The notes under the pieces were generated by a model. The model was not told the DNA's origin, did not search any database, and worked only from the letters and a program-made list of their open reading frames with translations. Positions 1 through 58,345 of a stretch of 58,345 nucleotides of DNA are shown here, in pieces. Each line of letters begins with the position of its first letter. Position 1 is the stretch's first letter. Source of the stretch: Nitrospirota bacterium. Its GTDB lineage: Bacteria > Nitrospirota > Thermodesulfovibrionia > Thermodesulfovibrionales > Dissulfurispiraceae. The translations under genes and the position numbers were made by a program. The stretch is taken from NCBI GenBank assembly GCA_023476565.1, contig JAMCVZ010000012.1:1-58345 (forward strand). The letters are read 5' to 3'.

Positions 1-302
1 CTTGTCGGTATCTTATAAAGTCCGAGGTTGTCATAAAGATGGTGATAAGGGTAGACCATAAATCCACGTCCCCTTTTCCCATGTTTATTCCTCAGATATA
101 TCTGAACCCTCTCTTCCAAGTATCTCTTCAGCTTTGACATGTCGCTGCTACAGTGTCCATAGCGAAAATATCCGACCCAGCCTCTTACCACATCATTGAG
201 TCTTCGGATAGCTGTATCCGTCGGTAGCGCAAGGGTTGTCCTGCCAGTCAGACGTTTTATGGAAATAGGCAACTTAAAATTGATAAAAAACCTTTTTGAC
301 AT
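1..302 (-). pseudogene. C-terminal fragment of a group II intron reverse transcriptase/maturase
   Basis: The minus-strand frame is open from about 302 to the window edge. It reads as the end of a group II intron-encoded protein: RRLNDVVRGWVGYFRYG, then a KLKRYLEERVQIYLRNKHGKRGRG-like basic stretch and a YHHLYDNLGLYKIP tail, which is the maturase (domain X/GIIM) region. The polymerase domain is absent, because the mature tmRNA 3' end at 323 lies immediately upstream, so this is a truncated piece rather than a whole gene. The stop codon is outside the window. Its position directly after ssrA fits mobile DNA accumulating at the tmRNA 3' end. The family call is fairly secure; the exact upstream limit is not. 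Confidence 0.75.
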
Positions 303-322
303 TGTTGATTCGCTCCGTATTT

Positions 323-666
323 TGGTGGAGGCGGCGGGAATCGAACCCGCGTCCGAAAGCACTACTCTCAAGCCTCTACATGCTTATCCTGCCTATTTAG
401 TTTCGGATACCGGATTGCCGGCAGACAGGCCTACCGATACCCTATCCCTTTAGTGCTTTCGCCGGATTTAAAGGATTCATCCGGCGGCAGCCTGCTGTAT
501 GACGCTCTTTCCAAAGCACAGACAACTTCAGAAGAGCGTGCTGCTAGTTAAGCAGCAAGTGCCAGTTCGTTGTTGGCGTTTGTGTTTTTTTCCACCTTTT
601 TACGTGGTGATGGAGCCACGGCATGCCACCTGAGCCTCGTAACCCCCGTCGAGCCCAATCGCCCCC
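323..666 (-). ncRNA. ssrA: tmRNA (ssrA)
   Basis: The transcript starts GGGGGCGATTGGGCTCGACGG, the hallmark 5' end of bacterial tmRNA, and ends ...CGCCTCCACCA. The two ends form a seven-pair acceptor stem (one G-U), and the CCA is encoded. The 3' end has the tRNA-like T arm (GGTTCGATTCCCG type). The tag reading frame ends in A-N-N-E-L-A-L-A-A followed by TAA (tag codons 551-577, stop 548-550). Upstream in-frame codons read V-E-K-N-T-N, so the resume codon is not certain. tmRNA rescues stalled ribosomes and adds a degradation tag. The gene for its partner SmpB lies just upstream on the same strand. Confidence 0.96.
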
Positions 667-686
667 GGTTAAGAGTCTCTTTATTT

Positions 687-692
687 ATTATA
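687..692 (-). promoter_or_regulatory. Extended -10 promoter element of ssrA
   Basis: On the minus strand the sequence reads TGGTATAAT, an extended -10 box whose TATAAT covers this span. It lies 20 bases before the mature tmRNA 5' end, leaving room for a short leader to be removed by RNase P. No convincing -35 box was picked out. Confidence 0.5.
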
Positions 693-715
693 CCATAATC
701 CCGGAATTCCCTTGC

Positions 716-1159
716 CTACCTGTCCTTCATCGCCCGCTCTATATCCCTCCTGGCCTCGCGCTCTTTGATGGTTTCCCTCTTTTCGTACTCTCTCTTGCCT
801 TTGGCGAGACCGATTTCAACTTTCACGTACGAGCCCTTAAAGTATATTTTGAGCGGCACCAGCGTGTAGCCTTTCTGCTGCATTTTGCCTTTTAATCTTT
901 CTATCTCTTTGCTGTGGAGAAGGAGCTTTCGGGTCCTCACCGGATCATGGTTCATGATATTGCCGTGCGTGTACGGGCTTATGTGGCAATTAAAGAGAAA
1001 GGCTTCGGTATCTTTGATGAGCACATAGCTGTCCTTAAGGTTGGCTTTGCCATCCCGCAATGATTTGACTTCCGTGCCGAGGAGCTGGATGCCCGCTTCG
1101 GCAGTTTCCTCGATGCTGTAATCGTGGTATGCTTTTCTGTTCTGGGCCACAACCTTCAT
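716..1159 (-). CDS. smpB: SsrA-binding protein SmpB
   Basis: SmpB is the small OB-fold protein that binds the tRNA-like domain of tmRNA and places it in the A site of stalled ribosomes. The 147-residue product has the family signature throughout: [38 protein letters not shown], and the basic C-terminal tail ([26 protein letters not shown]) that enters the mRNA channel. Length is typical. It lies about 50 bases upstream of the ssrA transcript on the same strand, a common arrangement. The start chosen is the ATG giving the usual [11 protein letters not shown]-terminus. Confidence 0.97.
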
Positions 1160-1229
1160 AATGGTATGATAACAGGATTATGATATAACTTTGAAGTATC
1201 AAATTCTTAAACTCCAAATTCCAGGCTCC

Positions 1230-1280
1230 AAATCCCAAACAGATAAGGAGTCATGGGGGGAGTTTTGAAATTTGGGATTT
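1230..1280. repeat. Intergenic inverted repeat (10-bp arms)
   Basis: The arms AAATCCCAAA (1230-1239) and TTTGGGATTT (1271-1280) are perfect inverted copies separated by 31 bases, between smpB and the lipoprotein gene. The loop is long and there is no clear terminator T-run. The sequence resembles the AT-rich dyad that also occurs inside dxs in this window. Confidence 0.5.
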
Positions 1281-1335
1281 TTCAGCATAATTGTTTATAA
1301 TTCAGTTCAGTTTTGATAGATACCCGGAGGTATAA

Positions 1336-1758
1336 ATGAAAAGGTTTTTGGCTTTGGCGCTCATAATGTTTGTCTTTGTCGCTTCATGCAGCAAGAAAGA
1401 GGTTAAGAGGACGTCTGAAGACTCTAAAATAGCTACAGAGGCCTTTGCGGTTTTAGAGACGGTGAAAGGGGCTTATATAAAAAGGGATATCAACGCCCTT
1501 GAAAAGAACACGACGCGGGAAGGGTTCAGGGCGATCAGCGGCGTTATGAGGAGCTTTGATTCCGCGGAGCTCACTTTTAATCCGGTATTGGTCGAAATAG
1601 AGGACAACACGGTAAATCTCAACGTCTCGTGGACCGGGAAGTGGCAGAAAGGCGGAAAGACTACGGAAGAGCGGGGTATGGCTATATTTGTCATGACCGG
1701 CAGGCCGCTTAAAGTAAACGATATATTGAGGACAAGTCCGTTTAAATATCCGGAATAG
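1336..1758 (+). CDS. Putative lipoprotein, NTF2-like/SnoaL-like fold suspected
   Basis: A 140-residue secreted protein. It starts with MKRFLALALIMFVFVASCSKK: a short basic n-region, a hydrophobic core and a lipobox (V-A-S-C, Cys18), so it is predicted to be lipid-anchored after signal peptidase II cleavage. A ribosome-binding site (GGAGG) sits about 7 bases before the ATG. The mature part is about 120 residues, with a helical start (FAVLETVKGAYIKRDINALEK) and later beta strands ending in a conserved-looking LKVNDILRTSPFKYPE. That layout resembles NTF2-like/DUF4440 domains, but this fold call is inference. Convergent with the aat operon; function unknown. Confidence 0.7.
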   Translation: MKRFLALALIMFVFVASCSKKEVKRTSEDSKIATEAFAVLETVKGAYIKRDINALEKNTTREGFRAISGVMRSFDSAELTFNPVLVEIEDNTVNLNVSWTGKWQKGGKTTEERGMAIFVMTGRPLKVNDILRTSPFKYPE

Positions 1759-1772
1759 GCGCGGGCTCTCTC

Positions 1773-1937
1773 TTAATTCATACACACCCAGGCCATGCAT
1801 TTCATGTGCAGGCCGACATATGAATAGTCGGATACTATTGTGCATGTATAAGCGACTCCGCTGTATGCCCGCATGCTGTAATTATCAAATATCTTTACTG
1901 CCGGCTTCTCGTATTCGCTTAAATCCCTCTGCCTCAT
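1773..1937 (-). CDS. Small Cys-containing peptide, possible modified-peptide precursor
   Basis: The frame encodes 54 residues if the ATG at 1937 is used. That start is preceded by a G-rich Shine-Dalgarno-like run (AGGGGGGG) about 5 bases upstream, better than the longer 80-residue start at 2015. The N-terminal part reads ...LSEYEKPAVKIFDNYS, resembling the YxKP-beta leader segment seen in many small ribosomally made peptide precursors. The C-terminal part is aromatic with three cysteines (TCTIV, MKCMAW, VCMN). No modification enzyme is adjacent, and similarity to known precursors is only by eye. It could be a chance frame. It lies downstream of aat on the same strand. Confidence 0.35.
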   Translation of the reverse strand: MRQRDLSEYEKPAVKIFDNYSMRAYSGVAYTCTIVSDYSYVGLHMKCMAWVCMN

Positions 1938-2070
1938 CTTGCCCCCCCTGTCCGGCTCTGAACGGCATTCCTGTTTAACTGCTGCCTCCACGGGCGTTCC
2001 TTTTATACTATACATATCGTCTGATGCTTGCGTTCCTTTAGAAGAGGGCGGTCTTAAGGGGTGAGATTAC

Positions 2071-2094
2071 ATGGCAGGCACAGGCGCCTGCCAT
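2071..2094. other. Stem-loop downstream of aat
   Basis: ATGGCAGGC (2071-2079) and GCCTGCCAT (2086-2094) form a perfect 9-bp stem with a 6-base loop just past the aat stop. There is no T-run on the minus strand, so it is more likely an mRNA 3'-end stabiliser or a small repeat than a classic intrinsic terminator. Confidence 0.45.
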
Positions 2095-2129
2095 GCCCTG
2101 TATATCAGCGAGAGCCCTCGTTCTATTGT

Positions 2130-2825
2130 TCATTTGGAAGAGAATAGCAGGTTCCACTTCCCTTTAACCGCAGGCATTCCCAGCGCACGATGCAGCATCC
2201 GCATGAATTCACCCCGGGGAATCTCTTTTGCCCCGAAGCCCATGAGGTGGCTGGTCGTTACCTGGCAATCTATGCAGGTAAAGCCCCATGCGATCAACTG
2301 GCGCACGAGCTCTGTGAAAGCTGCTTTGGAGGCGTTGCTCATCTTTGAGAACATCGATTCACCGAAAAAAGCCTTCCCCAACGAAACCCCATAAAGTCCG
2401 CCCGCCAGTTCGCCGTTGCGCCAGCTTTCGACTGAATGCGCGAAGCCTGAGTGATGGAGGCGGGTGTATGCCTCGATCATATCTTCCGTAATCCATGTGC
2501 CTTCATTTTTTTTTCTGGGAGCTTCCGCGCAATTCCTGATGACCTCCTCAAAGGCGGTATCCATGGTCACTCTGAATGTATTTTTTTTGATGACCTGCCT
2601 GAGGCTCCTCGATACCTTGAGTTCTTCAGGAACGAGGACAAGGCGGGGATCAGGGGACCACCACAAGATCGGAAAGCCTTCCGAATACCAGGGGAAGATT
2701 CCCATTGAATAGGCGAGCAAAAGGCGCTTTTCGCTTAAATCGCCCCCTACGGCGAGCAGGCCGTCCTTTTCAGCCAGTTCGGGCGGCGGAAAGATTAACT
2801 TTCTTGAGAGCTGGAATACGGGCAT
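2130..2825 (-). CDS. aat: Leucyl/phenylalanyl-tRNA--protein transferase
   Basis: Aat transfers Leu or Phe from charged tRNA onto proteins with N-terminal Lys or Arg, creating N-degrons for ClpS. The 231-residue product shows the family blocks FPPPELAEKDGLLAVGGDLS, LLLAYSMGIFPWYSEGFPILWWSPDPR, GTWITEDMIEAYTRLHHSGFAHSVE (with the SVE substrate-site segment), GGLYGVSLGKAFFGESMFS and FTCIDCQ. Length matches the family. It is the last gene of clpS-clpA-aat, 34 bases after the clpA stop, so the adaptor, the unfoldase and the enzyme that makes the degron are probably co-transcribed. Confidence 0.97.
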   Translation of the reverse strand: MPVFQLSRKLIFPPPELAEKDGLLAVGGDLSEKRLLLAYSMGIFPWYSEGFPILWWSPDPRLVLVPEELKVSRSLRQVIKKNTFRVTMDTAFEEVIRNCAEAPRKKNEGTWITEDMIEAYTRLHHSGFAHSVESWRNGELAGGLYGVSLGKAFFGESMFSKMSNASKAAFTELVRQLIAWGFTCIDCQVTTSHLMGFGAKEIPRGEFMRMLHRALGMPAVKGKWNLLFSSK

Positions 2826-2859
2826 GTCGCATCATGAATATCTGCATATGCATTAGTGC

Positions 2860-5121
2860 TCATTGAGAGTAAGTGAAGCTCAGGCAATCATCTTTCAGGT
2901 CGATGACCACCTCGCCGCCCTTGCTCAAGCTGCCGAAGAGCACCTCCTCGGACAGGACATCCTTGACTTCCGTCTGGATAAGACGGGCCAGCGGGCGGGC
3001 GCCGTAAACGGAATCGTACCCCTTCTTCGCGAGCCAGTTCCGCGCCTCAGCGGAGAGTGTAATTGAAACCTGCTTGCGGCCGAGCTGCTGCTGGAGTTCC
3101 GCGATGAATTTATCGACCACTTGTTTCATAATATCCGGAGTCAAATGTTCGAAAGTGATTGTGGCGTCAAGCCGGTTTCTGAATTCCGGACTGAACAACC
3201 TGTTGATCGCGTCATTGCTCTTCGACCGGGTATCCCTGTCCCGGTCCCCGAAGCCGATAACGTTCTTCGTCATATCTTTGGCCCCGGCGTTCGAGGTCAT
3301 GATGAAGATGACGTTCCTGAAATCGGCCTTCTTGCCGTTATTGTCCGTCAATGTCGCATAATCCATCACCTGCAGGAGGATGCTGAAGATATCGGGATGG
3401 GCCTTTTCGATCTCATCCATGAGGAGGACGCTGTAGGGATGCTTTCTGACGGCATCCGTCATCAGCCCCCCCTGATCGAACCCGACGTAACCGGGAGGCG
3501 CGCCGATCAGTCGTGCAACGGTATGCTTCTCCATATATTCGCTCATATCAAAGCGTATGAACTGGACCCCCATAACAGACGCCAGTTGTTTCGAGACCTC
3601 GGTTTTCCCGACGCCCGTGGGCCCTGTGAACAGGAAAGAGCCGATGGGAGTGTCCGGCGACCCGAGGCCCGCACGCGAGCGCTTGATTGCCGACACAAGG
3701 GAGTGGATGGCGCTGTCCTGGCCGAACACCGCGCTTTTCAAATCATCTTCAAGCCGTTTCAGCTTGTCCGTATCCGATGAGGAAATAGTCCTCGGAGGGA
3801 TTTTCGCGATCCTGGCAACTACCCTTTCGATCTCGGTGGTCCCGACCGTCCTCTTGTTCTTATGCAGAGGGGAGAGTTTTAATTCGGCCCCTGCTTCATC
3901 TATAACATCGATGGCCTTATCAGGCAGGTATCTGTCGTTGATATGTTTTGCCGAGAGTTCGGCTGCTGCTTTTAGGGCATTCTTCGTATATTTAACATTA
4001 TGGAAATCTTCGTAGTACGTTTTCAATCCATCGAGGATCTGTATGGTCTCCTTGATCCCGGGTTCCTGGATCTCCACCTTCTGGAACCTCCTGGAGAGCG
4101 CGCGGTCTTTCTCAAAATGGTTTTTGTACTCTTCGTACGTGGTTGCCCCGATGCAGCGCAGTTTGCCGGAATTCAGCAGCGGCTTTAAAATATTGGAGGC
4201 ATCCATGGACCCGCCGCTGGTCGCGCCTGCCCCTACAATGGTATGTATCTCGTCAATAAAAAGGATTGCCTGCGGGACCTTCTGGAGGCCTTTCATGGTT
4301 GCTTTAAGGCGCGCTTCGAAATCCCCCCGGTATTTTGTCCCCGCGAGCAGCGCCCCCATGTCCAGCGAAAATATTCTTGCTTTCTTTAAAGCCTCGGGCA
4401 CCTGCCCCTGGTGGATATGCAAGGCGAGTCCCTCGACAATGGCGGTCTTGCCCACACCGGGCTCTCCCACGAGGATAACGTTGTTCTTTCTTCTTCTGCT
4501 GAGCACCTGGATGGTCCTCTTTACTTCCGGTTCGCGACCGATCAGGGTATCGATCCCCCCTTCCGCCGCTTTCCCGACGAGGTCCCCCGCGAATTGCCTG
4601 AGCGGGTCCCTGTTTTCGGATTCCCTGCTCCGTGGTGACCCCGACGGCTCGGCATCATCATCATCGTCATTACTTAAAGGCTCATCCGACACTTTCGATG
4701 CACCATGAGAGATATAGTTGAGGACATCTAGCTGTTTTATGTCTTCGGATTCAAGAAAATGGACAGCGTGCGAGTCCTCTTCCAGAAATACGGACGAGAG
4801 TATATCGCCGGCATCCACTTCCTGCTTCCCGGCTGATTGTACGTGGCTCAAAGCCCTCTGTATTACCCTCTGGAACCCCAGGGTCGGCTTTGAGTGGAAA
4901 CCGGGCTTCATCGGCAATTTCGGGAGGCTCTCTTTGAAGAAACGCTCGACCGACGCCTTGAGCCGCGCTATGCTGCCGCCGCAATGCGTGATAATCTCAA
5001 TCCCCCAATCATCGTGGAGGGCGGCGAACAGAATATGCTCAACAGTCAGGTACTCATGCCCTTTTTTTTCCGCATCGCGTATTATGGCCCCGAGTGTTAA
5101 TTCCAGTTCTTTGTTGATCAT
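2860..5121 (-). CDS. clpA: ATP-dependent Clp protease ATP-binding subunit ClpA
   Basis: A Hsp100 AAA+ unfoldase that feeds substrates to ClpP. It has an N-terminal Clp repeat domain ([13 protein letters not shown]..., about residues 1-140), a first AAA+ module with Walker A GEPGVGKT near residue 215, and a second module with GPTGVGKTE near residue 500, followed by the C-terminal D2-small domain. The short linker without a ClpB middle domain, and the length of 753 residues, identify ClpA. The start at 5121 is preferred to an upstream ATG because it forms an ATGA overlap with clpS and has GGAGAGA just before it. An acidic DDDDDAE linker lies near residue 155. No clpP is in the window. Confidence 0.97.
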
Positions 5122-5432
5122 TCTCTCTCCATTATACATTTAAGCGGGAACCGGCGCTTGCGGGCGAGTTCGTGCACCATGGCGACTTTTGTTTCAGCAA
5201 TGTCCCTTGTATAAACACCTGCCAGCCCGGAGCCGTTCTTGTGGACATGAAGCATTATCTGAGTGGCTTCTACCGTGGATTTGTGGAAGACGCTTTCGAG
5301 GACATGGACAACGAATTCCATGGTCGTATAATCATCGTTGAGCAGCAAGACCTTGTACAGGGACGGTTTTTTGGTCCTCTGCCGGGTTTCGACTTCAAGC
5401 CCTTCTTCATATTTCGATTTGCCGAGGCCCAT
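5118..5432 (-). CDS. clpS: ClpS adaptor (N-recognin)
   Basis: ClpS binds proteins with Leu, Phe, Tyr or Trp at the N-terminus and hands them to ClpA. The 104-residue product has the characteristic core [20 protein letters not shown], then [21 protein letters not shown]. The NDDYTTM stretch and the H(V)H motif line the degron pocket. The disordered N-terminal arm of about 25 residues is typical. It overlaps clpA by 4 bases. Its 5' end (positions 5365-5432) lies inside the 837-bp tandem duplication, which created a second, truncated clpS start at 6269; this copy is the intact one. Confidence 0.96.
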
Positions 5433-5471
5433 GTTCTTGTGTATTGGAGCAGTGTGATTTAAGATTACAAT

Positions 5472-5675
5472 TTATTTGCAGGAACTGCAAGAGCCCGAAC
5501 TGCAGGACGAGCACCCCGAAGATGCCGGATTTTCGACTCCGCTCATGCCGAATACCGAAAATTTCTTCAGGACATCCTTTGAGTTGCATTTTGTACAGGT
5601 GACTTTTTGATTGCCGGAAACGAGTTTTTCGAATTCCTCCCCGCATTTTTTACATTTATATTCATAAATCGGCAT
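5472..5675 (-). CDS. FmdB-family zinc ribbon protein, copy 1
   Basis: A 67-residue protein with the FmdB/CxxC regulatory-protein signature: MPIYEYKCKKCGEEFEKLV followed by a second CxxC (TCTKC), which makes a small zinc ribbon. The C-terminus is Ser/Gly/Cys-rich (GCSSCSSGSCSSCK), common in this family. The family is often annotated as a putative regulator, but its biochemical role is not settled. It is divergent from hfq and upstream of clpS on the same strand. An identical copy lies at 6309-6512. Confidence 0.9.
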   Translation of the reverse strand: MPIYEYKCKKCGEEFEKLVSGNQKVTCTKCNSKDVLKKFSVFGMSGVENPASSGCSSCSSGSCSSCK

Positions 5676-5884
5676 TTTTGATTCTCCCTGCTATATTCTT
5701 TACAAATCACATGCTGTAAACTTGACTTTATTATAACATAGAGCTTGAATTATTAAGCGGAATCTTTTAAGGTAATTAAAATATGTATAAGCAGCGGTCG
5801 TCCATGTGCCTTTAAATTAAACAAGGGCTTATTGAATCAAAGGCGATCCGCGGAATGCAGAATGCATACTAATGAGGAGGAACC

Positions 5885-6127
5885 ATGGGCGGGAGCAAAG
5901 GTCAAAGTCTCCAGGATAATTTCCTGAACCAGTTGAGGAAGGAAAAGATTCCTGTTGTGGTGTATCTTACCAATGGCGTGAGATTAAAAGGAGTAATCAA
6001 AGGCTTTGATAGTTTTGTCATCCTGCTTAAGGAAGCGAACGAGCAGCTTATATACAAGCACGCGGTCTCGACCATCGTTCCTGAGAAGATCGTTGATCTA
6101 AGGATTGAGAGCTCTGAAGCCGGTTGA
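5885..6127 (+). CDS. hfq: RNA chaperone Hfq, copy 1
   Basis: Hfq is the hexameric Sm-like protein that pairs small RNAs with mRNAs. The 80-residue product has [41 protein letters not shown] (Sm1) and the Sm2 motif [10 protein letters not shown] containing the KH residues that contact uridines. Length is that of a minimal Hfq without a long C-terminal tail. An AGGAGG ribosome-binding site lies directly upstream of the ATG. A perfect second copy lies at 6722-6964 because of the tandem duplication, including its whole upstream region. Confidence 0.97.
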
Positions 6128-6131
6128 AATC

Positions 6132-6269
6132 TCATGATAAGATATTTTCCCGGAGAGCGGAATGCAGGCTTTTAGAAATCCCATTCCTACTGTTGATATA
6201 AGGTTTTTTGGTCCTCTGCCGGGTTTCGACTTCAAGCCCTTCTTCATATTTCGATTTGCCGAGGCCCAT
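6132..6269 (-). pseudogene. Truncated clpS 5' end created by the duplication
   Basis: The clpS start is reproduced at 6269. The frame encodes the first 22-23 ClpS residues ([20 protein letters not shown]...), then crosses the junction into antisense Nudix sequence and stops at 6132 after 45 codons. The degron-binding core is missing, so it cannot act as an adaptor. Confidence 0.8.
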
Positions 6270-6299
6270 GTTCTTGTGTATTGGAGCAGTGTGATTTAA
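6162..6299 (+). pseudogene. Truncated Nudix gene 5' end created by the duplication
   Basis: The first 13 codons of the downstream Nudix gene ([13 protein letters not shown]) are present. The frame then crosses the junction into sequence antisense to clpS and stops at 6297-6299. No Nudix box is present. Confidence 0.8.
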
Positions 6300-6308
6300 G
6301 ATTACAAT

Positions 6309-6512
6309 TTATTTGCAGGAACTGCAAGAGCCCGAACTGCAGGACGAGCACCCCGAAGATGCCGGATTTTCGACTCCGCTCATGCCGAATACCGAAAATT
6401 TCTTCAGGACATCCTTTGAGTTGCATTTTGTACAGGTGACTTTTTGATTGCCGGAAACGAGTTTTTCGAATTCCTCCCCGCATTTTTTACATTTATATTC
6501 ATAAATCGGCAT
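6309..6512 (-). CDS. FmdB-family zinc ribbon protein, copy 2
   Basis: Identical in protein sequence to the copy at 5472-5675, with the two CxxC pairs and the Ser/Cys-rich tail. It lies within the second unit of the tandem duplication, divergent from the second hfq. Unlike copy 1 it is followed only by the truncated clpS start. Confidence 0.85.
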   Translation of the reverse strand: MPIYEYKCKKCGEEFEKLVSGNQKVTCTKCNSKDVLKKFSVFGMSGVENPASSGCSSCSSGSCSSCK

Positions 6513-6721
6513 TTTTGATTCTCCCTGCTATATTCTTTACAAATCACATGCTGTAAACTTGACTTTATTATAACATAGAGCTTGAATTATTAAGCGGAAT
6601 CTTTTAAGGTAATTAAAATATGTATAAGCAGCGGTCGTCCATGTGCCTTTAAATTAAACAAGGGCTTATTGAATCAAAGGCGATCCGCGGAATGCAGAAT
6701 GCATACTAATGAGGAGGAACC

Positions 6722-6964
6722 ATGGGCGGGAGCAAAGGTCAAAGTCTCCAGGATAATTTCCTGAACCAGTTGAGGAAGGAAAAGATTCCTGTTGTGGTGT
6801 ATCTTACCAATGGCGTGAGATTAAAAGGAGTAATCAAAGGCTTTGATAGTTTTGTCATCCTGCTTAAGGAAGCGAACGAGCAGCTTATATACAAGCACGC
6901 GGTCTCGACCATCGTTCCTGAGAAGATCGTTGATCTAAGGATTGAGAGCTCTGAAGCCGGTTGA
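6722..6964 (+). CDS. hfq: RNA chaperone Hfq, copy 2
   Basis: Identical to the hfq at 5885-6127, including the ribosome-binding site and upstream region. This copy has the ancestral downstream context, with the intact Nudix gene starting 34 bases later. If the duplication is real, Hfq dosage would be doubled. Confidence 0.88.
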
Positions 6965-6998
6965 AATCTCATGATAAGATATTTTCCCGGAGAGCGGA

Positions 6999-7397
6999 AT
7001 GCAGGCTTTTAGAAATCCCATTCCTACTGTTGATATAATAATAGAATATAAGGGTGGAATAATCCTTATAAAGCGGGAGAACCCTCCTCCGGGCTGGGCC
7101 ATTCCGGGAGGGTTCGTGGATTACGGCGAGAGCCTTGAGTATGCCGCCGTGCGGGAAGCAAAAGAGGAGACGGGGCTCGATATAAGACTTGTGAGGCAAT
7201 TCCATACCTATTCATCTCCGGACAGGGACGCGCGCTTTCATACGATAAGCACGGTGTATATTGCGAAGGGCGAGGGTGAACTCAATGCGGGAGATGATGC
7301 AGGGGAAGCGGGCATATTCACGAGTGACCGTCTGCCCGAAGAGATTGCCTTTGATCACAGAAACATTCTTAAAGATTATTTTACCGGGAGGTATTGA
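6999..7397 (+). CDS. Nudix hydrolase
   Basis: A 132-residue Nudix enzyme that hydrolyses a nucleoside diphosphate linked to another group. The Nudix box is complete: G38-x5-E44-x7-R52-E53-x2-E56-E57-x-G59, within [24 protein letters not shown], which supplies the Mg-binding glutamates. PGWAIPGGF just before it and the DAGEAGIF strand after it resemble ADP-ribose pyrophosphatase or MutT-type relatives, but the substrate cannot be read from the sequence. It is followed after 3 bases by the SurA-N-like gene, so the two are probably co-transcribed with hfq. Confidence 0.92.
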
Positions 7398-7400
7398 GAC

Positions 7401-8069
7401 GTGTTAAAGTCGATGAGGAAACATGCAAAGTTCTTCTATGTCCTTTTCGTCATAGTCATTCTCTCCTTCGTATTCTGGGGGGTCGGCACGGTCGATAAAT
7501 CGACTGCAGTGGCTGTTGCCGAGATAGGAAAGGAGAAGATCACCATCGAGGAATACTGGAGGGCCTACGAGAGGATGAGGGAGTTGTACAGGGAGATAAA
7601 CAAGGGGCAGTCCCTTGATGAAGAAGCAGAGAAGAAGCTGAAGTTAAAAGAGATGGTTCTGAACAGCCTTATAGAGGAAAGGATTCTCCTCGTTTCAGCA
7701 AGAGAATTGGGGATTACGGTATCGGACAGGGAGCTCCAGGATGCCATCACAGGCAACCCACGGTTTATGAGGGACGGCATTTTCAGGCAGGACGTTTATT
7801 TCAGGACCCTTCAACTGGAGAGGCAGACGCCTGAAATGTTCGAGAGTTCGGAAAGGCAGCGGCTTATGCTTGCAAAGATGGCCGGACTTATCTGGTCTTC
7901 CGTTGACGCTGCTTCAATCGACCTGAAAGGGCTCCCGGGAGATGAGAAGAAGAGCGATGAATTGAAACAGTCGGTTCTTTTAAATATGAGGAGTGCTGCC
8001 ATAAAGTCATATGCAGGGGGCATGAGACAGAGGATGAATGTGAAGGTCAACATGAATTTGATCTCCTGA
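7401..8069 (+). CDS. SurA N-domain-like membrane-anchored periplasmic chaperone
   Basis: A 222-residue protein. An N-terminal membrane anchor (FFYVLFVIVILSFVFWGVG) is followed by a SurA/PpiD-type chaperone segment: VAEIGKEKITIEEYWRAYERM, LKEMVLNSLIEERILLVSARELGITVSDRELQDAI and NPRFMRDGIFRQDVYFRTLQ. Full PpiD/SurA proteins continue into a rotamase domain, which is absent here. It is therefore likely a chaperone-only member or a shortened PpiD. It would sit in the inner membrane facing the periplasm. Translationally close to the Nudix gene, and guaB follows after a spacer with its own promoter. Confidence 0.75.
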   Translation: MLKSMRKHAKFFYVLFVIVILSFVFWGVGTVDKSTAVAVAEIGKEKITIEEYWRAYERMRELYREINKGQSLDEEAEKKLKLKEMVLNSLIEERILLVSARELGITVSDRELQDAITGNPRFMRDGIFRQDVYFRTLQLERQTPEMFESSERQRLMLAKMAGLIWSSVDAASIDLKGLPGDEKKSDELKQSVLLNMRSAAIKSYAGGMRQRMNVKVNMNLIS

Positions 8070-8158
8070 TGCCGGGCCCCATGCTGCATTAATAAAAGAG
8101 ATAGATATTTCAATTACCTGTCCTGATCCGAGCAATCTTTTTTGTGAGGAAAATGTTA

Positions 8159-8164
8159 TAATCT
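8159..8164 (+). promoter_or_regulatory. Extended -10 promoter element upstream of guaB
   Basis: TGTTATAAT gives a TG-N-TATAAT extended -10 box, 28 bases before the guaB ATG, with an AGGGG ribosome-binding site between them. The -35 region is poor, as is usual for extended -10 promoters. Confidence 0.45.
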
Positions 8165-8189
8165 TATTTAAAACTATCAAAGGGGTTAG

Positions 8190-9653
<1,464 letters not shown>

Positions 9654-9666
9654 AAAGTAGCAAGGC

Positions 9667-9714
9667 AGTAACGAGTTGAAAGGATAGAAATCCAGTAATT
9701 CCGTGCTCGTTACT
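9667..9714. other. Inverted repeat in the guaB-guaA spacer
   Basis: AGTAACGAG (9667-9675) and CTCGTTACT (9706-9714) are perfect inverted copies 30 bases apart. No U-tract follows, so it may be a REP-type element or an attenuator-like hairpin rather than a terminator. Confidence 0.4.
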
Positions 9715-9734
9715 CGTCGTTCGTCACTAAAATT

Positions 9735-11276
9735 ATGACACACGGTGAAAAAATATTAGTCCTCGATTTCGGCTCGCAATATACCCAGCTTATAGCGCGA
9801 AGAATAAGGGAGGGCAGGGTTTACTCGGAGATAGTTCCGTTTAATACCCCCCTGGACAAAATAGAATCGTTCAGGCCGAAAGGTATTGTCCTTTCAGGAG
9901 GGCCCTCCAGTGTATACGAAGACGGCGCCCCTGTCCCCGATATGGAAATTTTCAAGCTCGGGATCCCTGTTCTCGGTATATGCTACGGCATGCAGTTGAT
10001 GGCGCATTGCCTCGGGGGAGAGGTGGCGAAGGCCGCAAAGAGGGAGTACGGAAGGGCCGAGTTGCTGGTGGATAATGATGAAGACCTCCTCCGGGGTGTT
10101 TCGCAAAAGACGAAGGTCTGGATGAGCCATGGCGACAGGATCGAGGTAATGCCTGAAGGCTTCTCCATAATAGGCCATACAGGCAATTCGCCCATCGCGG
10201 CAATGGCGAACAAGGTGAAGAGATTCTATGCCTTGCAGTTCCATCCCGAGGTGGTCCATACCGACGAGGGCACGAGGGTCCTGCACAACTTTATTTATAA
10301 CATTTGCGCTTGCAAGCCCACCTGGGAGATGGCTTCGTTCATCGAATGGTCGACTTCGGATATCCGTTCAAAAGTCGGCGCCAAGAAAGTGGTATGCGCC
10401 CTGAGCGGCGGGGTCGATTCCTCAGTCGTCGCTTTGCTTGTCCATAAGGCCATAGGTGACAACCTCACCTGCATTTATGTCGACAACGGACTGATGAGAA
10501 AAGGCGAGACCGACAAGATCAAAAAGACCTTTCAGGGCCATTTCCATATAAAGCTGATATATGTTGATGCAAAAAAGAGATTCCTCGAAAAACTCAAGGG
10601 TATAGCAGAGCCTGAGAAAAAGAGGAAAATTATCGGGAACGAATTTATAGCTGTTTTTGAGGATGAGGCCAGGAGGATTACCGATGCCGAATTCCTTGCC
10701 CAGGGGACACTCTATCCCGATGTTATCGAGAGCGTTTCGTTCAAAGGCCCTTCGGCCGTTATAAAGAGCCATCACAATGTCGGCGGCCTCCCGGAGATCA
10801 TGAAATTAAAGCTGGTTGAACCCCTGCGGGAATTGTTCAAGGACGAGGTCAGGGTTCTGGGGCAGGAACTCGGGCTCGCCGAAGAGATATGCTGGAGGCA
10901 CCCGTTCCCGGGTCCGGGGCTCGCAATAAGATGCATCGGGGACATAACGGCGGGCAAGCTCGAAGTATTGAGAGAGGCCGATGCCGTAGTGCTTGAGGAA
11001 ATAAAGGCGGCAGGGCTGTACAGGACGATATGGCAGGCGTTTGCAGTAATCCTTCCTATCAAGAGCGTCGGCGTTATGGGAGATGAAAGGACCTATGAGA
11101 ATGTTGTCGCGGTGCGGGCCGTAACAAGCATCGACGGAATGACGGCGGATTGGGCGCAGATCCCCTATGACGTTATGGGGAGAATATCCAACAGGATAAT
11201 CAATGAAGTAAAAGGCGTGAACAGGGTTGTTTACGATATAACTTCGAAGCCCCCCGGCACCATCGAGTGGGAATAG
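9735..11276 (+). CDS. guaA: GMP synthase (glutamine-hydrolysing)
   Basis: Aminates XMP to GMP. The 513-residue protein has an N-terminal class I glutamine amidotransferase (nucleophile Cys in [12 protein letters not shown]; His-Glu in QFHPEVVHT), an ATP pyrophosphatase domain with the P-loop [12 protein letters not shown] near residue 225, and the C-terminal dimerisation domain ending [13 protein letters not shown], the canonical GuaA end. It is downstream of guaB in the same orientation. Confidence 0.98.
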
Positions 11277-11309
11277 AAGATACCGCGCTTTTAATATACA
11301 GTAACCCCA

Positions 11310-11322
11310 GGGGACTGTCCCC
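11310..11322. repeat. GGGGACTGTCCCC palindrome, solo copy
   Basis: A 13-base palindrome after guaA. It is the same motif that bounds the longer repeats at 21522-21602 and 47952-48031, and it may act as the guaA transcript end. It marks the left edge of the AT-rich island. Confidence 0.6.
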
Positions 11323-11414
11323 GGCGCAAGACAGATGGCCGGAATTAAAACGCATATTTAAGGGTATGAGTCAATAGGGGCTGAATTTCCGTAGGACGAT
11401 ATTTAGGAACGAGA

Positions 11415-12701
11415 ATGAATAAAAAGGAAATACCAGACGGTACGATTGAGATTGTTGCTCGACACATAAATGAACGAAATAATCGTCCGTCAAAAATTCC
11501 GATAATCACCATTGACGGAGAAACCGAAACGCCTCATTATTTTGAAATCACACCTTTTGACCGGATAGACAAAACGAAAGCAAAATTCTTTGCTATTGAC
11601 GGAAGCTACAACAGCCAGGAGTTTTACAATGGTTTATCACTTGGCCTTTACACAGCGGGGTATATATGTTATCACGAAGGCAAACAAATACGACTTAACG
11701 ACCTGACAGACCCGGTAATTTTAGGCAAAGGCTACTATCCCAATAACATTCTTGTTACTAGTGATGAACACAGAGAGTCAATCTATGATGAATTGATGGC
11801 TTTAGAGCCAGTCAAAAACATTTTGCATTTTTTCTCTGAGGATGAATCAAAAGTCTTTGGTTTTAGCAAAGACATAATTTGCTCGACACTCTCAAAGCTA
11901 TTGAGTTTCTGTCAAGAAGTTTTGGAATGGTCATTAGTTTATGAAATATCTAATTTACTGATAATTCAAAAAGGGGATTTCATTCTCCGGGACGGGACAC
12001 TGCGTTCAAATAATATTAAACAAGAGTTTTTAGTAAAACTTGGAAAGCATGTAAAAGAGAAAGGAATCTATTTGGTAGCAATCACAAAAAACTCACCAAT
12101 AAAACTTGAACTTTCTTCCACTTTTAAAAAAATTGATAGTTTTCTGCAAGAAGAATACAAACCGAAGTATCCGTTTAAAACTCAAAATCCGAGGTGGCAA
12201 AAGATATGCTGCTGGCTTGAGGTTTCTGACGACATTTTAGTTCTTGCTTATCCCGAAGCCGGACAGCGAAAAGAAATGCAGGATGGGAAGGTTCAATCTG
12301 TAACAAAGACAAGTATGTTTGCCAAAAAAGGATTGACCGGTGGCAGAGGCTCTGGAGTATTCTTTGTTGCGAGGCTTGATTACGTTGAGAAACTTCAGAA
12401 TTATGATTGGGTCGTGGCTGACTTAAACATTTATGATGTTATTACAGGAATCGAAACAAATGACAAAAAGCGAGACATTGAAACTATCAATCATATTTTC
12501 TACGAACTAACAAGGTTAACGCAAGAGCATTACATTTTGGGTTATCCTTACCCTCTTGTTGAAGCACATAATTTTGTAACACTTAAACAAGATTTCAAAG
12601 ATGAAATAATCAAGCGAGTAAAGTTTGCCCTTTACAAAGAACAGCGAATGGACAATGTAGATATAGAAAACTTATTCTTAGATATTCATGAAAGGTTCTA
12701 A
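11415..12701 (+). CDS. NurA-domain nuclease
   Basis: A 428-residue protein of the NurA family, nucleases that partner HerA translocases in DNA-end processing. Visible family blocks are FAIDGSYNSQEF near residues 57-68 (metal-binding Asp), the ILRDGTLRS block near 190 and the C-terminal GYPYPLVEAHNF near 376-387. The gene is AT-rich compared with guaA and ispA, suggesting transfer. It is separated by 3 bases from the HerA gene. In archaea NurA-HerA works with Mre11-Rad50; bacterial pairs have been linked to phage defence, which is the likeliest role here. Catalytic residues beyond these motifs were not checked. Confidence 0.85.
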   Translation: MNKKEIPDGTIEIVARHINERNNRPSKIPIITIDGETETPHYFEITPFDRIDKTKAKFFAIDGSYNSQEFYNGLSLGLYTAGYICYHEGKQIRLNDLTDPVILGKGYYPNNILVTSDEHRESIYDELMALEPVKNILHFFSEDESKVFGFSKDIICSTLSKLLSFCQEVLEWSLVYEISNLLIIQKGDFILRDGTLRSNNIKQEFLVKLGKHVKEKGIYLVAITKNSPIKLELSSTFKKIDSFLQEEYKPKYPFKTQNPRWQKICCWLEVSDDILVLAYPEAGQRKEMQDGKVQSVTKTSMFAKKGLTGGRGSGVFFVARLDYVEKLQNYDWVVADLNIYDVITGIETNDKKRDIETINHIFYELTRLTQEHYILGYPYPLVEAHNFVTLKQDFKDEIIKRVKFALYKEQRMDNVDIENLFLDIHERF

Positions 12702-12704
12702 AAA

Positions 12705-14351
12705 ATGACAACAGAAAAGCATGACTTTGGCGTTCTTTACGGACAGAAAACAACAGAAGACGCCTTGCTGATTTACTCATCGTATGAAGACAGCAAGGCA
12801 AGCCCACAAACAGGTGATTTTATTGTCTTGACCCCGAGGGACGAAGACGGCCCCAAATTTCTGGCAAGAGTTGAAGCCGAAGTTTATGATGAAGACCCAA
12901 TTTTCCGTTCACAAGATAAGACACTAATTGCTGTTCATTATGCACGTATTGCAGAACGAGAACTTTCTGAACGTGATAAACAGAAAATGTTCAGTTATAC
13001 ATATAAAGTTAAGATACTTGGAACGTTTACTTCTGACGGAAAGGACTTTATAACTGCTGTAAGAAAACTTCCAACTGTTTCTTATCACGCCAGACACTTA
13101 ACGCCAAGAGAGTTTGAAAACATCTTGAATCGAGCAAATGAAAACGGTGTGGCAATCGGAAAGCTTTGTATCGGCAACGATATTCAGCTCGATAAAAACG
13201 ATATTTTATTTGACATCGGGAAATTGAGAGAAAAAAGAACAATGATTTTTGCTCAATCAGGATTTGGTAAGACAAACTTAATGAAAGTTTTAATCTATAA
13301 CATGATTGCTGATACAAATTACGGCAAACTGATTTTTGATTTGAATGGAGAATATTTTTTACGTGGAATAAAAACTTATGGATTAGGTGACATTAACGAA
13401 GATAAAATCAGAGACAACCTTGTAGTTTATACTGACAAGAAAATTGATAAATATATAGAAGATAAAAGGTTTGTATTTGGTGGTAGGGTCAGAATAAATA
13501 TGATTAAGCAATTGACCATAGGCGACATCTTAAACTTTAGTACCGGCTTTTCTGAAGTTATGAAATCATTCCTTCTTTATTTGGATGATAATCAAGTGGA
13601 AAATTTTATTGGGAACATTAATAATTATGTAAGCGATCCACAAAAGCTTCACCGAGATTTCTCAGATTTTTGGGCTGAAATGAAAAATAAAGGAGATGAG
13701 GCAAGTGCAAAGAAAACAATCGCAGCAATTAAGAAAAGAATTGCTTATTTAATTGATGAAAGCAAAAATTTACATAGCGGTTCCTCAACATTAATCGAGG
13801 ATGTTTTTAAATATCTTAAAGAAGGCAAAACAGTAATTGTTGATTTATCCCTTAATGACAATGCAGAAGCAAGTATCATTTCCACAATCATTGTCAGAAA
13901 ACTATTTGAGAACAACAAACGATATTTCACAGAAGATAAAAAGGATAAAGTAATTGATGTTGTTTTGTGCGTTGAAGAAGCTCAAAATGTTTTGTCGGAG
14001 GAGTTTGTAAAATCAAATGCAAATCCATTCGTTAGAGTAGCGAAAGAAGGTAGAAAATTTGGGCTCGGCGTAATAGCAATTACTCAAAGGCCTTCTGCTA
14101 TCTCCGAGGAAATTAGAACACAAGCTGAAAATTTCTTTTCATTTTATATGGGCAACTCAGATGACATTAAAGCCCTTGTGAAATCAAATATTAACTATGA
14201 TGGAGTGATAGCAAAGTTTATTCAAACAGAAACAATTCCTGGAAATCTCTATATGGTTTCCGCAAACCAATCATTTGCTTTACCACTTCGGGTAACGAAT
14301 TTTGAAAAATCCGTAAAGAAAAAAGTTTACGACGATTCATGGTTTGAATAG
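12705..14351 (+). CDS. HerA-family hexameric DNA translocase
   Basis: A 548-residue ATPase of the HerA/FtsK superfamily. The N-terminal part of about 100 residues is a HAS-barrel-like beta domain. Walker A is AQSGFGKTN near residues 183-191, followed by LIFDLNGEY. Walker B is VVLCVEEAQN near 418-427, with sensor/arginine-finger region VRVAKEGRKFGLGVIAITQRP and the HerA-typical IRTQAENFFSFYMGN. It should form a hexamer that pumps DNA toward NurA. It lies between the NurA gene and the DUF4338 gene, all in one direction with spacers of 3-5 bases, so it is co-transcribed. Confidence 0.92.
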   Translation: MTTEKHDFGVLYGQKTTEDALLIYSSYEDSKASPQTGDFIVLTPRDEDGPKFLARVEAEVYDEDPIFRSQDKTLIAVHYARIAERELSERDKQKMFSYTYKVKILGTFTSDGKDFITAVRKLPTVSYHARHLTPREFENILNRANENGVAIGKLCIGNDIQLDKNDILFDIGKLREKRTMIFAQSGFGKTNLMKVLIYNMIADTNYGKLIFDLNGEYFLRGIKTYGLGDINEDKIRDNLVVYTDKKIDKYIEDKRFVFGGRVRINMIKQLTIGDILNFSTGFSEVMKSFLLYLDDNQVENFIGNINNYVSDPQKLHRDFSDFWAEMKNKGDEASAKKTIAAIKKRIAYLIDESKNLHSGSSTLIEDVFKYLKEGKTVIVDLSLNDNAEASIISTIIVRKLFENNKRYFTEDKKDKVIDVVLCVEEAQNVLSEEFVKSNANPFVRVAKEGRKFGLGVIAITQRPSAISEEIRTQAENFFSFYMGNSDDIKALVKSNINYDGVIAKFIQTETIPGNLYMVSANQSFALPLRVTNFEKSVKKKVYDDSWFE

Positions 14352-14356
14352 AAATA

Positions 14357-15775
14357 ATGATAACACCAGCTTTAATATTACCTGAAAAGTTTTCGAGAAC
14401 GACTATGAAAAGTCCATCAAAGGAAATTCCTTTGAAGGAACAGGTTGTTAATAACATCAGACGAGACCTTGAACGTCTGAATTGGAAATTTAAGCTTCCA
14501 ACGAATAAAAATGCTTATCCTACTTTAGTGCCGCCCAACACCTACGATAAGGAAACTGTTAAGCAGTCAATGGCTTTCAAAAGAGATGAGATTATTTCAA
14601 AGCATCAAGGCTGGATTAATAAGCACATTGATATTGCAAGAAAAAATCTTGCAAATGGCTATGAGGTTTTGACATCTGAAATTGACCCAATCATTGAGGT
14701 TTGCAAGACTGAAAAGCAACACAGTTTATTTAGAATATTGCGTTATTACTGGAGTTCACCATACAGTGAATATGTTGGAAGAAGAATAAAACTTATCATT
14801 CGTGACAGAGCGTTGCCAAACAAACCTGTAATCGGAATCGCAGCATTAGGCAGTCCGATAATTCACATTCCCGAAAGAGATGAATGGATTGGCTGGGATA
14901 AGAACACACGAACAAAAAATTTAATTTACACTTTAGACGCTTATGTTATTGGTGCACTTCCCCCTTACAATTATTTACTTGGAGGTAAACTCATTTCCTT
15001 TATTCTTGCATCTAATGAGGTAAGAAAAATTTATCGGGATAAATACCGAGACCAAATAACATACAAGGAAAAGCGGACGGTAAATAAACTTATTGGAATC
15101 TTTACAACAAGTCTTTACGGTAATAGTTCTCAATACAATCGAATGAAATTTAACGGCGAATTGCTTTACCAGCCTATCGGGCAAACAAAAGGATTTGGCT
15201 CCTTACATTTAAGCGACGAAACAATTCAATTAATGATTAAATTTTTGAAATCAAGAAGAATTGAAGTTGGACATAAATTCGGAGACGGACCAAGTTGGAT
15301 AATGCGTGTAATTCGTAATGCAGGAGACCTTCTCGGCTTTGACTCTGACTTTCTTCTTCGACACTCTTTCAAACGCAACATTTATTTTATCCCTTTAGCC
15401 AAGAACCATAAAGAACTTTTGAACGGACAGACCAAGAAGGCACTGTTTAACAATTACTCTAAGAAAGATCTTGTAGACTTTTGGAAAAAACGTTGGTTAT
15501 TGAATAGGAAAAAAAATGCTGACGTGATTGCAAATGTTATTAACTTTACACCTAATGACTTCACAATTTTACCAACATGTAGCCCACGACAGACAGATTT
15601 AACAGGACAATATGAAACTGATAGCAATAACACGAAAATGGGGCCATCTAACCAAACAACAAAAAAACAGGCTACTGGTCTAAATCATCCGAAAATAACT
15701 GGAAAGCGGGAGATGCATTGTGAGGATAAACACACATGCCAGCGTTCCGGCATAAATGGAAATGAAAATAGTTAG
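14357..15775 (+). CDS. DUF4338 (DruA-like) protein
   Basis: A 472-residue protein carrying the DUF4338 domain found in DruA of the Druantia anti-phage systems. The recognisable core runs from SEYVGRRIKLIIRDRAL through VIGIAALGSPIIHIPERDEWIGWD, LDAYVIGALPPYNYLLGGKL, TTSLYGNSSQYNRMKF and GQTKGFGSLHLSDE. The biochemical activity of DUF4338 is not established. The last 50 or so residues (after SPRQTDLTG) are low-complexity and unlike the family end, so the C-terminus may be fused or extended. It is the third gene of NurA-HerA-DUF4338. No DruE helicase is present, so this is not a standard Druantia locus. Confidence 0.82.
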   Translation: MITPALILPEKFSRTTMKSPSKEIPLKEQVVNNIRRDLERLNWKFKLPTNKNAYPTLVPPNTYDKETVKQSMAFKRDEIISKHQGWINKHIDIARKNLANGYEVLTSEIDPIIEVCKTEKQHSLFRILRYYWSSPYSEYVGRRIKLIIRDRALPNKPVIGIAALGSPIIHIPERDEWIGWDKNTRTKNLIYTLDAYVIGALPPYNYLLGGKLISFILASNEVRKIYRDKYRDQITYKEKRTVNKLIGIFTTSLYGNSSQYNRMKFNGELLYQPIGQTKGFGSLHLSDETIQLMIKFLKSRRIEVGHKFGDGPSWIMRVIRNAGDLLGFDSDFLLRHSFKRNIYFIPLAKNHKELLNGQTKKALFNNYSKKDLVDFWKKRWLLNRKKNADVIANVINFTPNDFTILPTCSPRQTDLTGQYETDSNNTKMGPSNQTTKKQATGLNHPKITGKREMHCEDKHTCQRSGINGNENS

Positions 15776-15800
15776 TTAACGATAATGAGGAGGTTGAGCC

Positions 15801-16136
15801 ATGAATGTTGTAACAGAAGATGCGCTGATAGAGATAACTAAAGCAATCGTTGATGCAGTTAATCCGATGAAAATCATTCTGTTCGGCTCATATGCACGGG
15901 GAGATGCGCGTCCTAATTCCGACCTTGATTTCCTCGTTGTTGAAGAAGAGCCTTTTAGTGCTACAAGAAGCCGCAGGAAAGAAATAGGCAATATTTATCG
16001 GAAGCTTTTGAACTATGACATGCCTGTTGATATCCTTCTTTATAGTAAGAATGAATTTGATAAATGGAAAGATGGGATAAATCATGTCATAGCCAGAGCT
16101 CATAGAGAAGGAAGGATAGTATATGAGCGGAATTGA
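15801..16136 (+). CDS. MNT-domain nucleotidyltransferase (MntA-like antitoxin)
   Basis: A 111-residue minimal nucleotidyltransferase. The catalytic motif LFGSYARGDARPNSDLDFLVV gives GS-x10-D-x-D, and a third acidic residue (PVDILL) follows near residue 75. Such proteins pair with HEPN toxins, and in studied cases neutralise them by AMP-ylating the HEPN RNase. A strong ribosome-binding site (GAGGAGG) precedes the ATG. The reading frame overlaps the HEPN gene by 14 bases. Base use is closer to the core genome than in the adjacent HerA cassette. Confidence 0.9.
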   Translation: MNVVTEDALIEITKAIVDAVNPMKIILFGSYARGDARPNSDLDFLVVEEEPFSATRSRRKEIGNIYRKLLNYDMPVDILLYSKNEFDKWKDGINHVIARAHREGRIVYERN

Positions 16137-16461
16137 AGAGGCAAGACAAATGCTGAAAATGGCGGGAAAGGATCTGCGTGCCCTGCATGCCATGCTTGAT
16201 CCGGAAACATTTGACGAGGAAATATTCGGCTTCCATGCCCAGCAAGCCGTTGAGAAATCGTTAAAGGCATGGATTACAGCCCTCGGCAAAGAGCATAACT
16301 ACAAACATGATTTGCGTCCCCTTTTGATTAAACTGCAAGACCTTGGCTGCAATGTGGCTGATCTGAGGGAGTTTGTTGACCCCTTAAGTCCGGAATATTT
16401 TTACAACGGCGGTAACTTTGCCGATGAAATTAAAAGAACCGGCAAGGCAGTACCTATTTAG
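16123..16461 (+). CDS. HEPN-domain protein (toxin partner of the MNT gene)
   Basis: A 112-residue HEPN protein: EARQMLKMAGKDLRALHAML at the start, FGFHAQQAVEKSLKAWITALG in the middle and the KHDLRPLLIKL segment, where the expected RNase R-x4-6-H motif would lie. A clear R-x4-6-H was not confirmed. The C-terminus after PLSPEYFY is short (GGNFADEIKRTGKAVPI) and lacks the usual Arg-Tyr and final helix. The stop codon abuts the ispA ATG with no spacer. The end of the gene may therefore have been rewritten by a deletion. Confidence 0.82.
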   Translation: MSGIEEARQMLKMAGKDLRALHAMLDPETFDEEIFGFHAQQAVEKSLKAWITALGKEHNYKHDLRPLLIKLQDLGCNVADLREFVDPLSPEYFYNGGNFADEIKRTGKAVPI

Positions 16462-17361
16462 ATGGATATAAAAACCTATTTAAAAGAAAAACGCGAACTT
16501 ATTGATGATTTTCTGGAGAAGTATTTTGATTCTCCTCTAAAACCTGATGTCCTAAAAAACTCAATAGTCTACTCGCTCTCTGCAGGAGGGAAAAGGATCA
16601 GGCCGGTCCTTTGCCTTGCGGCGTACGAGGCCTGCGGCGGAAAGTCTGATGAGATAGTCCCTTATGCCGCTGCCCTCGAGCTGATACATACTTATTCGCT
16701 CATCCACGACGACCTGCCCGCCATGGACGACGATGACCTCAGGCGCGGCAAACCTACAAACCACAAGGTTTTCGGTGAAGGGATGGCAATCCTTGCAGGA
16801 GACGCCCTGCTGACCGAGGCGTTTTACCTCCTGTCGCGGGAGGACTCTCATGGAGAAAACCCGGCCCGTATTCCGCACTCCGCTGTCCTGAAGGCTGTTT
16901 ATGAGGTTGCCGGGGGTTCCGGCAGGTACGGCATGGTGGGGGGCCAGGCGCAGGACCTTTTGTCCGAAGATGAGGAGCCGGAAGCCGAAACGCTTTCATT
17001 CATTCACCGGTGCAAGACTGCGGCGCTTATAACTGCTTCGGTGAGAATGGGAGGCATTCTGGCATGCTGCAACGAGGATGCCTTGAGCGGGCTGACGCGT
17101 TACGGTGAGAACATCGGCTTAGCTTTTCAGATTATTGATGATATACTTGATGTTGAGGGCGACACCGGGACGCTCGGCAAGACCGTCGGATCGGATGAGA
17201 AGAAAAAGAAGATGACGTATCCGAAACTGTACGGTATCGAGCGGTCGAGAGACAAGGCGCGGGAATTAATAAACGGTGCGCTGGAGGCATTAAGGATATT
17301 CGGCGAAGGGGCGGAACCTTTGCGGGCCATCGCACGGTACCTGCTTGAAAGAAAGAACTAA
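16462..17361 (+). CDS. ispA: Polyprenyl (farnesyl/geranyl) diphosphate synthase
   Basis: Condenses IPP with allylic diphosphates to give farnesyl or geranylgeranyl diphosphate. The 299-residue all-helical enzyme has the first Asp-rich motif HDDLPAMDDDDLRRGKPT, GGKRIRP near the N-terminus, and the second Asp-rich motif QIIDDILDVEGD. The chain-length region is of the short-chain type with a two-residue insert (DDLPAMDD). The ATG follows the HEPN stop directly. dxs and tlyA follow, the common bacterial ispA-dxs-tlyA order. Confidence 0.95.
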   Translation: MDIKTYLKEKRELIDDFLEKYFDSPLKPDVLKNSIVYSLSAGGKRIRPVLCLAAYEACGGKSDEIVPYAAALELIHTYSLIHDDLPAMDDDDLRRGKPTNHKVFGEGMAILAGDALLTEAFYLLSREDSHGENPARIPHSAVLKAVYEVAGGSGRYGMVGGQAQDLLSEDEEPEAETLSFIHRCKTAALITASVRMGGILACCNEDALSGLTRYGENIGLAFQIIDDILDVEGDTGTLGKTVGSDEKKKKMTYPKLYGIERSRDKARELINGALEALRIFGEGAEPLRAIARYLLERKN

Positions 17362-17402
17362 GCAGCATAGCTGACAGCGCTGTATACTTGAGGTAGCAAC
17401 AC

Positions 17403-19358
17403 ATGCTCATAGAGGATATAAAATCTCCGCAGGACTTAAAGGCGCTGAAAATTGAGAATCTGGATGCCCTTGCCGATGAATTGCGCAATCTTATCATCGA
17501 GCGGGTTTCCATCAACGGCGGCCATCTGGCCTCAAACCTCGGCGTGGTCGAATTGACCATTGCCCTGTATTATGTCTTCAACGCGCCTGCAGACAAGATA
17601 ATATGGGACGTAGGACACCAGTGCTATTCGCACAAGCTCCTGACAGGCCGATACGACGAATTTCATACTATCAGGCAGCATAAGGGGCTCTCGGGGTTCC
17701 CGCGGATCGCGGAAAGCCCTTACGATGCGTTCGGTACGGGGCATAGTTCGACATCCATATCCGCCGCGTTGGGGATCGCAGAGGCGCGGGACGTCATTAA
17801 AAAATTTCAAATTTCAAGTTTGAAATCTCAAATTCCCGATAAGGTCATTGCGATAATCGGAGACGGGGCATTGGCCGCCGGACTGGCATTCGAGGGGCTG
17901 AACCAGGCAGGGCACCTGAAAAAAGACATGATTGTAATTCTCAACGACAATGAGATGTCCATATCAAAGAACGTAGGCGCGCTGTCGAACTACCTGAGCA
18001 AAGTGCTTACCGGCACGTTCTATCAAAAGTTCAAAAAAGAGACGAAGGCGCTCCTGGAAGGCATTCCGAAGATCGGCGAGTCTGTTGCGAAAATCGCGCA
18101 GAGGGCGGAAGGCAGCCTGAAAGGATTTTTTCTTCCGGGCGGACTTTTCGAGGACCTCGGGTTTAATTATGTGGGGCCGATCGACGGCCATGATATCCCC
18201 TTGCTCATAGAGACCTTGAGCAGGATCAAAGTCGCCAATGAGCCCATACTTGTCCACATAGTGACCAAGAAAGGGAAAGGATACAAATTCTCCGAGGATG
18301 ACCCGTGCATTTATCACGGGATCGGCCCTTTTGAGGTGGACACCGGTGTGATGCAGGGGGAAAACGGCTCCAAAGGAGCCGGCCAGGCTCCCGACGAATG
18401 CGCCTCCTTCAGCGATATTTTCGGAGCTGTGCTTGCTGATATCGCTTCGGAAGATGAAGGGGTTATTGCGATCAGCGCTGCGATGAAAGAAGGCACCGGC
18501 CTTGGCGCATTTGCAGAGAGGTTCCCCGGAAGATTTTACGATGTCGGTATCGCCGAGCCCCATGCAGTCACCTTTGCAGCGGGCCTTGCAAGCCAGGGAC
18601 TCAAGCCGGTTGTCGCCATATATTCCACATTCCTGCAGAGGGCATATGATGAAATAGTCCACGATGTATGCCTGCAGAAGCTTCCGGTTGTGTTTGCCAT
18701 AGACAGGGCAGGCATTGTCGGAGAGGACGGCGCAACCCACCAAGGTTTGTTCGACATATCTTTCCTGCGGCATATCCCGAACCTCTTGTTCATGTCTCCC
18801 AAGGACAGCTATGAAATGGATGCAATGCTGAGAATTGCCTTGAAACACAAAGGCCCGTCTGCCATACGGTACCCGAGAGGGAAGCCCAACCGCTATGAGG
18901 AATTCGGGGTGCTTCCTGCGAAGGTTGAGACTGGCCGGGCGGAAATACTCATGGACGGCAATGATGTCGGCATTATTGCTGTCGGGAATACCGCATACCC
19001 CTCACTGAAAGCGGCAGGGATGCTCAAGAAGGAGGGCATAAGCCCCTGTGTGCTCAATGTCCGTTTTATCAAGCCCCTCGATGAAACTCTTGTAAAATCC
19101 CTTGCCGGAAGAGTGAAGCGCATCGTCACGGTAGAGGAGAACATCCTGGCAGGAGGTTTCGGGTCGGCAATCCTGGAGTACCTTGATAAGGCTGAAATGC
19201 ATGATGTCGTAGTAAAAAGGATAGGGATTGATGATGAATTCGTTGAGCACGGCAGCCAGAGCACGCTCAGGAAAAAATACGGGCTTGACGAGGAAGGAAT
19301 ATACAAGACCGCCAAGGCTTTTTTAAAAGGGTCCCACCGGAAAATTACCGCTGTATAA
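17403..19358 (+). CDS. dxs: 1-deoxy-D-xylulose-5-phosphate synthase
   Basis: The thiamine-diphosphate enzyme that opens the MEP isoprenoid pathway by joining pyruvate and glyceraldehyde 3-phosphate. The 651-residue protein shows IIWDVGHQCYSHKLLTGR, GTGHSSTSISAALGIAEARD, the ThDP motif IGDGALAAG...LNDNEMSIS, and the transketolase C-terminal domains (DVGIAEPHAVTFAAGLA, EDGATHQG). An AT-rich stretch at 17797-17836 encodes KKFQISSLKSQIP, about 10 extra residues compared with typical Dxs. It looks like an intergenic-type repeat inserted in frame next to the GDG motif. Confidence 0.97.
   Translation: MLIEDIKSPQDLKALKIENLDALADELRNLIIERVSINGGHLASNLGVVELTIALYYVFNAPADKIIWDVGHQCYSHKLLTGRYDEFHTIRQHKGLSGFPRIAESPYDAFGTGHSSTSISAALGIAEARDVIKKFQISSLKSQIPDKVIAIIGDGALAAGLAFEGLNQAGHLKKDMIVILNDNEMSISKNVGALSNYLSKVLTGTFYQKFKKETKALLEGIPKIGESVAKIAQRAEGSLKGFFLPGGLFEDLGFNYVGPIDGHDIPLLIETLSRIKVANEPILVHIVTKKGKGYKFSEDDPCIYHGIGPFEVDTGVMQGENGSKGAGQAPDECASFSDIFGAVLADIASEDEGVIAISAAMKEGTGLGAFAERFPGRFYDVGIAEPHAVTFAAGLASQGLKPVVAIYSTFLQRAYDEIVHDVCLQKLPVVFAIDRAGIVGEDGATHQGLFDISFLRHIPNLLFMSPKDSYEMDAMLRIALKHKGPSAIRYPRGKPNRYEEFGVLPAKVETGRAEILMDGNDVGIIAVGNTAYPSLKAAGMLKKEGISPCVLNVRFIKPLDETLVKSLAGRVKRIVTVEENILAGGFGSAILEYLDKAEMHDVVVKRIGIDDEFVEHGSQSTLRKKYGLDEEGIYKTAKAFLKGSHRKITAV
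17797..17836. repeat. AT-rich dyad repeat embedded in dxs
   Basis: The DNA is built from repeated TTTCAAATTTCAA / TTTGAAAT words in dyad arrangement, unlike the GC-balanced dxs around it. It stays in frame and adds about 10 residues. Similar AAATTTGGGATTT-type words occur in the smpB-lipoprotein spacer. Confidence 0.6.
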
Positions 19359-19420
19359 AGACTTTGCCCGCCGGACTTGTGGCAAGTTAATACATCGCCG
19401 GACCGGCAGGTGCGTGTACA

Positions 19421-20158
19421 ATGAAAGAGCGTCTTGATAAAATCCTCGTCGATAAAGGCATTGCAGCCAGCCGTGAGCGTGCGCGGGCACTGATCATGGG
19501 GGGCAAGGTGCTTGTCAACGGAATGCCTGTCACCAAGGCCGGTTCTCTTGTCGACAGGAATGCAGGCATCGGGCTGAAAGGTGAGGACATCCCCTATGTC
19601 AGCCGCGGCGGCCTCAAGCTTGAGGCCGCAGTCGAGCACTTTGCCGTCCCGCTCAAGGATAAAACAGCGATGGATGTCGGCGCGTCCACCGGCGGGTTTA
19701 CCGATTGCATGCTGCAGCACGGCGCTCACAAGGTCTATTGCATTGACGTCGGATACGGCCAGCTTGCGTGGAAACTGAGGCAGGATCCGAGAGTTGTTCT
19801 CATCGAAAGGACCAATATACGGTATCTCGAACGGGAAAGGATCCCTGATGAGATAGATCTCGTCACTATCGACGTGTCGTTTATCTCCCTTGTAAAGGCG
19901 GTCCCGAAGGTCCTTGAATTTCTGAAAAGAGGCGGCGAAATCATCGCGTTGATAAAGCCGCAATTCGAGGTCGGCAAGGGAGAGGTGGACAAGGGCGGTG
20001 TCATCAAGGATGAGGCAAAGCGCTCAAGGGCTGTTGAGCAGGTGAAGGGGGCTCTTGAAGCGCTTGGTCTTGAGACTATAGGGATAATACAGTCGCCGGT
20101 TCCGGGACAGAAGGGGAACATCGAATTTTTAATTTATATGAAGTTTGCGAAAAGTTAA
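19421..20158 (+). CDS. tlyA: TlyA-family 2'-O-methyltransferase (S4 + FtsJ domains)
   Basis: A 245-residue protein. An S4 RNA-binding domain is at the N-terminus (MKERLDKILVDKGIAASRERARALIMGGKVLVNG), followed by YVSRGGLKLEAAVEHF and an FtsJ/RrmJ-type SAM methyltransferase: AMDVGASTGGFTDCMLQHGA (SAM loop), VDLVTIDVSFISL-type acidic motif and LIKPQFEVGKGEV. TlyA enzymes methylate ribose in 16S and/or 23S rRNA; some relatives are called hemolysin A. It lies downstream of dxs in the same direction. Confidence 0.93.
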   Translation: MKERLDKILVDKGIAASRERARALIMGGKVLVNGMPVTKAGSLVDRNAGIGLKGEDIPYVSRGGLKLEAAVEHFAVPLKDKTAMDVGASTGGFTDCMLQHGAHKVYCIDVGYGQLAWKLRQDPRVVLIERTNIRYLERERIPDEIDLVTIDVSFISLVKAVPKVLEFLKRGGEIIALIKPQFEVGKGEVDKGGVIKDEAKRSRAVEQVKGALEALGLETIGIIQSPVPGQKGNIEFLIYMKFAKS

Positions 20159-20160
20159 GC

Positions 20161-20193
20161 CCTATTGCCTGCCTATTGCCTGCCTATTGCCTG
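20161..20193. repeat. Three tandem copies of CCTATTGCCTG
   Basis: An 11-base unit repeated three times without a gap after tlyA. The CTATTGCC word recurs as the arms of the stem-loop at 32540-32573. Confidence 0.85.
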
Positions 20194-20335
20194 AAAGACA
20201 TGCCTTTGCCCTTGTTTCAGCCGGTCAAGGATATATTGTATAATGGTGGCGTATTTGGTATATAATATTCGTTCATATTTTTTGGGGAGATCAGTCTCCA
20301 GTACATAAGCACCAAATAACCTTGTGGAGTAAGCA

Positions 20336-21469
20336 ATGAATATAACGCCTGAATTCATCAATGAGAAGACATGGACTAAAGTCCTTAATTATATAGCCCT
20401 GACCGATAAGGAATCTCCCTACCTGCTGATCGACAGCGAGCTCGTAAGAGAAAAGGTTTCCCTGATAGGCAAGGGCATCAGGAATTCAAAGGTGTTCTAT
20501 GCGGTGAAGGCAAACCCCGATATAGAGGTCCTGAAATTGCTGAACAGCCTCGGGACGGGCTTCGAGATCGCGTCCGAGGGGGAATTGCAGATGCTTGCTT
20601 CCATCGGCGTCGAGCCTGAGAGGATTATAACCAGCAATCCCATGAAGACGTTCAAGTTCCTTGAACAGGCAGTGGATTACGGCGTCACTTATTATGCATA
20701 TGATTCGAATGCCGAGGTGGAAAAGCTCGCGCGGCATGCGCCCGGATGTAATGTCTATGTGCGGCTGTCTGTCCCTAACGAAGGGAGCGAATGGCCCCTG
20801 AGCAAGAAATTCGGAGTTGAGATGGACGAGGCGGCGGAACTGCTGCTTTATGCAAAGGAAAAGGGATTGAACCCTGTCGGCATCACGTTCCATGTCGGCT
20901 CCCAGTGCAACAATGTGTACAATTGGAACGCCGCTGTCGACAAAGCCAGGGACCTGTGGGAGGCTGCCGGACAGCACGGAATAAAACTGAAGATGCTCAA
21001 TATAGGCGGCGGCTACCCTATCCGCTACACGAAGAACGTTGTCGATATCGAGACCATAGAGAAGAAGGTCAATAAAGTCATATGCCAGAAATTACCGCAC
21101 GATATCGATGTCTTTATAGAGCCCGGCAGGGCCGTTGTGGGGGATGCCGGGGTTTTTGTTTCAACGGTGATCGGCAAGGCAAAGCGCGGCGATGAGAACT
21201 GGCTCTACATAGATGTAGGTGTTTTTAACGGTCTTATGGAAAGCATAGGCGGCATTAAATACGCTTATGTTGTGGGCAGCAGGAGCGATGTAATGACATG
21301 GACTCTGGCGGGACCGAGCTGCGACAGCTTTGATGTCATAGACCGCGAGGTGGAATTGCCCGAGCCCGAGACCGGAAACCGCCTGCTGATCCTCTCCAGC
21401 GGCGCGTATACCATATCATATGCCTCTGAGTTTAACGGTTTCTCTATCCCGAAGACCATTTTGATATAG
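20336..21469 (+). CDS. Fold-III PLP-dependent ornithine/lysine decarboxylase
   Basis: A 377-residue eukaryotic-type (alanine racemase fold) amino acid decarboxylase. It has the PLP lysine in VFYAVKANPD, the substrate-side HVGSQ, the phosphate-binding GGGYP glycine loop, EPGRA, and the second-subunit catalytic Cys in GPSCDSFD. Ornithine decarboxylation to putrescine is the best call because spermidine synthase lies 204 bases downstream. Lysine activity is possible, as dual-specificity members exist. GTGGAG precedes the ATG. Confidence 0.88.
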   Translation: MNITPEFINEKTWTKVLNYIALTDKESPYLLIDSELVREKVSLIGKGIRNSKVFYAVKANPDIEVLKLLNSLGTGFEIASEGELQMLASIGVEPERIITSNPMKTFKFLEQAVDYGVTYYAYDSNAEVEKLARHAPGCNVYVRLSVPNEGSEWPLSKKFGVEMDEAAELLLYAKEKGLNPVGITFHVGSQCNNVYNWNAAVDKARDLWEAAGQHGIKLKMLNIGGGYPIRYTKNVVDIETIEKKVNKVICQKLPHDIDVFIEPGRAVVGDAGVFVSTVIGKAKRGDENWLYIDVGVFNGLMESIGGIKYAYVVGSRSDVMTWTLAGPSCDSFDVIDREVELPEPETGNRLLILSSGAYTISYASEFNGFSIPKTILI

Positions 21470-21521
21470 ATCCCGGAGCTTGAAATGCACAGGGTTTATC
21501 ATTTGTGCGTGGATCAACCCA

Positions 21522-21602
21522 GGGGACTGTCCCTGTTTACCAACAGTAGGTGGTTTACCACGGACGAAGCAGCAGCGGAGTCGTAGAATAGGGACTGTCC
21601 CC
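21522..21602. repeat. GGGACTGTCCC-bounded intergenic repeat, copy A
   Basis: About 81 bases beginning and ending with a GGGACTGTCCC palindrome. The centre (TTTACCAACAGTAGGTGG, ACCACGGACGAAGC, TCGTAGAATA) is nearly identical to the copy at 47952-48031. It fills most of the ODC-speE spacer and has no coding content. It is MITE- or REP-like. Confidence 0.9.
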
Positions 21603-21673
21603 GGAGCAGAGATAAGTGACTGTTGGCAAGATTTTATTTATAATTAGAAAATAAACATAAGGAGGCCGTAAGC

Positions 21674-22510
21674 ATGATAAAGTTTTTCGAGAAAGACCCG
21701 TATGCCCCTATCCAGTATGTATATGATGTAGAGGATATCCTCTATAAAGGCAAAAGCGACTTTCAGGAGATAATGGTCATCAAGAACCCCCATTTCGGGA
21801 ATATGCTCGTGCTCGACGGCGTCGTCCAGATAACCGAGAGGGATGAATTCCTCTACCATGAAATGCTTGTCCATGTTGTGATGCATGCGCATCCCGAGCC
21901 CAGGAAGGTGGTGGTAATAGGCGGTGGAGACGGGGGCGCTGTCAGGGAAGTTCTCAAGCATAAGTCAGTCGAGAAGGTCTATTTCATAGAGATAGACGAA
22001 GAGGTCATAAAGGTATCGAAGAAATTCTTCCCTTCCGTTGCCGGCGGCGTGGATGACAGGCGTGTTGAGATAAAGTGCATGGACGGCGCGGAATTCGTCA
22101 AAAACAGGGACGGCGATATTGATGCGGTAATCGTTGATTCGACCGATATCATCGGCTTTGCAAAGAGCCTGTTTACCGTGGAATTCTTCAAATCCGTCAA
22201 GGACTCCCTTACCGATGACGGCATGTTCGTAACCCTGTCCGAGTCGCTTCACTTCCATAAGGATATGGTCATAGAAGTGCAGGAGGCGATGAAGCTCATA
22301 TTCCCTATCGTCGACCTTTACACCGCTCCGCTCGCTACATACGCGGGCAACTGGTGGACATTCTCAGCAGCATCAAAAAAGCACAACCTGCGGGACATAA
22401 AAACGGAATACAGGATCGACACCAAATACTACAATGATGAAATCCACCGGCAGGCCTTCCTGCCGCCCAAAGTTTATGAGAAACTTATGCAGAGAAAACT
22501 CCAGTGGTAG
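21674..22510 (+). CDS. speE: Spermidine synthase
   Basis: Transfers an aminopropyl group from decarboxylated SAM to putrescine. The 278-residue protein has the family's QDIVV-like N-terminal beta region, LDGVVQITERDEFLYHEML, the SAM-site glycines VIGGGDGGAVREVLKH, the acidic YFIEIDEEV and the catalytic region VIVDSTDI. The usual DSTDP is DSTDI here. With the upstream decarboxylase it would make spermidine from ornithine. No SAM decarboxylase (speD) is in the window. An AAGGAGG ribosome-binding site precedes the ATG. Confidence 0.95.
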   Translation: MIKFFEKDPYAPIQYVYDVEDILYKGKSDFQEIMVIKNPHFGNMLVLDGVVQITERDEFLYHEMLVHVVMHAHPEPRKVVVIGGGDGGAVREVLKHKSVEKVYFIEIDEEVIKVSKKFFPSVAGGVDDRRVEIKCMDGAEFVKNRDGDIDAVIVDSTDIIGFAKSLFTVEFFKSVKDSLTDDGMFVTLSESLHFHKDMVIEVQEAMKLIFPIVDLYTAPLATYAGNWWTFSAASKKHNLRDIKTEYRIDTKYYNDEIHRQAFLPPKVYEKLMQRKLQW

Positions 22511-22570
22511 AGCGCTCCGGAAAGACGGCAACATCTTTCGGAATTCCCTTCAGCTCCTCACAGGGTTGCC

Positions 22571-22599
22571 TTGACAGGTCTGGCGACTTATTGTTAAAT
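22571..22599 (+). promoter_or_regulatory. Sigma-70-type promoter of the hrcA operon
   Basis: TTGACA (22571-22576) is a perfect -35 box, followed 17 bases later by TTAAAT (22594-22599) as the -10. The CIRCE operator begins 4 bases after it, placing the repressor on the transcription start. Confidence 0.7.
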
Positions 22600-22602
22600 T
22601 AA

Positions 22603-22629
22603 TTAGCACTCTCATTATTAGAGTGCTAA
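22603..22629 (+). promoter_or_regulatory. CIRCE operator (HrcA binding site)
   Basis: TTAGCACTC-N9-GAGTGCTAA, a perfect match to the CIRCE consensus, with the hrcA ribosome-binding site (GGAGGG) beginning at its last base. It predicts heat-inducible autorepression of the hrcA-grpE-dnaK-dnaJ operon. Confidence 0.98.
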
Positions 22630-22644
22630 GGAGGGCATGTCAGG

Positions 22645-23694
22645 ATGGTGTTTGATATGCTGGATGACAGAAGTAAGCAGGTGCTGTGCGCCGTGGTGCA
22701 GAGTTATATAAATAGCCCTGAACCTGTCGGCTCGCGCTTTGTAACCAAGAAGTACCCTCTGGGGTGCTCGCCGGCCACTATAAGGAACATAATGGCGGAC
22801 CTTGAGGAGTTTGGCTTTCTGAGCCAGCCCCATACTTCCGCGGGCAGGGTGCCGACGGACAGGGGGTACAGGTTTTTTGTGGATACTCTTTTGAATACCG
22901 AAAAAACCCATGAGGGCGATGAAATATCAAAGGAATTCGTAAGGCAGTTCACCAGGAAGCTGGAAGGGATAAAGAACGACCTGAACGTGATGTTTTCCGA
23001 GGCGACGAACACCCTTTCCGTGATGTCGAGTTATGTGGGTGTCCTTATTCCGCCCCAGCCCGAAAAGATCACGTTCAAAAAGATAGACCTGATCAGGTAC
23101 AAAGGCTCTAATGTGGTGGTCATCCTGCTGACGGATGAGGGGATTATCAAGAACAGGGTTATGAGGGTCGACCCGCTCGTTACCCAGGAGGACCTTAGCA
23201 GGATAGCCGACTATCTCAATTCTGAGTTTTCCGGATTGATTCTTGACGACATCAGGGGCATGCTCGTCAAGAGAATGAAAGATGAAAAAGTACTCTGGGA
23301 CAAGCTCATATCGAAGGCAATAAAGGTATGCGAGCAGGCGCTCTCTTTTTCTGAGGATGAGATCTTCGTTTCAGGATTGTATGATGTAATGGACCTGCCC
23401 GATTTTTCCAACATCGCACGGATCAAGGAACTGTCGAGGGCAATAAAGGACAAGCACACAATACTGAAGCTTCTCGACGAGTTCTCGGATGCCGAGGGCG
23501 TGCAGGTGGTCATAGGGGATGAAAACCCTGTTGAGGACTTAAGGAACCTGAGTATTGTGACGGCCCCGTACAAGGAAGGGAACCGACCGATGGGGGTGAT
23601 TGCACTGATAGGCCCGACAAGAATGGATTATTTAAAAGCGATATCCATGGTGGGCGCCGTTGCAAAGTGCGTCAGCAGGACATTCAGGGATTAG
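22645..23694 (+). CDS. hrcA: Heat-inducible transcription repressor HrcA
   Basis: HrcA binds CIRCE and represses chaperone genes, with GroEL modulating it. The 349-residue protein has the winged-helix N-terminus (LDDRSKQVLCAVVQSYINSPEPVGSRFV, CSPATIRNIMADLEEFGFLSQPHTSAGRVPTD) and the HrcA dimerisation/inserted domains, ending IALIGPTRMDYLKAISMV. The ATG at 22645 sits 9 bases after GGAGGG. It is the first gene of the operon. Confidence 0.97.
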   Translation: MVFDMLDDRSKQVLCAVVQSYINSPEPVGSRFVTKKYPLGCSPATIRNIMADLEEFGFLSQPHTSAGRVPTDRGYRFFVDTLLNTEKTHEGDEISKEFVRQFTRKLEGIKNDLNVMFSEATNTLSVMSSYVGVLIPPQPEKITFKKIDLIRYKGSNVVVILLTDEGIIKNRVMRVDPLVTQEDLSRIADYLNSEFSGLILDDIRGMLVKRMKDEKVLWDKLISKAIKVCEQALSFSEDEIFVSGLYDVMDLPDFSNIARIKELSRAIKDKHTILKLLDEFSDAEGVQVVIGDENPVEDLRNLSIVTAPYKEGNRPMGVIALIGPTRMDYLKAISMVGAVAKCVSRTFRD

Positions 23695-23718
23695 CACGTG
23701 CGCAGGGAGGTGGTAGAT

Positions 23719-24273
23719 ATGGAAGAAAGAAAAGAGTCCGCGGGATCCGCTGAAAGTAATGCAGGGAGGCCCGAAGAACTAGGCGTCTCAATGGAACTGG
23801 AGGACAAGTCAACAGAAGCCGTGGAAACCATTCAGGCCGAGCTTGAGGAGACAAAGGACAAATATCTCAGGCTTTACGCAGATTTTGAAAATTACAGGAA
23901 AAAGATGCAGAGGGACAAGGAAGATCTTATAAAGTATGCAAACGAGTCGATGATTTATGAGCTTTTGCCGGTTATCGACAACCTGGAAATGGCGCTTAGA
24001 CACACTTCGGAGGGAGATCCTGAAGCGGTGCAATCGCTCAAACAGGGTGTTGAAAATACCCTCAGGGAAATGATCAGAACGCTTGAGAAACACGGGGTCA
24101 GGGTCATCGAAACCCTGGATAAGCCGTTTGACCCTGCATACCACCATGCAATGTCCCAGGTCGAAAGAAGCGATATGGAGAGCAATACCGTAGTCGAGGA
24201 ATTCAGAAAAGGCTATCTCTATAAAGAAAAGGTATTAAGACCTTCACTTGTAGCAGTCTCTAAAAAACAATAA
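23719..24273 (+). CDS. grpE: Nucleotide exchange factor GrpE
   Basis: Releases ADP from DnaK. The start at 23719 is chosen over a GTG at 23698 because a strong GGGAGGTGG lies just before it. The protein is 184 residues: an acidic disordered head, a long coiled coil (ELEETKDKYLRLYADFENYRKKMQRDKEDLIKYA) and the GrpE beta domain (EKHGVRVIETLDKPFDPAYHHAMSQVE, FRKGYLYKEKVLRPSLVAVSK). It sits between hrcA and dnaK. Confidence 0.96.
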   Translation: MEERKESAGSAESNAGRPEELGVSMELEDKSTEAVETIQAELEETKDKYLRLYADFENYRKKMQRDKEDLIKYANESMIYELLPVIDNLEMALRHTSEGDPEAVQSLKQGVENTLREMIRTLEKHGVRVIETLDKPFDPAYHHAMSQVERSDMESNTVVEEFRKGYLYKEKVLRPSLVAVSKKQ

Positions 24274-24330
24274 CAAGCAGAGACCGGGAATTGCAAAAGC
24301 AGAATATCAATAATCAAGGAGGAATATAAA

Positions 24331-26247
24331 ATGGGAAAGGCAATCGGCATAGATCTCGGCACAACGAATTCGGTCGTTTCAGTCGTTATGGGTGGAGAGC
24401 AGGTGGTAATACCGAACCAGGAAGGGACAAGAACAACGCCTTCCGTTGTCGCATTTACCGAGAAAGGGGAAAGGCTTGTCGGACAGATAGCAAAGCGGCA
24501 GTCGATCACCAACCCTGAAAACACCATATTTTCCATAAAGAGGCTCATGGGGAGGAAGTACAATACCCCTGAGGTGGAACACGCGAAAAAGAGGCTCCCC
24601 TACAAAATAGTCGAGGCGGCAAACGGGGATGCTCACGTTGAGATAAGGGGCAAGCGGTACTCGCCCCCTGAGATTTCAGCCATGATACTTCAGAAGCTGA
24701 AACAGGCTGCAGAGGATTATCTCGGCGAGCCGGTGACCGAGGCGGTTATCACGGTGCCCGCGTATTTCGACGACAGCCAGAGACAGGCGACAAAGGATGC
24801 AGGACAGATCGCGGGGCTCACTGTGCTCAGGATCATCAACGAGCCTACTGCCGCGGCCCTTGCGTACGGCCTTGAAAAGAAGAAAGAGGAAGAGGTTGCG
24901 GTCTATGACCTCGGCGGAGGAACTTTTGACATATCGATCCTTGAGATCGGCGAGGGCGTAATAGAGGTCAAGGCCACCAATGGAGATACCTATCTCGGCG
25001 GAGATGACTTTGACCTGAGGATCATCGATTGGATGGTCGATGAATTCAGGAAGGAGCAGGGTATCGACCTCAAGCATGATAAAATGGCGCTCCAGAGGCT
25101 CAAGGAAGGCGCTGAAAGGGCCAAGATAGAGCTTTCCACAGCTTCGGAAACGGAGATAAACCTGCCTTTTATCACTGCCGACGCTACAGGGCCGAAACAC
25201 CTGCTGATGAAGCTCACGAGGGCAAAGCTTGAGCAGCTTACCGACGACCTCGTCCAGAAGACAATAGAGCCCTGCAAAAGGGCGCTTTCAGACGCAAAGT
25301 TCTCCCCGGCCGATATTGACGAGGTTATCCTTGTCGGAGGACAGACGAGGACCCCCAAGGTGCAGCAAGTCGTGCAGGGGTATTTCGGCAAAGAGCCGAA
25401 CAGGACGGTCAACCCCGATGAGGTGGTTGCAGTAGGCGCCGCCATCCAGGGAGCTGTTCTGAAGGGAGAGGTCAAGGAAGTCCTGCTTCTGGATGTAACG
25501 CCGCTTTCGCTCGGGATCGAGACGCTCGGCGGCGTCTTTACCAAGATAATCGAAAGGAACACCACTATCCCGACAAAGAAATCCCAGGTGTTTTCGACTG
25601 CGTCTGACAGCCAGCCTGCGGTCACCATAAAGATCCATCAGGGAGAGAGGGAAATGGCTGCTGACAATAAATTGCTCGGCGTATTCGAGCTTGTCGGCAT
25701 ACCGCCGGCGCCGAGGGGCGTTCCTCAGATAGAAGTCACCTTTGACACCGATGCGAACGGGATCCTCCACGTCTCCGCGAAAGACCTCGGCACAGGCAAG
25801 GAGCAGTCCATCAGGATAACGGCATCGAGCGGCCTGTCGGACGAAGAGATAAAGAAAATGGTGCGTGATGCGGAATCGCATGCCGAGGATGACAGGAAAA
25901 AGAAGGCGCTTGCCGAGGCGAGGAATGAAGCCGATACCCTTGTCTATTCGGTGGATAAATCATTGAAGGAATACGGCGACAAGATCACAGAGGCAGAGAA
26001 GAAAGATATCGAAGCCGCCCTTGAAAAGTGCAGAAAGACCAAAGAGACAAGCCATGAAGCTTCAGAGATAAAAGCCGCTGTTGATGAGCTCACCAGGGCC
26101 TCCCATAAGATCGCCGAGCACATATACAAGGCTGCCCAGGAACAACAGGCGGCGGGTGCACAGGCCGGAGGGGCCGGAGCCGCGTCAAAAGCCAAAGCTC
26201 CTGAGGAAGAGGTGGTTGAGGCTGAATTTGAGGAGAAAGGGAAATAA
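24331..26247 (+). CDS. dnaK: Molecular chaperone DnaK
   Basis: Hsp70 of 638 residues: [12 protein letters not shown] phosphate loop, [37 protein letters not shown], the linker [15 protein letters not shown], and a substrate-binding domain ending in a Gly/Ala-rich tail and an acidic C-terminal [12 protein letters not shown] motif. GGAGG lies before the ATG. It is in the CIRCE-controlled operon. Confidence 0.99.
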
Positions 26248-26332
26248 GAGCGTTGAGCGTTATTGAGTTATAGCGGGAAAGTAACAAGTCTTTACGCTAT
26301 AACGCTCCGCGCCGGACGCTATAACGAAATTA
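26248..26332. repeat. GCGTTGAGCGTTATTG / CGCTATAACG repeat in the dnaK-dnaJ spacer
   Basis: The spacer carries GCGTTGAGCGTTATTGAG and two CGCTATAACG words in partial dyad arrangement. Related words (GACGCTCAACGCAATAACGCTG) occur in reverse inside the fumarase gene near 36230. No terminator T-run was seen, so dnaJ can still be read from the hrcA promoter. Confidence 0.5.
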
Positions 26333-27442
26333 ATGAAGGATTATTACAAGCTCCTGGGAGTTGATCGGAATGCCACGCAGGATGAGATCAAAAAGGCATT
26401 CCGGCAACTCGCTTTAAAATATCACCCCGACAGAAATCAGGGAGACAAGGTCTTAGAGGAAAAGTTCAAAGAGGTAAACGAGGCGTATGCCTGCCTCGGC
26501 GACCCCGAAAAGCGCGCGCATTACGACCGGTACGGAACCTCCGAAGGCTTAGGCGCCGGCGCCGGCTTCGGCGGCTTTGGTGCAGGTGGTGCGACTTTCG
26601 GCGATATTTTTGAAGACATCTTCGACGATTTCTTCGGCTCTTTCGGCGGCTCCAAGAGGGCACGGGCCACAAAGGGCGCAGATTTAAGATACAATCTCAA
26701 CATCACGATCGAAGAGGCCGCATTTGGCGCCGAACGGAGCTTGAAGATCCCGAGGTGGCAGTCATGCGATGTCTGCAGCGGAACAGGTGCGGAGCCCGGG
26801 AAACCGCCTGTCACCTGCCCGCAATGCAAGGGAACAGGGCACATAAGGTTCCAGCAGGGCTTTTTCAGCGTCTCCAAAACCTGCAACAAGTGCCAGGGGA
26901 CCGGCAGGATAATTACAAACCCGTGCCATAACTGCAACGGGAATGGAAAGGTTAAGGTCCAGCGGGAGATATCGGTAAAGATCCCTGCCGGCGTCGATAA
27001 CGGCTCGCGCCTGAGATTGAGCGGTGAGGGGGACTTCGGCAGTTACGGCGGTCCTCCCGGCGACCTGTACGTCGTACTAACCGTTGATGAGCACCCATTT
27101 TTCAAACGGGACGGTATGGATATTTACTGCGAGGTTCCCATATCCTTCCCCAAAGCTGTTTTCGGCGGAGAGATAGAAGTCCCGACGCTCGACGGATCAG
27201 CCAAACTCAAAATCCCGGCAAGCACACAGTCTGGAAAAACCTTTCATCTGAAGGGTAAGGGTATTCCGAGGCTCGGCAGCCACCATAGGGGAGACCAGAT
27301 AGTCGGCGTGTATATCGATGTCCCGAAGAAGCTTACTCCGCGGCAGAAAGAGCTCCTTGAAGAATTTGCCGAGATAGGCGGCGAGGTGTCTGATGAGTCG
27401 AAAGGATTCAAGAACAAACTGAAAGATTTGTTCTCGATGTAA
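26333..27442 (+). CDS. dnaJ: Chaperone DnaJ
   Basis: Hsp40 co-chaperone of 369 residues: J domain with YHPDRN (HPD), Gly/Phe-rich linker ([13 protein letters not shown]), four CxxCxGxG zinc repeats ([43 protein letters not shown]), and the C-terminal peptide-binding beta domains. It stimulates the ATPase of the adjacent DnaK. It is the last gene of the heat-shock operon. Confidence 0.98.
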
Positions 27443-27592
27443 ATGCGTTCGCAGGGTTTATTTTTTCGAATATTTGCAAGTCGCGCAGGCGGGCGCTGTG
27501 AATGACTCTTAAAATTAGGGACAGATACCGTATATTGGAACCTATGATCATGCGGGGTGGTGTGGGGAGAACATGAATTCAACCTTCTTTAT

Positions 27593-27865
27593 CTATTTGG
27601 AAGATTTCCGTGGTCTTGCAGCAGGAATCCCATATAACATGCCTTCGGCGCTGATGTCCTCGTCAATATCCGGCCAATGTATTCCCTGACCATCTCCGAT
27701 AATCTCATACTTGGCTCGCTGTTCAGGCGTAGCTTCCGATAATCGCCATGACCACGCGAGAGGAACACTAATGACCCTTCCATCAACAAGATAGGCTGTA
27801 ATAGTGTCTTCCGTGATATTTATATTTTTAATTTTTACTTCCTGAAGTTTCACCACAGTGTTCAT
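27593..27865 (-). CDS. DUF2442 domain protein
   Basis: A 90-residue protein with the DUF2442 pattern: VKIKNINITEDTITAYLVDGRVISVPLAWSWRLSEATPEQRAKYEIIGDGQGIHWPDIDEDISAEGML. GGAG lies about 8 bases before the ATG. It overlaps the end of the DUF4160 gene by 38 bases, so the two are translationally linked. DUF4160-DUF2442 pairs are widespread in accessory regions and have been proposed as toxin-antitoxin-like modules. Which partner would be toxic is not known from sequence. Confidence 0.88.
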   Translation of the reverse strand: MNTVVKLQEVKIKNINITEDTITAYLVDGRVISVPLAWSWRLSEATPEQRAKYEIIGDGQGIHWPDIDEDISAEGMLYGIPAARPRKSSK

Positions 27866-28085
27866 ACCATGTCTCCGCTATTTTTGGGCCGTTATTACGA
27901 ATAATCTCCCGTATGACATTGAGTTCCTTTGGCGTAAAGCCCTGATTTCTGCTCAACGCAACGGGTTCCAACCAGAATTTACAGATCATTTTCTCCCTCT
28001 GGACATGTACATGCATCTGCTCATTACAATCAAAGCTATAAAAGAAAAAACGATATGGTCCGGGAATATCTTTAACTGTCGGCAT
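27828..28085 (-). CDS. DUF4160 domain protein
   Basis: An 85-residue protein with the DUF4160 signature: PTVKDIPGPYRFFFYSFDCNEQMHVHVQREKMICKFWLEPVALSRNQGFTPKELNVIREII. The HVHV stretch is the family hallmark. It is the first gene of a two-gene unit with DUF2442, oriented against the surrounding genes. Role unknown; a toxin-antitoxin-like function is the current working idea for the pair. Confidence 0.88.
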   Translation of the reverse strand: MPTVKDIPGPYRFFFYSFDCNEQMHVHVQREKMICKFWLEPVALSRNQGFTPKELNVIREIIRNNGPKIAETWYEHCGETSGSKN

Positions 28086-28416
28086 AACGATAATATATCA
28101 GATTTACTAAAATACTTCATGCCAGTTCATCAGCGGTGTCAAGGCAGGATTAGACGAACTTCGTATAACAGGGGATTTTCTGCCTCAACTTTGCAAGAGG
28201 GTTTTAAATTTCATGAAGGCGCCTTATTGATATAAAAACACAGCAATCTTCAGGAACTTCAATGACTCTGCCTGGCGGTAGTAGCAGTTAACCGGCTGCA
28301 ATAAATATGGTATGGTAATAGTAATGCCGGAGGTGTCCATAGACACGGCTTCCGAAGAATGAGACCAGAATGCTGAGGGCCCAAATGAAATTGATAGAAT
28401 GTCTTGTGTTAACTGT
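28086..28416. other. Intergenic gap with a possible gene remnant
   Basis: No intact gene was found. On the plus strand a short frame near 28115-28222 encodes CQFISGVKAGLDELRITGDFLPQLCKRVLN and then a stop. It looks coding but has no start and was not assigned to a family. The remainder shows only short A/T-rich stretches. Confidence 0.3.
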
Positions 28417-29139
28417 ATGAGAATATTCATCCCTCCGGAAAACATCTCAAAGCACCAAAGCATCAAAGCCCCCCCGGATAAAGCCCGTTATCTCCTCTCC
28501 GTCCTGAAATCCCAAAAAGGCGACAGGCTGGATATTATCGATGGAAAAGGTAAAGCATATGAAGTGGAGATCACTGAGATTTCAAAAAAGGATGTTTTTG
28601 TAAATATCATCCGGGAGATAGTAATGAACACCGAATCGTCGGCGCACCTTGTCCTCTGCCAGGGGATACTGAAAGGTGAGAAGATGGACATGGTCATTCA
28701 AAAGGCGACTGAGCTGGGAGTAAGGGAGATAGTCCCCCTCATCACTGAGCGGTGCCTTGTCAGGGAAACGAGAAAGGTGAAGAGGTGGGGCAAGATAGCT
28801 GAAGAGGCCGCCGAACAGTGCGGCAGGGCGGTGATCCCGGACATTCATGAGCCGGTTGAGCTTGCCGGGCTATTACAGAAAAGCAGTTTGAAGGGGCTGA
28901 TCTTCTGGGAGCAAGGCGGATTGCCGCTTTCAGAGGCGATTCATAAAGTGGACCCCGCGAAGCCTATCGATATATTTGTCGGCCCTGAGGGCGGCCTCAC
29001 AGCAGAAGAGGTGCAATTGGCTGAGGAGCATGGCCTTGTAAGGGCAACGCTGGGCAGGCGCACCCTCCGCGCAGAGACTGCGGCCCTGGTTTCCGTGGCA
29101 TTGGTCCAGTATCTGGTCGAAGGTAACGAGGGCTGTTGA
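28417..29139 (+). CDS. rsmE: 16S rRNA (uracil1498-N3)-methyltransferase RsmE
   Basis: Methylates U1498 in the 16S decoding region. The protein (240 residues from this start) has an N-terminal PUA-like domain and a SPOUT knot: GEKMDMVIQKATELGVREIVPLITERC, FVGPEGGLTAEEV and the knot LGRRTLRAETAALVSVALVQ. The start giving MRIFIPPEN matches the usual family N-terminus. An ATG at 28399 would add 6 residues, and neither start has a strong ribosome-binding site. Near dnaJ, a frequent neighbour. Confidence 0.95.
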   Translation: MRIFIPPENISKHQSIKAPPDKARYLLSVLKSQKGDRLDIIDGKGKAYEVEITEISKKDVFVNIIREIVMNTESSAHLVLCQGILKGEKMDMVIQKATELGVREIVPLITERCLVRETRKVKRWGKIAEEAAEQCGRAVIPDIHEPVELAGLLQKSSLKGLIFWEQGGLPLSEAIHKVDPAKPIDIFVGPEGGLTAEEVQLAEEHGLVRATLGRRTLRAETAALVSVALVQYLVEGNEGC

Positions 29140-29225
29140 GAAATATTAAATACGGGGACACCATACCGGTTTTCCCAGTCAGTACGCAGGATTCCTGTTC
29201 GGCCTCTTTTCGGGTATAATCATGT

Positions 29226-30569
29226 ATGGCTGCGCCTGATGAACATCCCGTGAGGAACCACGTTTACCTCGTTATTGTCCTGATAGCCGCTACGGCAATA
29301 GCCATAGCAAGCTCGGTCCTCAATTACCGCAACTCGATAGATGCGGCTGAAGATTCTTTGAAATTTCAGGCGCTGGGCGTTGCGGCCAGTCTCGAAGCCT
29401 CTCTGAAGGACCGTGACGCGTTACGCGTAACGGGTGATCGGCTGATAAATACTGATAAAGAAAAAGCTCTTCCTGACAAAAACATATTCAAGGACATCAT
29501 CACGGACGGGCAATGGGAAGGCATTGCGTTTATTGCGTTGTACGACAGAGGGGGCGCCATAATGCTGCACTCGAATGAAAATCTGATGGGCAGGCATGTT
29601 GAAGATGAGTACATCAAAAAGACCCTTTCTACAGGCGGCCCTGTTTACGGCTATATTACCCTCGGCACCGGTGAGAGGGTTTTTATTTCGAATTTTCCTG
29701 TTCATGTCCGGAATCATGCGGGAGCCCTCAGAATAGCGTTTCATACCTATCCTGTTGAAAAAGTAATCAGGCAGGCGAGGCTCCAGATGCTGAGCATATC
29801 CTTCGTAATCGTTGCCCTCTGGGTAATGGGTTTTTTCTTTATGAAAGCGGCAAAGCGTTCAGAGGAGCTGAAGAATATCATGGCCGAAAAAGAGAGGCTT
29901 GCAGTGCTGGGCGAGATGTCTTCTGTTTTGGCCCATGAGATAAGAAACCCTCTGGGCAGCATAAAAGGATTCGCCCAGTATCTGGTGGAGCATAACAGGG
30001 ATGCGCATGCGAATCCCGATGAGGCCGGAGAGGAATATCTCAATATAATTGTTTCTGAATCAAAAAGGCTCGAGGCGCTGACTGAGGACCTCCTCCTGTA
30101 TGCAAGGCCGGTAGAGGTGAGGGCGCAGGCTTTCAATCTCAGTGAGCTTGCCGAGGAAGTAATTCATTCGCTGGCGCAACCGGGAGAAGGCGTCCCCCGC
30201 GTTGATATGCAGTGCCGGATACCTTCAGGCATGGAGATCAAAACCGACAGGGATAAACTGAAACAGATATTGATCAATGTTATCCAGAATTCCATCGATT
30301 CATTGGACGGTGGAGGAGAAATAGAGGTGAAAGCCGAGACCCTCAAGGGCACGGTGAATATAGCAATAAGGGACAACGGCTGCGGGATGGACGCTGAGAG
30401 GTCGGAAAAGGCGTTTGAGCCGTTTTTTACTACAAAAGCCAGGGGCACGGGACTGGGACTCGCCATTGTCGATAAGCTTGTAAAGTCTATCGGCGGGACA
30501 ACCGGGATAAAGAGCGAGCTCGGGAGAGGAACTGTGTTCAGGATAATAATCCCGGGTAGTTTTATATAA
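29226..30569 (+). CDS. Membrane sensor histidine kinase (ZraS-like)
   Basis: A 447-residue kinase. TM1 is at about 12-32, then a periplasmic sensor domain of about 150 residues (IAFIALYDRGGAIMLHSNENLMGRH...), and TM2 at about 183-203 (LSISFVIVALWVMGFFFM). HisKA has the phospho-His in VLAHEIRNPLGSIKGFAQYL near residue 237. HATPase has N (NVIQNSIDSL), G1 (IRDNGCGMD) and G2 (GTGLGLAIV) boxes. It is 31 bases upstream of a sigma-54 response regulator, forming a two-component pair. The downstream ZraP-like gene suggests envelope or metal stress as the input. Confidence 0.9.
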   Translation: MAAPDEHPVRNHVYLVIVLIAATAIAIASSVLNYRNSIDAAEDSLKFQALGVAASLEASLKDRDALRVTGDRLINTDKEKALPDKNIFKDIITDGQWEGIAFIALYDRGGAIMLHSNENLMGRHVEDEYIKKTLSTGGPVYGYITLGTGERVFISNFPVHVRNHAGALRIAFHTYPVEKVIRQARLQMLSISFVIVALWVMGFFFMKAAKRSEELKNIMAEKERLAVLGEMSSVLAHEIRNPLGSIKGFAQYLVEHNRDAHANPDEAGEEYLNIIVSESKRLEALTEDLLLYARPVEVRAQAFNLSELAEEVIHSLAQPGEGVPRVDMQCRIPSGMEIKTDRDKLKQILINVIQNSIDSLDGGGEIEVKAETLKGTVNIAIRDNGCGMDAERSEKAFEPFFTTKARGTGLGLAIVDKLVKSIGGTTGIKSELGRGTVFRIIIPGSFI

Positions 30570-30600
30570 TACATGGAGCTGTCCTCCCCTCAGAGGTGAT

Positions 30601-31932
30601 ATGCACAAGGAGAATTTCAGAATACTGGTTGTAGACGACGAGAAGTCTTTTCTGCTGCTGCTGACGAAGATTTTGCAGGTGGCGGGGTATACGGTAAAAG
30701 GGTTTGCAGACCCTGAAAATGCCCTGCAAAACATCGATTCGTTTGTTCCCAATCTCATAATCACCGATCTGAAGATGCCCGGGATGGACGGCATTGCGCT
30801 TATGGAAGAGGTGAAAAAAAGGAACGCCGAAATAGATTTCATAATGGTCACGGCCTTTGCGACAGTGGATACCGCGGTCGAGGCAATGAAGAGAGGGGCA
30901 ACGGATTACATTGCCAAACCGCTCAGAGAGCCGGAACAACTGAGGATTGCGGTGGCGAAGATATATGAAAAGCAAAAGCTTGTAACGGAAAACAGGCTGC
31001 TCAAATCAGGCCCTCTCCAGGACCTTCCCCCTCTTGAGATTATATTTTCCGGAATGGAAAATGTCCTCGGGGAGGTCAAGGATGCAGCCCCTGCCAATGC
31101 AACAATCATCATCTATGGAGAGACCGGCACCGGTAAAAGTCTGATAGCGAAAATAATTCATTCTCTAAGCGGCAGAAGCGGCCCGTTCGTCGATATCAAC
31201 TGCGCCGCCATACCTGGAAATCTCCTTGAATCAGAACTCTTCGGCTACGAGAGGGGGGCGTTCACCGGGGCAGTGTCCCAGAAAAAAGGAAAATTCGAGC
31301 TGGCTGATGAGGGGACTCTCTTTCTTGATGAAGTAGCGGAGATGAGCACTGCGCTGCAGGTCAAGTTTTTGAAAGTCCTCCAGGACAAGACATTCGAGCG
31401 CCTCGGCTCTCTTAATACGATAAAGACCAATGCAAGGATAATTGCGGCGACAAACAGGAACCTTAAGGAACTGGTTGCTGAAAATAAATTCAGAGAGGAC
31501 CTCTATTATCGCCTCAATGTATTCCCCATATCTCTCCCCCCTCTGCGGGAGAGGAAAGGGCACATCCCTGCAATTGCAGCATATCTTGTAAGGACTGTTT
31601 CTGCCCGGCTCGGTAAAGAAATTAAAACCATGCCCGATGATCTACCGGGAAAGCTGGTTCGCTATCCATGGCCCGGAAATATACGCGAGCTTGAAAACAT
31701 CATCGAGAGGGGCGTTATTACGAGTAAGGGACAGCAGCTCGCAGTGCCTGACCTTGAGTTTCCCGTAAGCGGCGCTCAGGGGGTTCAGGGAGACCTGAAG
31801 ACCATTGAGAGGATCGCCATAGAGAATGCGCTCAAAAAGGCAAGCGGCAATAGAAAAAATGCCGCGGAAACACTGGGCATATCGCTGAGGGCGCTCCAGT
31901 ACAAGATAAAAGAGTATGGGATACAGGGATGA
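30601..31932 (+). CDS. Sigma-54-dependent response regulator (ZraR/NtrC family)
   Basis: A 443-residue regulator: receiver domain (ILVVDDEKSF, phospho-Asp56 in LIITDLKMPGMDG), AAA+ activator domain with GETGTGKS, the sigma-54 contact loop GAFTGA near 220-225, and a Fis-type HTH at the C-terminus (NRKNAAETLGISLRALQYKIKEYG). It should activate the consensus sigma-54 promoter at 32054-32069, 120 bases downstream of its own stop. GAGGTGAT precedes the ATG. Confidence 0.95.
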   Translation: MHKENFRILVVDDEKSFLLLLTKILQVAGYTVKGFADPENALQNIDSFVPNLIITDLKMPGMDGIALMEEVKKRNAEIDFIMVTAFATVDTAVEAMKRGATDYIAKPLREPEQLRIAVAKIYEKQKLVTENRLLKSGPLQDLPPLEIIFSGMENVLGEVKDAAPANATIIIYGETGTGKSLIAKIIHSLSGRSGPFVDINCAAIPGNLLESELFGYERGAFTGAVSQKKGKFELADEGTLFLDEVAEMSTALQVKFLKVLQDKTFERLGSLNTIKTNARIIAATNRNLKELVAENKFREDLYYRLNVFPISLPPLRERKGHIPAIAAYLVRTVSARLGKEIKTMPDDLPGKLVRYPWPGNIRELENIIERGVITSKGQQLAVPDLEFPVSGAQGVQGDLKTIERIAIENALKKASGNRKNAAETLGISLRALQYKIKEYGIQG

Positions 31933-31965
31933 TTGTAAAGTGAGCTGCTTTAAGTATTGTTTTAA

Positions 31966-32002
31966 GTGCAAATATTGCACCTCTCATATGCAGAAATTGC
32001 AC
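31966..32002 (+). promoter_or_regulatory. Candidate enhancer sites for the ZraR-like activator
   Basis: GTGCAA-N3-TTGCAC (31966-31980) is a perfect dyad. A second weaker dyad, TGCA-N5-TGCA, follows at 31989-32001, about 22 bases away by centres, on the same helical face. They lie 55-90 bases upstream of the sigma-54 promoter, where enhancer-binding proteins usually bind. The assignment is inference. Confidence 0.55.
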
Positions 32003-32053
32003 TTCAATAGAAGTGTATCTGTAAAAATGTATAAGAAACAAAGCCTTCCCATC

Positions 32054-32069
32054 TGGCACGGCAGTTGCT
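32054..32069 (+). promoter_or_regulatory. Sigma-54 promoter (-24/-12)
   Basis: TGGCACG-N4-TTGCT matches the sigma-54 consensus at every conserved base, with the -24 GG and -12 GC at the required spacing. It points to the ZraP-like gene starting at 32117. Confidence 0.88.
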
Positions 32070-32116
32070 TCATTCATATTTGCTCAGAAGCCAGATTGAG
32101 GAAGGAGGTGAAAGTG

Positions 32117-32533
32117 ATGAAAAAGATAATGGCAACAGGATTGGCGATTGCCCTGGCAGTTGCAGTTGTTTCCGGAGCGCTTGCATCCGGACCGGGAGCA
32201 GGCATGGGCATGGGTATGATGGGCGGCGCCTTGACTCCTGAGCAGGCCCGGAAGGCTGCGCAGTTCCAGAAAGATATTACCCCTCTGCGTGAAAAGATGT
32301 TCAAGCTTATGACAGAAGTGATGGAACTCAGGGCAACGGAAAAACCCGACTGGAAGGCTATTGCTGATAAACAGAAGGCGATGGTCGATATCAGGACAGA
32401 GATTGACAAGAAGGCTACGGAGGCCGGAGTTGCAGGTATGATGGGCCCCGGATCGTGCGGCTGTGGAACAGGCACGATGGGCATGGGCGCCATGGGCAAA
32501 GGCCGTATGGGCATGGGCAGAATGTCGATGTAA
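32117..32533 (+). CDS. Periplasmic ZraP/Spy-like Met-rich protein
   Basis: A 138-residue protein. The ATG at 32117 follows GGAGGTG by 8 bases. A signal peptide (MKKIMATGLAIALAVAVVSGALAS) precedes a Gly/Met-rich stretch (GMGMGMMGG), a CpxP/Spy/ZraP-type helical pair (LTPEQARKAAQFQKDITPLREKMFKLMTEVMELRA, DWKAIADKQKAMVDIRTEIDKKA) and a Cys/Met-rich tail (GSCGCGTG). ZraP proteins bind zinc or copper and buffer envelope stress. It is expressed from the sigma-54 promoter and so is the probable target of the upstream two-component system. Confidence 0.85.
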   Translation: MKKIMATGLAIALAVAVVSGALASGPGAGMGMGMMGGALTPEQARKAAQFQKDITPLREKMFKLMTEVMELRATEKPDWKAIADKQKAMVDIRTEIDKKATEAGVAGMMGPGSCGCGTGTMGMGAMGKGRMGMGRMSM

Positions 32534-32539
32534 TGAAAA

Positions 32540-32573
32540 GGGCAATAGGCAATTGCTGAAATTCCTATTGCCC
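32540..32573. terminator. Stem-loop after the ZraP-like gene
   Basis: GGGCAATAGG (32540-32549) and CCTATTGCCC (32564-32573) form a perfect 10-bp stem with a 14-base loop, 6 bases after the stop. There is no T-run, so termination is plausible but unproven. The arms share the CTATTGCC word of the 20161 repeat. Confidence 0.5.
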
Positions 32574-32603
32574 TCAGCTTAACCGACCGGTTCATGGTTA
32601 TTT

Positions 32604-33035
32604 ATGAAGAATAAGCTAAAAATAAAAGTGCTGTTGGGTATCCTTATCCTCTCTTTCGCTCCGCTGTTTTCATCGGCGCATGCAGCATCCGATGTCAAGG
32701 AAGGATACGATGAGAATACCGAGATTACAGTCAAGGGGACGGTAGTCGAGGTCATGAAAGGGATGATGATGGGCCCTGTTGTTGTGAGACTCAAATTTGA
32801 CAGCAAGATTTACAATGTGGTTACCGCGCCGCCCTGGTATTTGTCCCAGGAGGGGATATCATTCCGTTCCGGCTCCGAGTGGGAAATAAAGGGTTCAAAA
32901 TACTTCGGCAGGGATGGCAATGTGTATATAATAGGCAGGCAGTTGAAGAATGCCGGGTCAGGGCAAGCGCTGGTTTTAAGGGACACATACTGCAGACCGC
33001 TGTGGATGGGGCACAGGGGGCATAACAGTCGCTGA
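32604..33035 (+). CDS. Secreted protein, OB-fold-like, unknown function
   Basis: A 143-residue protein with a signal peptide (IKVLLGILILSFAPLFSSAHA). The mature part is beta-rich (EITVKGTVVEVMKGMMMGPVVVRLKF, YNVVTAPPWYLSQEGISFRSGSEWEIKGSKYFG, NVYIIGRQLKN), a pattern like small periplasmic OB-fold proteins. A MKGMMMGP methionine run may bind metal. It follows the ZraP-like gene with only a hairpin between, so it may be part of the same stress regulon. The fold call is inference. Confidence 0.6.
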   Translation: MKNKLKIKVLLGILILSFAPLFSSAHAASDVKEGYDENTEITVKGTVVEVMKGMMMGPVVVRLKFDSKIYNVVTAPPWYLSQEGISFRSGSEWEIKGSKYFGRDGNVYIIGRQLKNAGSGQALVLRDTYCRPLWMGHRGHNSR

Positions 33036-33110
33036 CCATGATATAATAACGCCACCTGGCGCAGCAGGTATATCCTGGTTGATTTCAGCGGGATTCCTGA
33101 GGCTTTGACA

Positions 33111-34229
33111 ATGCCTCACGGAAAGCGGGAGCAGTATTTGGCGAACCATATAGCTGTCAGCTTTGAAGGCGAATTTATCAAGGTAGTTAATGCATCTACC
33201 CGATCAAATCTGACAATCCACCAAGCCCTTACCTTGCGCGATGAGGAGTTTGATATCTTTCTCAGAAATGAGAAGACCCGCTATTTTACCGTTGTATCCG
33301 ACTTCAAAGCATCCTATCATGATGTCCTCTTCCTGCCGCCGGCAAAGGATAAATATCTTAAGAAGCTTGTTGAATCGGAAGTCAGGAGGAGGGCCCCTGA
33401 GCTTCAGGACTTTTCGTTTTTCTATCTTGTCCTGGGGGAGGCGGTTCGCGAAGGGAAGCGCGGAAAGGACGTTTTTGCCTTTGCGGTCAGCAATGCCGAA
33501 CTGTTCCAGATTGTCAACAGGTTCAGCCGGCACAATAAAATAGTCCGGCATATATATCCGGGTGTTTTCGTCCTTTCCCGATTGGTGTATTCATCCGTCG
33601 AAATGACGGACGAGCCGCTGCTCTGCGTAATGGAATCGGGGCTTAGCAAAACATTATTTCTGGTGAAAGAGGGAAAGCCTTATTTTGTGAGAGCCGCGCA
33701 ATCTCATGAAAGCGGTCTTCACGATCTCGATCTCGATGTCCATGATATCAATATGACGGTAAACTACTGCCGCCAGACATTGAAGCTCATGCCGTCACAA
33801 ATAGTCCTGCTGGGGAACGCATATAAGAAATATGAAACAGCCGCGGACTTTACGGTCCCTGCGGTCTGTATGAAAGCCCCGTACAATGTCAGGGCGCCCA
33901 AAGAATGGGATGTCATGGATTTTATCGTGCCCTTGTCATCCCTGATTCCGGATAAAGAACTTGGGGCCGCCAACATCCTCCCGCAGAGTTACAGGTTTTT
34001 CATATTTCAAAAAAGTATTCTTACATACCTTATGATGCTTTTCCTCATCCTCTCCGGTCTGGGGATCGGATACATGAAAGCAAGAGTATCGGACCTTTCA
34101 AAAACCAGGGGAGCCATCGACCTGCTCAGGGCTGAGATCAGGCATATGGAGCCGTCCCTGCCTCGTTATGAGGCCGGCAGCAGGGAAGTCCACAAGCTTA
34201 TGCCTTTAATAAGCTTTATCAAGCGGTAA
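33111..34229 (+). CDS. PilM/GspL-like pilus assembly protein, possibly truncated
   Basis: The protein of about 372 residues resembles the actin-like PilM/GspL cytoplasmic domain (HIAVSFEGEFIKVVNA, AKDKYLKKLVESEVRRRAPEL, LLCVMESGLSKTLFLVKEGKPYFVRAAQS). It is followed by a TM segment (SILTYLMMLFLILSGLGIGYM) and a short coiled periplasmic part, which is the PilN/GspL layout. It stops early in that periplasmic part (LMPLISFIKR), just 3 bases before the prepilin motif of the next frame. The ATG at 33111 is preferred to a TTG at 33105. Remaining pilus genes are absent from the window. Confidence 0.65.
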   Translation: MPHGKREQYLANHIAVSFEGEFIKVVNASTRSNLTIHQALTLRDEEFDIFLRNEKTRYFTVVSDFKASYHDVLFLPPAKDKYLKKLVESEVRRRAPELQDFSFFYLVLGEAVREGKRGKDVFAFAVSNAELFQIVNRFSRHNKIVRHIYPGVFVLSRLVYSSVEMTDEPLLCVMESGLSKTLFLVKEGKPYFVRAAQSHESGLHDLDLDVHDINMTVNYCRQTLKLMPSQIVLLGNAYKKYETAADFTVPAVCMKAPYNVRAPKEWDVMDFIVPLSSLIPDKELGAANILPQSYRFFIFQKSILTYLMMLFLILSGLGIGYMKARVSDLSKTRGAIDLLRAEIRHMEPSLPRYEAGSREVHKLMPLISFIKR

Positions 34230-35451
34230 TAAGGGGTTCACTCTTATAGAGCTGGCAATGGTGCTGGTGGTTATAGGAATTCTCGTCTCCCTTGGGATGG
34301 GATTGATAGGCCCTCTTACAAAGACGGCAAAGTATAACGAAACAAAGGATATCGTCACTGCCTCGGTAGAATCGGTGATAAGTTTCAGCGCTGCAAGTAA
34401 ACGTCTCCCCACTTCAACGGAGTTCCCTACTAAAGTAAGAAATCCCAACGATGCATGGACAAAGCCGTTGTACTATTTTGCGGACCCGGGCCTCACCTCT
34501 ATTCCGGCAGGCTCCACAGATGCTATTTGCGGCAGAAGTATTACGAGTTTGACAATATGCCAGGATGCTGCATGCACGGTTGCGACAAACATTCCGAATG
34601 CCGCCTTTGTCGTTGTAAGCGGAGCTGATAATTATAATATCCAGACCGGGACATCTATCGGCGGGACATGCCCTGCAGGGCAGACCTGTGTCCGGGTATA
34701 TCCTATAGATACTCTCAATGTAGACGACAATGCGACCGATTTTACCCGGCTTGAGCCTTACGATGACATTGTCAAATGGGTGACCCTTGATGAGTTGAGG
34801 ACAAAGGTGGGATGTGTTGGGGCTCAACTTAAAATTCAAAATGCTCAACTGCCTTCCGGATACAGGTGCGGCGCTTATTCCGCAACTCTCTTTGCACAAG
34901 GAGGAATCCCTTTTCCAAGCGGCGGCAGCTATAAATGGTGCACACAGGGGACTTTGCCTGGAGGGTTAACCCTTACCCCCAATGTCACCAGTGCCAATTG
35001 TCTATCACTGGCAGAGGCGTCATGGGGGCAGGCGAACAATCTTACACTTACGGCAAATACGGGAGCGCTTTTTCAGCGGGGAACATTTCCATTGACCGTT
35101 TTTGTAAGGGATAATAATGATACATCGGGCAGCAATGACAATATTGCTCAGCAACCATTGTTTCTGACCATAACAGAGTCGGGGAATAATGTGAGGATAT
35201 GGAATGCTGCCGGAGCAACCTTTGACTTCCTTATAGGCGGGTTTTGCAGTGAAGATGTAAAGAATAACACGGAAATTTCGGATACCGCAGGCAGCTTTCT
35301 TGTCCCCGGGGCAACGGTCGGCAGGTATCGAAGGGGCAGTACCTGTAATACTTTCCTTAATCAGTCAATTACTTATGACCAGGCGATCGATGGTGATGCA
35401 AATTGCAATTACCAGGTTAATTTTACCCTGTCGGGTGTAACTGACAGATAG
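34213..35451 (+). CDS. Type IV prepilin-like protein without a visible start codon
   Basis: The frame contains the prepilin cleavage/methylation motif KG-FTLIELAMVLVVIGILVSLGMG (34231 onward), so it is a type IV pilin or pseudopilin, about 406 residues. The C-terminal part is Cys-containing and beta-rich with Ig/cadherin-like strands (LPGGLTLTPNVTS, GTFPLTVFVRDNNDTSG). The open frame begins after a stop at 34210-34212, and no ATG, GTG or TTG lies before the motif. The first ATG (34258) would remove it. The start has therefore been lost, or an unusual start or frameshift from the upstream gene is used. Confidence 0.6.
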   Translation, partial: ALSSGNKGFTLIELAMVLVVIGILVSLGMGLIGPLTKTAKYNETKDIVTASVESVISFSAASKRLPTSTEFPTKVRNPNDAWTKPLYYFADPGLTSIPAGSTDAICGRSITSLTICQDAACTVATNIPNAAFVVVSGADNYNIQTGTSIGGTCPAGQTCVRVYPIDTLNVDDNATDFTRLEPYDDIVKWVTLDELRTKVGCVGAQLKIQNAQLPSGYRCGAYSATLFAQGGIPFPSGGSYKWCTQGTLPGGLTLTPNVTSANCLSLAEASWGQANNLTLTANTGALFQRGTFPLTVFVRDNNDTSGSNDNIAQQPLFLTITESGNNVRIWNAAGATFDFLIGGFCSEDVKNNTEISDTAGSFLVPGATVGRYRRGSTCNTFLNQSITYDQAIDGDANCNYQVNFTLSGVTDR

Positions 35452-35512
35452 GTCTCCTCCCAAAACTTCCTTCTTTCTGATATACTTTCCATATAACGAA
35501 ACAGGAGGGCCC

Positions 35513-35634
35513 ATGCTTGTAATCGCGGAAAATCTTAACACGAGACACAAGGCGTATATGCAGGCAGTCAGAATGACAAGAAGACCATTAGGGCCCTGGC
35601 AAAGGCCCTCGCTGATAAGGTCTTTCAGGGATGA
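35513..35634 (+). pseudogene. 5' remnant of a methyltetrahydrofolate methyltransferase-like gene
   Basis: A good ribosome-binding site (AGGAGGG) and an ATG open a frame reading MLVIAENLNTRHKAYMQAV. After a one- or two-base shift, the frame continues NDKKTIRALAKALADK, which joins to the usual N-terminus of pterin-binding (DHPS-like/AcsE-type) methyltransferases. The next lines diverge and stop (TGA 35632-35634). The pterin-binding barrel is missing, so this is a remnant. The specific family is a judgement by eye. Confidence 0.5.
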
Positions 35635-35712
35635 GATTATTTTTGCCACGGCGGACATTTCTTAGCTGACAAATCTCCCGCGCATAACGTGCGGGAATGG
35701 CTGGAGATCGGT

Positions 35713-36630
35713 TTGTTAAAACTTCGAGACGGTGTAGTCGAGCTTTATAAAAAGGTAGCCACATCCATTCCCAACGATGTAGAAGAAGCATTAAAGAAGG
35801 CTTTTTCAGAAGAAACAGATCCCTTTGCAAAAGAATCACTGGGCGTAATCCTGAAAAATATCTCGACTGCCCGGTCAGAATCCCGCCCCTTATGCCAGGA
35901 TACCGGGTTCCCCGTCTTTTTCGTGAAGATCCCGATCGGATTAAGCCATCAGCTTATTAAAGATGTAATCCTGGATGCGACCAGGCTTGCTACAGTGAAA
36001 ATACCGCTCAGGCCTGATGCTGTTGATACCATTACCGGGAGAAATACAGGTGATAATGTGGGCGATTTCTTTCCCCTCATTTACATAGAGGAGACAGCCG
36101 AGCAGGCGCTTGCCGTTGATCTGATGTTAAAGGGCGGCGGTTGTGAAAACCTGGGACAGCTTTACAAACTGCCGGCAGAGTTGTGCGCTGAGAGTTATGG
36201 CGTTACGGCAAAAAAGGAAACCTCAACGCCCGACGCTCAACGCAATAACGCTGTAACGATTATTGCTGAAAGGGATTTTGACGGTATCAGGAAATGCGTT
36301 CTTGATGCGGTTTTCAAGGCCCGGGGCAAGGGGTGCCCGCCGTATACCATCGGGGTTGCAGTGGGCGGAGCCAGGGACCAGGTAACGTTTCTTTCTAAAA
36401 AGCAGCTTATAAGGAGACTTCCCGCTATGCACCCGGACAGCACAATGGCAAACTTCGAAGCCGGATTGCTCGACGACATCAATGCCCTGGGCCTCGGCCC
36501 GTTGGGGTGCGGGGGCAAAACGACCGCTCTCGGTGTGAAGACAGCGGCAGCCAGCCGTCATCCCGCGTCCTATTTTGTCGATGTATCGTTTTCGTGCTGG
36601 GCAAACAGGAGGGGAAGACTGGTTTGGTAA
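35713..36630 (+). CDS. Class I fumarate hydratase alpha subunit
   Basis: The alpha (TtdA-type) half of the two-subunit iron-sulfur fumarase or L(+)-tartrate dehydratase. Cysteines expected for the 4Fe-4S cluster appear in SRPLCQDTGFPVFF, GGGCENLGQ and LGPLGCGGKTTALGV; RPDAVDTITGRNTGDNVG is also typical. TTG at 35713 follows GGAGA by 5 bases. A GTG at 35689 would add 8 residues. The segment near 36190-36265 (TAKKETSTPDAQRNNAVTII) is not typical and matches a repeat-derived insertion. The beta subunit is not adjacent, which is unusual. Function needs the partner elsewhere. Confidence 0.85.
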   Translation: MLKLRDGVVELYKKVATSIPNDVEEALKKAFSEETDPFAKESLGVILKNISTARSESRPLCQDTGFPVFFVKIPIGLSHQLIKDVILDATRLATVKIPLRPDAVDTITGRNTGDNVGDFFPLIYIEETAEQALAVDLMLKGGGCENLGQLYKLPAELCAESYGVTAKKETSTPDAQRNNAVTIIAERDFDGIRKCVLDAVFKARGKGCPPYTIGVAVGGARDQVTFLSKKQLIRRLPAMHPDSTMANFEAGLLDDINALGLGPLGCGGKTTALGVKTAAASRHPASYFVDVSFSCWANRRGRLVW

Positions 36631-36792
36631 ATAAAGACAAGGAGGCAAATTCCAAATCCTGATATCGAAATCCTGAATAAATCCAGGATTCAAAATTTGA
36701 ATGTTCAGAAGGAATTGAGGGCCAACACCCTTCAGGCCCGGCTGCAGCCGTTATTCGTAAACCGACAGAAGAGAGGGATAAGAGGTGTCCTT

Positions 36793-37722
36793 ATGCTCTT
36801 GATTGCAGGCGGAACAGGATTTATCGGCGGTCATCTGGTTGAGTCCCTGGGCAAAAGCGGGCACAAGGTACGGTGCCTCATGAGATCGCCCGGGAAATCG
36901 AGGGTTTGCAAAAGCGCGGGCTTCGAGACAGCTCCAGGGGACATTACGGACAGGGAAAGCCTTAAAGGCAAGCTTGACGGTTGTGATAGCGTAGTCCATC
37001 TCGCAGGCATCATCGAGGAAAAGGGCGATGCAACCTTTGAGCGGGTGCATGCCGAAGGGACGCGCAACCTGGTTGATGAGGCACAAGAGGCGCAGGTAAA
37101 ATACTTCTTTTACCAGAGCGCCCTCGGCGCTTCCGCTGCAGCGCAGGCACAGTACCTGAAGACCAAAGCAGAGGCGGAAGAGATTGTAAAAACCAGTGGA
37201 ATTCCGTACACTATCTTCAGACCATCTCTTGTTGCAGGAGAAGGGGACGGTTTTACCGAAAGGCTTAAAGCGCTTATAAACATTGGACCGGTTGTCCCCA
37301 TTCCGGGAGATGGCGCTACAAAATTCCAGCCGATGTATGTTGGGGATTGGATAAGGTGCTTTATGGCAATCTTTTCCGACTTATCACGCGTTGCGCGGCA
37401 CGCTTCACGTACCTACGAACTCGGCGGCCCCGAACACCTCACCTATAATGAAATAATTGCCCGGCTTATGAAAGCAATGGGCGTCAATAAGCCCGTAATG
37501 CACATCCCCCTCGAAATCATAAAATTGAGCCTGCCTCTTTCCGCAATATCCAGGGGAATAGGCAGCCTGTTCGGCAAAAAAATACCTGCGGTTACCCATG
37601 AGCAACTGGAGCTTCTCCAAATGGATAATATCTGCGACAAGAATTCCGTTGAGAAAGCTTTCGGCTTTGTCCCGATGACGTATAGCGAGGCCCTCAAATT
37701 GTTCATTAAGAGCAACGGTTGA
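36793..37722 (+). CDS. NAD-dependent epimerase/NDUFA9-like SDR protein
   Basis: The protein of about 309 residues has an extended SDR fold: NAD-binding LLIAGGTGFIGGHLVESL, KVRCLMRSPGK, VVHLAGIIEEKGDATFERVHAEGTRNLVDEA and the atypical YLKTKAEAEEIV in place of a clean YxxxK. This pattern fits the NmrA/complex I NDUFA9-like atypical SDR group rather than a sugar epimerase. The start is the ATG before LLIAGG. A 5' extension to 36697 would encode non-SDR residues derived from a repeat region. A RVARHASR insertion near 37385 looks repeat-derived. Confidence 0.8.
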   Translation: MLLIAGGTGFIGGHLVESLGKSGHKVRCLMRSPGKSRVCKSAGFETAPGDITDRESLKGKLDGCDSVVHLAGIIEEKGDATFERVHAEGTRNLVDEAQEAQVKYFFYQSALGASAAAQAQYLKTKAEAEEIVKTSGIPYTIFRPSLVAGEGDGFTERLKALINIGPVVPIPGDGATKFQPMYVGDWIRCFMAIFSDLSRVARHASRTYELGGPEHLTYNEIIARLMKAMGVNKPVMHIPLEIIKLSLPLSAISRGIGSLFGKKIPAVTHEQLELLQMDNICDKNSVEKAFGFVPMTYSEALKLFIKSNG

Positions 37723-37774
37723 GGGACATGAATTAAAAGACCTGAAATCAGTCTGTTTCAGGCGGAGCTAAGGT

Positions 37775-40171
37775 GTGAGATTCATTAAAGACGCAGCAAA
37801 GGGCATGAGCGGGCAATTGCAGAAACTCAAGGATTCCCTTAGACCTATTTTGAGCGAATCGGCCAGGAGCGAACGGAACAGGTTCGAAAATATTGTTAAG
37901 ACACTGTCCGAGGGTCTCATAATATCCGATAGGCATGGAATAGCAAGAGAGGTCAACCAGGCGGCGCTGGACATGTTCGGCATTACAGGGGACGACATGA
38001 TCGGCAAACCCTGTTGTTTCGAAGAATTTACCATTGTGGATGAGACAGGCATGATCCTCGGCAGGGATGACCTGTTTATATCCCATTCGCTGGGAGATGA
38101 CCGGACTTTTAAAAATGTGATACGGGGACTGAAGAGACCTGACGGAACCGCTCTCTGGTTCAAGGTAAGCATTACGCCGGTATTCAATCCTGAAAAGGAG
38201 CTTGAGGAGGTTGTGAGCGTGATTACGGACATCACCGAGCTCTATGACCTCAAGAAAAGAGACCAGAAAGTGCTTGAGACCGCAAAGGAAGGCTACTGGG
38301 AAGTGCGGCTGAGCGGAGAGATCATCAAAGTAAATAAATCGTTGTCCGATATTCTCGGTTACGGGAAAGACGAGTTGGTGGGGAAAACCGTCTATGATGT
38401 CGCTGATGAGGACAGCAAAACAGCTCTTGGGCAGGTCCTTGAGAATCTCAAACAGGGGATTCCCGAGAATTGCGCCGTAACGCTCAGGCATAGAAAAGGG
38501 ACCGACGTTTATACCATGGTATCGGCCTCGCCCTTTCTGGATTCATCGGGAAAGGCGATAGGGGCGTTTGCGTTTATAACCGACCTTTCAGACCTTATAG
38601 CGACACATAGGGAATTGGAGAGGCAGCACAATATGATATCGGCGATAAACAGGGCAATAGTCTCATATGTACGCTCGGACAATATAAAAGAACCCATCGA
38701 GCACATCCTCGGTACAGCCCTTGCATTGACCAACAGCGAATACGGCGCCGTGGCCTCCGTTCACGATGAGGGCGACAGGAGAGGGCTGAAGATTATTTCC
38801 ATCAAAGGCGCACGGTGGGAGGACGACAGGAACAGGGAGCTTTATGACAGGGCGATGCAGCAATATTTCAGCATGGGGTATATAAGCTGCCCGTTCATGG
38901 ACAATCTTTTCGGGATGGTGATACGGACAAAAAAGCCCGTGATAAGCAATAGCGCCGATGATCCCTGCAGGAAGGGAGTTCCGGAAGGGCATATGCCTTT
39001 AAATTCCTTCATGGGTGTCCCGTTCATGTGGCATGACAGGGTCATGGGCATGATAGCCGTTGCCAACAGGGAGGGGGGATATACGGAATACGAGTTCGAA
39101 TTGGTCGAGGCGATGGCCAGGAGCATTTCCCTGATCCTTTACAGGGAAGAGGAGCGGATGGCATCTCTGCGGAAAGACCACATCCTGAATTTGATTGCAT
39201 CGTTCTCCAGGGACCTTGCCCGTGCAGTGTCCGAAACAGAGGCATACGAGATATTCAAGCATTATCTTCTCTCGCTCAGAAAGGGTGAGGGTATAGATGC
39301 GATTTACCTGGTAAGCACAGACCCGGGCAAGTACTTCGCCGAGGACGCGATAAGATACAATAATTCCGGGCTGGCGGAGGCCGGTAAATTCCCGGGCGTT
39401 GATAAATGCAGGGCTTACCTTCATGCGGGCACTTTTACGGTAAAGGACCTGTCGCGGGATTGCGCCTGCCCGTTCCAGAGGCTCGAAGCACAAGCAGGGA
39501 GTTCCTGCTGTACCGCCATCGACATCGGCGGTTCAATAGCGGGGGTCCTTCACCTGTACAGCAGAAGCGCCGGCTCTTTTACCGATGATATGAAAGAGAC
39601 CATCGACAGTTTTATCTCGCTGCTCGCTCCGGTGATAAACAACATAAGGCTTCTGGAGATGAACAGGAAACTGGCGCTTATCGACCCGCTTACAGGCCTG
39701 TACAACAGGCGGTACATGGAAGCGTTCATGGACAAGCACCTGGCCCTGGCCGAAAGAAACAATCAGTTGTTGAGCATAATCATGTTCGATATAGATAATT
39801 TTAAAACCTTTAACGATACCTACGGGCACGAAGCGGGCGATATGGCCCTGGAGAGCATATCCCAGGCCATAAGCAGGAGCATACGGTCATCGGATATAGG
39901 GGTGAGGTACGGTGGCGAGGAATTTATAGTCGTACTGCCCAATACGGACAAAATGACGGCCCTCGAAGTCGCGGAGCGGATACGTATTGCCATCGAAACG
40001 GCCCCGCTCAGAGTCAGCCCGGGCAGAAGGGCGTTCGTAACAGCGAGCTTCGGTGTCGCGACGTACGGCACAGACGCGGGCAGCCTGGACGCAATGATAG
40101 CCAGGGCTGATACCGCCCTGTACAATGCGAAGAAAACCGGCAAGAACAGAACCTGTATATGGCAGGAATAG
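37775..40171 (+). CDS. PAS/GAF-linked diguanylate cyclase
   Basis: A 798-residue cytoplasmic sensor with a GTG start. Two PAS domains (about 30-150 and 165-280; ISDRHGIAREVNQAALDMFGITGDDMIGKP and VNKSLSDILGYGKDELVGKT) are followed by two GAF-like domains (about 290-465 and 475-625; FMGVPFMWHDRVMGMIAVANR). A GGDEF domain (640-798) has DPLTGLYNRRYME, RYGGEEF (active signature) and an upstream RSSD inhibitory I-site. It should make cyclic di-GMP with product feedback. No EAL domain is present. The ligand is unknown. Confidence 0.93.
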   Translation: MRFIKDAAKGMSGQLQKLKDSLRPILSESARSERNRFENIVKTLSEGLIISDRHGIAREVNQAALDMFGITGDDMIGKPCCFEEFTIVDETGMILGRDDLFISHSLGDDRTFKNVIRGLKRPDGTALWFKVSITPVFNPEKELEEVVSVITDITELYDLKKRDQKVLETAKEGYWEVRLSGEIIKVNKSLSDILGYGKDELVGKTVYDVADEDSKTALGQVLENLKQGIPENCAVTLRHRKGTDVYTMVSASPFLDSSGKAIGAFAFITDLSDLIATHRELERQHNMISAINRAIVSYVRSDNIKEPIEHILGTALALTNSEYGAVASVHDEGDRRGLKIISIKGARWEDDRNRELYDRAMQQYFSMGYISCPFMDNLFGMVIRTKKPVISNSADDPCRKGVPEGHMPLNSFMGVPFMWHDRVMGMIAVANREGGYTEYEFELVEAMARSISLILYREEERMASLRKDHILNLIASFSRDLARAVSETEAYEIFKHYLLSLRKGEGIDAIYLVSTDPGKYFAEDAIRYNNSGLAEAGKFPGVDKCRAYLHAGTFTVKDLSRDCACPFQRLEAQAGSSCCTAIDIGGSIAGVLHLYSRSAGSFTDDMKETIDSFISLLAPVINNIRLLEMNRKLALIDPLTGLYNRRYMEAFMDKHLALAERNNQLLSIIMFDIDNFKTFNDTYGHEAGDMALESISQAISRSIRSSDIGVRYGGEEFIVVLPNTDKMTALEVAERIRIAIETAPLRVSPGRRAFVTASFGVATYGTDAGSLDAMIARADTALYNAKKTGKNRTCIWQE

Positions 40172-40223
40172 TCCCTGGTTATGGGCAGCTTTAAACGGCG
40201 GATAATGAACGGTATGTGATAGT

Positions 40224-40643
40224 TTACTTAACGACGAGTACCGGACATTTCGAATAATCGACTACCTTTGATGAGACGCTGCCGAGGAGGAACTTTTTTG
40301 CACCATGCCTCCCGTGAGAGCCCGTCACGATCAAATCCACCTTCATTTTCTGAGCGGTTTCGAGTATCTTCTCGGCGGGGTCCCCCTGCCTGATCAATGT
40401 CTTGACCTCTATCGATTTGCCTGAAAGGGCTTTCCTTATTTTTTCCATGGCCTCCCTGGTCTCTTCTGAAAGGGATTCGAAAATACGGTTTCTGTCGGCA
40501 TCAGGAAGTTCCGTGAGGTAGAGTTCAGGAACAACAGCCAGAACCGTGAGTGAGGAGTTAGAGTTTATTGCTAATTCTACGGCCTTTTTTAAGGCCTTGT
40601 CAGAAGATTTGGAGCCGTCATGTGCTACGAGTATTTTTTGCAT
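40224..40643 (-). CDS. Universal stress protein (UspA family)
   Basis: A 139-residue Rossmann-like stress protein: ILVAHDGSKSSDKALKKAVELA, then the ATP-binding motif GSHGRHGAKKFLLGSVSSKVV. The G-x2-G-x9-GS pattern is intact, so it is an ATP-binding type. GGAGGAAAAACATG lies at the start. A solo gene between the GGDEF gene and der, on the strand of der. Confidence 0.93.
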   Translation of the reverse strand: MQKILVAHDGSKSSDKALKKAVELAINSNSSLTVLAVVPELYLTELPDADRNRIFESLSEETREAMEKIRKALSGKSIEVKTLIRQGDPAEKILETAQKMKVDLIVTGSHGRHGAKKFLLGSVSSKVVDYSKCPVLVVK

Positions 40644-40771
40644 GTTTTTCCTCCTTCTTTGTCGCTGTCAGAAATAAGCAGCTCGCCGTGCTCATAATCT
40701 TTAGTCAGCCCTGCTCATTTCACCTTATTTATTTAAGCAGACATATTCACTAACCGTTATTTTACCATATT

Positions 40772-42118
40772 TCATCGTGACTTAACATAAATTCTTATCG
40801 GAGTGCCCGTAAACGAGTATTCTTCTCTTAGTGCCTTTTCAAGATTTCTCAGATGCTGCTCCTTAATAGCAGAGGGGTAATTGGCAAAAATTGTGAAGGC
40901 CGGCGGCTCCACATTGACCTGGGTCATGTAAAAGACTTTTACTTCTTTTCCCTTGCATCTGGGGAAAGGAAGCAAAGGTCTTGTTTTTGAGAGGAATTTA
41001 TTGAGCGACCCGGTTGTGATCCGTTTCTTTCTCTCGGAGATGATCTCATCTATGAGGGGAAATATTTTGGTTGTCCGCTTTTTCTCCATGCCCGATATGG
41101 TTATGTACGGAGCATAATCCATAAACCATATTTTATTCTTCAATTCCCGGGTGATTATTTTATATGCCGCATCAGGGGCTTCGACGAGATCCCATTTGTT
41201 GAGAAGGAATATGGCGCCTTTGCCGTATTCTTCCACAATCCCGGCTATTCTCTGGTCCTGTTCAGCGATGCCCTGGGATATATCGAGTACTATGAGGACA
41301 ACATCCGCCCTCTCTATGCTCTTGACCGCCCTGATAACGGAGAAACCCTCGATGGAATATTCCGGTGCTTTTTTGCGTATCCCGGCGGTATCGATAAACA
41401 GGTACTTCTTCCCGTAATAGGCGCATATGGAATCAATAGCGTCTCTTGTAGTGCCCGGAATGGGACTGACTATGAGCCTCTTTTTACCCAGCAGTGAATT
41501 GATCAGGGTTGATTTCCCGGCATTCGGTTTGCCGACAACCGCAATTTTGGGCATGCTGTCACTGTCCCGGCGGCTGCCTTCCGTAAAGCTTTCGGAAGGG
41601 ATACTTGAAATGATCTTATCCATGAGTTCATCGAAGTCATAGCCTGTGATGGCGGATACGGGAAATATCTCATCCGCCCCTATGCGGTAGAATTCAGCAA
41701 GCCTGCTCTCCTTTGAGAGGGAGTCTATCTTGTTTACAACCCAGAGGATTTTTTTCCCCGACCCCCTGAGTATATTCGCAAGTTCCAGGTCCGAAGGGGT
41801 GAGGTCCTCCTTGCCGTCAAGGAGATGGATTATCAGGTCGGCCTCTTCAATGGCAAACAGGGCCTGCTCTTTTACCTGCCGTGCTATTTCATCGCTTTCG
41901 CCGGGGATACCTTCGGCATAAAAACCTCCGGTATCGATGACCATGAGTCTTCTCCCCTCCCACTCGGTCTCGCCGTAATTTCTATCGCGGGTGACCCCGG
42001 GAGTACTCTCAGTTATTGCGGCGGACCTCAACGCATTGCCCCCGTGTTTCAACATGCGGTTGAAAAGGGCTGATTTGCCTACATTGGGCCTGCCTACAAT
42101 TGCAACAATGGCGCTCAT
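40772..42118 (-). CDS. der: GTPase Der (EngA)
   Basis: A 50S ribosome assembly GTPase with tandem G domains. G domain 1 has GRPNVGKSALFNRM (P-loop) and DTGGF; NKID and SAITG are also present. G domain 2 has GKPNAGKSTLINSLLG, DTAGIRKK and NKWD. A C-terminal KH domain (YITISGMEKKRTTKIF...VEPPAFTIFANYPSAI) completes the family layout at 448 residues. It is downstream of ntrX on the same strand, separated by a palindromic repeat. Confidence 0.97.
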   Translation of the reverse strand: MSAIVAIVGRPNVGKSALFNRMLKHGGNALRSAAITESTPGVTRDRNYGETEWEGRRLMVIDTGGFYAEGIPGESDEIARQVKEQALFAIEEADLIIHLLDGKEDLTPSDLELANILRGSGKKILWVVNKIDSLSKESRLAEFYRIGADEIFPVSAITGYDFDELMDKIISSIPSESFTEGSRRDSDSMPKIAVVGKPNAGKSTLINSLLGKKRLIVSPIPGTTRDAIDSICAYYGKKYLFIDTAGIRKKAPEYSIEGFSVIRAVKSIERADVVLIVLDISQGIAEQDQRIAGIVEEYGKGAIFLLNKWDLVEAPDAAYKIITRELKNKIWFMDYAPYITISGMEKKRTTKIFPLIDEIISERKKRITTGSLNKFLSKTRPLLPFPRCKGKEVKVFYMTQVNVEPPAFTIFANYPSAIKEQHLRNLEKALREEYSFTGTPIRIYVKSR

Positions 42119-42127
42119 ATCAGGCGC

Positions 42128-42213
42128 CGGTGAATAGTGTCAGTGGATAGTGCCGGTATCAGTTTAAAAATGTCTTCCTGATACTGATCACCGGCACTGA
42201 CACTTTCAGTTAT
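42128..42213. repeat. Imperfect palindromic repeat between ntrX and der
   Basis: The arms GTGTCAGTGGATAGTGCCGGTATCAG and its near-inverse (CTGATACTGATCACCGGCACTGACAC) surround a short spacer (TTTAAAAATGTCTTC). It is a long hairpin with one or two indels. It overlaps the end of ntrX, so it may act in 3'-end control or be a REP copy. Confidence 0.65.
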
Positions 42214-43579
42214 GTGGTTCGCTAATTCCATAAGCCTTTATCTTTTTGTGGAGATTGCTTCTCTCGATAGCGATCGCTTCTGAGGTTTTCGATATGTTCC
42301 AGTTGTTTTCTTCGAGCTTTCTGGCTATAAAGTCCCTTTCGAAAGCGTCCCGTGCGTCCTTCAGGGTATCGCAGGAGAAATAATCGTATTCCCTGGCGGC
42401 CTGTTTGGATTTGAATATGCCCAATTCCTCTACATCCACTCTGCCGACCACCGGTGACGGCACCATGATCATGAGTCTTTCGGCAATATTCTTAAGTTCC
42501 CGTATATTGCCGGGCCAATCATAATCCTGGAGCATCTTTGAAACATCCTGGGAGATCTCTTTCGGACGCATGCCGTTTTCAAGCGTGAAGGTCTCGATGA
42601 AATTCCGGATGAGCTGCGGAATATCCTCTTTCCTTTCCCTCAGCGGAGGGACCACGATAGGGATCACGTTTAATCTGAAATACAGGTCCTCCCTGAAATT
42701 GTCTTTTTTGACTTCCCCTGAAAGGTCTTTGTTCGTAGCGGCGATAATCCTCACGTCGACCTTTATATTTTTATTGCCCCCGACCCTTTGAAATACCTGA
42801 GTTTCAATCACCCTGAGCACTTTTGCCTGGGTCTGCAGCGTCATATCTCCTACTTCGTCGAGGAACAGGGTCCCTCTGTCCGCAAGCTCGAATTTGCCGC
42901 TCTTCCTTTCGGTTGCGCCGGTAAATGCGCCCTTCTCATGCCCGAACAATTCGCTCTCTATGAGTTCCTGGGGCATTGCAGCGCAATTGACCTCGACAAA
43001 CGGTTCTTTTACGCGCATGCTCTTTTCGTGCAGCAGTCTCGCAACGAGCTCTTTGCCGACACCGCTTTCCCCGAGGATAAGTACCCTGCTGTTGCTTTGC
43101 GCGGCCATTTCTATCTGCTGCTGCAGGACTTTCATCTTCGCAGAATCCCCTATCAATCTCCACTTTCTGTTTAAATCCGCCCTGAGTACCCGGTTCTCCT
43201 CTTCGAGCTTCCTGCGCTCCAGGGCCCTTCCGGCAACTATCAGAACCTTTTCGAGCGATAAGGGTTTTTCCAGAAAATCATAGGCGCCGGATTTGGTGGC
43301 TTTAACGGCAAGCTCGATATTCCCGTGTCCTGAAATGATGATTACGGGGATATCATTGTCCGCTTCTCTTAATTTTGACAGTGTTTCGAGCCCGTCCATC
43401 CCGGGGAGCCATACATCCAGAAGGACGACGCCGGGAGTATGCTCCCTGGCTATTTCCAGGGCATCTTCACCGGTCGAGGCCGTAAGGACATTGTAACCCT
43501 CATCTTCAAATATCCCTGAAAGGCTCTCCCGTATCCCTTCTTCGTCATCAACTATCAAAATAGTCTCTTTGGTCATCAC
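42206..43579 (-). CDS. ntrX: NtrX-like sigma-54-dependent response regulator
   Basis: A 457-residue regulator: receiver (ILIVDDEEGIRESL, phospho-Asp55 in LLDVWLPGMDG), AAA+ with GESGVGKE, the HEKGAFTGA sigma-54 contact, and a Fis-type C-terminal HTH (NNWNISKTSEAIAIERSNLHKKIKAYG). The insertion of DVxxEELG and YDY after the AAA+ domain is typical of NtrX rather than NtrC. The cognate kinase gene ntrY lies upstream, 208 bases away. Likely controls nitrogen or redox-linked genes, but targets cannot be read here. Confidence 0.92.
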   Translation of the reverse strand: MMTKETILIVDDEEGIRESLSGIFEDEGYNVLTASTGEDALEIAREHTPGVVLLDVWLPGMDGLETLSKLREADNDIPVIIISGHGNIELAVKATKSGAYDFLEKPLSLEKVLIVAGRALERRKLEEENRVLRADLNRKWRLIGDSAKMKVLQQQIEMAAQSNSRVLILGESGVGKELVARLLHEKSMRVKEPFVEVNCAAMPQELIESELFGHEKGAFTGATERKSGKFELADRGTLFLDEVGDMTLQTQAKVLRVIETQVFQRVGGNKNIKVDVRIIAATNKDLSGEVKKDNFREDLYFRLNVIPIVVPPLRERKEDIPQLIRNFIETFTLENGMRPKEISQDVSKMLQDYDWPGNIRELKNIAERLMIMVPSPVVGRVDVEELGIFKSKQAAREYDYFSCDTLKDARDAFERDFIARKLEENNWNISKTSEAIAIERSNLHKKIKAYGISEPHN

Positions 43580-43641
43580 ATAACCTCTTAAAAGTTAAAA
43601 GCATGTTATTTATAGTTATTCAGTTATTTGTGCGGGAGTGA

Positions 43642-43734
43642 GGGGACAGTCCCCTCGGTGTTATACTGTCATTGCGAGGGAAGGATTCCCGAAGCAATCT
43701 CACGGCAAGCTTCTTCGCTTCGCTCCGAATGACA
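43642..43734. repeat. Intergenic REP region between ntrY and ntrX
   Basis: Two palindromic elements lie side by side: GGGGACAGTCCCC (43642-43654), and a longer element bounded by TGTCATT (43667-43673) and AATGACA (43728-43734) with an internal AGCAATCTC and TTCGCTTCGCTCC. The second is the widespread GTCATTGCGAGG-type REP. The adjacent stretch 43735-43772 is an inverted relative of 47907-47931. Confidence 0.75.
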
Positions 43735-43787
43735 GACTTATTCCATGTATTTCTGAAACACCACACTATGAATAACTTGTCTTTCAA

Positions 43788-45821
43788 TTATGCCATCGGT
43801 ATTTCCACGGTAAAGATGCTGCCGCGCGGATTATTGTCCCTTACGGTTATCCGTCCCGAATGATCAGCTACTATCTTGTTGGCAATGGCGAGGCCGAGGC
43901 CGGTACCGCCCTTTCTGCCTGAAAAATAGGGAAGGAAGAGCTTTTCCTTCTCCTCGTCCCGTATCCCGGGACCCGTATCCGCGATATCGATCACTATCCT
44001 GTTATTTTCATTCATCTTTACGGAAATAGCAATGCCCCCCTTGCCGTCGATCGCTTTTATGGCATTGTCTATGATGTTCACGAGCACCCTCTTGAACTGC
44101 TCTGCATCGATATTAACCGAAGCGATACCGTTCTGGATAGCGGTATTTATCTCTACGTCCCTGAAGCCCTTGTACAGGCCGATCACGGAATCTATAAGTT
44201 CCGGAAGATTTGCGGGCGCCTTGTTAACGTCGGGCATTTTGCCGTACCTGGAAAATATGTCGACCAGTTTTTTGAGGCTGTCAACCTCCGTGATAATGGT
44301 TTTTGTCGCTTTTTCGAAGACTGAGTCGAAATCCTCGTCCTTCTGCTGCCATTTTTTTACGAGCCGCTCGGTCGACAGCTTGATCGGCGTCAGCGGGTTT
44401 TTAATCTCATGGGCCAGCCTTCGCGCCACTTCCTGCCAGGCGGTAACCTTCTGGGCCTTTATGATATCCGTGAGGTCCGCAAAAACAACGAGCATGCCGA
44501 GGGCCTTTGAGGTATAGGTCTCCCTGATCCCCGATATGTAAATTCTGAGTATGATGACCCTGCCCTTGATGTTCGCCTTCACTTCCCTCTTGATTTCCCT
44601 TATCTCGGTGCCTTCCATGTCATGTACCAGAGCCGCCAGCTCATCTGAATTGATGCCGGCGATGAAATCCCTGTAATCCCTGCCGATGACATCTTCCTGC
44701 GCGACGCTCAGTATGGAGCACGCAGCCTTGTTGATGGTCAAAATCTTCCCCTTGTTGTCGAGGAACATTACGCCCGAATTGATATTCTCGAGTATGTTCT
44801 CGAGATAGAGCCTTCTCCTGTCCGATTCCATGTACGCCTTCTCAAGCGAATCCTTGCTGTCTTTCAATTGCCTTACCATCTGGTTGAACGAGTCGATCAG
44901 GAGACCGATTTCATCCTCGCTCCTGACATCGACCCTGACATTCAGATCTCCGGAAGCGACCTGTTCGGTGGCCATTGCAAGGCTCTGGATGGGAATGGTA
45001 ATGCCCCTCGATATTTTGAGCGAGACCCATAATCCGGTAAATACTATCATCAGGGTCAGGAACCCGAGGATGAATATGTAGTTGAGCCTCAAGGGCTCCT
45101 TGAAGGATTCGAGCTTCAGATAATCCTCGTAGAGCTCTTTTAGTTTCTCCGCCCTCTCGGAAATTTTTTTCGGCAATACCAGTTCAACAACGATTGCTCC
45201 CCTGTCCCCCTTTGCGTGGTCGGGGACAGCGGCCCTTACGATATCTCCGCTGTCTTTTGAAATGACCTCCGTGCCTTCCTTGCCGTGCAGGGCATCCTTG
45301 ATTACATCGGTTGCGTTGTCCTGCAACGTTGTATACCTGCGGACGGACAGCTCTGCGGCAACGAGTTGCTTGCCGCGGGCCGCCTCCCGTGCTGCCGCAA
45401 GCACCTGCTCTCTCTCAAAATCGTAGAAAGCCTGCGCAAGCTCGACTGACCTGGTGAACGGCTCCTTCATCTGGGGAGCGAAAAAACGGCTGATGTAATT
45501 GGTTGCAAGCCCGCTGGCGGCAATGAAGAGAAAAGCCGAGGGAATAAGCGTGAGCACGACAAATATCGCCGTGAGCTTCGTCCTGAATTTATAGCCCATG
45601 ACCCTGTACCGCTTTTCCATGTAGAGCCTGAAAAGGTTTTTCCCGACAAAGAACATGAGGGTAAGGAGGGCGAGTATGTTGAGAGTGAGGAGGGCGATGA
45701 GCAGGAGGCGCGTCGTGATGTCGACCGAGGGTAATTTGATATAGTAAAGTTCGACGGCGGTTATAACCGCGACAAGAAGCAGCAGCCCGAAAATCGTTAT
45801 CAGAGGCCTGAAGATCTTCAT
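43788..45821 (-). CDS. ntrY: NtrY-like membrane sensor kinase
   Basis: A 677-residue kinase with several N-terminal TM helices (FGLLLLVAVITAVELYYI, RLLLIALLTLNILALLTLMFF, FVVLTLIPSAFLFIAASGLA), a periplasmic loop and a further TM (YIFILGFLTLMIVFTGLW). These are followed by HAMP (ITIPIQSLAMATEQVASGDLNVRV), PAS, HisKA with RRLAHEIKNPLTPIKLSTERL (phospho-His near 469), and HATPase (NIIDNAIKAI, IADTGPGI, GGTGLGLAI). The layout matches NtrY. Its ATG overlaps the DUF4390 stop (ATGA). The partner NtrX is next. Confidence 0.93.
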   Translation of the reverse strand: MKIFRPLITIFGLLLLVAVITAVELYYIKLPSVDITTRLLLIALLTLNILALLTLMFFVGKNLFRLYMEKRYRVMGYKFRTKLTAIFVVLTLIPSAFLFIAASGLATNYISRFFAPQMKEPFTRSVELAQAFYDFEREQVLAAAREAARGKQLVAAELSVRRYTTLQDNATDVIKDALHGKEGTEVISKDSGDIVRAAVPDHAKGDRGAIVVELVLPKKISERAEKLKELYEDYLKLESFKEPLRLNYIFILGFLTLMIVFTGLWVSLKISRGITIPIQSLAMATEQVASGDLNVRVDVRSEDEIGLLIDSFNQMVRQLKDSKDSLEKAYMESDRRRLYLENILENINSGVMFLDNKGKILTINKAACSILSVAQEDVIGRDYRDFIAGINSDELAALVHDMEGTEIREIKREVKANIKGRVIILRIYISGIRETYTSKALGMLVVFADLTDIIKAQKVTAWQEVARRLAHEIKNPLTPIKLSTERLVKKWQQKDEDFDSVFEKATKTIITEVDSLKKLVDIFSRYGKMPDVNKAPANLPELIDSVIGLYKGFRDVEINTAIQNGIASVNIDAEQFKRVLVNIIDNAIKAIDGKGGIAISVKMNENNRIVIDIADTGPGIRDEEKEKLFLPYFSGRKGGTGLGLAIANKIVADHSGRITVRDNNPRGSIFTVEIPMA

Positions 45822-46426
45822 GGCGATACTTTTGCGCTTACCGTAAAGACAGGGGAGTTTTTTGAAATGGTAAAATCCTTTTCAGGCACAAAGAACAGAA
45901 GATATCCTATGACCGGCGGAAGCTTCCTGGCACGGGATTCGACGGTGACTTTTATAAAATAGGTCCCCGGTTCCAACTCCTTTACGTTCGCCAGTTTCAG
46001 GTCCGCGATATTCATCGACCACTCGATCATCGAATCAGGGTCTTTGAAGCGTTTTTCGAGGTGGATGTTCCCGTAGATGCTTGTGGCTACATATTCCCGT
46101 TTTATCTGGTTGCTCCTTAGATTTTTTATGATCTTCCTGCCCAGGATGAACTCATCGGGCCAGATGTTCCAGACCCTGAAGAGGTCGATAAAAAATGTGA
46201 ATTCCTTGGACAGGCCTTCATTCATATCATCTATGAACTTGGGGTCGGGTTTGAGCGCAGTCGTAACAAATATTTCGCTGTTGGATATCCTTACGTTGAC
46301 TGAGGAAATCTCCATGGCGAAGCCCGGATCTGAATGCACAAAAATCAGGAAATAAAGGGATAAAATGAACAATGCCGGTCTAAAATGTGGAATAAGCCGG
46401 CGCGCTCTGTGTTTTGCCACGGTCAT
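45818..46426 (-). CDS. DUF4390 domain protein
   Basis: A 202-residue secreted or anchored protein with an N-terminal hydrophobic segment (ALFILSLYFLIFVHSDPGFA). The mature part matches DUF4390: MEISSVNVRISNSEIFVTTALKPDPKF, EEDL/FFIDLFRVWNIWPDEFI, and the LPPVIGYLLFFVPEKDF end. DUF4390 genes often sit directly before ntrY, as here (4-base overlap), so it may help the NtrY sensor in the periplasm. The biochemical role is unknown. Confidence 0.85.
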   Translation of the reverse strand: MTVAKHRARRLIPHFRPALFILSLYFLIFVHSDPGFAMEISSVNVRISNSEIFVTTALKPDPKFIDDMNEGLSKEFTFFIDLFRVWNIWPDEFILGRKIIKNLRSNQIKREYVATSIYGNIHLEKRFKDPDSMIEWSMNIADLKLANVKELEPGTYFIKVTVESRARKLPPVIGYLLFFVPEKDFTISKNSPVFTVSAKVSP

Positions 46427-46636
46427 CCTCTCGGTATCCGGATTCAGGAGTCCGGAGTGTGAAGCTGAAAATATTCAATACTCCTCCGGATTTTGTGCCT
46501 GATCCGAGCTCCCGAACTTTTCAACTTGACATATTACAGGAAAATTTATTTCATTATAACATATACTCTCATCGCGGCTTGAGATCGCGGGCCTCTGCAA
46601 GCAACGCTCTCAAGCCATAAATCAAGGGGGAAAAGC
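46427..46636. promoter_or_regulatory. Divergent promoter region, DUF4390-ntrYX versus adenosine-specific kinase
   Basis: This 210-base spacer separates divergent genes. It holds a TTGACA box near 46526 followed by TATTTCATTATAACAT-type AT-rich sequence, a likely promoter for the rightward gene. The -35/-10 spacing to TATAAC is long, so the exact start is uncertain. GGGGGAA precedes the ATG at 46637. Confidence 0.35.
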
Positions 46637-47119
46637 ATGGAAATCAGGACAATAAGGGTCGGTATTCCCGAAGGATGCAATGTAATCCTCGGCCAGACAC
46701 ACTTCATCAAGACTGCGGAGGATCTTTACGAGATAATCGCTACAACGATACCTCATGCCAGGTTCGGCATTGCTTTTACAGAGGCGTCAGGACCGTGCCT
46801 CATACGAACCGAGGGCAACGACGATGAGCTCACCGGTTTTTGCGCGGGGACGCTGCAGGAGCTAGGGGCGGGCCATATCTTTTGCGTTGTGTTGAGGAAC
46901 GCATTCCCCATCAATATTCTGAACCAGATCAAAAACTGCCCTGAAGTCTGCGGGATTTATTGTGCGACGGCAAATCCCCTTGAAGTGGTTGTTGCCTCTA
47001 CGGAACAGGGAAATGGTATTATAGGGGTGATTGACGGTTTCCCCCCGAAGGGTGTGGAGGCCCCTGAGGACAGGGTCCGCAGAAAAGAGTTCCTCAGAAA
47101 GATAGGATATAAACTGTAA
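46637..47119 (+). CDS. Adenosine-specific kinase-like protein (DUF355)
   Basis: A 160-residue protein matching the small adenosine-specific kinase family named from archaeal work: VGIPEGCNVILGQTHFIKTAEDLYE, ARFGIAFTEASGPCLIRTEGND, GHIFCVVLRNAFPINILN and the GIIGVIDGFPPKGVE C-terminal motif. It lacks classic kinase motifs, and the activity in bacteria is not well established. It is followed 21 bases later by hisI, so both may share a transcript. Confidence 0.85.
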   Translation: MEIRTIRVGIPEGCNVILGQTHFIKTAEDLYEIIATTIPHARFGIAFTEASGPCLIRTEGNDDELTGFCAGTLQELGAGHIFCVVLRNAFPINILNQIKNCPEVCGIYCATANPLEVVVASTEQGNGIIGVIDGFPPKGVEAPEDRVRRKEFLRKIGYKL

Positions 47120-47140
47120 ACGGGGAGGCTGACGATCGCC

Positions 47141-47458
47141 ATGATACCGGAACTTAAATATGATGAAAAGGGGCTTGTCCCGGCCATAATCCAGGACGCT
47201 GAGAACGGCGAGGTGCTCATGATGGCCTATATGAACGAGACCTCATTAAAAACAACCGTAGAAACGGGCTTCACGCATTTCTGGTCGAGGTCAAGGCAGA
47301 AATACTGGAAGAAGGGCGAGACCTCGGGCCATGTGCAGGAGGTCAGGGAGATATTGTACGACTGCGATGCGGATACGCTTCTTATAAAGGTAAAGCAGCA
47401 TGGCGCAGGCGCATGTCATACGGGCAACAGGACGTGCTTTTACAGGAAAATAATGTAG
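47141..47458 (+). CDS. hisI: Phosphoribosyl-AMP cyclohydrolase
   Basis: Opens the ring of PR-AMP in histidine synthesis. The 105-residue protein has [79 protein letters not shown]; the CDxD and CHTG motifs hold the zinc and magnesium ligands. HisE is not fused. The HIT gene follows. Confidence 0.96.
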
Positions 47459-47517
47459 GGGCCTATGTGGCTGCCCATGATCAAAGGGCGCCCCTACAAC
47501 TGTTTCCCGGAGGGTTT

Positions 47518-47862
47518 ATGAGCAATTGCATATTCTGTAAGATCATCGACAAAAAAATACCGGCGAGAATAATCTATGAGGATGAGCATGCCCTTGCCTT
47601 CGAAGATGTAAACCCGCAGGCGCCTGTTCATGCGCTGGTGATCCCTAAAAAGCATATCCCTACGATTATGGATATCGGGGAGGAGGACGGCAGCCTGATC
47701 AGCCACCTGATAACGGTTGCCAATAAAATAGCAAAAAATAAGGGGATCGCTGAAAGGGGATTCAGGATAGTAACCAACTGCAATCCGGAAAGCGGCCAGA
47801 CGGTCTATCATATCCACCTTCATATTCTCGGCGGACGCCGGATGCACTGGCCACCGGGATAA
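47518..47862 (+). CDS. HIT-family nucleotide-binding protein (HinT-like)
   Basis: A 114-residue purine-nucleoside phosphoramidase-type protein. The start at 47518 follows GGAGGG and gives the standard MSNCIFCKIIDKKIPARIIYEDE N-terminus; longer frames add non-HIT residues. The histidine triad HIHLHILGG is intact, with QTVYHIHLH just before. It lies directly after hisI and 60 bases past its stop. Confidence 0.94.
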   Translation: MSNCIFCKIIDKKIPARIIYEDEHALAFEDVNPQAPVHALVIPKKHIPTIMDIGEEDGSLISHLITVANKIAKNKGIAERGFRIVTNCNPESGQTVYHIHLHILGGRRMHWPPG

Positions 47863-47906
47863 AAACAACGCAAAATGCAAGATGAAGAAATCAAGCGGAA
47901 AGAAAT

Positions 47907-47931
47907 AGTGTGGTGTTTCATGGAATAAGTC
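47907..47931. repeat. Intergenic repeat block related to 43735-43772
   Basis: AGTGTGGTGTTTCATGGAATAAGTC is repeated, in reverse orientation and with an 8-base insertion, beside the REP at 43667-43734. Here it sits 20 bases before the GGGACTGTCCC repeat, showing that the intergenic elements travel as composite blocks. Confidence 0.75.
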
Positions 47932-47951
47932 CAATGACAGTATCGTGCGCT

Positions 47952-48031
47952 GGGGACTGTCCCTATTTACCAACAGTAGGTGGTTTACCACGGACGAAGC
48001 GAAGCGAAGTCGTAGAATAGGGACTGTCCCC
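47952..48031. repeat. GGGACTGTCCC-bounded intergenic repeat, copy B
   Basis: About 80 bases with a terminal GGGACTGTCCC palindrome at each end, and the same core (TTTACCAACAGTAGGTGG..., GAAGCGAAGCGAAGTCGTAGAATA) as the copy at 21522-21602. It lies between the convergent HIT and ferredoxin genes, so it may double as a bidirectional terminator. Confidence 0.9.
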
Positions 48032-48043
48032 TCACTCCTTCGG

Positions 48044-48226
48044 CTATTCGAACTTTATCGCCTCAACAGGGCAGAGACTTGAAGCTTCTTCGCAGTCACA
48101 GGTATTACATTTGTCCGGACCTATGACCCATGCCTTGTCATCCCTGAGTTCGAAGACCTCGGGGCAGACCTCAACACAAGAGCCGCAGCCAATACACAAA
48201 TCATAATCAACTATCGGGGTTGCCAT
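48044..48226 (-). CDS. Small ferredoxin (4Fe-4S)
   Basis: A 60-residue ferredoxin: MATPIVDYDLCIGCGSCVEVCPEVFEL with the C-x2-C-x2-C-x3-CP cluster motif. The second half (CNTCDCEEASSLCPVEAIKFE) has further cysteines and could hold a second cluster or a disulfide, as in single-cluster Desulfovibrio-type ferredoxins. GGAGG lies before the ATG. It is an electron carrier; the partner is not identifiable here. Confidence 0.9.
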   Translation of the reverse strand: MATPIVDYDLCIGCGSCVEVCPEVFELRDDKAWVIGPDKCNTCDCEEASSLCPVEAIKFE

Positions 48227-48491
48227 GGAAAAACCTCCTCAATATTCAATATTGTTTAATTATACCAAATCTTTTTATATATTCTATGATCTTAATTATA
48301 CAAAATATTTTTGTCAGTTCTATGTTAAAATGAGACTTCCTGAAAATTCATTTGATTTTAGCTCTATTTTCAGGATAACTTAATAGTGGAAAGCGGTAGC
48401 GGTTGGTAAATACACGCGGCATGTATATCAGCGGCTTGTTCCGAAAGAAATCCGCCGATTATCGCCCGCTGCCCTGTTTATGGAGGACCAT

Positions 48492-49748
48492 ATGGATATA
48501 AAGCACTATGTTTTTAATAAGGCAATCGAAGCGAAAGCGGGCGCTAAAAGCCTTGCGCGGGCATCTTCAAGCCAGAAGGACCGTACGCTCATAAAAATGG
48601 CAGAGGCCCTGAAAAACAGGACAAAAGAGCTTATCGCAGAGAATAGGAAGGATATAGAATACGCGGAGAAAAAGGGACTCTCAAAGGCGCTCATCGACAG
48701 GCTGACCCTTAACGAAAAGCGGGTCAATGAGATGGCCCGGGGTCTTGTCGAAGTGGCCCAACTCCCCGATCCTGTGGGTGAGGTGACCAAGATGTGGCAA
48801 AGGCCCAACGGCATGACGGTCGGCAAGATGCGGGTTCCTATAGGGGTCATCGGGATAATTTATGAGGCCCGGCCCAATGTAACCGCTGATGCGACAAGCC
48901 TGTGCCTGAAGGCGGGGAACGCCGTTATCCTGCGGGGCGGCTCCGAGGCGATAAACTCGAACAGGGCCATCGTCGGAATCCTGAGGGATGCCATGAAAGC
49001 TGAAGGAATACACGAGGGCGCGATTACCTTTATCGATATCCCCGACAGAGAGGCCGTAATGGAGATGCTGAAGCTGGAGGGTATTATCGATCTGATAATC
49101 CCCCGTGGAGGTGAGGGGCTTATCAGGGCTGTAACGGAAAACTCCAGGATTCCGGTGCTGAAGCATTACAAAGGGGTCTGCCATGTCTTTGTGGACAGGG
49201 ATGCAGATCTGAAGATGGCTGAAGAAATATGCCTGAATGCAAAAGTGCAGAGGCCGGGTACCTGCAATGCGATGGAAACAATGCTGGTTGACGAGGCTGT
49301 TTCCGGGGCCTTTCTCCCCGGGATGCTCAAGCGATTCAAAGATGCCGGCGTCGAACTCAGGGGATGTTCCAAAACCGTCTCCATATACCCCGGCATAAAA
49401 GAGGTGAAGGACGAGGATTTCCACAACGAGTACCTTGACCTGGTTTTAAATGTCAGGGTCGTTAAAGATATGGACAGCGCCATGGAACATATTTCGAAAT
49501 ACGGCTCGGCACATTCTGACGCAATCATAACCATGAATTACGCTAAGGCGATGCGGTTTTTGAGAGAGGTGGATTCCTCTGCAGTGCTCGTCAATGCTTC
49601 CACCCGCCTGAATGACGGCTACCAGTTCGGGCTCGGCGCCGAGATAGGCATATCGACCGACAAGATACATGCGCGGGGGCCGATGGGGCTGGAGGAGTTG
49701 ACGTGTACGAAATTCATAGTCCTCGGAAGCGGGCAGGTGAGGGAATAA
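48492..49748 (+). CDS. proA: Gamma-glutamyl phosphate reductase
   Basis: Second step of proline synthesis, reducing gamma-glutamyl phosphate with NADPH. The start at 48492 follows TGGAGGACCAT and gives MDIKHYVFNKAIEAKAG, preferable to an ATG 12 bases earlier. The 418-residue protein has the aldehyde-dehydrogenase-like fold: KMRVPIGVIGIIYEARPNVTADA, LRGGSEAINSN, the catalytic Cys in VQRPGTCNAMET, and GLGAEIGISTDKIHARGPMGLEELT. No proB adjacent. Confidence 0.97.
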   Translation: MDIKHYVFNKAIEAKAGAKSLARASSSQKDRTLIKMAEALKNRTKELIAENRKDIEYAEKKGLSKALIDRLTLNEKRVNEMARGLVEVAQLPDPVGEVTKMWQRPNGMTVGKMRVPIGVIGIIYEARPNVTADATSLCLKAGNAVILRGGSEAINSNRAIVGILRDAMKAEGIHEGAITFIDIPDREAVMEMLKLEGIIDLIIPRGGEGLIRAVTENSRIPVLKHYKGVCHVFVDRDADLKMAEEICLNAKVQRPGTCNAMETMLVDEAVSGAFLPGMLKRFKDAGVELRGCSKTVSIYPGIKEVKDEDFHNEYLDLVLNVRVVKDMDSAMEHISKYGSAHSDAIITMNYAKAMRFLREVDSSAVLVNASTRLNDGYQFGLGAEIGISTDKIHARGPMGLEELTCTKFIVLGSGQVRE

Positions 49749-49913
49749 GGCTGATCCCTGCCTGAGGTCTTCACAAAAGCTATGAATTTATTATAAAAAT
49801 TCATCTCTCAGGGGACAAGGTTTGTCGCTGGTGAGGCTTTTTCGGCATATCTCCCTGCCCTGCGGCGGCGGTATGATATAGAGTGCATCAACCCGTTGAT
49901 AGAGGAGGCTAAA

Positions 49914-50195
49914 ATGTCAGAGAAGCTGAGCTATGAGGAATTTATTAGAAAGGCGATAGTGAGTCTTAGGAAAGAAGGGTATAAAGGCATACATACGGTC
50001 TATTCGGGATTCAATGAGGCGTTCAAGAAATATTTCGAGGGAGAAGATCCTATCAAGGTAACCAATCAGCTTGCGCAGGAAGGAAAGATCGTAATAAGGC
50101 CGGTCAAGGGCGGAGTAATGCTCTATCTGACAGAAGATGCCCCGGCGATGAAGGGGCAGGGAGATGAGGCGCTGAAGAAGATGGGGCTCGGATAA
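49914..50195 (+). CDS. Small conserved-looking protein, unknown
   Basis: The 93-residue protein from the ATG at 49914, which follows GAGGAGG; a longer start at 49896 is less good. It reads as a small winged-helix-like domain: SYEEFIRKAIVSLRKEGYKGIHTVYSGFNEAFKKYF, then VTNQLAQEGKIVIRPVKGGVMLYLTED, where the strand pair could be a wing. No family was recognised. It is immediately upstream of nadD, 15 bases apart, so co-transcribed. Confidence 0.7.
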   Translation: MSEKLSYEEFIRKAIVSLRKEGYKGIHTVYSGFNEAFKKYFEGEDPIKVTNQLAQEGKIVIRPVKGGVMLYLTEDAPAMKGQGDEALKKMGLG

Positions 50196-50210
50196 AATCT
50201 GGAGTAACTA

Positions 50211-50936
50211 TTGAGATTAGGAATTTTCGGAGGCACCTTTAATCCCGTTCACTTAGGACATTTGCGTACGGCCGAGGAGGTCGGATACAAACTTGATCTC
50301 GATAAAGTAATCTTTATTCCTTCCGGGAATCCGCCTCTTAAAGCGCTGGATTTACCGGATGCGCAGCACAGGTATGAAATGACAAAGCTTGCAACGGAAT
50401 CTAATGTAAACTTCACGGTCTCGGATATTGAACTGAGGCAGGCAGGAAAATCTTATACGGTCAATACCCTTCAAAGGCTCCACGGGATATATCCTCAGGA
50501 CGAGCTGTTATTTATCCTTGGTACGGACGCGTTTTTAGATATACCTCACTGGTGGCAGCCTGACAGGCTGATAAGCATGGCCGATTTTGTTATTGTGGCA
50601 AGGCCCGAATTCAGTCCGGAGGATCTCGCGAAATCCCCTTATGTAGAGCATGAATCCCGGCGTTCACATCCGTTCATCAAGCCGGTTCCCTGCAGTGATG
50701 GGCGGAGCGGCAATGCGGCGGCCCCGGAGGGCAGCGGCGCCGTATCCGCGACCTGTGACTGCAGCACCGTTCGTTTCAGGCTCAGGGGAGGGAGAAGCGC
50801 TGTTTTTGTACGGGTAACCCCGCTTGACATATCGTCAACCGATATACGGATGCTTGTGAGGGAAAATAAAAGCATCAGATATCTTTTGCCGGAGACAGTA
50901 GAAAAGTACATCCACGCGCACAGCCTGTACAGGTGA
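50211..50936 (+). CDS. nadD: Nicotinate-nucleotide adenylyltransferase
   Basis: Makes deamido-NAD from nicotinate mononucleotide and ATP. TTG start, with GGAG 7 bases upstream. The 241-residue protein has RLGIFGGTFNPVHLGHLRTAEEV (HxGH), LLFILGTDAFLDIPHWWQPDRL and the LDISSTDIR motif. A Ser/Gly/Cys-rich insertion of about 30 residues (FIKPVPCSDGRSGNAAAPEGSG...TCDCSTVRFR) lies between the core and the STDIR motif. This explains the extra length compared with the usual 190-215. Confidence 0.93.
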   Translation: MRLGIFGGTFNPVHLGHLRTAEEVGYKLDLDKVIFIPSGNPPLKALDLPDAQHRYEMTKLATESNVNFTVSDIELRQAGKSYTVNTLQRLHGIYPQDELLFILGTDAFLDIPHWWQPDRLISMADFVIVARPEFSPEDLAKSPYVEHESRRSHPFIKPVPCSDGRSGNAAAPEGSGAVSATCDCSTVRFRLRGGRSAVFVRVTPLDISSTDIRMLVRENKSIRYLLPETVEKYIHAHSLYR

Positions 50937-51018
50937 GGTACTGCATGCAGGCGGATACCGGAGGAAAGCCCGGAAAAATTTCCGTGCAACCCGGTCTTTT
51001 TGCGCCTTTTTATATTCC

Positions 51019-52140
51019 ATGATCTCTTTTGAAGCGGTTATCAATAATCTCGACGAGGCGGTCTTTTTATTCGATAAAAAGGGAAAGCTGGTCTTCGCAA
51101 ACAAGGCGGGGGAGGAGTTTTTCGGCAGAAGTCTTAAGGAGATAAAGAACCGGCAGTTCAAATATTTGTTTTCTGATGCGAAGGACATTGTCATCCTCCT
51201 GGAAAAGACTATCAGGGAAGGACGTTTGTTCAACTGCAGGGACATGGAAGTAGACCTGGGAAGGACCGCAAATATAAATGTGAACATTTCACCGTTTTAC
51301 CTGGACGGGACCCTGGAAGGCGCGTTGCTGTGCATCAGGGAAAACCTGTCTTTGACCAATAGAGAGGATTACCATTTTGACATGCTGCTGTACCTTATCG
51401 GTTCCGTTGCCCACGAGATAAAAAACCCTTTGAGCGGCATAAAGGGGGCGGCCCAGATATTACAAGGGAGCGCCAGGAATTCAGAGGCAGTGGAGTGCGT
51501 AAATCTTATTATAAAAGAGGCGGACAGGCTGAATGCGGTATTGCAGAGTTACCTTACCATGACGAGGATGCCTGTTTTCAACCGGCTGAATATTCATGAG
51601 GTTATAGAGCACGCGCTGAGAGTAATGGGAACCACGGTCAAAGAGAGTAAGATAGTGATAGGCAAATCGTATGATCCGAGCCTCCCCATTATTCGCGGTG
51701 ATGAAGGGAAATTGCTGCAGGTCTTTATTAACCTGCTGAAGAATGCCGTTGAAGCCATGACCGTGCCGAAGGAATCAAAAGGCAGGGGCGGCAATCAAGT
51801 GTCTTCCGGACCTGCCCGGCCGGTGCTGAGCATCTCGACGAGGCCGTCCAATGAGTATATGGTTGTTTACGAAGGCGGGGGGGCCGGCAGGAAGGATTCA
51901 AAATCAAAGAAGCAGAGGTGGGTTGTTATCACCATGCAGGATACGGGCATGGGCATTCCCGGAGATGAAATCGGGAAAATATTCCTGCCATTCTATACGA
52001 AAAAGGACGGGGGCAGCGGCCTCGGCCTCGCCTTATCCAGAAAGATCATAAAGGACCACGGGGGTACCATAAAGGTCAAAAGCAAGGTGGGCCATGGCAC
52101 AACCGTAAGCGTATACCTGCCGCTTCAGGTGACGGGGTAA
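51019..52140 (+). CDS. NtrB-like cytoplasmic sensor histidine kinase
   Basis: A 373-residue kinase with no TM: PAS domain (ISFEAVINNLDEAVFLFDKKGKLVFANKAG), HisKA with GSVAHEIKNPLSGIKGAAQIL (phospho-His near 132), and HATPase (NLLKNAVEAM, MQDTGMGIPGDE, GGSGLGLALSRKI). A Ser/Gly-rich insert of about 40 residues lies before the G1 box. The PAS-kinase layout without a membrane segment fits the nitrogen regulator NtrB/GlnL. It is 5 bases before the sigma-54 response regulator. Confidence 0.9.
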   Translation: MISFEAVINNLDEAVFLFDKKGKLVFANKAGEEFFGRSLKEIKNRQFKYLFSDAKDIVILLEKTIREGRLFNCRDMEVDLGRTANINVNISPFYLDGTLEGALLCIRENLSLTNREDYHFDMLLYLIGSVAHEIKNPLSGIKGAAQILQGSARNSEAVECVNLIIKEADRLNAVLQSYLTMTRMPVFNRLNIHEVIEHALRVMGTTVKESKIVIGKSYDPSLPIIRGDEGKLLQVFINLLKNAVEAMTVPKESKGRGGNQVSSGPARPVLSISTRPSNEYMVVYEGGGAGRKDSKSKKQRWVVITMQDTGMGIPGDEIGKIFLPFYTKKDGGSGLGLALSRKIIKDHGGTIKVKSKVGHGTTVSVYLPLQVTG

Positions 52141-52145
52141 GGGGA

Positions 52146-53546
52146 ATGACAAAAAAGATATTGGTCATAGATGACGACGAGAGCGTAATCTGGGTTATCA
52201 GGAAGGCGCTTGAGCCCCTCGGCTACGAAATAGAGGCGAAAACGAGTATCAGGGCGGGCATCAAGCTCGTCGACAAATACAAGCTGATACTCCTCGATCT
52301 TATGCTCCCGGACGGAAACGGGATAGATGCGCTGAAGGAGATAAAGGTCTTCAGTCCCGATGCCCTGGTCTTTATTGTAACGGCGCACGGGAGAATGGAG
52401 AGCGCCATAGATGCGATGAGGGAGGGGGCATACGATTATCTCGAAAAACCCTTTGATATAGAGGAGCTGAAGATAGTTGTGGAAAAGGCCTTCAGGGACA
52501 TAGCCATGCGGGAGGAACTCCTCACCTTGAGACAGGGCAAAGAGGAGATGCCTTTCCAGAGGACCGGGCATATAGTCGGGAAATCCCGCAGCATCCTCAA
52601 GGTATTCAAGGAAATAGGGAGGGTCGCGCCCAAAGATGTGACCGTCCTTGTCTCAGGCGAGAGCGGCACAGGCAAAGAGCTTGTCGCACGGGCAATCCAT
52701 AACAACAGCAGAAGAAAGTTCGGCCAGTTTATAGCCATAAACGCGGCCTCCATCCCGAAAGAGCTCCTGGAGGCTGATCTCTTCGGGTGGGAAAAGGGGG
52801 CCTTTACCGGCGCGGTGGAAAAGACCGCGGGGAAAATCCAGGCCGCTGACGGCGGTACGCTTTTCCTTGATGAGATATCCGAGCTCGGTATTGACCTGCA
52901 GGCAAAATTGTTGCGCTTTCTGCAGGAGCGGGAATACAGCCCCCTCGGAAGCAGCAAGATCATCAAGGCGGATGTAAGGATAATAGGCGCTACGAACAGG
53001 GACCTCAGAGCTTGCGTGAAGGATGGGCTTTTCAGGGAGGATTTGTATTACAGGTTCAATGTTATCGATATAAAGCTCCCCCCGTTGAGAGAGAGGAAGG
53101 AGGATATAATTCCGCTCAGCCGGTATTTCCTCAAAGAATCCATCAGGGCGTTTGAGTTGCCTCAAAAAGATTTCTCAAAAGACGCGGAAAGGGCCATGAC
53201 TGCATATGACTGGCCGGGGAATGTCAGGGAACTCGAAAACACGATCAAGAGGGCATCGATCCTCTCAAAGGGCAGTCTGATTGAAAGAAGGGACCTCTTT
53301 GCCAATGACTACGACTCCTGCTCAATAAAGGAGTTTCTGGAGAGCAAACTGAACGGCTTTCTGGGAAAGATGACGAAGATCGAAAACTCGAATCTGTATG
53401 AGACCGTAATCTCGGAGGCCGAAAAGGCGCTCTTCAATATAGTGCTGAAAGAGACGAACGGCAACCAGGTAAAGGCGGCGAAGATACTTGGGATCAACAG
53501 GAATACCCTCTGCAAGAAGATAAAGGGATACAAGATAGTCGTGTAA
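52146..53546 (+). CDS. NtrC-like sigma-54 response regulator
   Basis: A 466-residue regulator: receiver with Asp51 (LILLDLMLPDGNG), AAA+ domain with GESGTGKE and the GAFTGA contact loop (WEKGAFTGAVEK), and a Fis-type HTH (NQVKAAKILGINRNTLCKKIKGYK). The pairing with an NtrB-like soluble kinase suggests nitrogen control, though targets cannot be seen. GGGGAATG precedes the start. The next gene downstream is the decayed insertion element. Confidence 0.92.
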   Translation: MTKKILVIDDDESVIWVIRKALEPLGYEIEAKTSIRAGIKLVDKYKLILLDLMLPDGNGIDALKEIKVFSPDALVFIVTAHGRMESAIDAMREGAYDYLEKPFDIEELKIVVEKAFRDIAMREELLTLRQGKEEMPFQRTGHIVGKSRSILKVFKEIGRVAPKDVTVLVSGESGTGKELVARAIHNNSRRKFGQFIAINAASIPKELLEADLFGWEKGAFTGAVEKTAGKIQAADGGTLFLDEISELGIDLQAKLLRFLQEREYSPLGSSKIIKADVRIIGATNRDLRACVKDGLFREDLYYRFNVIDIKLPPLRERKEDIIPLSRYFLKESIRAFELPQKDFSKDAERAMTAYDWPGNVRELENTIKRASILSKGSLIERRDLFANDYDSCSIKEFLESKLNGFLGKMTKIENSNLYETVISEAEKALFNIVLKETNGNQVKAAKILGINRNTLCKKIKGYKIVV

Positions 53547-53562
53547 GTCTCCAGTGAGGAGT

Positions 53563-54268
53563 GATGTCAACAGGCTGTTGCCCAAATCCCGATAAAATAT
53601 GGCAAGAGAATTGCTAACAAAAGAGATAAGAACTTTTGTTGGGAGGCAGTACTATATGATGGGATACCATGTTGTGCCGCAGGGAAAATTATTTTACATG
53701 GGGATAGACCTTGATAAGAAGGTGCGCCGGAATCATCCACTCAGAAAGATAATCGAGATAGTGGATTTTGACTTCATCTATCAGGAGGTAAAGAAAAGTT
53801 ATGGGGGCAATGGAAATGTTTCAGTCCCATCGGCCGTAATACTGAAACTGATCTTATTGTTGGTATTTTACGTTTGTCAGATCAGAGAGGGAGCTAATGG
53901 AAACCTTGCCTGAGAGATTGGACTGGCTATGGTTTTTAGGATATGACCTGGATTCTGATATGCCCAATCACAGTGTGTTATCGAAGGCACGCAAGAGGTG
54001 GGACAAGAACAAAAGCGCAGGGACAGTCAATCAGCGTTACATATCTACAACCGATCCGGCAAGCTGCAATAGTGCGGTATAGCGGAAGCAAGGCAAAGCT
54101 CTCCTATAAAACACACAGGGCAGTTGATCCAGCATATGAAGCAATAACTGAAAGCGGAAGTAACCTCTGGCGACATATAATGATGCATACAGGAATATCA
54201 TTTTCAGGGTGGACGGTAGATCAGAACAAATCCTGAGAAAATGCTTTGGGCAACAGCCTGTTGACATC
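53563..54268 (+). mobile_element. Decayed IS1182-like insertion sequence
   Basis: Perfect 24-bp terminal inverted repeats bound the element (53563-53586 and 54245-54268), each containing the internal palindrome CAACAG-G-CTGTTG. The interior is about 0.7 kb, well below the usual 1.5-1.8 kb of IS1182 family members, and its transposase is broken. It may survive as a non-autonomous derivative mobilised by a related transposase. No target duplication was clear next to the ends. Confidence 0.85.
53599..54236 (+). pseudogene. IS1182-type transposase fragments
   Basis: The frame starts MARELLTKEIRTFVGRQYYMMGYHVVPQG and is open to 53913. It continues in other frames as RLDWLWFLGYDLDSDMPNHSVLSKARKRWG and then DPASIVRYSGSKAKLSYKTHRAVDPAYE. 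Together these match the N-terminal and DDE-proximal parts of IS1182 transposases (the ISTTDPDA...KL.Y..HRAVD pattern). At least two frameshifts and an internal deletion remove much of the catalytic core. Confidence 0.85.
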
Positions 54269-54319
54269 CGACCCCAGTATTTCGGGAGTAATATAAGGGC
54301 TGCTCATGAACTGAATTTG

Positions 54320-54373
54320 GTGCCGGTGGAGAGATTTGAACTCTCACGCCCTTGCGGACAACGGATTTTGAGT
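54320..54373 (-). repeat. attL-like 54-bp partial copy of tRNA-Leu
   Basis: A 54-bp direct repeat of 57916-57969, corresponding to the tRNA-Leu 3' half from the anticodon loop through the acceptor end. Past the anticodon loop the sequence diverges, so this is not a functional tRNA. It is the duplicated attachment core left by an integration at the tRNA. Confidence 0.9.
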
Positions 54374-54592
54374 TTCAGATGCGTCCAGTATTTTCAAGGC
54401 TTACCGTCTTTGCTGTGGTCACGGCTGGCTTGTTTACGCCGTTTGTTGTAGTCACCGAGCATATCGTTGTTTATCTTCAGTTTCCATAGTTGTCATAGTC
54501 TGCTTCAGAAATATAACTGCTTTGGCATATAACTAATAATATGTTATCTATAAGAATATATTATAAATAAATTACTATTGACATATACCTCT

Positions 54593-54601
54593 TGGTATAA
54601 T
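54593..54601 (+). promoter_or_regulatory. Extended -10 promoter, TGGTATAAT
   Basis: TG-G-TATAAT is a perfect extended -10, with TTGACA at 54578-54583 also available at 17-base spacing to a TATTAT at 54601-54606. Either way transcription would start at about 54608-54613, at or within a few bases of the zinc-ribbon ATG. There is no ribosome-binding site, so the mRNA is predicted to be leaderless or almost so. Confidence 0.6.
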
Positions 54602-54612
54602 ATTATTCATTT

Positions 54613-54777
54613 ATGCCGACAGTAACACTACATGGATTTCAGTGCTTGAGATGTAATCATCAGTGGTTTCCGAGGAAAAAGGAGGCTGCACGGGTATGCC
54701 CTAAATGTAAGAGCCCTTACTGGGATACACCGAGGAGAAAATCAGTTCAGAAAGCACAGAGGCACAATAAGGCATAA
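54613..54777 (+). CDS. Short zinc-ribbon protein
   Basis: A 54-residue protein with two CxxC pairs: CLRCNHQWFPRKKEAARVCPKCKSPYWDTPRR. The pattern is that of the small 'WxPR...CPxCxSPYW' zinc ribbons often found beside toxin or restriction genes, so it is probably a DNA-binding regulator or antitoxin. Its ATG lies at the predicted transcription start, with no Shine-Dalgarno. The methylase gene follows 5 bases after the stop, so it is the first gene of a three-gene operon. Confidence 0.8.
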   Translation: MPTVTLHGFQCLRCNHQWFPRKKEAARVCPKCKSPYWDTPRRKSVQKAQRHNKA

Positions 54778-54782
54778 GGAAG

Positions 54783-57293
54783 ATGAGGGACAATCTAACT
54801 TTCGGCAAGATTGACGATGCGTTCGTAAAAATAGGCTACAGGCGTAGCCTGATCAAGAGGGGCTATCAATATGCTGACCTCTTTTCATCGGGGGTGCCTA
54901 TACGCACTGTGGGAAGAGCTATTTTCGGGCAGGAACCCCTCGATTATCGTTCTGCCTGTTTTGGCATTCAAGCAGATGAAACCAACCGGCCATCTTCTTC
55001 AGTTATTAATGAACTGAGAGCGCTGGGTGCTCCTCAGATATTTATTTTGAGCAATGGCGTCACTGAGCGATGGGCTATTACTGAGCGGGAGCCGGTTCTC
55101 CAAGCAAAATATAAGACAGTCAACTTACCAAATATCATCTCCCAGAATGCTAATGAATGGAATCCTAAAGCCATAATCAGAGCAAAGGCTGGCTTTGTTA
55201 AACCGTCGCATCAGCAGATGGACTTTGTGGATATTGGGCTGCTTCCGGCACTGGAGAATCAAGCCGCAGAAAAGATTGATTATTTGCTAAGGGCGATACT
55301 CCATCATACTGAAGAAGAAATTAAGAAGCATAACCTGGCATTTCAGCCCGCGGCAGTATTCAGAGTCGTTTTTCGTTTGTTAGCAGCCAAATTACTTAAA
55401 GATCGGGATGTATTGAATTCCTCAAGTATCGATTTCTCTGCTCCTCAGACTGCATTGCAGGCTGTAACTAATTATTATGGCTCGTCCTTACCGTTTGTCA
55501 CTTCAGGACTTCCTTCAGCGATATTAAAAGCCATTGCGCAGGAAATAGGTAACAGCTTTTCTTTGCGCAATATATCCGTAGATACTCTTACATATATTTA
55601 CGAAAATACATTTGTCTCACCAGAAAGTCGGCAAAAGCTTGGCATTCATAGCACACCATCATATGTGGCGGATTATGTAATGTCACAAATTCCAATAGAA
55701 GATTTACCACGATCGCAGTGGAACACTACCGATCCAATGGCCGGACACGGTATTTTCCTCATAGCAGCTATGAGAAGGATGAGAGATTTTCTGCCGCAAG
55801 ACTGGAGCGGCCAACAGCGACATAAATTTTTCGTTTCTCATCTTCATGGGATAGAAATCGATGCCTTTTCGGTCGAGGTCGCGCGTATGTGTCTAATGCT
55901 TGCCGATTTTCCGGAGCCAAACGGATGGGATTTAGTTAATGCCGATGTATTTGCCAGCAAGACGCTTGAAAATGCAGTAGCAAACACCATGATTCTTGTG
56001 GGCAATCCTCCATTTGAGAATATAGAAGGCAGAAGCCCAGACACACCCAAGCCCGCTGAGCTTTTGAGACGGGCGCTACCGGTCCTGCCTGCTCAATCCT
56101 TAATTGGACTGGTCTTACCAAGGTCTTTTGTTGACGGCACTGATTACAAAAAAGAGCGTGAAACGATCCTGAAAGATTTTGAGATAATTTCTCTTACGGC
56201 ACTACCTGACCGCATTTTCCTGCATTCCGATATGGAAACAGCAATTATTGTTGGTCGCAAACACGAGCGCAGTCGCAATCACAAAGTGGCGTATCGCGAA
56301 GTTAAAGATCGGGATCGCAGGAGTTTCCGCTTCAGGCATCAAGTCACATGGGAAGACAAAGTGCAGCAGGACTACTTTAAGGACAAAATGCATGGGCGGC
56401 TTATAGTTCCTTTGCTTCGTGAAATCTGGGAGCGACTTGAAAGCTATGCAAAGCTGGGAGACATGACTAATATCAATATTGGTGTTCAATATAAGCCTAA
56501 CCTAGAGAAAGAAGATTTCAATAGAATAATTCGATCTCAACCATTGTCGGGAGCTAAACCTGGTATTTACAATGTTTCCAATGGGTTCAATCAATTTGCA
56601 GCGGAAGATGTTGTCTACATGGCTACTGAGAAGAAATATCGGAGATTTGAAAATTCAAATGCATGGGATTTGCCGTGGGAAAAGCCAAAGGTAATTGTTC
56701 CTGCTTCACGTATATCACGATGTCCATGGCGGTACGCAGCTGCAATTGACAAGATAGGTTTGATAATAAGTCGAAGGTTTTATGGTATTTGGCCCAAAGT
56801 GGATTTGCTTGACGTAGAAATACTCGCGGCTTTTTTGAACTCTCCTCTTGCTCAAGTTTTTACTTATGCGCATAGCTTTCAAAAAGATATTCCCAAACGA
56901 GTATATGCAGCCATTCCAATCCCTGAAATATCCTCTGACGCAAGACAAGCTATTTCTTCTCTTGTCCATAATTATCTAGATTCCTTGCATAAAGACGAGT
57001 TCAAGGCTAAAGACATTTTACTTCAGATAGATGCTGAAGTATTAAGTCTCTATAACCTCTCCCCTCGTTTAGAAAAACAGCTTTTGGATATTTTTTGGGG
57101 ATATCAGCGTCGTGTCCCTTTTGATTTCATTGAATACATCCCACGTGAAATTGATTCTTGGATTCCGTTGCATCTTTATATATCTGAACAGTTCAGAGAT
57201 GCGACACCCAAAAAGATTTTGGAGCGTTTGCCTGTGATTCATGACAGGGCATTTCTTGATTACATAAAACGCATCGGGATGGACGAAGAATGA
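54783..57293 (+). CDS. N6-adenine DNA methylase-like protein (type IIG-like layout)
   Basis: An 836-residue protein. Near residues 317-325 it carries SAM motif I (TDPMAGHGIFLIAAM), and near 408-411 the catalytic NPPF motif (VGNPPFENI), so it is an amino-DNA methyltransferase. The C-terminal part (DLLDVEILAAFLNSPLAQVFTYAHSFQKDIPKRVYAAIPIPE) resembles target-recognition domains of type IIG/TaqI-like methylases. The 300-residue N-terminal part is conserved-looking, but no PD-(D/E)xK motif was spotted; its RTVGRAIFGQEPLDYRS and QIFILSNGVTERW segments deserve a structural check. Its stop overlaps the PIN ATG. Either an orphan methylase or a restriction enzyme with an unusual nuclease. Confidence 0.75.
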   Translation: MRDNLTFGKIDDAFVKIGYRRSLIKRGYQYADLFSSGVPIRTVGRAIFGQEPLDYRSACFGIQADETNRPSSSVINELRALGAPQIFILSNGVTERWAITEREPVLQAKYKTVNLPNIISQNANEWNPKAIIRAKAGFVKPSHQQMDFVDIGLLPALENQAAEKIDYLLRAILHHTEEEIKKHNLAFQPAAVFRVVFRLLAAKLLKDRDVLNSSSIDFSAPQTALQAVTNYYGSSLPFVTSGLPSAILKAIAQEIGNSFSLRNISVDTLTYIYENTFVSPESRQKLGIHSTPSYVADYVMSQIPIEDLPRSQWNTTDPMAGHGIFLIAAMRRMRDFLPQDWSGQQRHKFFVSHLHGIEIDAFSVEVARMCLMLADFPEPNGWDLVNADVFASKTLENAVANTMILVGNPPFENIEGRSPDTPKPAELLRRALPVLPAQSLIGLVLPRSFVDGTDYKKERETILKDFEIISLTALPDRIFLHSDMETAIIVGRKHERSRNHKVAYREVKDRDRRSFRFRHQVTWEDKVQQDYFKDKMHGRLIVPLLREIWERLESYAKLGDMTNINIGVQYKPNLEKEDFNRIIRSQPLSGAKPGIYNVSNGFNQFAAEDVVYMATEKKYRRFENSNAWDLPWEKPKVIVPASRISRCPWRYAAAIDKIGLIISRRFYGIWPKVDLLDVEILAAFLNSPLAQVFTYAHSFQKDIPKRVYAAIPIPEISSDARQAISSLVHNYLDSLHKDEFKAKDILLQIDAEVLSLYNLSPRLEKQLLDIFWGYQRRVPFDFIEYIPREIDSWIPLHLYISEQFRDATPKKILERLPVIHDRAFLDYIKRIGMDEE

Positions 57294-57808
57294 AGTACCG
57301 TTATTATCTTCTTGATACGAATATTCTTGGCCCTCTTGCTGAGTTTAAAGCCGCGATCAAGACTGATGAAAGTGCCAAAATAGAGAAACATATGAATGCC
57401 TTACCGGAAAATACAAGAATATTTTTGTGTCCTATATCTGTTGGTGAAGTTGAAAGTGGTGTTCGTATTGATTATAAAAATTCCGATAAAACAAAACTTG
57501 CTCAGGAAATATTATCTGCATTTACTTGTTTGCCGATTGATGCAAATTTGGCACGTGAGTACTATGCAAAACTGCGGGCAAGACTTTTTAATAAATATGC
57601 TCCAAAAGATTCTGATAACAGAAAGAAGAGAAGAATGGAAGAATGGAGAGAGCCAACAACATCAAAGGACTTAAAGATTCAGGAAAACGATCTTTGGCTT
57701 GCAGCTGTCGCAATGGCTCACAATCTTATTTTGGTTACTCGCGACAACATGGATGCGATAAGGGAAGTGGCCGGGTCTGCCATTGCTTTTGAGAATTGGT
57801 TAGAGTAA
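57290..57808 (+). CDS. PIN-domain ribonuclease (VapC-like)
   Basis: A 172-residue PIN domain: acidic residues Asp9 (LLDTN), Glu53 (SVGEVESG), Asp134 (QENDLWLAAVAMAHN) and Asp152 (TRDNMD) form the expected metal site. It is somewhat longer than standard VapC because of a charged loop (KYAPKDSDNRKKRRMEEWREPTTSK). ATGA overlap with the upstream methylase shows translational coupling. No VapB is adjacent; the small zinc-ribbon protein two genes upstream is the best candidate regulator. This is an inferred arrangement. Confidence 0.9.
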   Translation: MKYRYYLLDTNILGPLAEFKAAIKTDESAKIEKHMNALPENTRIFLCPISVGEVESGVRIDYKNSDKTKLAQEILSAFTCLPIDANLAREYYAKLRARLFNKYAPKDSDNRKKRRMEEWREPTTSKDLKIQENDLWLAAVAMAHNLILVTRDNMDAIREVAGSAIAFENWLE

Positions 57809-57915
57809 ATGAGGCTCAATTAATTTTTACGACGTAGTCAAAAATTGGTTAAATGTAGTCACCGAGTGAAAAAATTAAAGGGCTTGCCGGTTTCCATAAC
57901 TAATTGAAAAATAAA

Positions 57916-57969
57916 GTGCCGGTGGAGAGATTTGAACTCTCACGCCCTTGCGGACAACGGATTTTGAGT
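57916..57969 (-). repeat. attR-like 54-bp core inside tRNA-Leu
   Basis: The second copy of the 54-bp direct repeat, forming the 3' half of the intact tRNA-Leu(CAA). Together with 54320-54373 it bounds a 3.6-kb island. The crossover region includes the anticodon loop, a usual target for tyrosine recombinases. Confidence 0.9.
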
Positions 57970-57999
57970 CCGTCGCGTCTGCCATTCCACCACACCGGC
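57917..57999 (-). tRNA. tRNA-Leu(CAA)
   Basis: The acceptor stem GCCGGTG pairs with CACCGGC. The anticodon loop CTCAAAA gives anticodon CAA (codon TTG), with a long variable arm (about 14 bases: TGTCCGCAAGGGCG) that marks a class II leucine tRNA. The T arm GAGAG-TTCAAAT-CTCTC is intact. The CCA end is not encoded. It serves as the attachment site of the island. Confidence 0.96.
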
Positions 58000-58054
58000 A
58001 TGTTCAGGCTTAAATGCTTCTAGTCGAAAGAGATTATTCGACATGCTAATTTTT

Positions 58055-58060
58055 AGTATA
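58055..58060 (-). promoter_or_regulatory. -10 element of the tRNA-Leu promoter
   Basis: On the minus strand TGCTATACT gives an extended -10 box (TATACT here), about 55 bases upstream of the mature tRNA 5' end. The -35 region (TTTTTA) is weak. Confidence 0.4.
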
Positions 58061-58142
58061 GCACAAAAATTATCCGCTAAAAAATCTCCTGCGCAAAGCT
58101 TTGAACGGGCTATCGTGGGGATAGAGACCGCAGCGGATAAGG

Positions 58143-58345
58143 CTATTGTGACGAGGGCTCTATATGTACCACCACATCCACGACTTCGGGCATTTTATCC
58201 TTGATCTCCCTCTCAACGGTGTCCGCAATCTTGTGGGCATCCTCGACCGACAGGAACGGGTTTACCAGTATGTGGAGATCGACGAATACCGAGCCTTTTG
58301 TCCCTCGTGTCCTGATCTCATGACATTCCGCTACCCCATCGATCC
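58143..58345 (-). CDS. Cation diffusion facilitator, C-terminal part
   Basis: The partial gene enters from the right edge and stops at 58143. The 67 visible residues match the cytoplasmic dimerisation domain of CDF zinc/iron efflux transporters: IDGVAECHEIRTRGTKGSVFVDLHILVNPFLSVEDAHKIADTVEREIKDKMPEVVDVVVHIEPSS. The start and the membrane domain are outside the window. Confidence 0.85.
   Translation of the reverse strand, partial: IDGVAECHEIRTRGTKGSVFVDLHILVNPFLSVEDAHKIADTVEREIKDKMPEVVDVVVHIEPSSQ

Follow-up and report, generated by a model that had tools for sequence, protein, structure and literature searches.

A transferable NurA-HerA-DruA cassette pairs a TdpAB-like translocase-nuclease with a Druantia protein in a putative anti-DNA defence system

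The window analysed here is a stretch of 58,345 nucleotides from a Nitrospirota genome (contig JAMCVZ010000012.1). Between its guaA and ispA genes lies an operon of three genes on the same strand, with gaps of 3 bp between NurA and HerA and 5 bp between HerA and DruA, and behind it an MNT/HEPN pair:

11415–12701, + strand: NurA-family nuclease, TdpB-like, 428 aa (PF09376 and TdpB matches)
12705–14351, + strand: HerA-family hexameric ATPase/translocase, TdpA-like, 548 aa (PF01935 and TdpA matches)
14357–15775, + strand: DruA/DUF4338 protein, 472 aa (PF14236 and PADLOC DruA)
11415–15775, + strand: NurA-HerA-DruA operon, a transferred cassette between guaA and ispA (gaps, GC content, empty site, recurrence)
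15801–16136, + strand: MNT nucleotidyltransferase of an MNT/HEPN toxin-antitoxin-like pair (PF01909, 54 bits)
16123–16461, + strand: HEPN protein of the MNT/HEPN pair (PF05168, 44.2 bits)

The first-pass annotation had described three co-directional genes with spacers of 3 and 5 bases, encoding NurA, HerA and a DUF4338 protein and followed by an MNT/HEPN pair, and this description is borne out. The open reading frame coordinates agree, and the Pfam scores of the three proteins exceed their cut-offs (NurA, PF09376, 32.7 bits versus 21; HerA central domain, PF01935, 66.8 bits versus 23.2; DruA, PF14236, 200.8 bits versus 27). PADLOC models recognize DruA (273.6 bits) and HerA (95.7 bits), and PADLOC has no model for the NurA of the window. 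The MNT gene scores below the cut-off of the MntA_antitoxin model and, in the gene tables of the fetched loci, the pair does not stand beside other NurA-HerA-DruA copies; it probably arrived in the same insertion as an independent passenger. The annotated absence of a DruE helicase also stands: the open reading frames and PADLOC reveal no DruE-type (YprA-family) helicase in the operon or its flanks, and PADLOC finds none in the window. Ordinary Druantia was rejected as an assignment because PADLOC detects no DruE-like genes at the locus.

Among all solved proteins, the HerA and NurA of the cassette are closest to TdpA and TdpB. A HerA profile finds TdpA (8wet_A) as its best PDB match with an E-value of 2.6e-43, the next best being 3.9e-24, and a search with the single HerA sequence finds TdpA at 5e-23. 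The NurA profile likewise matches TdpB best (8wet_G, E-value 3.8e-11 versus 2.4e-4 for the next entry). The AlphaFold model of NurA (pLDDT 84) superimposes best onto TdpB (8wfd_G, Z-score 22.3, rmsd 4.5, 335 amino acids), with the NurA of S. solfataricus in second place (Z-score 16.7). The catalytic motifs of both enzymes are conserved. An alignment of 40 NurA relatives contains an invariant D62-G63 and an acidic residue, D or E, at position 193 throughout, and 31 HerA relatives share the Walker A motif G186-x-G188-K189-T/S190, the acidic pair E424-E425 and R450-K451. TdpAB degrades unmodified phage DNA, and TdpC makes the phosphorothioate mark via an adenylated intermediate. Within TdpABC, a phosphorothioation-based defence system, TdpAB acts as the effector; its cryo-EM structures are 8WET and 8WFD (An et al. 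2025, doi 10.1038/s41589-024-01832-w, cited in PMC12345140).

For the third protein, a core like that of GNAT acyltransferases is predicted. In its AlphaFold model (pLDDT 84) this core spans approximately residues 100–382, and all 50 best fold matches either are GNAT acyltransferases or contain one (Z-scores of 8.4–9.6 over 133–207 residues). Foldseek ranks the RNA cytidine acetyltransferases Kre33/NAT10 first; at E-values of 0.03 or worse this likeness is only a lead. No sequence relatives of DruA were found among solved structures. DUF4338 has been stated to be a GNAT domain (PMC10853773), and the same authors proposed that GNAT proteins are DNA-marking enzymes in HerA-containing systems (PMC12839542). 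Eight polar residues are invariant in 61 DruA sequences (Y204, K211, S257, S258, Y260, R262, H336 and R340). One of them, K211, belongs to the sequence PPYNxLLGGK, which is located at the strand-helix turn where the acyl-CoA loop is expected and which is similar, though not identical, to the canonical GNAT motif Q/R-x-x-G-x-G/A. Near residue 410 the DruA core gives way to a predicted disordered tail (residues 412–472) that has no counterpart in relatives. The reading frame of DruA runs about 60–70 codons beyond the ends of its relatives (15590–15775), the old stop codon having probably been lost.

The cassette is an insertion between guaA and ispA. In most relatives tested, among them the other genome from this genus, the two genes are direct neighbours, usually 10–240 bp apart. 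The operon has a GC content of 35.5% compared to 49.3% in the rest of the window, and the GC3 of its genes is 29–34 while that of guaA is 63 and that of ispA 60, in agreement with the claim that the locus is AT-richer than its neighbours. None of the 79 nearest genomes searched has NurA, and their only matches to DruA are distant and partial ones in two genomes. The HerA of the window is 94% identical to that of an Ignavibacteria copy (NurA 74%, DruA 78%) and 90% identical to that of a Planctomycetes copy (NurA 85%, DruA 65%). Cross-phylum identities this high point to recent transfer, and the cassette thus moves between phyla. As dS is near saturation for the close pairs of the window in the dN/dS analysis, we claim no positive selection. 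The empty site, the foreign base composition and the cross-phylum identity of HerA together uphold the earlier suggestion of a transferred island.

These data bear on the proposal that the genes form a repair or recombination locus, in which HerA-NurA would resect DNA ends as in archaea and DruA would be an accessory. End resection is the classical role of HerA-NurA (PMC5715905, PMC9960219), and the end-resection complex of archaea and Deinococcus comprises the same two enzyme families in what is presumably the same ring-plus-dimer layout. The cassette, however, is mobile, sporadic and accompanied by DruA, and in both sequence and fold it is nearer to TdpAB than to archaeal HerA-NurA. It is missing from the 79 nearest genomes, splits an otherwise intact guaA-ispA pair, has a foreign base composition and has crossed phyla, all of which makes a repair function very improbable. 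A housekeeping recombination locus of this lineage, which the first-pass annotation had named as a possible refutation, is rejected by the empty sites and the sporadic presence: the 79 nearest genomes searched lack the set and have guaA next to ispA.

To define the distribution of the cassette, bacterial and archaeal genomes were scanned with a DruA profile, which returned 441 relatives, and the best 80 were fetched as loci. As these are the relatives nearest to the DruA of the window, the following proportions are not those of DruA overall: 29 of the best 80 loci, all in other genomes, carry NurA-HerA-DruA in the order of the window; two carry a HerA-DruA truncated by the contig end; 13 have the order DruA-NurA-HerA, one of them with a split NurA; and at 25 a neighbouring gene encodes at least 900 amino acids, as in Druantia I. 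The DruA-NurA-HerA order is also found at 12 Nitrospirota loci, of which two are L140 and L146 again and two have extra genes inserted, so that about 23 more genomes in total display this arrangement. The hosts include Ignavibacteriota, Bacteroidota, Chloroflexota, Planctomycetota, Spirochaetota, Myxococcota, Bacillota, Cyanobacteriota and CPR. Within the phylum of the window, a TdpB-like NurA is present in 18 of 396 genomes, and 14 of these 18 have DruA at the same locus (one copy is broken). The number of genomes with both NurA and DruA expected by chance is 1.8 (p = 2.6e-12 across the 396 genomes, a value that kinship among them makes optimistic). With dozens of genomes carrying it, the trio is not a chance arrangement. 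The suggested co-occurrence of the three genes is thus found in many phyla, and DUF4338 does not stand without HerA in all relatives, HerA being present in many DruA loci.

Several loci depart from the basic arrangement. At L061 (4141–12978), a TmtA-like (sacsin/NOV_C) protein of 1054 amino acids is encoded between DruA and NurA, and its relative L060 (4655–11081) has a 765-amino-acid pentapeptide-repeat protein in the same place; both are nested insertions. At L075, NurA and HerA are separated by an inserted gene (1634–2665) for a 343-amino-acid protein that matches neither Pfam nor PADLOC. A broken DruA adjoins a broken NurA at G337:C6:145020-146634 (in L071), a decayed cassette. Many IMG/VR viral contigs (L162–L177) encode a 398-amino-acid DruA relative, that is, a phage DruA, followed in fixed order by genes for proteins of about 450, 250 and 92 amino acids.

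The location of the copies bears on another possibility, namely that the cassette is the maintenance or competition machinery of a mobile element such as a plasmid or phage satellite, directed against rival elements and not against phages. Two DruA-NurA-HerA copies (L158 and L159) do lie in viral contigs and a resolvase follows the L060 copy, but most copies are in chromosomal contigs with unrelated flanks. Single-protein searches of plasmids, phages and viral contigs with NurA returned no match, and neither did a NurA profile search of viral contigs; the plasmid matches for NurA (L224–L226) carry HerA without DruA. We consider a function of this kind quite improbable.

NurA and HerA are a co-inherited pair, and DruA is exchanged among NurA-HerA types and the DruE helicases of Druantia I. 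Three observations lead to this conclusion: (i) the agreement of distances across loci (Mantel) is 0.94 for NurA and HerA and 0.72 with DruA, and within the DruA clade of the window these values are 0.86 for NurA and HerA and 0.50 and 0.37 with DruA, (ii) the DruA proteins that accompany a second type of NurA-HerA do not form one clade (AU p = 4e-58), and (iii) the DruA proteins of L107, L150 and L151 nest among those of Druantia I. At six loci (L078, L079, L086, L100, L101 and L137), DruA is 47–64% identical to that of the window while NurA and HerA are only about 18 and 28% identical. DruA is thus portable and associates with DNA motors of two unrelated kinds, as would be expected of a marker or a selector.

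NurA-HerA pairs also occur with partners other than DruA. At L247 (7797–12168), a TdpB-like NurA and a HerA are directly followed by an N6/N4 DNA methyltransferase gene and preceded by a 792-amino-acid protein that has no Pfam match; this locus, which has no DruA, is possibly a methylation-marked relative of the cassette. L245 (3814–8938) and L246 (4759–9852), likewise devoid of DruA, carry ahead of NurA-HerA a TPR-containing ParA-like/AAA_31 protein matching the PADLOC candidate PDC-M28B, and represent another NurA-HerA system. The DruA-less NurA-HerA of L248 has a BrxD-like ATPase as its partner. Such a pattern fits a general DNA-degrading effector that combines with exchangeable selection modules. 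Separately, L067, L068 and L069, from the same phylum as the window, contain an operon without DruA that encodes HerA (706–719 amino acids), NurA (447–462 amino acids) and an unknown protein (368–375 amino acids).

Combining these findings, we propose, with a probability of about 0.5, that the operon is a transferable anti-DNA defence cassette in which HerA-NurA degrades invading DNA and the GNAT-fold DruA supplies the self/non-self decision, preferably by marking host DNA. The TdpA-like HerA would pull DNA as a ring ATPase, with the TdpB-like NurA docked on the ring as its nuclease. DruA would, in the preferred version, place an acyl-type group on host DNA, or on another host component, and the marked host DNA would then be ignored by HerA-NurA. 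DruA would thus fill the place that TdpC and the phosphorothioate mark occupy in TdpABC. The defence role itself we infer strongly, from the class of the effector, the mobility of the cassette and its relatedness to two established defence systems. Marking of DNA by DruA is a hypothesis: TdpC, with its DNA mark, and the L247 methyltransferase render marking the most attractive reading of DruA, but targeting explains its exchange equally well. Against acyl transfer stand the departure of the DruA loop from the usual GNAT motif and the middling fold match (Z-scores of 8–10). A stricter formulation, in which the cassette resembles a restriction-modification system, an acyl group is attached by DruA to a base or other moiety of host DNA, HerA-NurA destroys unmarked DNA and the same DruA part acts beside DruE in Druantia I, appears rather unlikely.

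A somewhat better, still doubtful, candidate, and the chief competitor of the marking version, is a defence cassette in which DruA modifies nothing and acts as a sensor or loader that brings HerA-NurA to invader DNA or to a phage protein, being a targeting subunit shared with Druantia I. Its exchange between HerA-NurA and DruE effectors fits such targeting as well as it fits marking, GNAT folds can lose catalysis, and the cofactor loop of DruA is atypical; furthermore, in Druantia III a protein other than DruA, DruH, is described as the likely infection sensor (PMC13192584). The invariant polar residues in 61 DruAs, however, resemble an active site more than the face of a fast-evolving sensor, and L247 pairs the same effector class with a DNA methyltransferase.

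The proposed marking cassette can be placed among known systems. Its layout is as compact as that of TdpABC, with three genes encoding one presumed marker, HerA and NurA, but its third protein is DruA, which has a GNAT-like core; TdpC makes phosphorothioates via an adenylated intermediate. Its own genome encodes no DndC above the cut-off, only a sub-threshold PAPS-reductase-like match. With Druantia type I, which according to Doron et al. 2018 reportedly consists of DruA-B-C-D-E, the cassette shares the DruA family (PF14236, PADLOC DruA), and some NurA-HerA-linked DruAs nest among those of type I; it differs in having neither the DruE helicase nor DruB-D and in using HerA-NurA as the effector. 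The main text of a study of Druantia by Bell et al. 2025 mentions neither HerA nor NurA (PMC12458937). A DruE-like helicase gene is present on the opposite strand right after DruA-NurA-HerA at L107 (13403–18487), a possible hybrid locus. In the HerA-DUF4297 and HerA-SIR2 systems, too, a HerA ring and an effector enzyme together form the defence unit (PMC11291478), whereas the effector here is a NurA nuclease of RNase H/PIWI-like fold and a third gene, DruA, is present. BRC systems (HerA/FtsK with GNAT and TGT) resemble the cassette in combining a HerA translocase with a GNAT proposed to mark DNA, but contain PglZ, DUF6079, STAND NTPase and DUF4007, none of which is found in the cassette (PMC12839542).

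The first-pass annotation had proposed a candidate defence system and expected recurrence near other defence genes. Recurrence, mobility and kinship with TdpAB and Druantia favour the proposal; clustering does not, since 167 PADLOC families in 117 flank genes compared to 158 in 115 random genes represent no excess over random regions. RM, Cas6 and CARF genes adjoin single loci. Lacking a clustering signal, we do not use clustering as an argument for defence. The likeness of NurA-HerA to TdpAB in particular, and the shuffling of DruA between effectors, go beyond the first-pass annotation.

The annotation also knew of no described system that joins all three genes, and we found no description of NurA, HerA and DruA joined in the literature searched, largely that outside subscription journals. 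The parts are known and their combination appears to be new. This novelty is most at risk from TdpC, which may be a DUF4338 protein too; the chemistry of TdpC, adenylation of DNA and then sulfur, argues against this.

The cassette ties together two separate lines of defence, Druantia and the TdpAB/HerA class, via one portable protein, DruA, and gives a handle on its function. With three genes in 4.4 kb and no 1,600-amino-acid helicase, it allows the role of DruA to be studied in a much simpler context. Should DruA prove to mark DNA, bacterial immunity would gain an acyl-type epigenetic mark.

Follow-up and report, generated by a model that had tools for sequence, protein, structure and literature searches.

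A Nitrospirota bacterium carries, within the 58,345-nucleotide stretch of DNA analysed here (the window), what is probably a mobile toxin-antitoxin-like unit with a DNA methyltransferase at its core, i.e., a type IIG-like enzyme that would have lost its nuclease, carry a tail with antitoxin function and keep a co-translated toxin in check. Among relatives of this methylase, different types of translationally coupled downstream gene go together with different C-terminal tails.

The island and its genes

The N6-adenine DNA methyltransferase (54783-57293, forward strand; 836 amino acids) and a PIN-domain RNase, the proposed toxin (57290-57808, forward strand; 172 amino acids), are encoded by overlapping genes, and the open reading frame coordinates confirm the ATGA overlap of the original prediction at positions 57290-57293. 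The pair lies in a 3.6-kb island flanked by 54-bp perfect direct repeats, between which only one further gene was identified, coding for a 54-amino acid zinc-ribbon protein (CxxC...CxxC; 54613-54777, forward strand). The right repeat (57916-57969) is the 3' part of a tRNA-Leu gene with the anticodon CAA (57916-57999, reverse strand), the apparent integration site, and the att-like left repeat (54320-54373) is a 100% identical copy of this part. The repeats had not been mentioned in the original prediction. A tRNA search covering 60 of the 80 loci from the genome scan, together with a search of the loci for repeats, showed the 54-bp tRNA repeat in the window only; L076 and L055 contain short tRNA-internal repeats, and L084 harbours longer repeats away from any tRNA.

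The best sigma-70-like operon promoter (TTGACA-17-TATTAT; 54578-54606, forward strand) agrees with the consensus at 11 of 12 positions and is assigned by this match only. Within the promoter region, TTGACATATACCT is also present upstream of the related loci L025 and L026, and TTGACATATACC is a motif common to all three. The palindrome TATACC-TCTT-GGTATA was rejected as a conserved operator, as it was not found in register in L025 or L026.

Architecture of the methylase

The central methyltransferase domain (residues 267-521; 55581-56345, forward strand) includes an NPPF motif (codons at 56004-56015) and matches Pfam N6_Mtase (PF02384; 3.3e-10) above the curated cut-off. The NPP of motif IV is conserved without exception in the 83 methylase rows; the catalytic motif expected of a type IIG N6 methylase is therefore intact. 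The structures of CamA and M.BseCI match the methylase over residues ~265-764, and a weak TaqI-like specificity-domain match (residues 632-695; 56676-56867, forward strand; E 0.0012, below the cut-off) points to a target recognition region.

The N-terminal domain (residues 1-137; 54783-55193, forward strand) appears to be a pseudonuclease. The first ~140 residues were modelled (pLDDT 87.7) as a PD-(D/E)xK nuclease fold, and nucleases or nuclease-like proteins of this fold occupy the top rows of a structure search (Z 9.5-8.0, rmsd 3.0-6.9, 111-131 aligned residues); in the VIA-align ranking, other folds with lower Z are interspersed with the nucleases and follow them. The strand expected to carry the catalytic E-x-K, located by secondary structure and not by superposition (residues 57-62), contains neither D/E nor K in 80 of 80 rows; a D/E-x-K triplet occurs elsewhere within residues 36-70 in 5 of the 80. 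On this model the catalytic D...(D/E)xK residues of a type IIG enzyme seem to be missing, and since the E-x-K strand is erased throughout, the domain is unlikely to supply the restriction nuclease that the pair lacks. A hidden active restriction nuclease was accordingly rejected. The earlier observation that no nuclease motif is readable in the methylase was right, and one of the findings named in advance as fatal to the original interpretation, a PD-(D/E)xK nuclease within the methylase, is borne out for the fold and not for the catalytic strand.

The same arrangement of a PD-(D/E)xK-fold N-terminus, a helical linker, an N6 methylase and a recognition domain is found in the type IIG/IIL enzymes DrdV, BpuSI and MmeI. 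DrdV aligns over residues 1-758 of the methylase model (Z 21.2), and the N-terminal domain alone reaches Z 9.5 with DrdV and 9.0 with BpuSI. In contrast to these enzymes, the methylase family lacks the E-x-K, possesses an additional partner-specific tail and, wherever the locus is readable, precedes a toxin-type gene.

The methylase and recognition fold is also common to PglX/BrxX of BREX (9ewz, Z 23.6), and the model of Mad2 from MADS matches the methylase (2.6e-16), yet the island contains no partner genes of these systems (for BREX, PglZ, BrxC and others in one locus) and encodes a two- or three-gene unit. BrxX/PglX bound to Ocr is among the close structural matches, which would suit a guard of another restriction system that senses DNA-mimicking phage anti-restriction proteins, as PARIS does with Ocr. 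Passages of PMC12707154 and PMC3506569 describe the principle for PrrC/EcoprrI and PARIS, where a toxin is held by an immunity component and freed upon phage attack. However, no restriction genes were recognised by eye beside the 13 loci with neighbours listed, as open reading frames without family annotation, and such a guard function appears highly improbable. Unlike PrrC/EcoprrI and PARIS, the unit consists of a single methylase without a restriction enzyme, a fused antitoxin domain and an exchangeable toxin.

Partner exchange and the C-terminal tail

A genome scan found 96 relatives, 80 of which were kept. The survey comprises 85 related methylase loci; L002-L004 were dropped as duplicates (of L025, L026 and L037), L006-L020 were left out as weak partial methylase matches, and six more methylase-PIN loci (L121-L126), which came from the PIN search only, stand outside the 85. 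By record names, the family is spread over some eleven phyla. The downstream gene is readable in 82 loci and codes for a toxin or nuclease type in all 82, namely PIN (69), HNH (7), RES (4; L023, L086, L097, L104), HEPN (1; L033) or a metallo-beta-lactamase fold (1), five effector types that are unrelated to each other. L065 is counted here as HNH, and as unknown by phylum and in the tail-model count. In the remaining three loci the partner is undeterminable, as the contig ends in the methylase (L034, L093) or a frameshift combines with a contig end (L092). The gap between methylase and partner ranges from -16 to +10 nt in the 80 of 85 relatives measured (all except L028, L065, L034, L092 and L093), where choosing the start codon nearest to -1 favours small gaps; this range argues for coupling beyond chance. 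In a phage collection, 20 records match the methylase domain only and none covers 80% of the query; single-sequence scans of viral contigs and genome contigs with P0001, as well as the A1 query in viral contigs, gave no yield.

The PIN protein of the window matches Pfam PIN (PF01850; 8.4e-12) above the curated cut-off and contains, as originally predicted, its acidic residues: the four (D9, E53, D134, D152) are all there, and none of them varies among the 65 PIN partners that exceed 120 amino acids. VapC models of NCBIfam give weak matches of 40.1 and 21.3 bits, against cut-offs of 140 and 80, and a PDB sequence search returned weak VapC rows. The PIN fold and the four acids are shared with VapBC, whereas the window PIN has an insert of ~28 residues before ENDLW, and the gene directly upstream of each of the 10 strong PIN relatives from 298 genomes encodes the methylase and not VapB. 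The original prediction would have failed had such PIN genes normally occurred without a methylase; these ten relatives, all directly behind a methylase, rule out a chance neighbourhood, and the genome-neighbourhood search it had called for shows that the pair recurs widely, as given by the partner counts. In three loci (L028, L055, L098) an intact methylase gene stands beside a broken PIN gene, which is the direction expected for a toxin and its antitoxin.

RES, one of the partner types, is an NAD-hydrolysing family and could not serve as a restriction nuclease. A restriction system with an out-sourced nuclease, in which the methylase finds unmethylated sites through its target domain and brings in the coupled effector, which then cleaves foreign nucleic acid there, would account for the dead nuclease domain of the methylase and for the HNH partners, with their similarity to PtuB and to HNH nucleases from defence systems (L095 partner). 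Yet the position of the HNH gene is taken in other loci by RES, HEPN or metallo-beta-lactamase genes, RES is not known to restrict DNA, and the tails match antitoxins rather than recruitment domains, which renders this explanation very unlikely. The exchange of the coupled gene for other toxin types, including RES, supports the earlier view that this is no classic restriction enzyme; the abortive, toxin-type design proposed alongside accommodates the pair best.

In the window, the partner-specific tail comprises residues 779-836 (57117-57290, forward strand). A model of the PIN-type tail recovers all 68 PIN-type rows, including 4 that had not been used to build it, and none of the 12 non-PIN rows. 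On the tree, tail and partner agree in 5 of 5 independent pairs (p 0.0625, the lowest value reachable with these five pairs, the only ones available). The RES-type tails represent two separate gains, and their homologues include stand-alone proteins whose genes directly precede RES. The L023 tail matches PF23125 and PF09722 and the L097 tail PF23125, each below the curated cut-offs; PDB sequence searches with the L023 tail and with the methylase returned nothing useful. Plasmids contain 74 and 188 records homologous to the two RES-type tails, many of which are annotated as Xre/MbcA/ParS antitoxin or encoded before RES (three were examined in full). Similarly, the HEPN-type tail of L033 is 43% identical to a 206-amino acid protein encoded 3 nt upstream of a HEPN gene, whose product is 39% identical to the L033 partner; in plasmids the HEPN tail has no match. 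A stand-alone HNH-type tail beside an HNH gene was found neither in plasmids nor in the 298 genomes, and one lone copy of the HNH-type tail occurs in a phage.

Searches for the PIN-type tail found it only within this methylase (10 of 10 matches in the 298 genomes, 2 of 2 in plasmids), never as a stand-alone protein. Adjacency and translational coupling of the two genes are seen here, antitoxin homology pertains to the RES- and HEPN-type relatives and not to the PIN-type tail, and the tail is a putative antitoxin of the window PIN by analogy. The RES-type relatives share with Xre/MbcA-RES modules the RES gene directly behind, with an ATGA overlap, and an antitoxin domain homologous to the tail; in contrast to these modules, the antitoxin is the C-terminus of a 924-945-amino acid methylase instead of a 178-237-amino acid protein. 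Such RES pairs are confined to L023, L086, L097 and L104, while the window has a PIN and a PIN-type tail. The zinc-ribbon protein, earlier considered as a possible antidote of PIN, is probably a regulator: 6 of the 85 loci have an open reading frame with the motif, and L032 adds a shorter tblastn match, a distribution that rules it out as a general antitoxin and leaves its role as antidote unsupported. The tail of the methylase itself is the better candidate.

A plain addiction module, where the tail is an ordinary antitoxin, the methylase lends only stability or regulation of host genes and methylation is not the trigger, would be in keeping with a small mobile island at a tRNA gene, with relatives on plasmids and in unrelated chromosomal settings and with DNA-binding proteins that some relatives encode upstream, as in toxin-antitoxin operons. 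A mere carrier, however, would not need the invariant NPP or the conserved pseudonuclease and recognition folds, and we regard this alternative as rather unlikely.

A methylase as a putative antitoxin

In the favoured toxin-antitoxin-like reading, the tail would bind and silence the co-translated toxin, here the PIN RNase, and the methylase would thereby act as the antitoxin. Less firmly, target recognition and the methylation state of the methylase might loosen the complex and free the toxin; alternatively, the trigger might be a phage that inactivates the methylase through an anti-restriction protein, degradation or unmethylated phage DNA. The freed toxin would stop translation and result in abortive infection or in the killing of cells that lose the island. 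Gating of the toxin by methylation is a plausible hypothesis. Only tentatively, the family may represent a widespread class of conflict systems, in which a methylase derived from restriction-modification, with a dead nuclease, serves as a universal docking and sensing platform, PIN, RES, HNH, HEPN and MBL toxins are swapped along with a matching tail, and DNA methylation state or capture of the methylase by phage decides on toxin release. A literature search found no description of such a methylase-toxin unit.

In 2012, Makarova and colleagues (PMC3506569) described immunity loci with toxins but without typical antitoxins and proposed that immunity proteins themselves restrain the toxins. In the present family, an immunity-type methylase carries a recognisable antitoxin domain as part of the same protein, and the 2012 proposal thus becomes directly testable with two genes. 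The exchangeable tail would offer a route to the antitoxins of orphan toxins of the HNH and HEPN types. The family also illustrates how the nuclease of a type IIG-like enzyme can be lost and the lethal step passed to a separate protein.

The methylase-PIN unit and its tRNA-Leu locus

The N6-adenine methylase (836 aa, 54783-57293; Pfam PF02384, 3.3e-10) and the PIN-domain protein (172 aa, 57290-57808; PF01850, 8.4e-12) are encoded on the plus strand within a 3.6-kb unit flanked by two perfect 54-bp direct repeats. The left repeat (54320-54373) is an exact copy of the right one (57916-57969), which forms the 3' part of a tRNA-Leu(CAA) gene on the minus strand (57916-57999). The two reading frames overlap by ATGA, as stated in the original prediction, and are preceded by a gene for a 54-aa zinc-ribbon protein (54613-54777, plus strand) and a good candidate promoter (54578-54606, plus strand), which matches 11 of 12 consensus positions. 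Immediately to the left of this island is an insertion-sequence remnant (53563-54268) bounded by perfect 24-bp terminal inverted repeats; its transposase-like reading frame, called by eye, is broken, and Pfam yielded nothing useful for it.

The window corresponds to contig 12 of a draft genome totalling 2.67 Mb, and no integrase was identified within the 3.6-kb unit. A congeneric genome (L178) carries a tyrosine integrase gene (6221-7330; PF00589, 7.2e-23) after the same tRNA-Leu(CAA), which on the side away from the integrase adjoins the same cation-efflux gene as in the window. L181, a further genome from the family, has an empty site at this locus, the tRNA-Leu being directly followed by an mnmE-like gene (named by eye). 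In a third genome (L177), tRNA-Leu(CAA) precedes a MazE/AbrB-PIN pair as well as three additional tRNA 3' fragments, an arrangement (842-5244) that looks like tandem mini-islands. Judging from these three loci, the unit is most likely the cargo of an integrative element that has lost its integrase, or borrows one. A distant Caulobacteraceae copy (L076) also has a tRNA-Leu(CAA) (8591-8675), approximately 67 nt behind the PIN gene.

Coupling of the methylase to toxin- or nuclease-type partners

A profile built from seven methylases was used to search one genome per species, and 80 of the 96 loci found were brought in. Together with three plasmid relatives, the window and a distant relative (L005), this yielded 85 loci, chosen by their methylase and not by its partner. 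A readable gene lies behind the methylase in 82 of them, and every one of these 82 partners is of a toxin or nuclease type: 69 PIN proteins, seven HNH, four RES, one HEPN and one protein of the metallo-beta-lactamase fold. The 69 PIN genes include several that are disrupted or run off the end of a contig (L028, L055, L098, L044). Those RES and HNH partners that were scanned gave E-values of 1.5e-16 to 1.1e-19 and 0.0026 to 3.4e-5, respectively, and the metallo-beta-lactamase-fold partner 5.1e-7; the HEPN partner (L033) is a weak match (E 0.019), not named by Pfam itself. With the nearest start chosen, methylase and partner overlap in 37 of 80 measured loci and are separated by 0-10 nt in the other 43.

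The same linkage emerges when the search starts from the PIN protein. A PIN profile run against 298 genomes retrieved 10 strong, full-length matches (E at most 1.7e-55), all of them with the methylase directly upstream. The weaker matches start at E 5.8e-10 and represent generic VapC-like proteins, which skip an insert of about 28 residues characteristic of the PIN subfamily; at none of 20 such loci examined was the methylase found upstream. Given a toxin- or nuclease-type partner at every readable locus and the methylase linkage of all strong PIN relatives in the 298 genomes, the two genes are not neighbours by accident. The acidic residues claimed for the PIN protein are indeed present, D9, E53, D134 and D152 being intact in 65 of 65 sequences.

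In three loci (L028, L055, L098) the PIN gene is deleted or frameshifted and the methylase intact; no clear reverse case was seen. One record titled as a Klebsiella pneumoniae metagenome-assembled genome (L088) clusters with rows from Binatota and Planctomycetota, and its bin label is doubtful.

Toxin-antitoxin operons are usually regulated by DNA-binding, zinc-ribbon, ribbon-helix-helix or AbrB-like proteins. A related DNA-binding-like protein of ~150-180 aa is encoded upstream in 48 of the 85 loci (MerR_1, 3.3e-6 in L048), and the zinc ribbon in the window and five close relatives, with a shorter match in L032. The HEPN locus L033 has a ribbon-helix-helix protein (weak match) and L005 a small protein, AbrB-like by eye.

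A methylase tail that follows the partner

The C-terminal tail of the methylase (residues 779-836 in the window) follows the partner type. PIN-type methylases stop ~58 residues past a conserved LL..F.G..R motif, while RES-type tails are ~90-110 and HNH-type tails ~25-40 residues longer. A PIN-type tail model, built with four rows left out, matches 68 of 68 PIN-type rows and none of 12 others, and recovers the four omitted rows at 9.8e-10 or better; outside the tail, the compared methylase rows of differing partner type share 43-54% identity. In a methylase tree of 83 rows, HNH forms a single clade next to a PIN-type row, RES requires at least two gains, and HEPN is nested among PIN types. A further HNH case, initially scored unknown (L065), falls outside the HNH clade. 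Tail and partner change in the same direction in each of five independent pairs (p 0.0625, the lowest value possible with five pairs).

By sequence, the RES- and HEPN-type tails are homologous to antitoxins. The RES-type tail of L023 matches the middle (PF23125, 0.011) and C-terminal toxin-binding (PF09722, 1.5e-4) domains of Xre/MbcA/ParS proteins, and the L097 tail matches PF23125 (8.3e-5), all below curated cut-offs. Among 72,556 plasmids, homologues of the L086 tail occur in 74 records (best 50.9% over 99% of the tail, 3e-22) and of the L023 tail in 188, L023 itself among them; many of those listed are annotated as Xre/MbcA/ParS antitoxins or directly precede RES genes. Three plasmid regions that were read encode a 178-237-aa protein followed, with a short overlap, by RES. 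The HEPN-type tail of L033 has one strong match in the 298 genomes, a 206-aa protein (43% identity) encoded 3 nt ahead of a HEPN-like gene, whose product is 39% identical to the L033 partner. This HEPN-like gene and the antitoxin-like gene (L150, 1066-2115) adjoin a partial DNA-methylase-like reading frame, named by eye.

A viral contig (L162, 2938-3228) encodes the HNH-type tail as a stand-alone protein of 96 aa, whereas the plasmid and genome searches gave no such copy; no HNH gene was found beside the viral copy, and it is possibly a phage-borne antitoxin against the methylase-toxin system. For the PIN-type tail no stand-alone copy was found, all 10 genome and both plasmid matches lying within the methylase, and we therefore infer by analogy with the RES and HEPN cousins that the window's own tail may serve as the antitoxin for PIN.

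A full-text literature search, with subscription papers and preprints outside its scope, returned no description of methylase-toxin pairing by title or abstract. The portions available of PMC12839542, PMC2701414, PMC3710099, PMC13092281, PMC12707154, PMC3506569 and PMC4365076 do not describe a methylase with an antitoxin tail; PMC3710099 notes HEPN domains of restriction-modification systems fused to nucleases and helicases, not to methylases.

A type IIG-like methylase with a dead nuclease domain

The AlphaFold2 model of the methylase (mean pLDDT 88.7) matches CamA (Z 27.6, rmsd 3.4, 466 aligned), M.BseCI (Z 24.1), BREX BrxX (23.6), MmeI (22.9) and, over model range 1..758, DrdV (Z 21.2). The original prediction suspected a cryptic nuclease fold at the N-terminus, rightly so, given the structural matches of this domain to nucleases. 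Predicted separately (153 residues, pLDDT 87.7), it resembles DrdV residues 27-160 (Z 9.5, rmsd 3.8, 123 aligned), a putative restriction-endonuclease-domain protein (9.2), BpuSI 24-169 (9.0), HsdR (8.5), two uncharacterised or nuclease-like proteins (8.1 and 8.0), a DUF820 nuclease (7.8) and more nucleases sharing this fold; the corresponding Foldseek E-values are weak, with 4.2e-3 as the best. Predicted strand 58-64, which is the E-x-K strand in this fold and was located by secondary structure, not superposition, reads SA-[CA]-FG-[IV], and residues 57-62 contain neither acid nor lysine in any of 80 rows. The methylase motif residues are intact (NPP and G321 each in 83 of 83). The protein is a type IIG-like enzyme whose nuclease domain is dead.

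The coupling, the intact catalytic residues, the dead nuclease fold, the tail-partner correspondence and the homology of RES- and HEPN-type tails to antitoxins form the demonstrated ground for a mechanistic model. Its weakest step is that methylation triggers toxin release, and a plain addiction module is a serious rival. In the proposed model, PIN would be a toxin held by the methylase tail, and loss or capture of the methylase, or its engagement on foreign DNA, would harm the cells.
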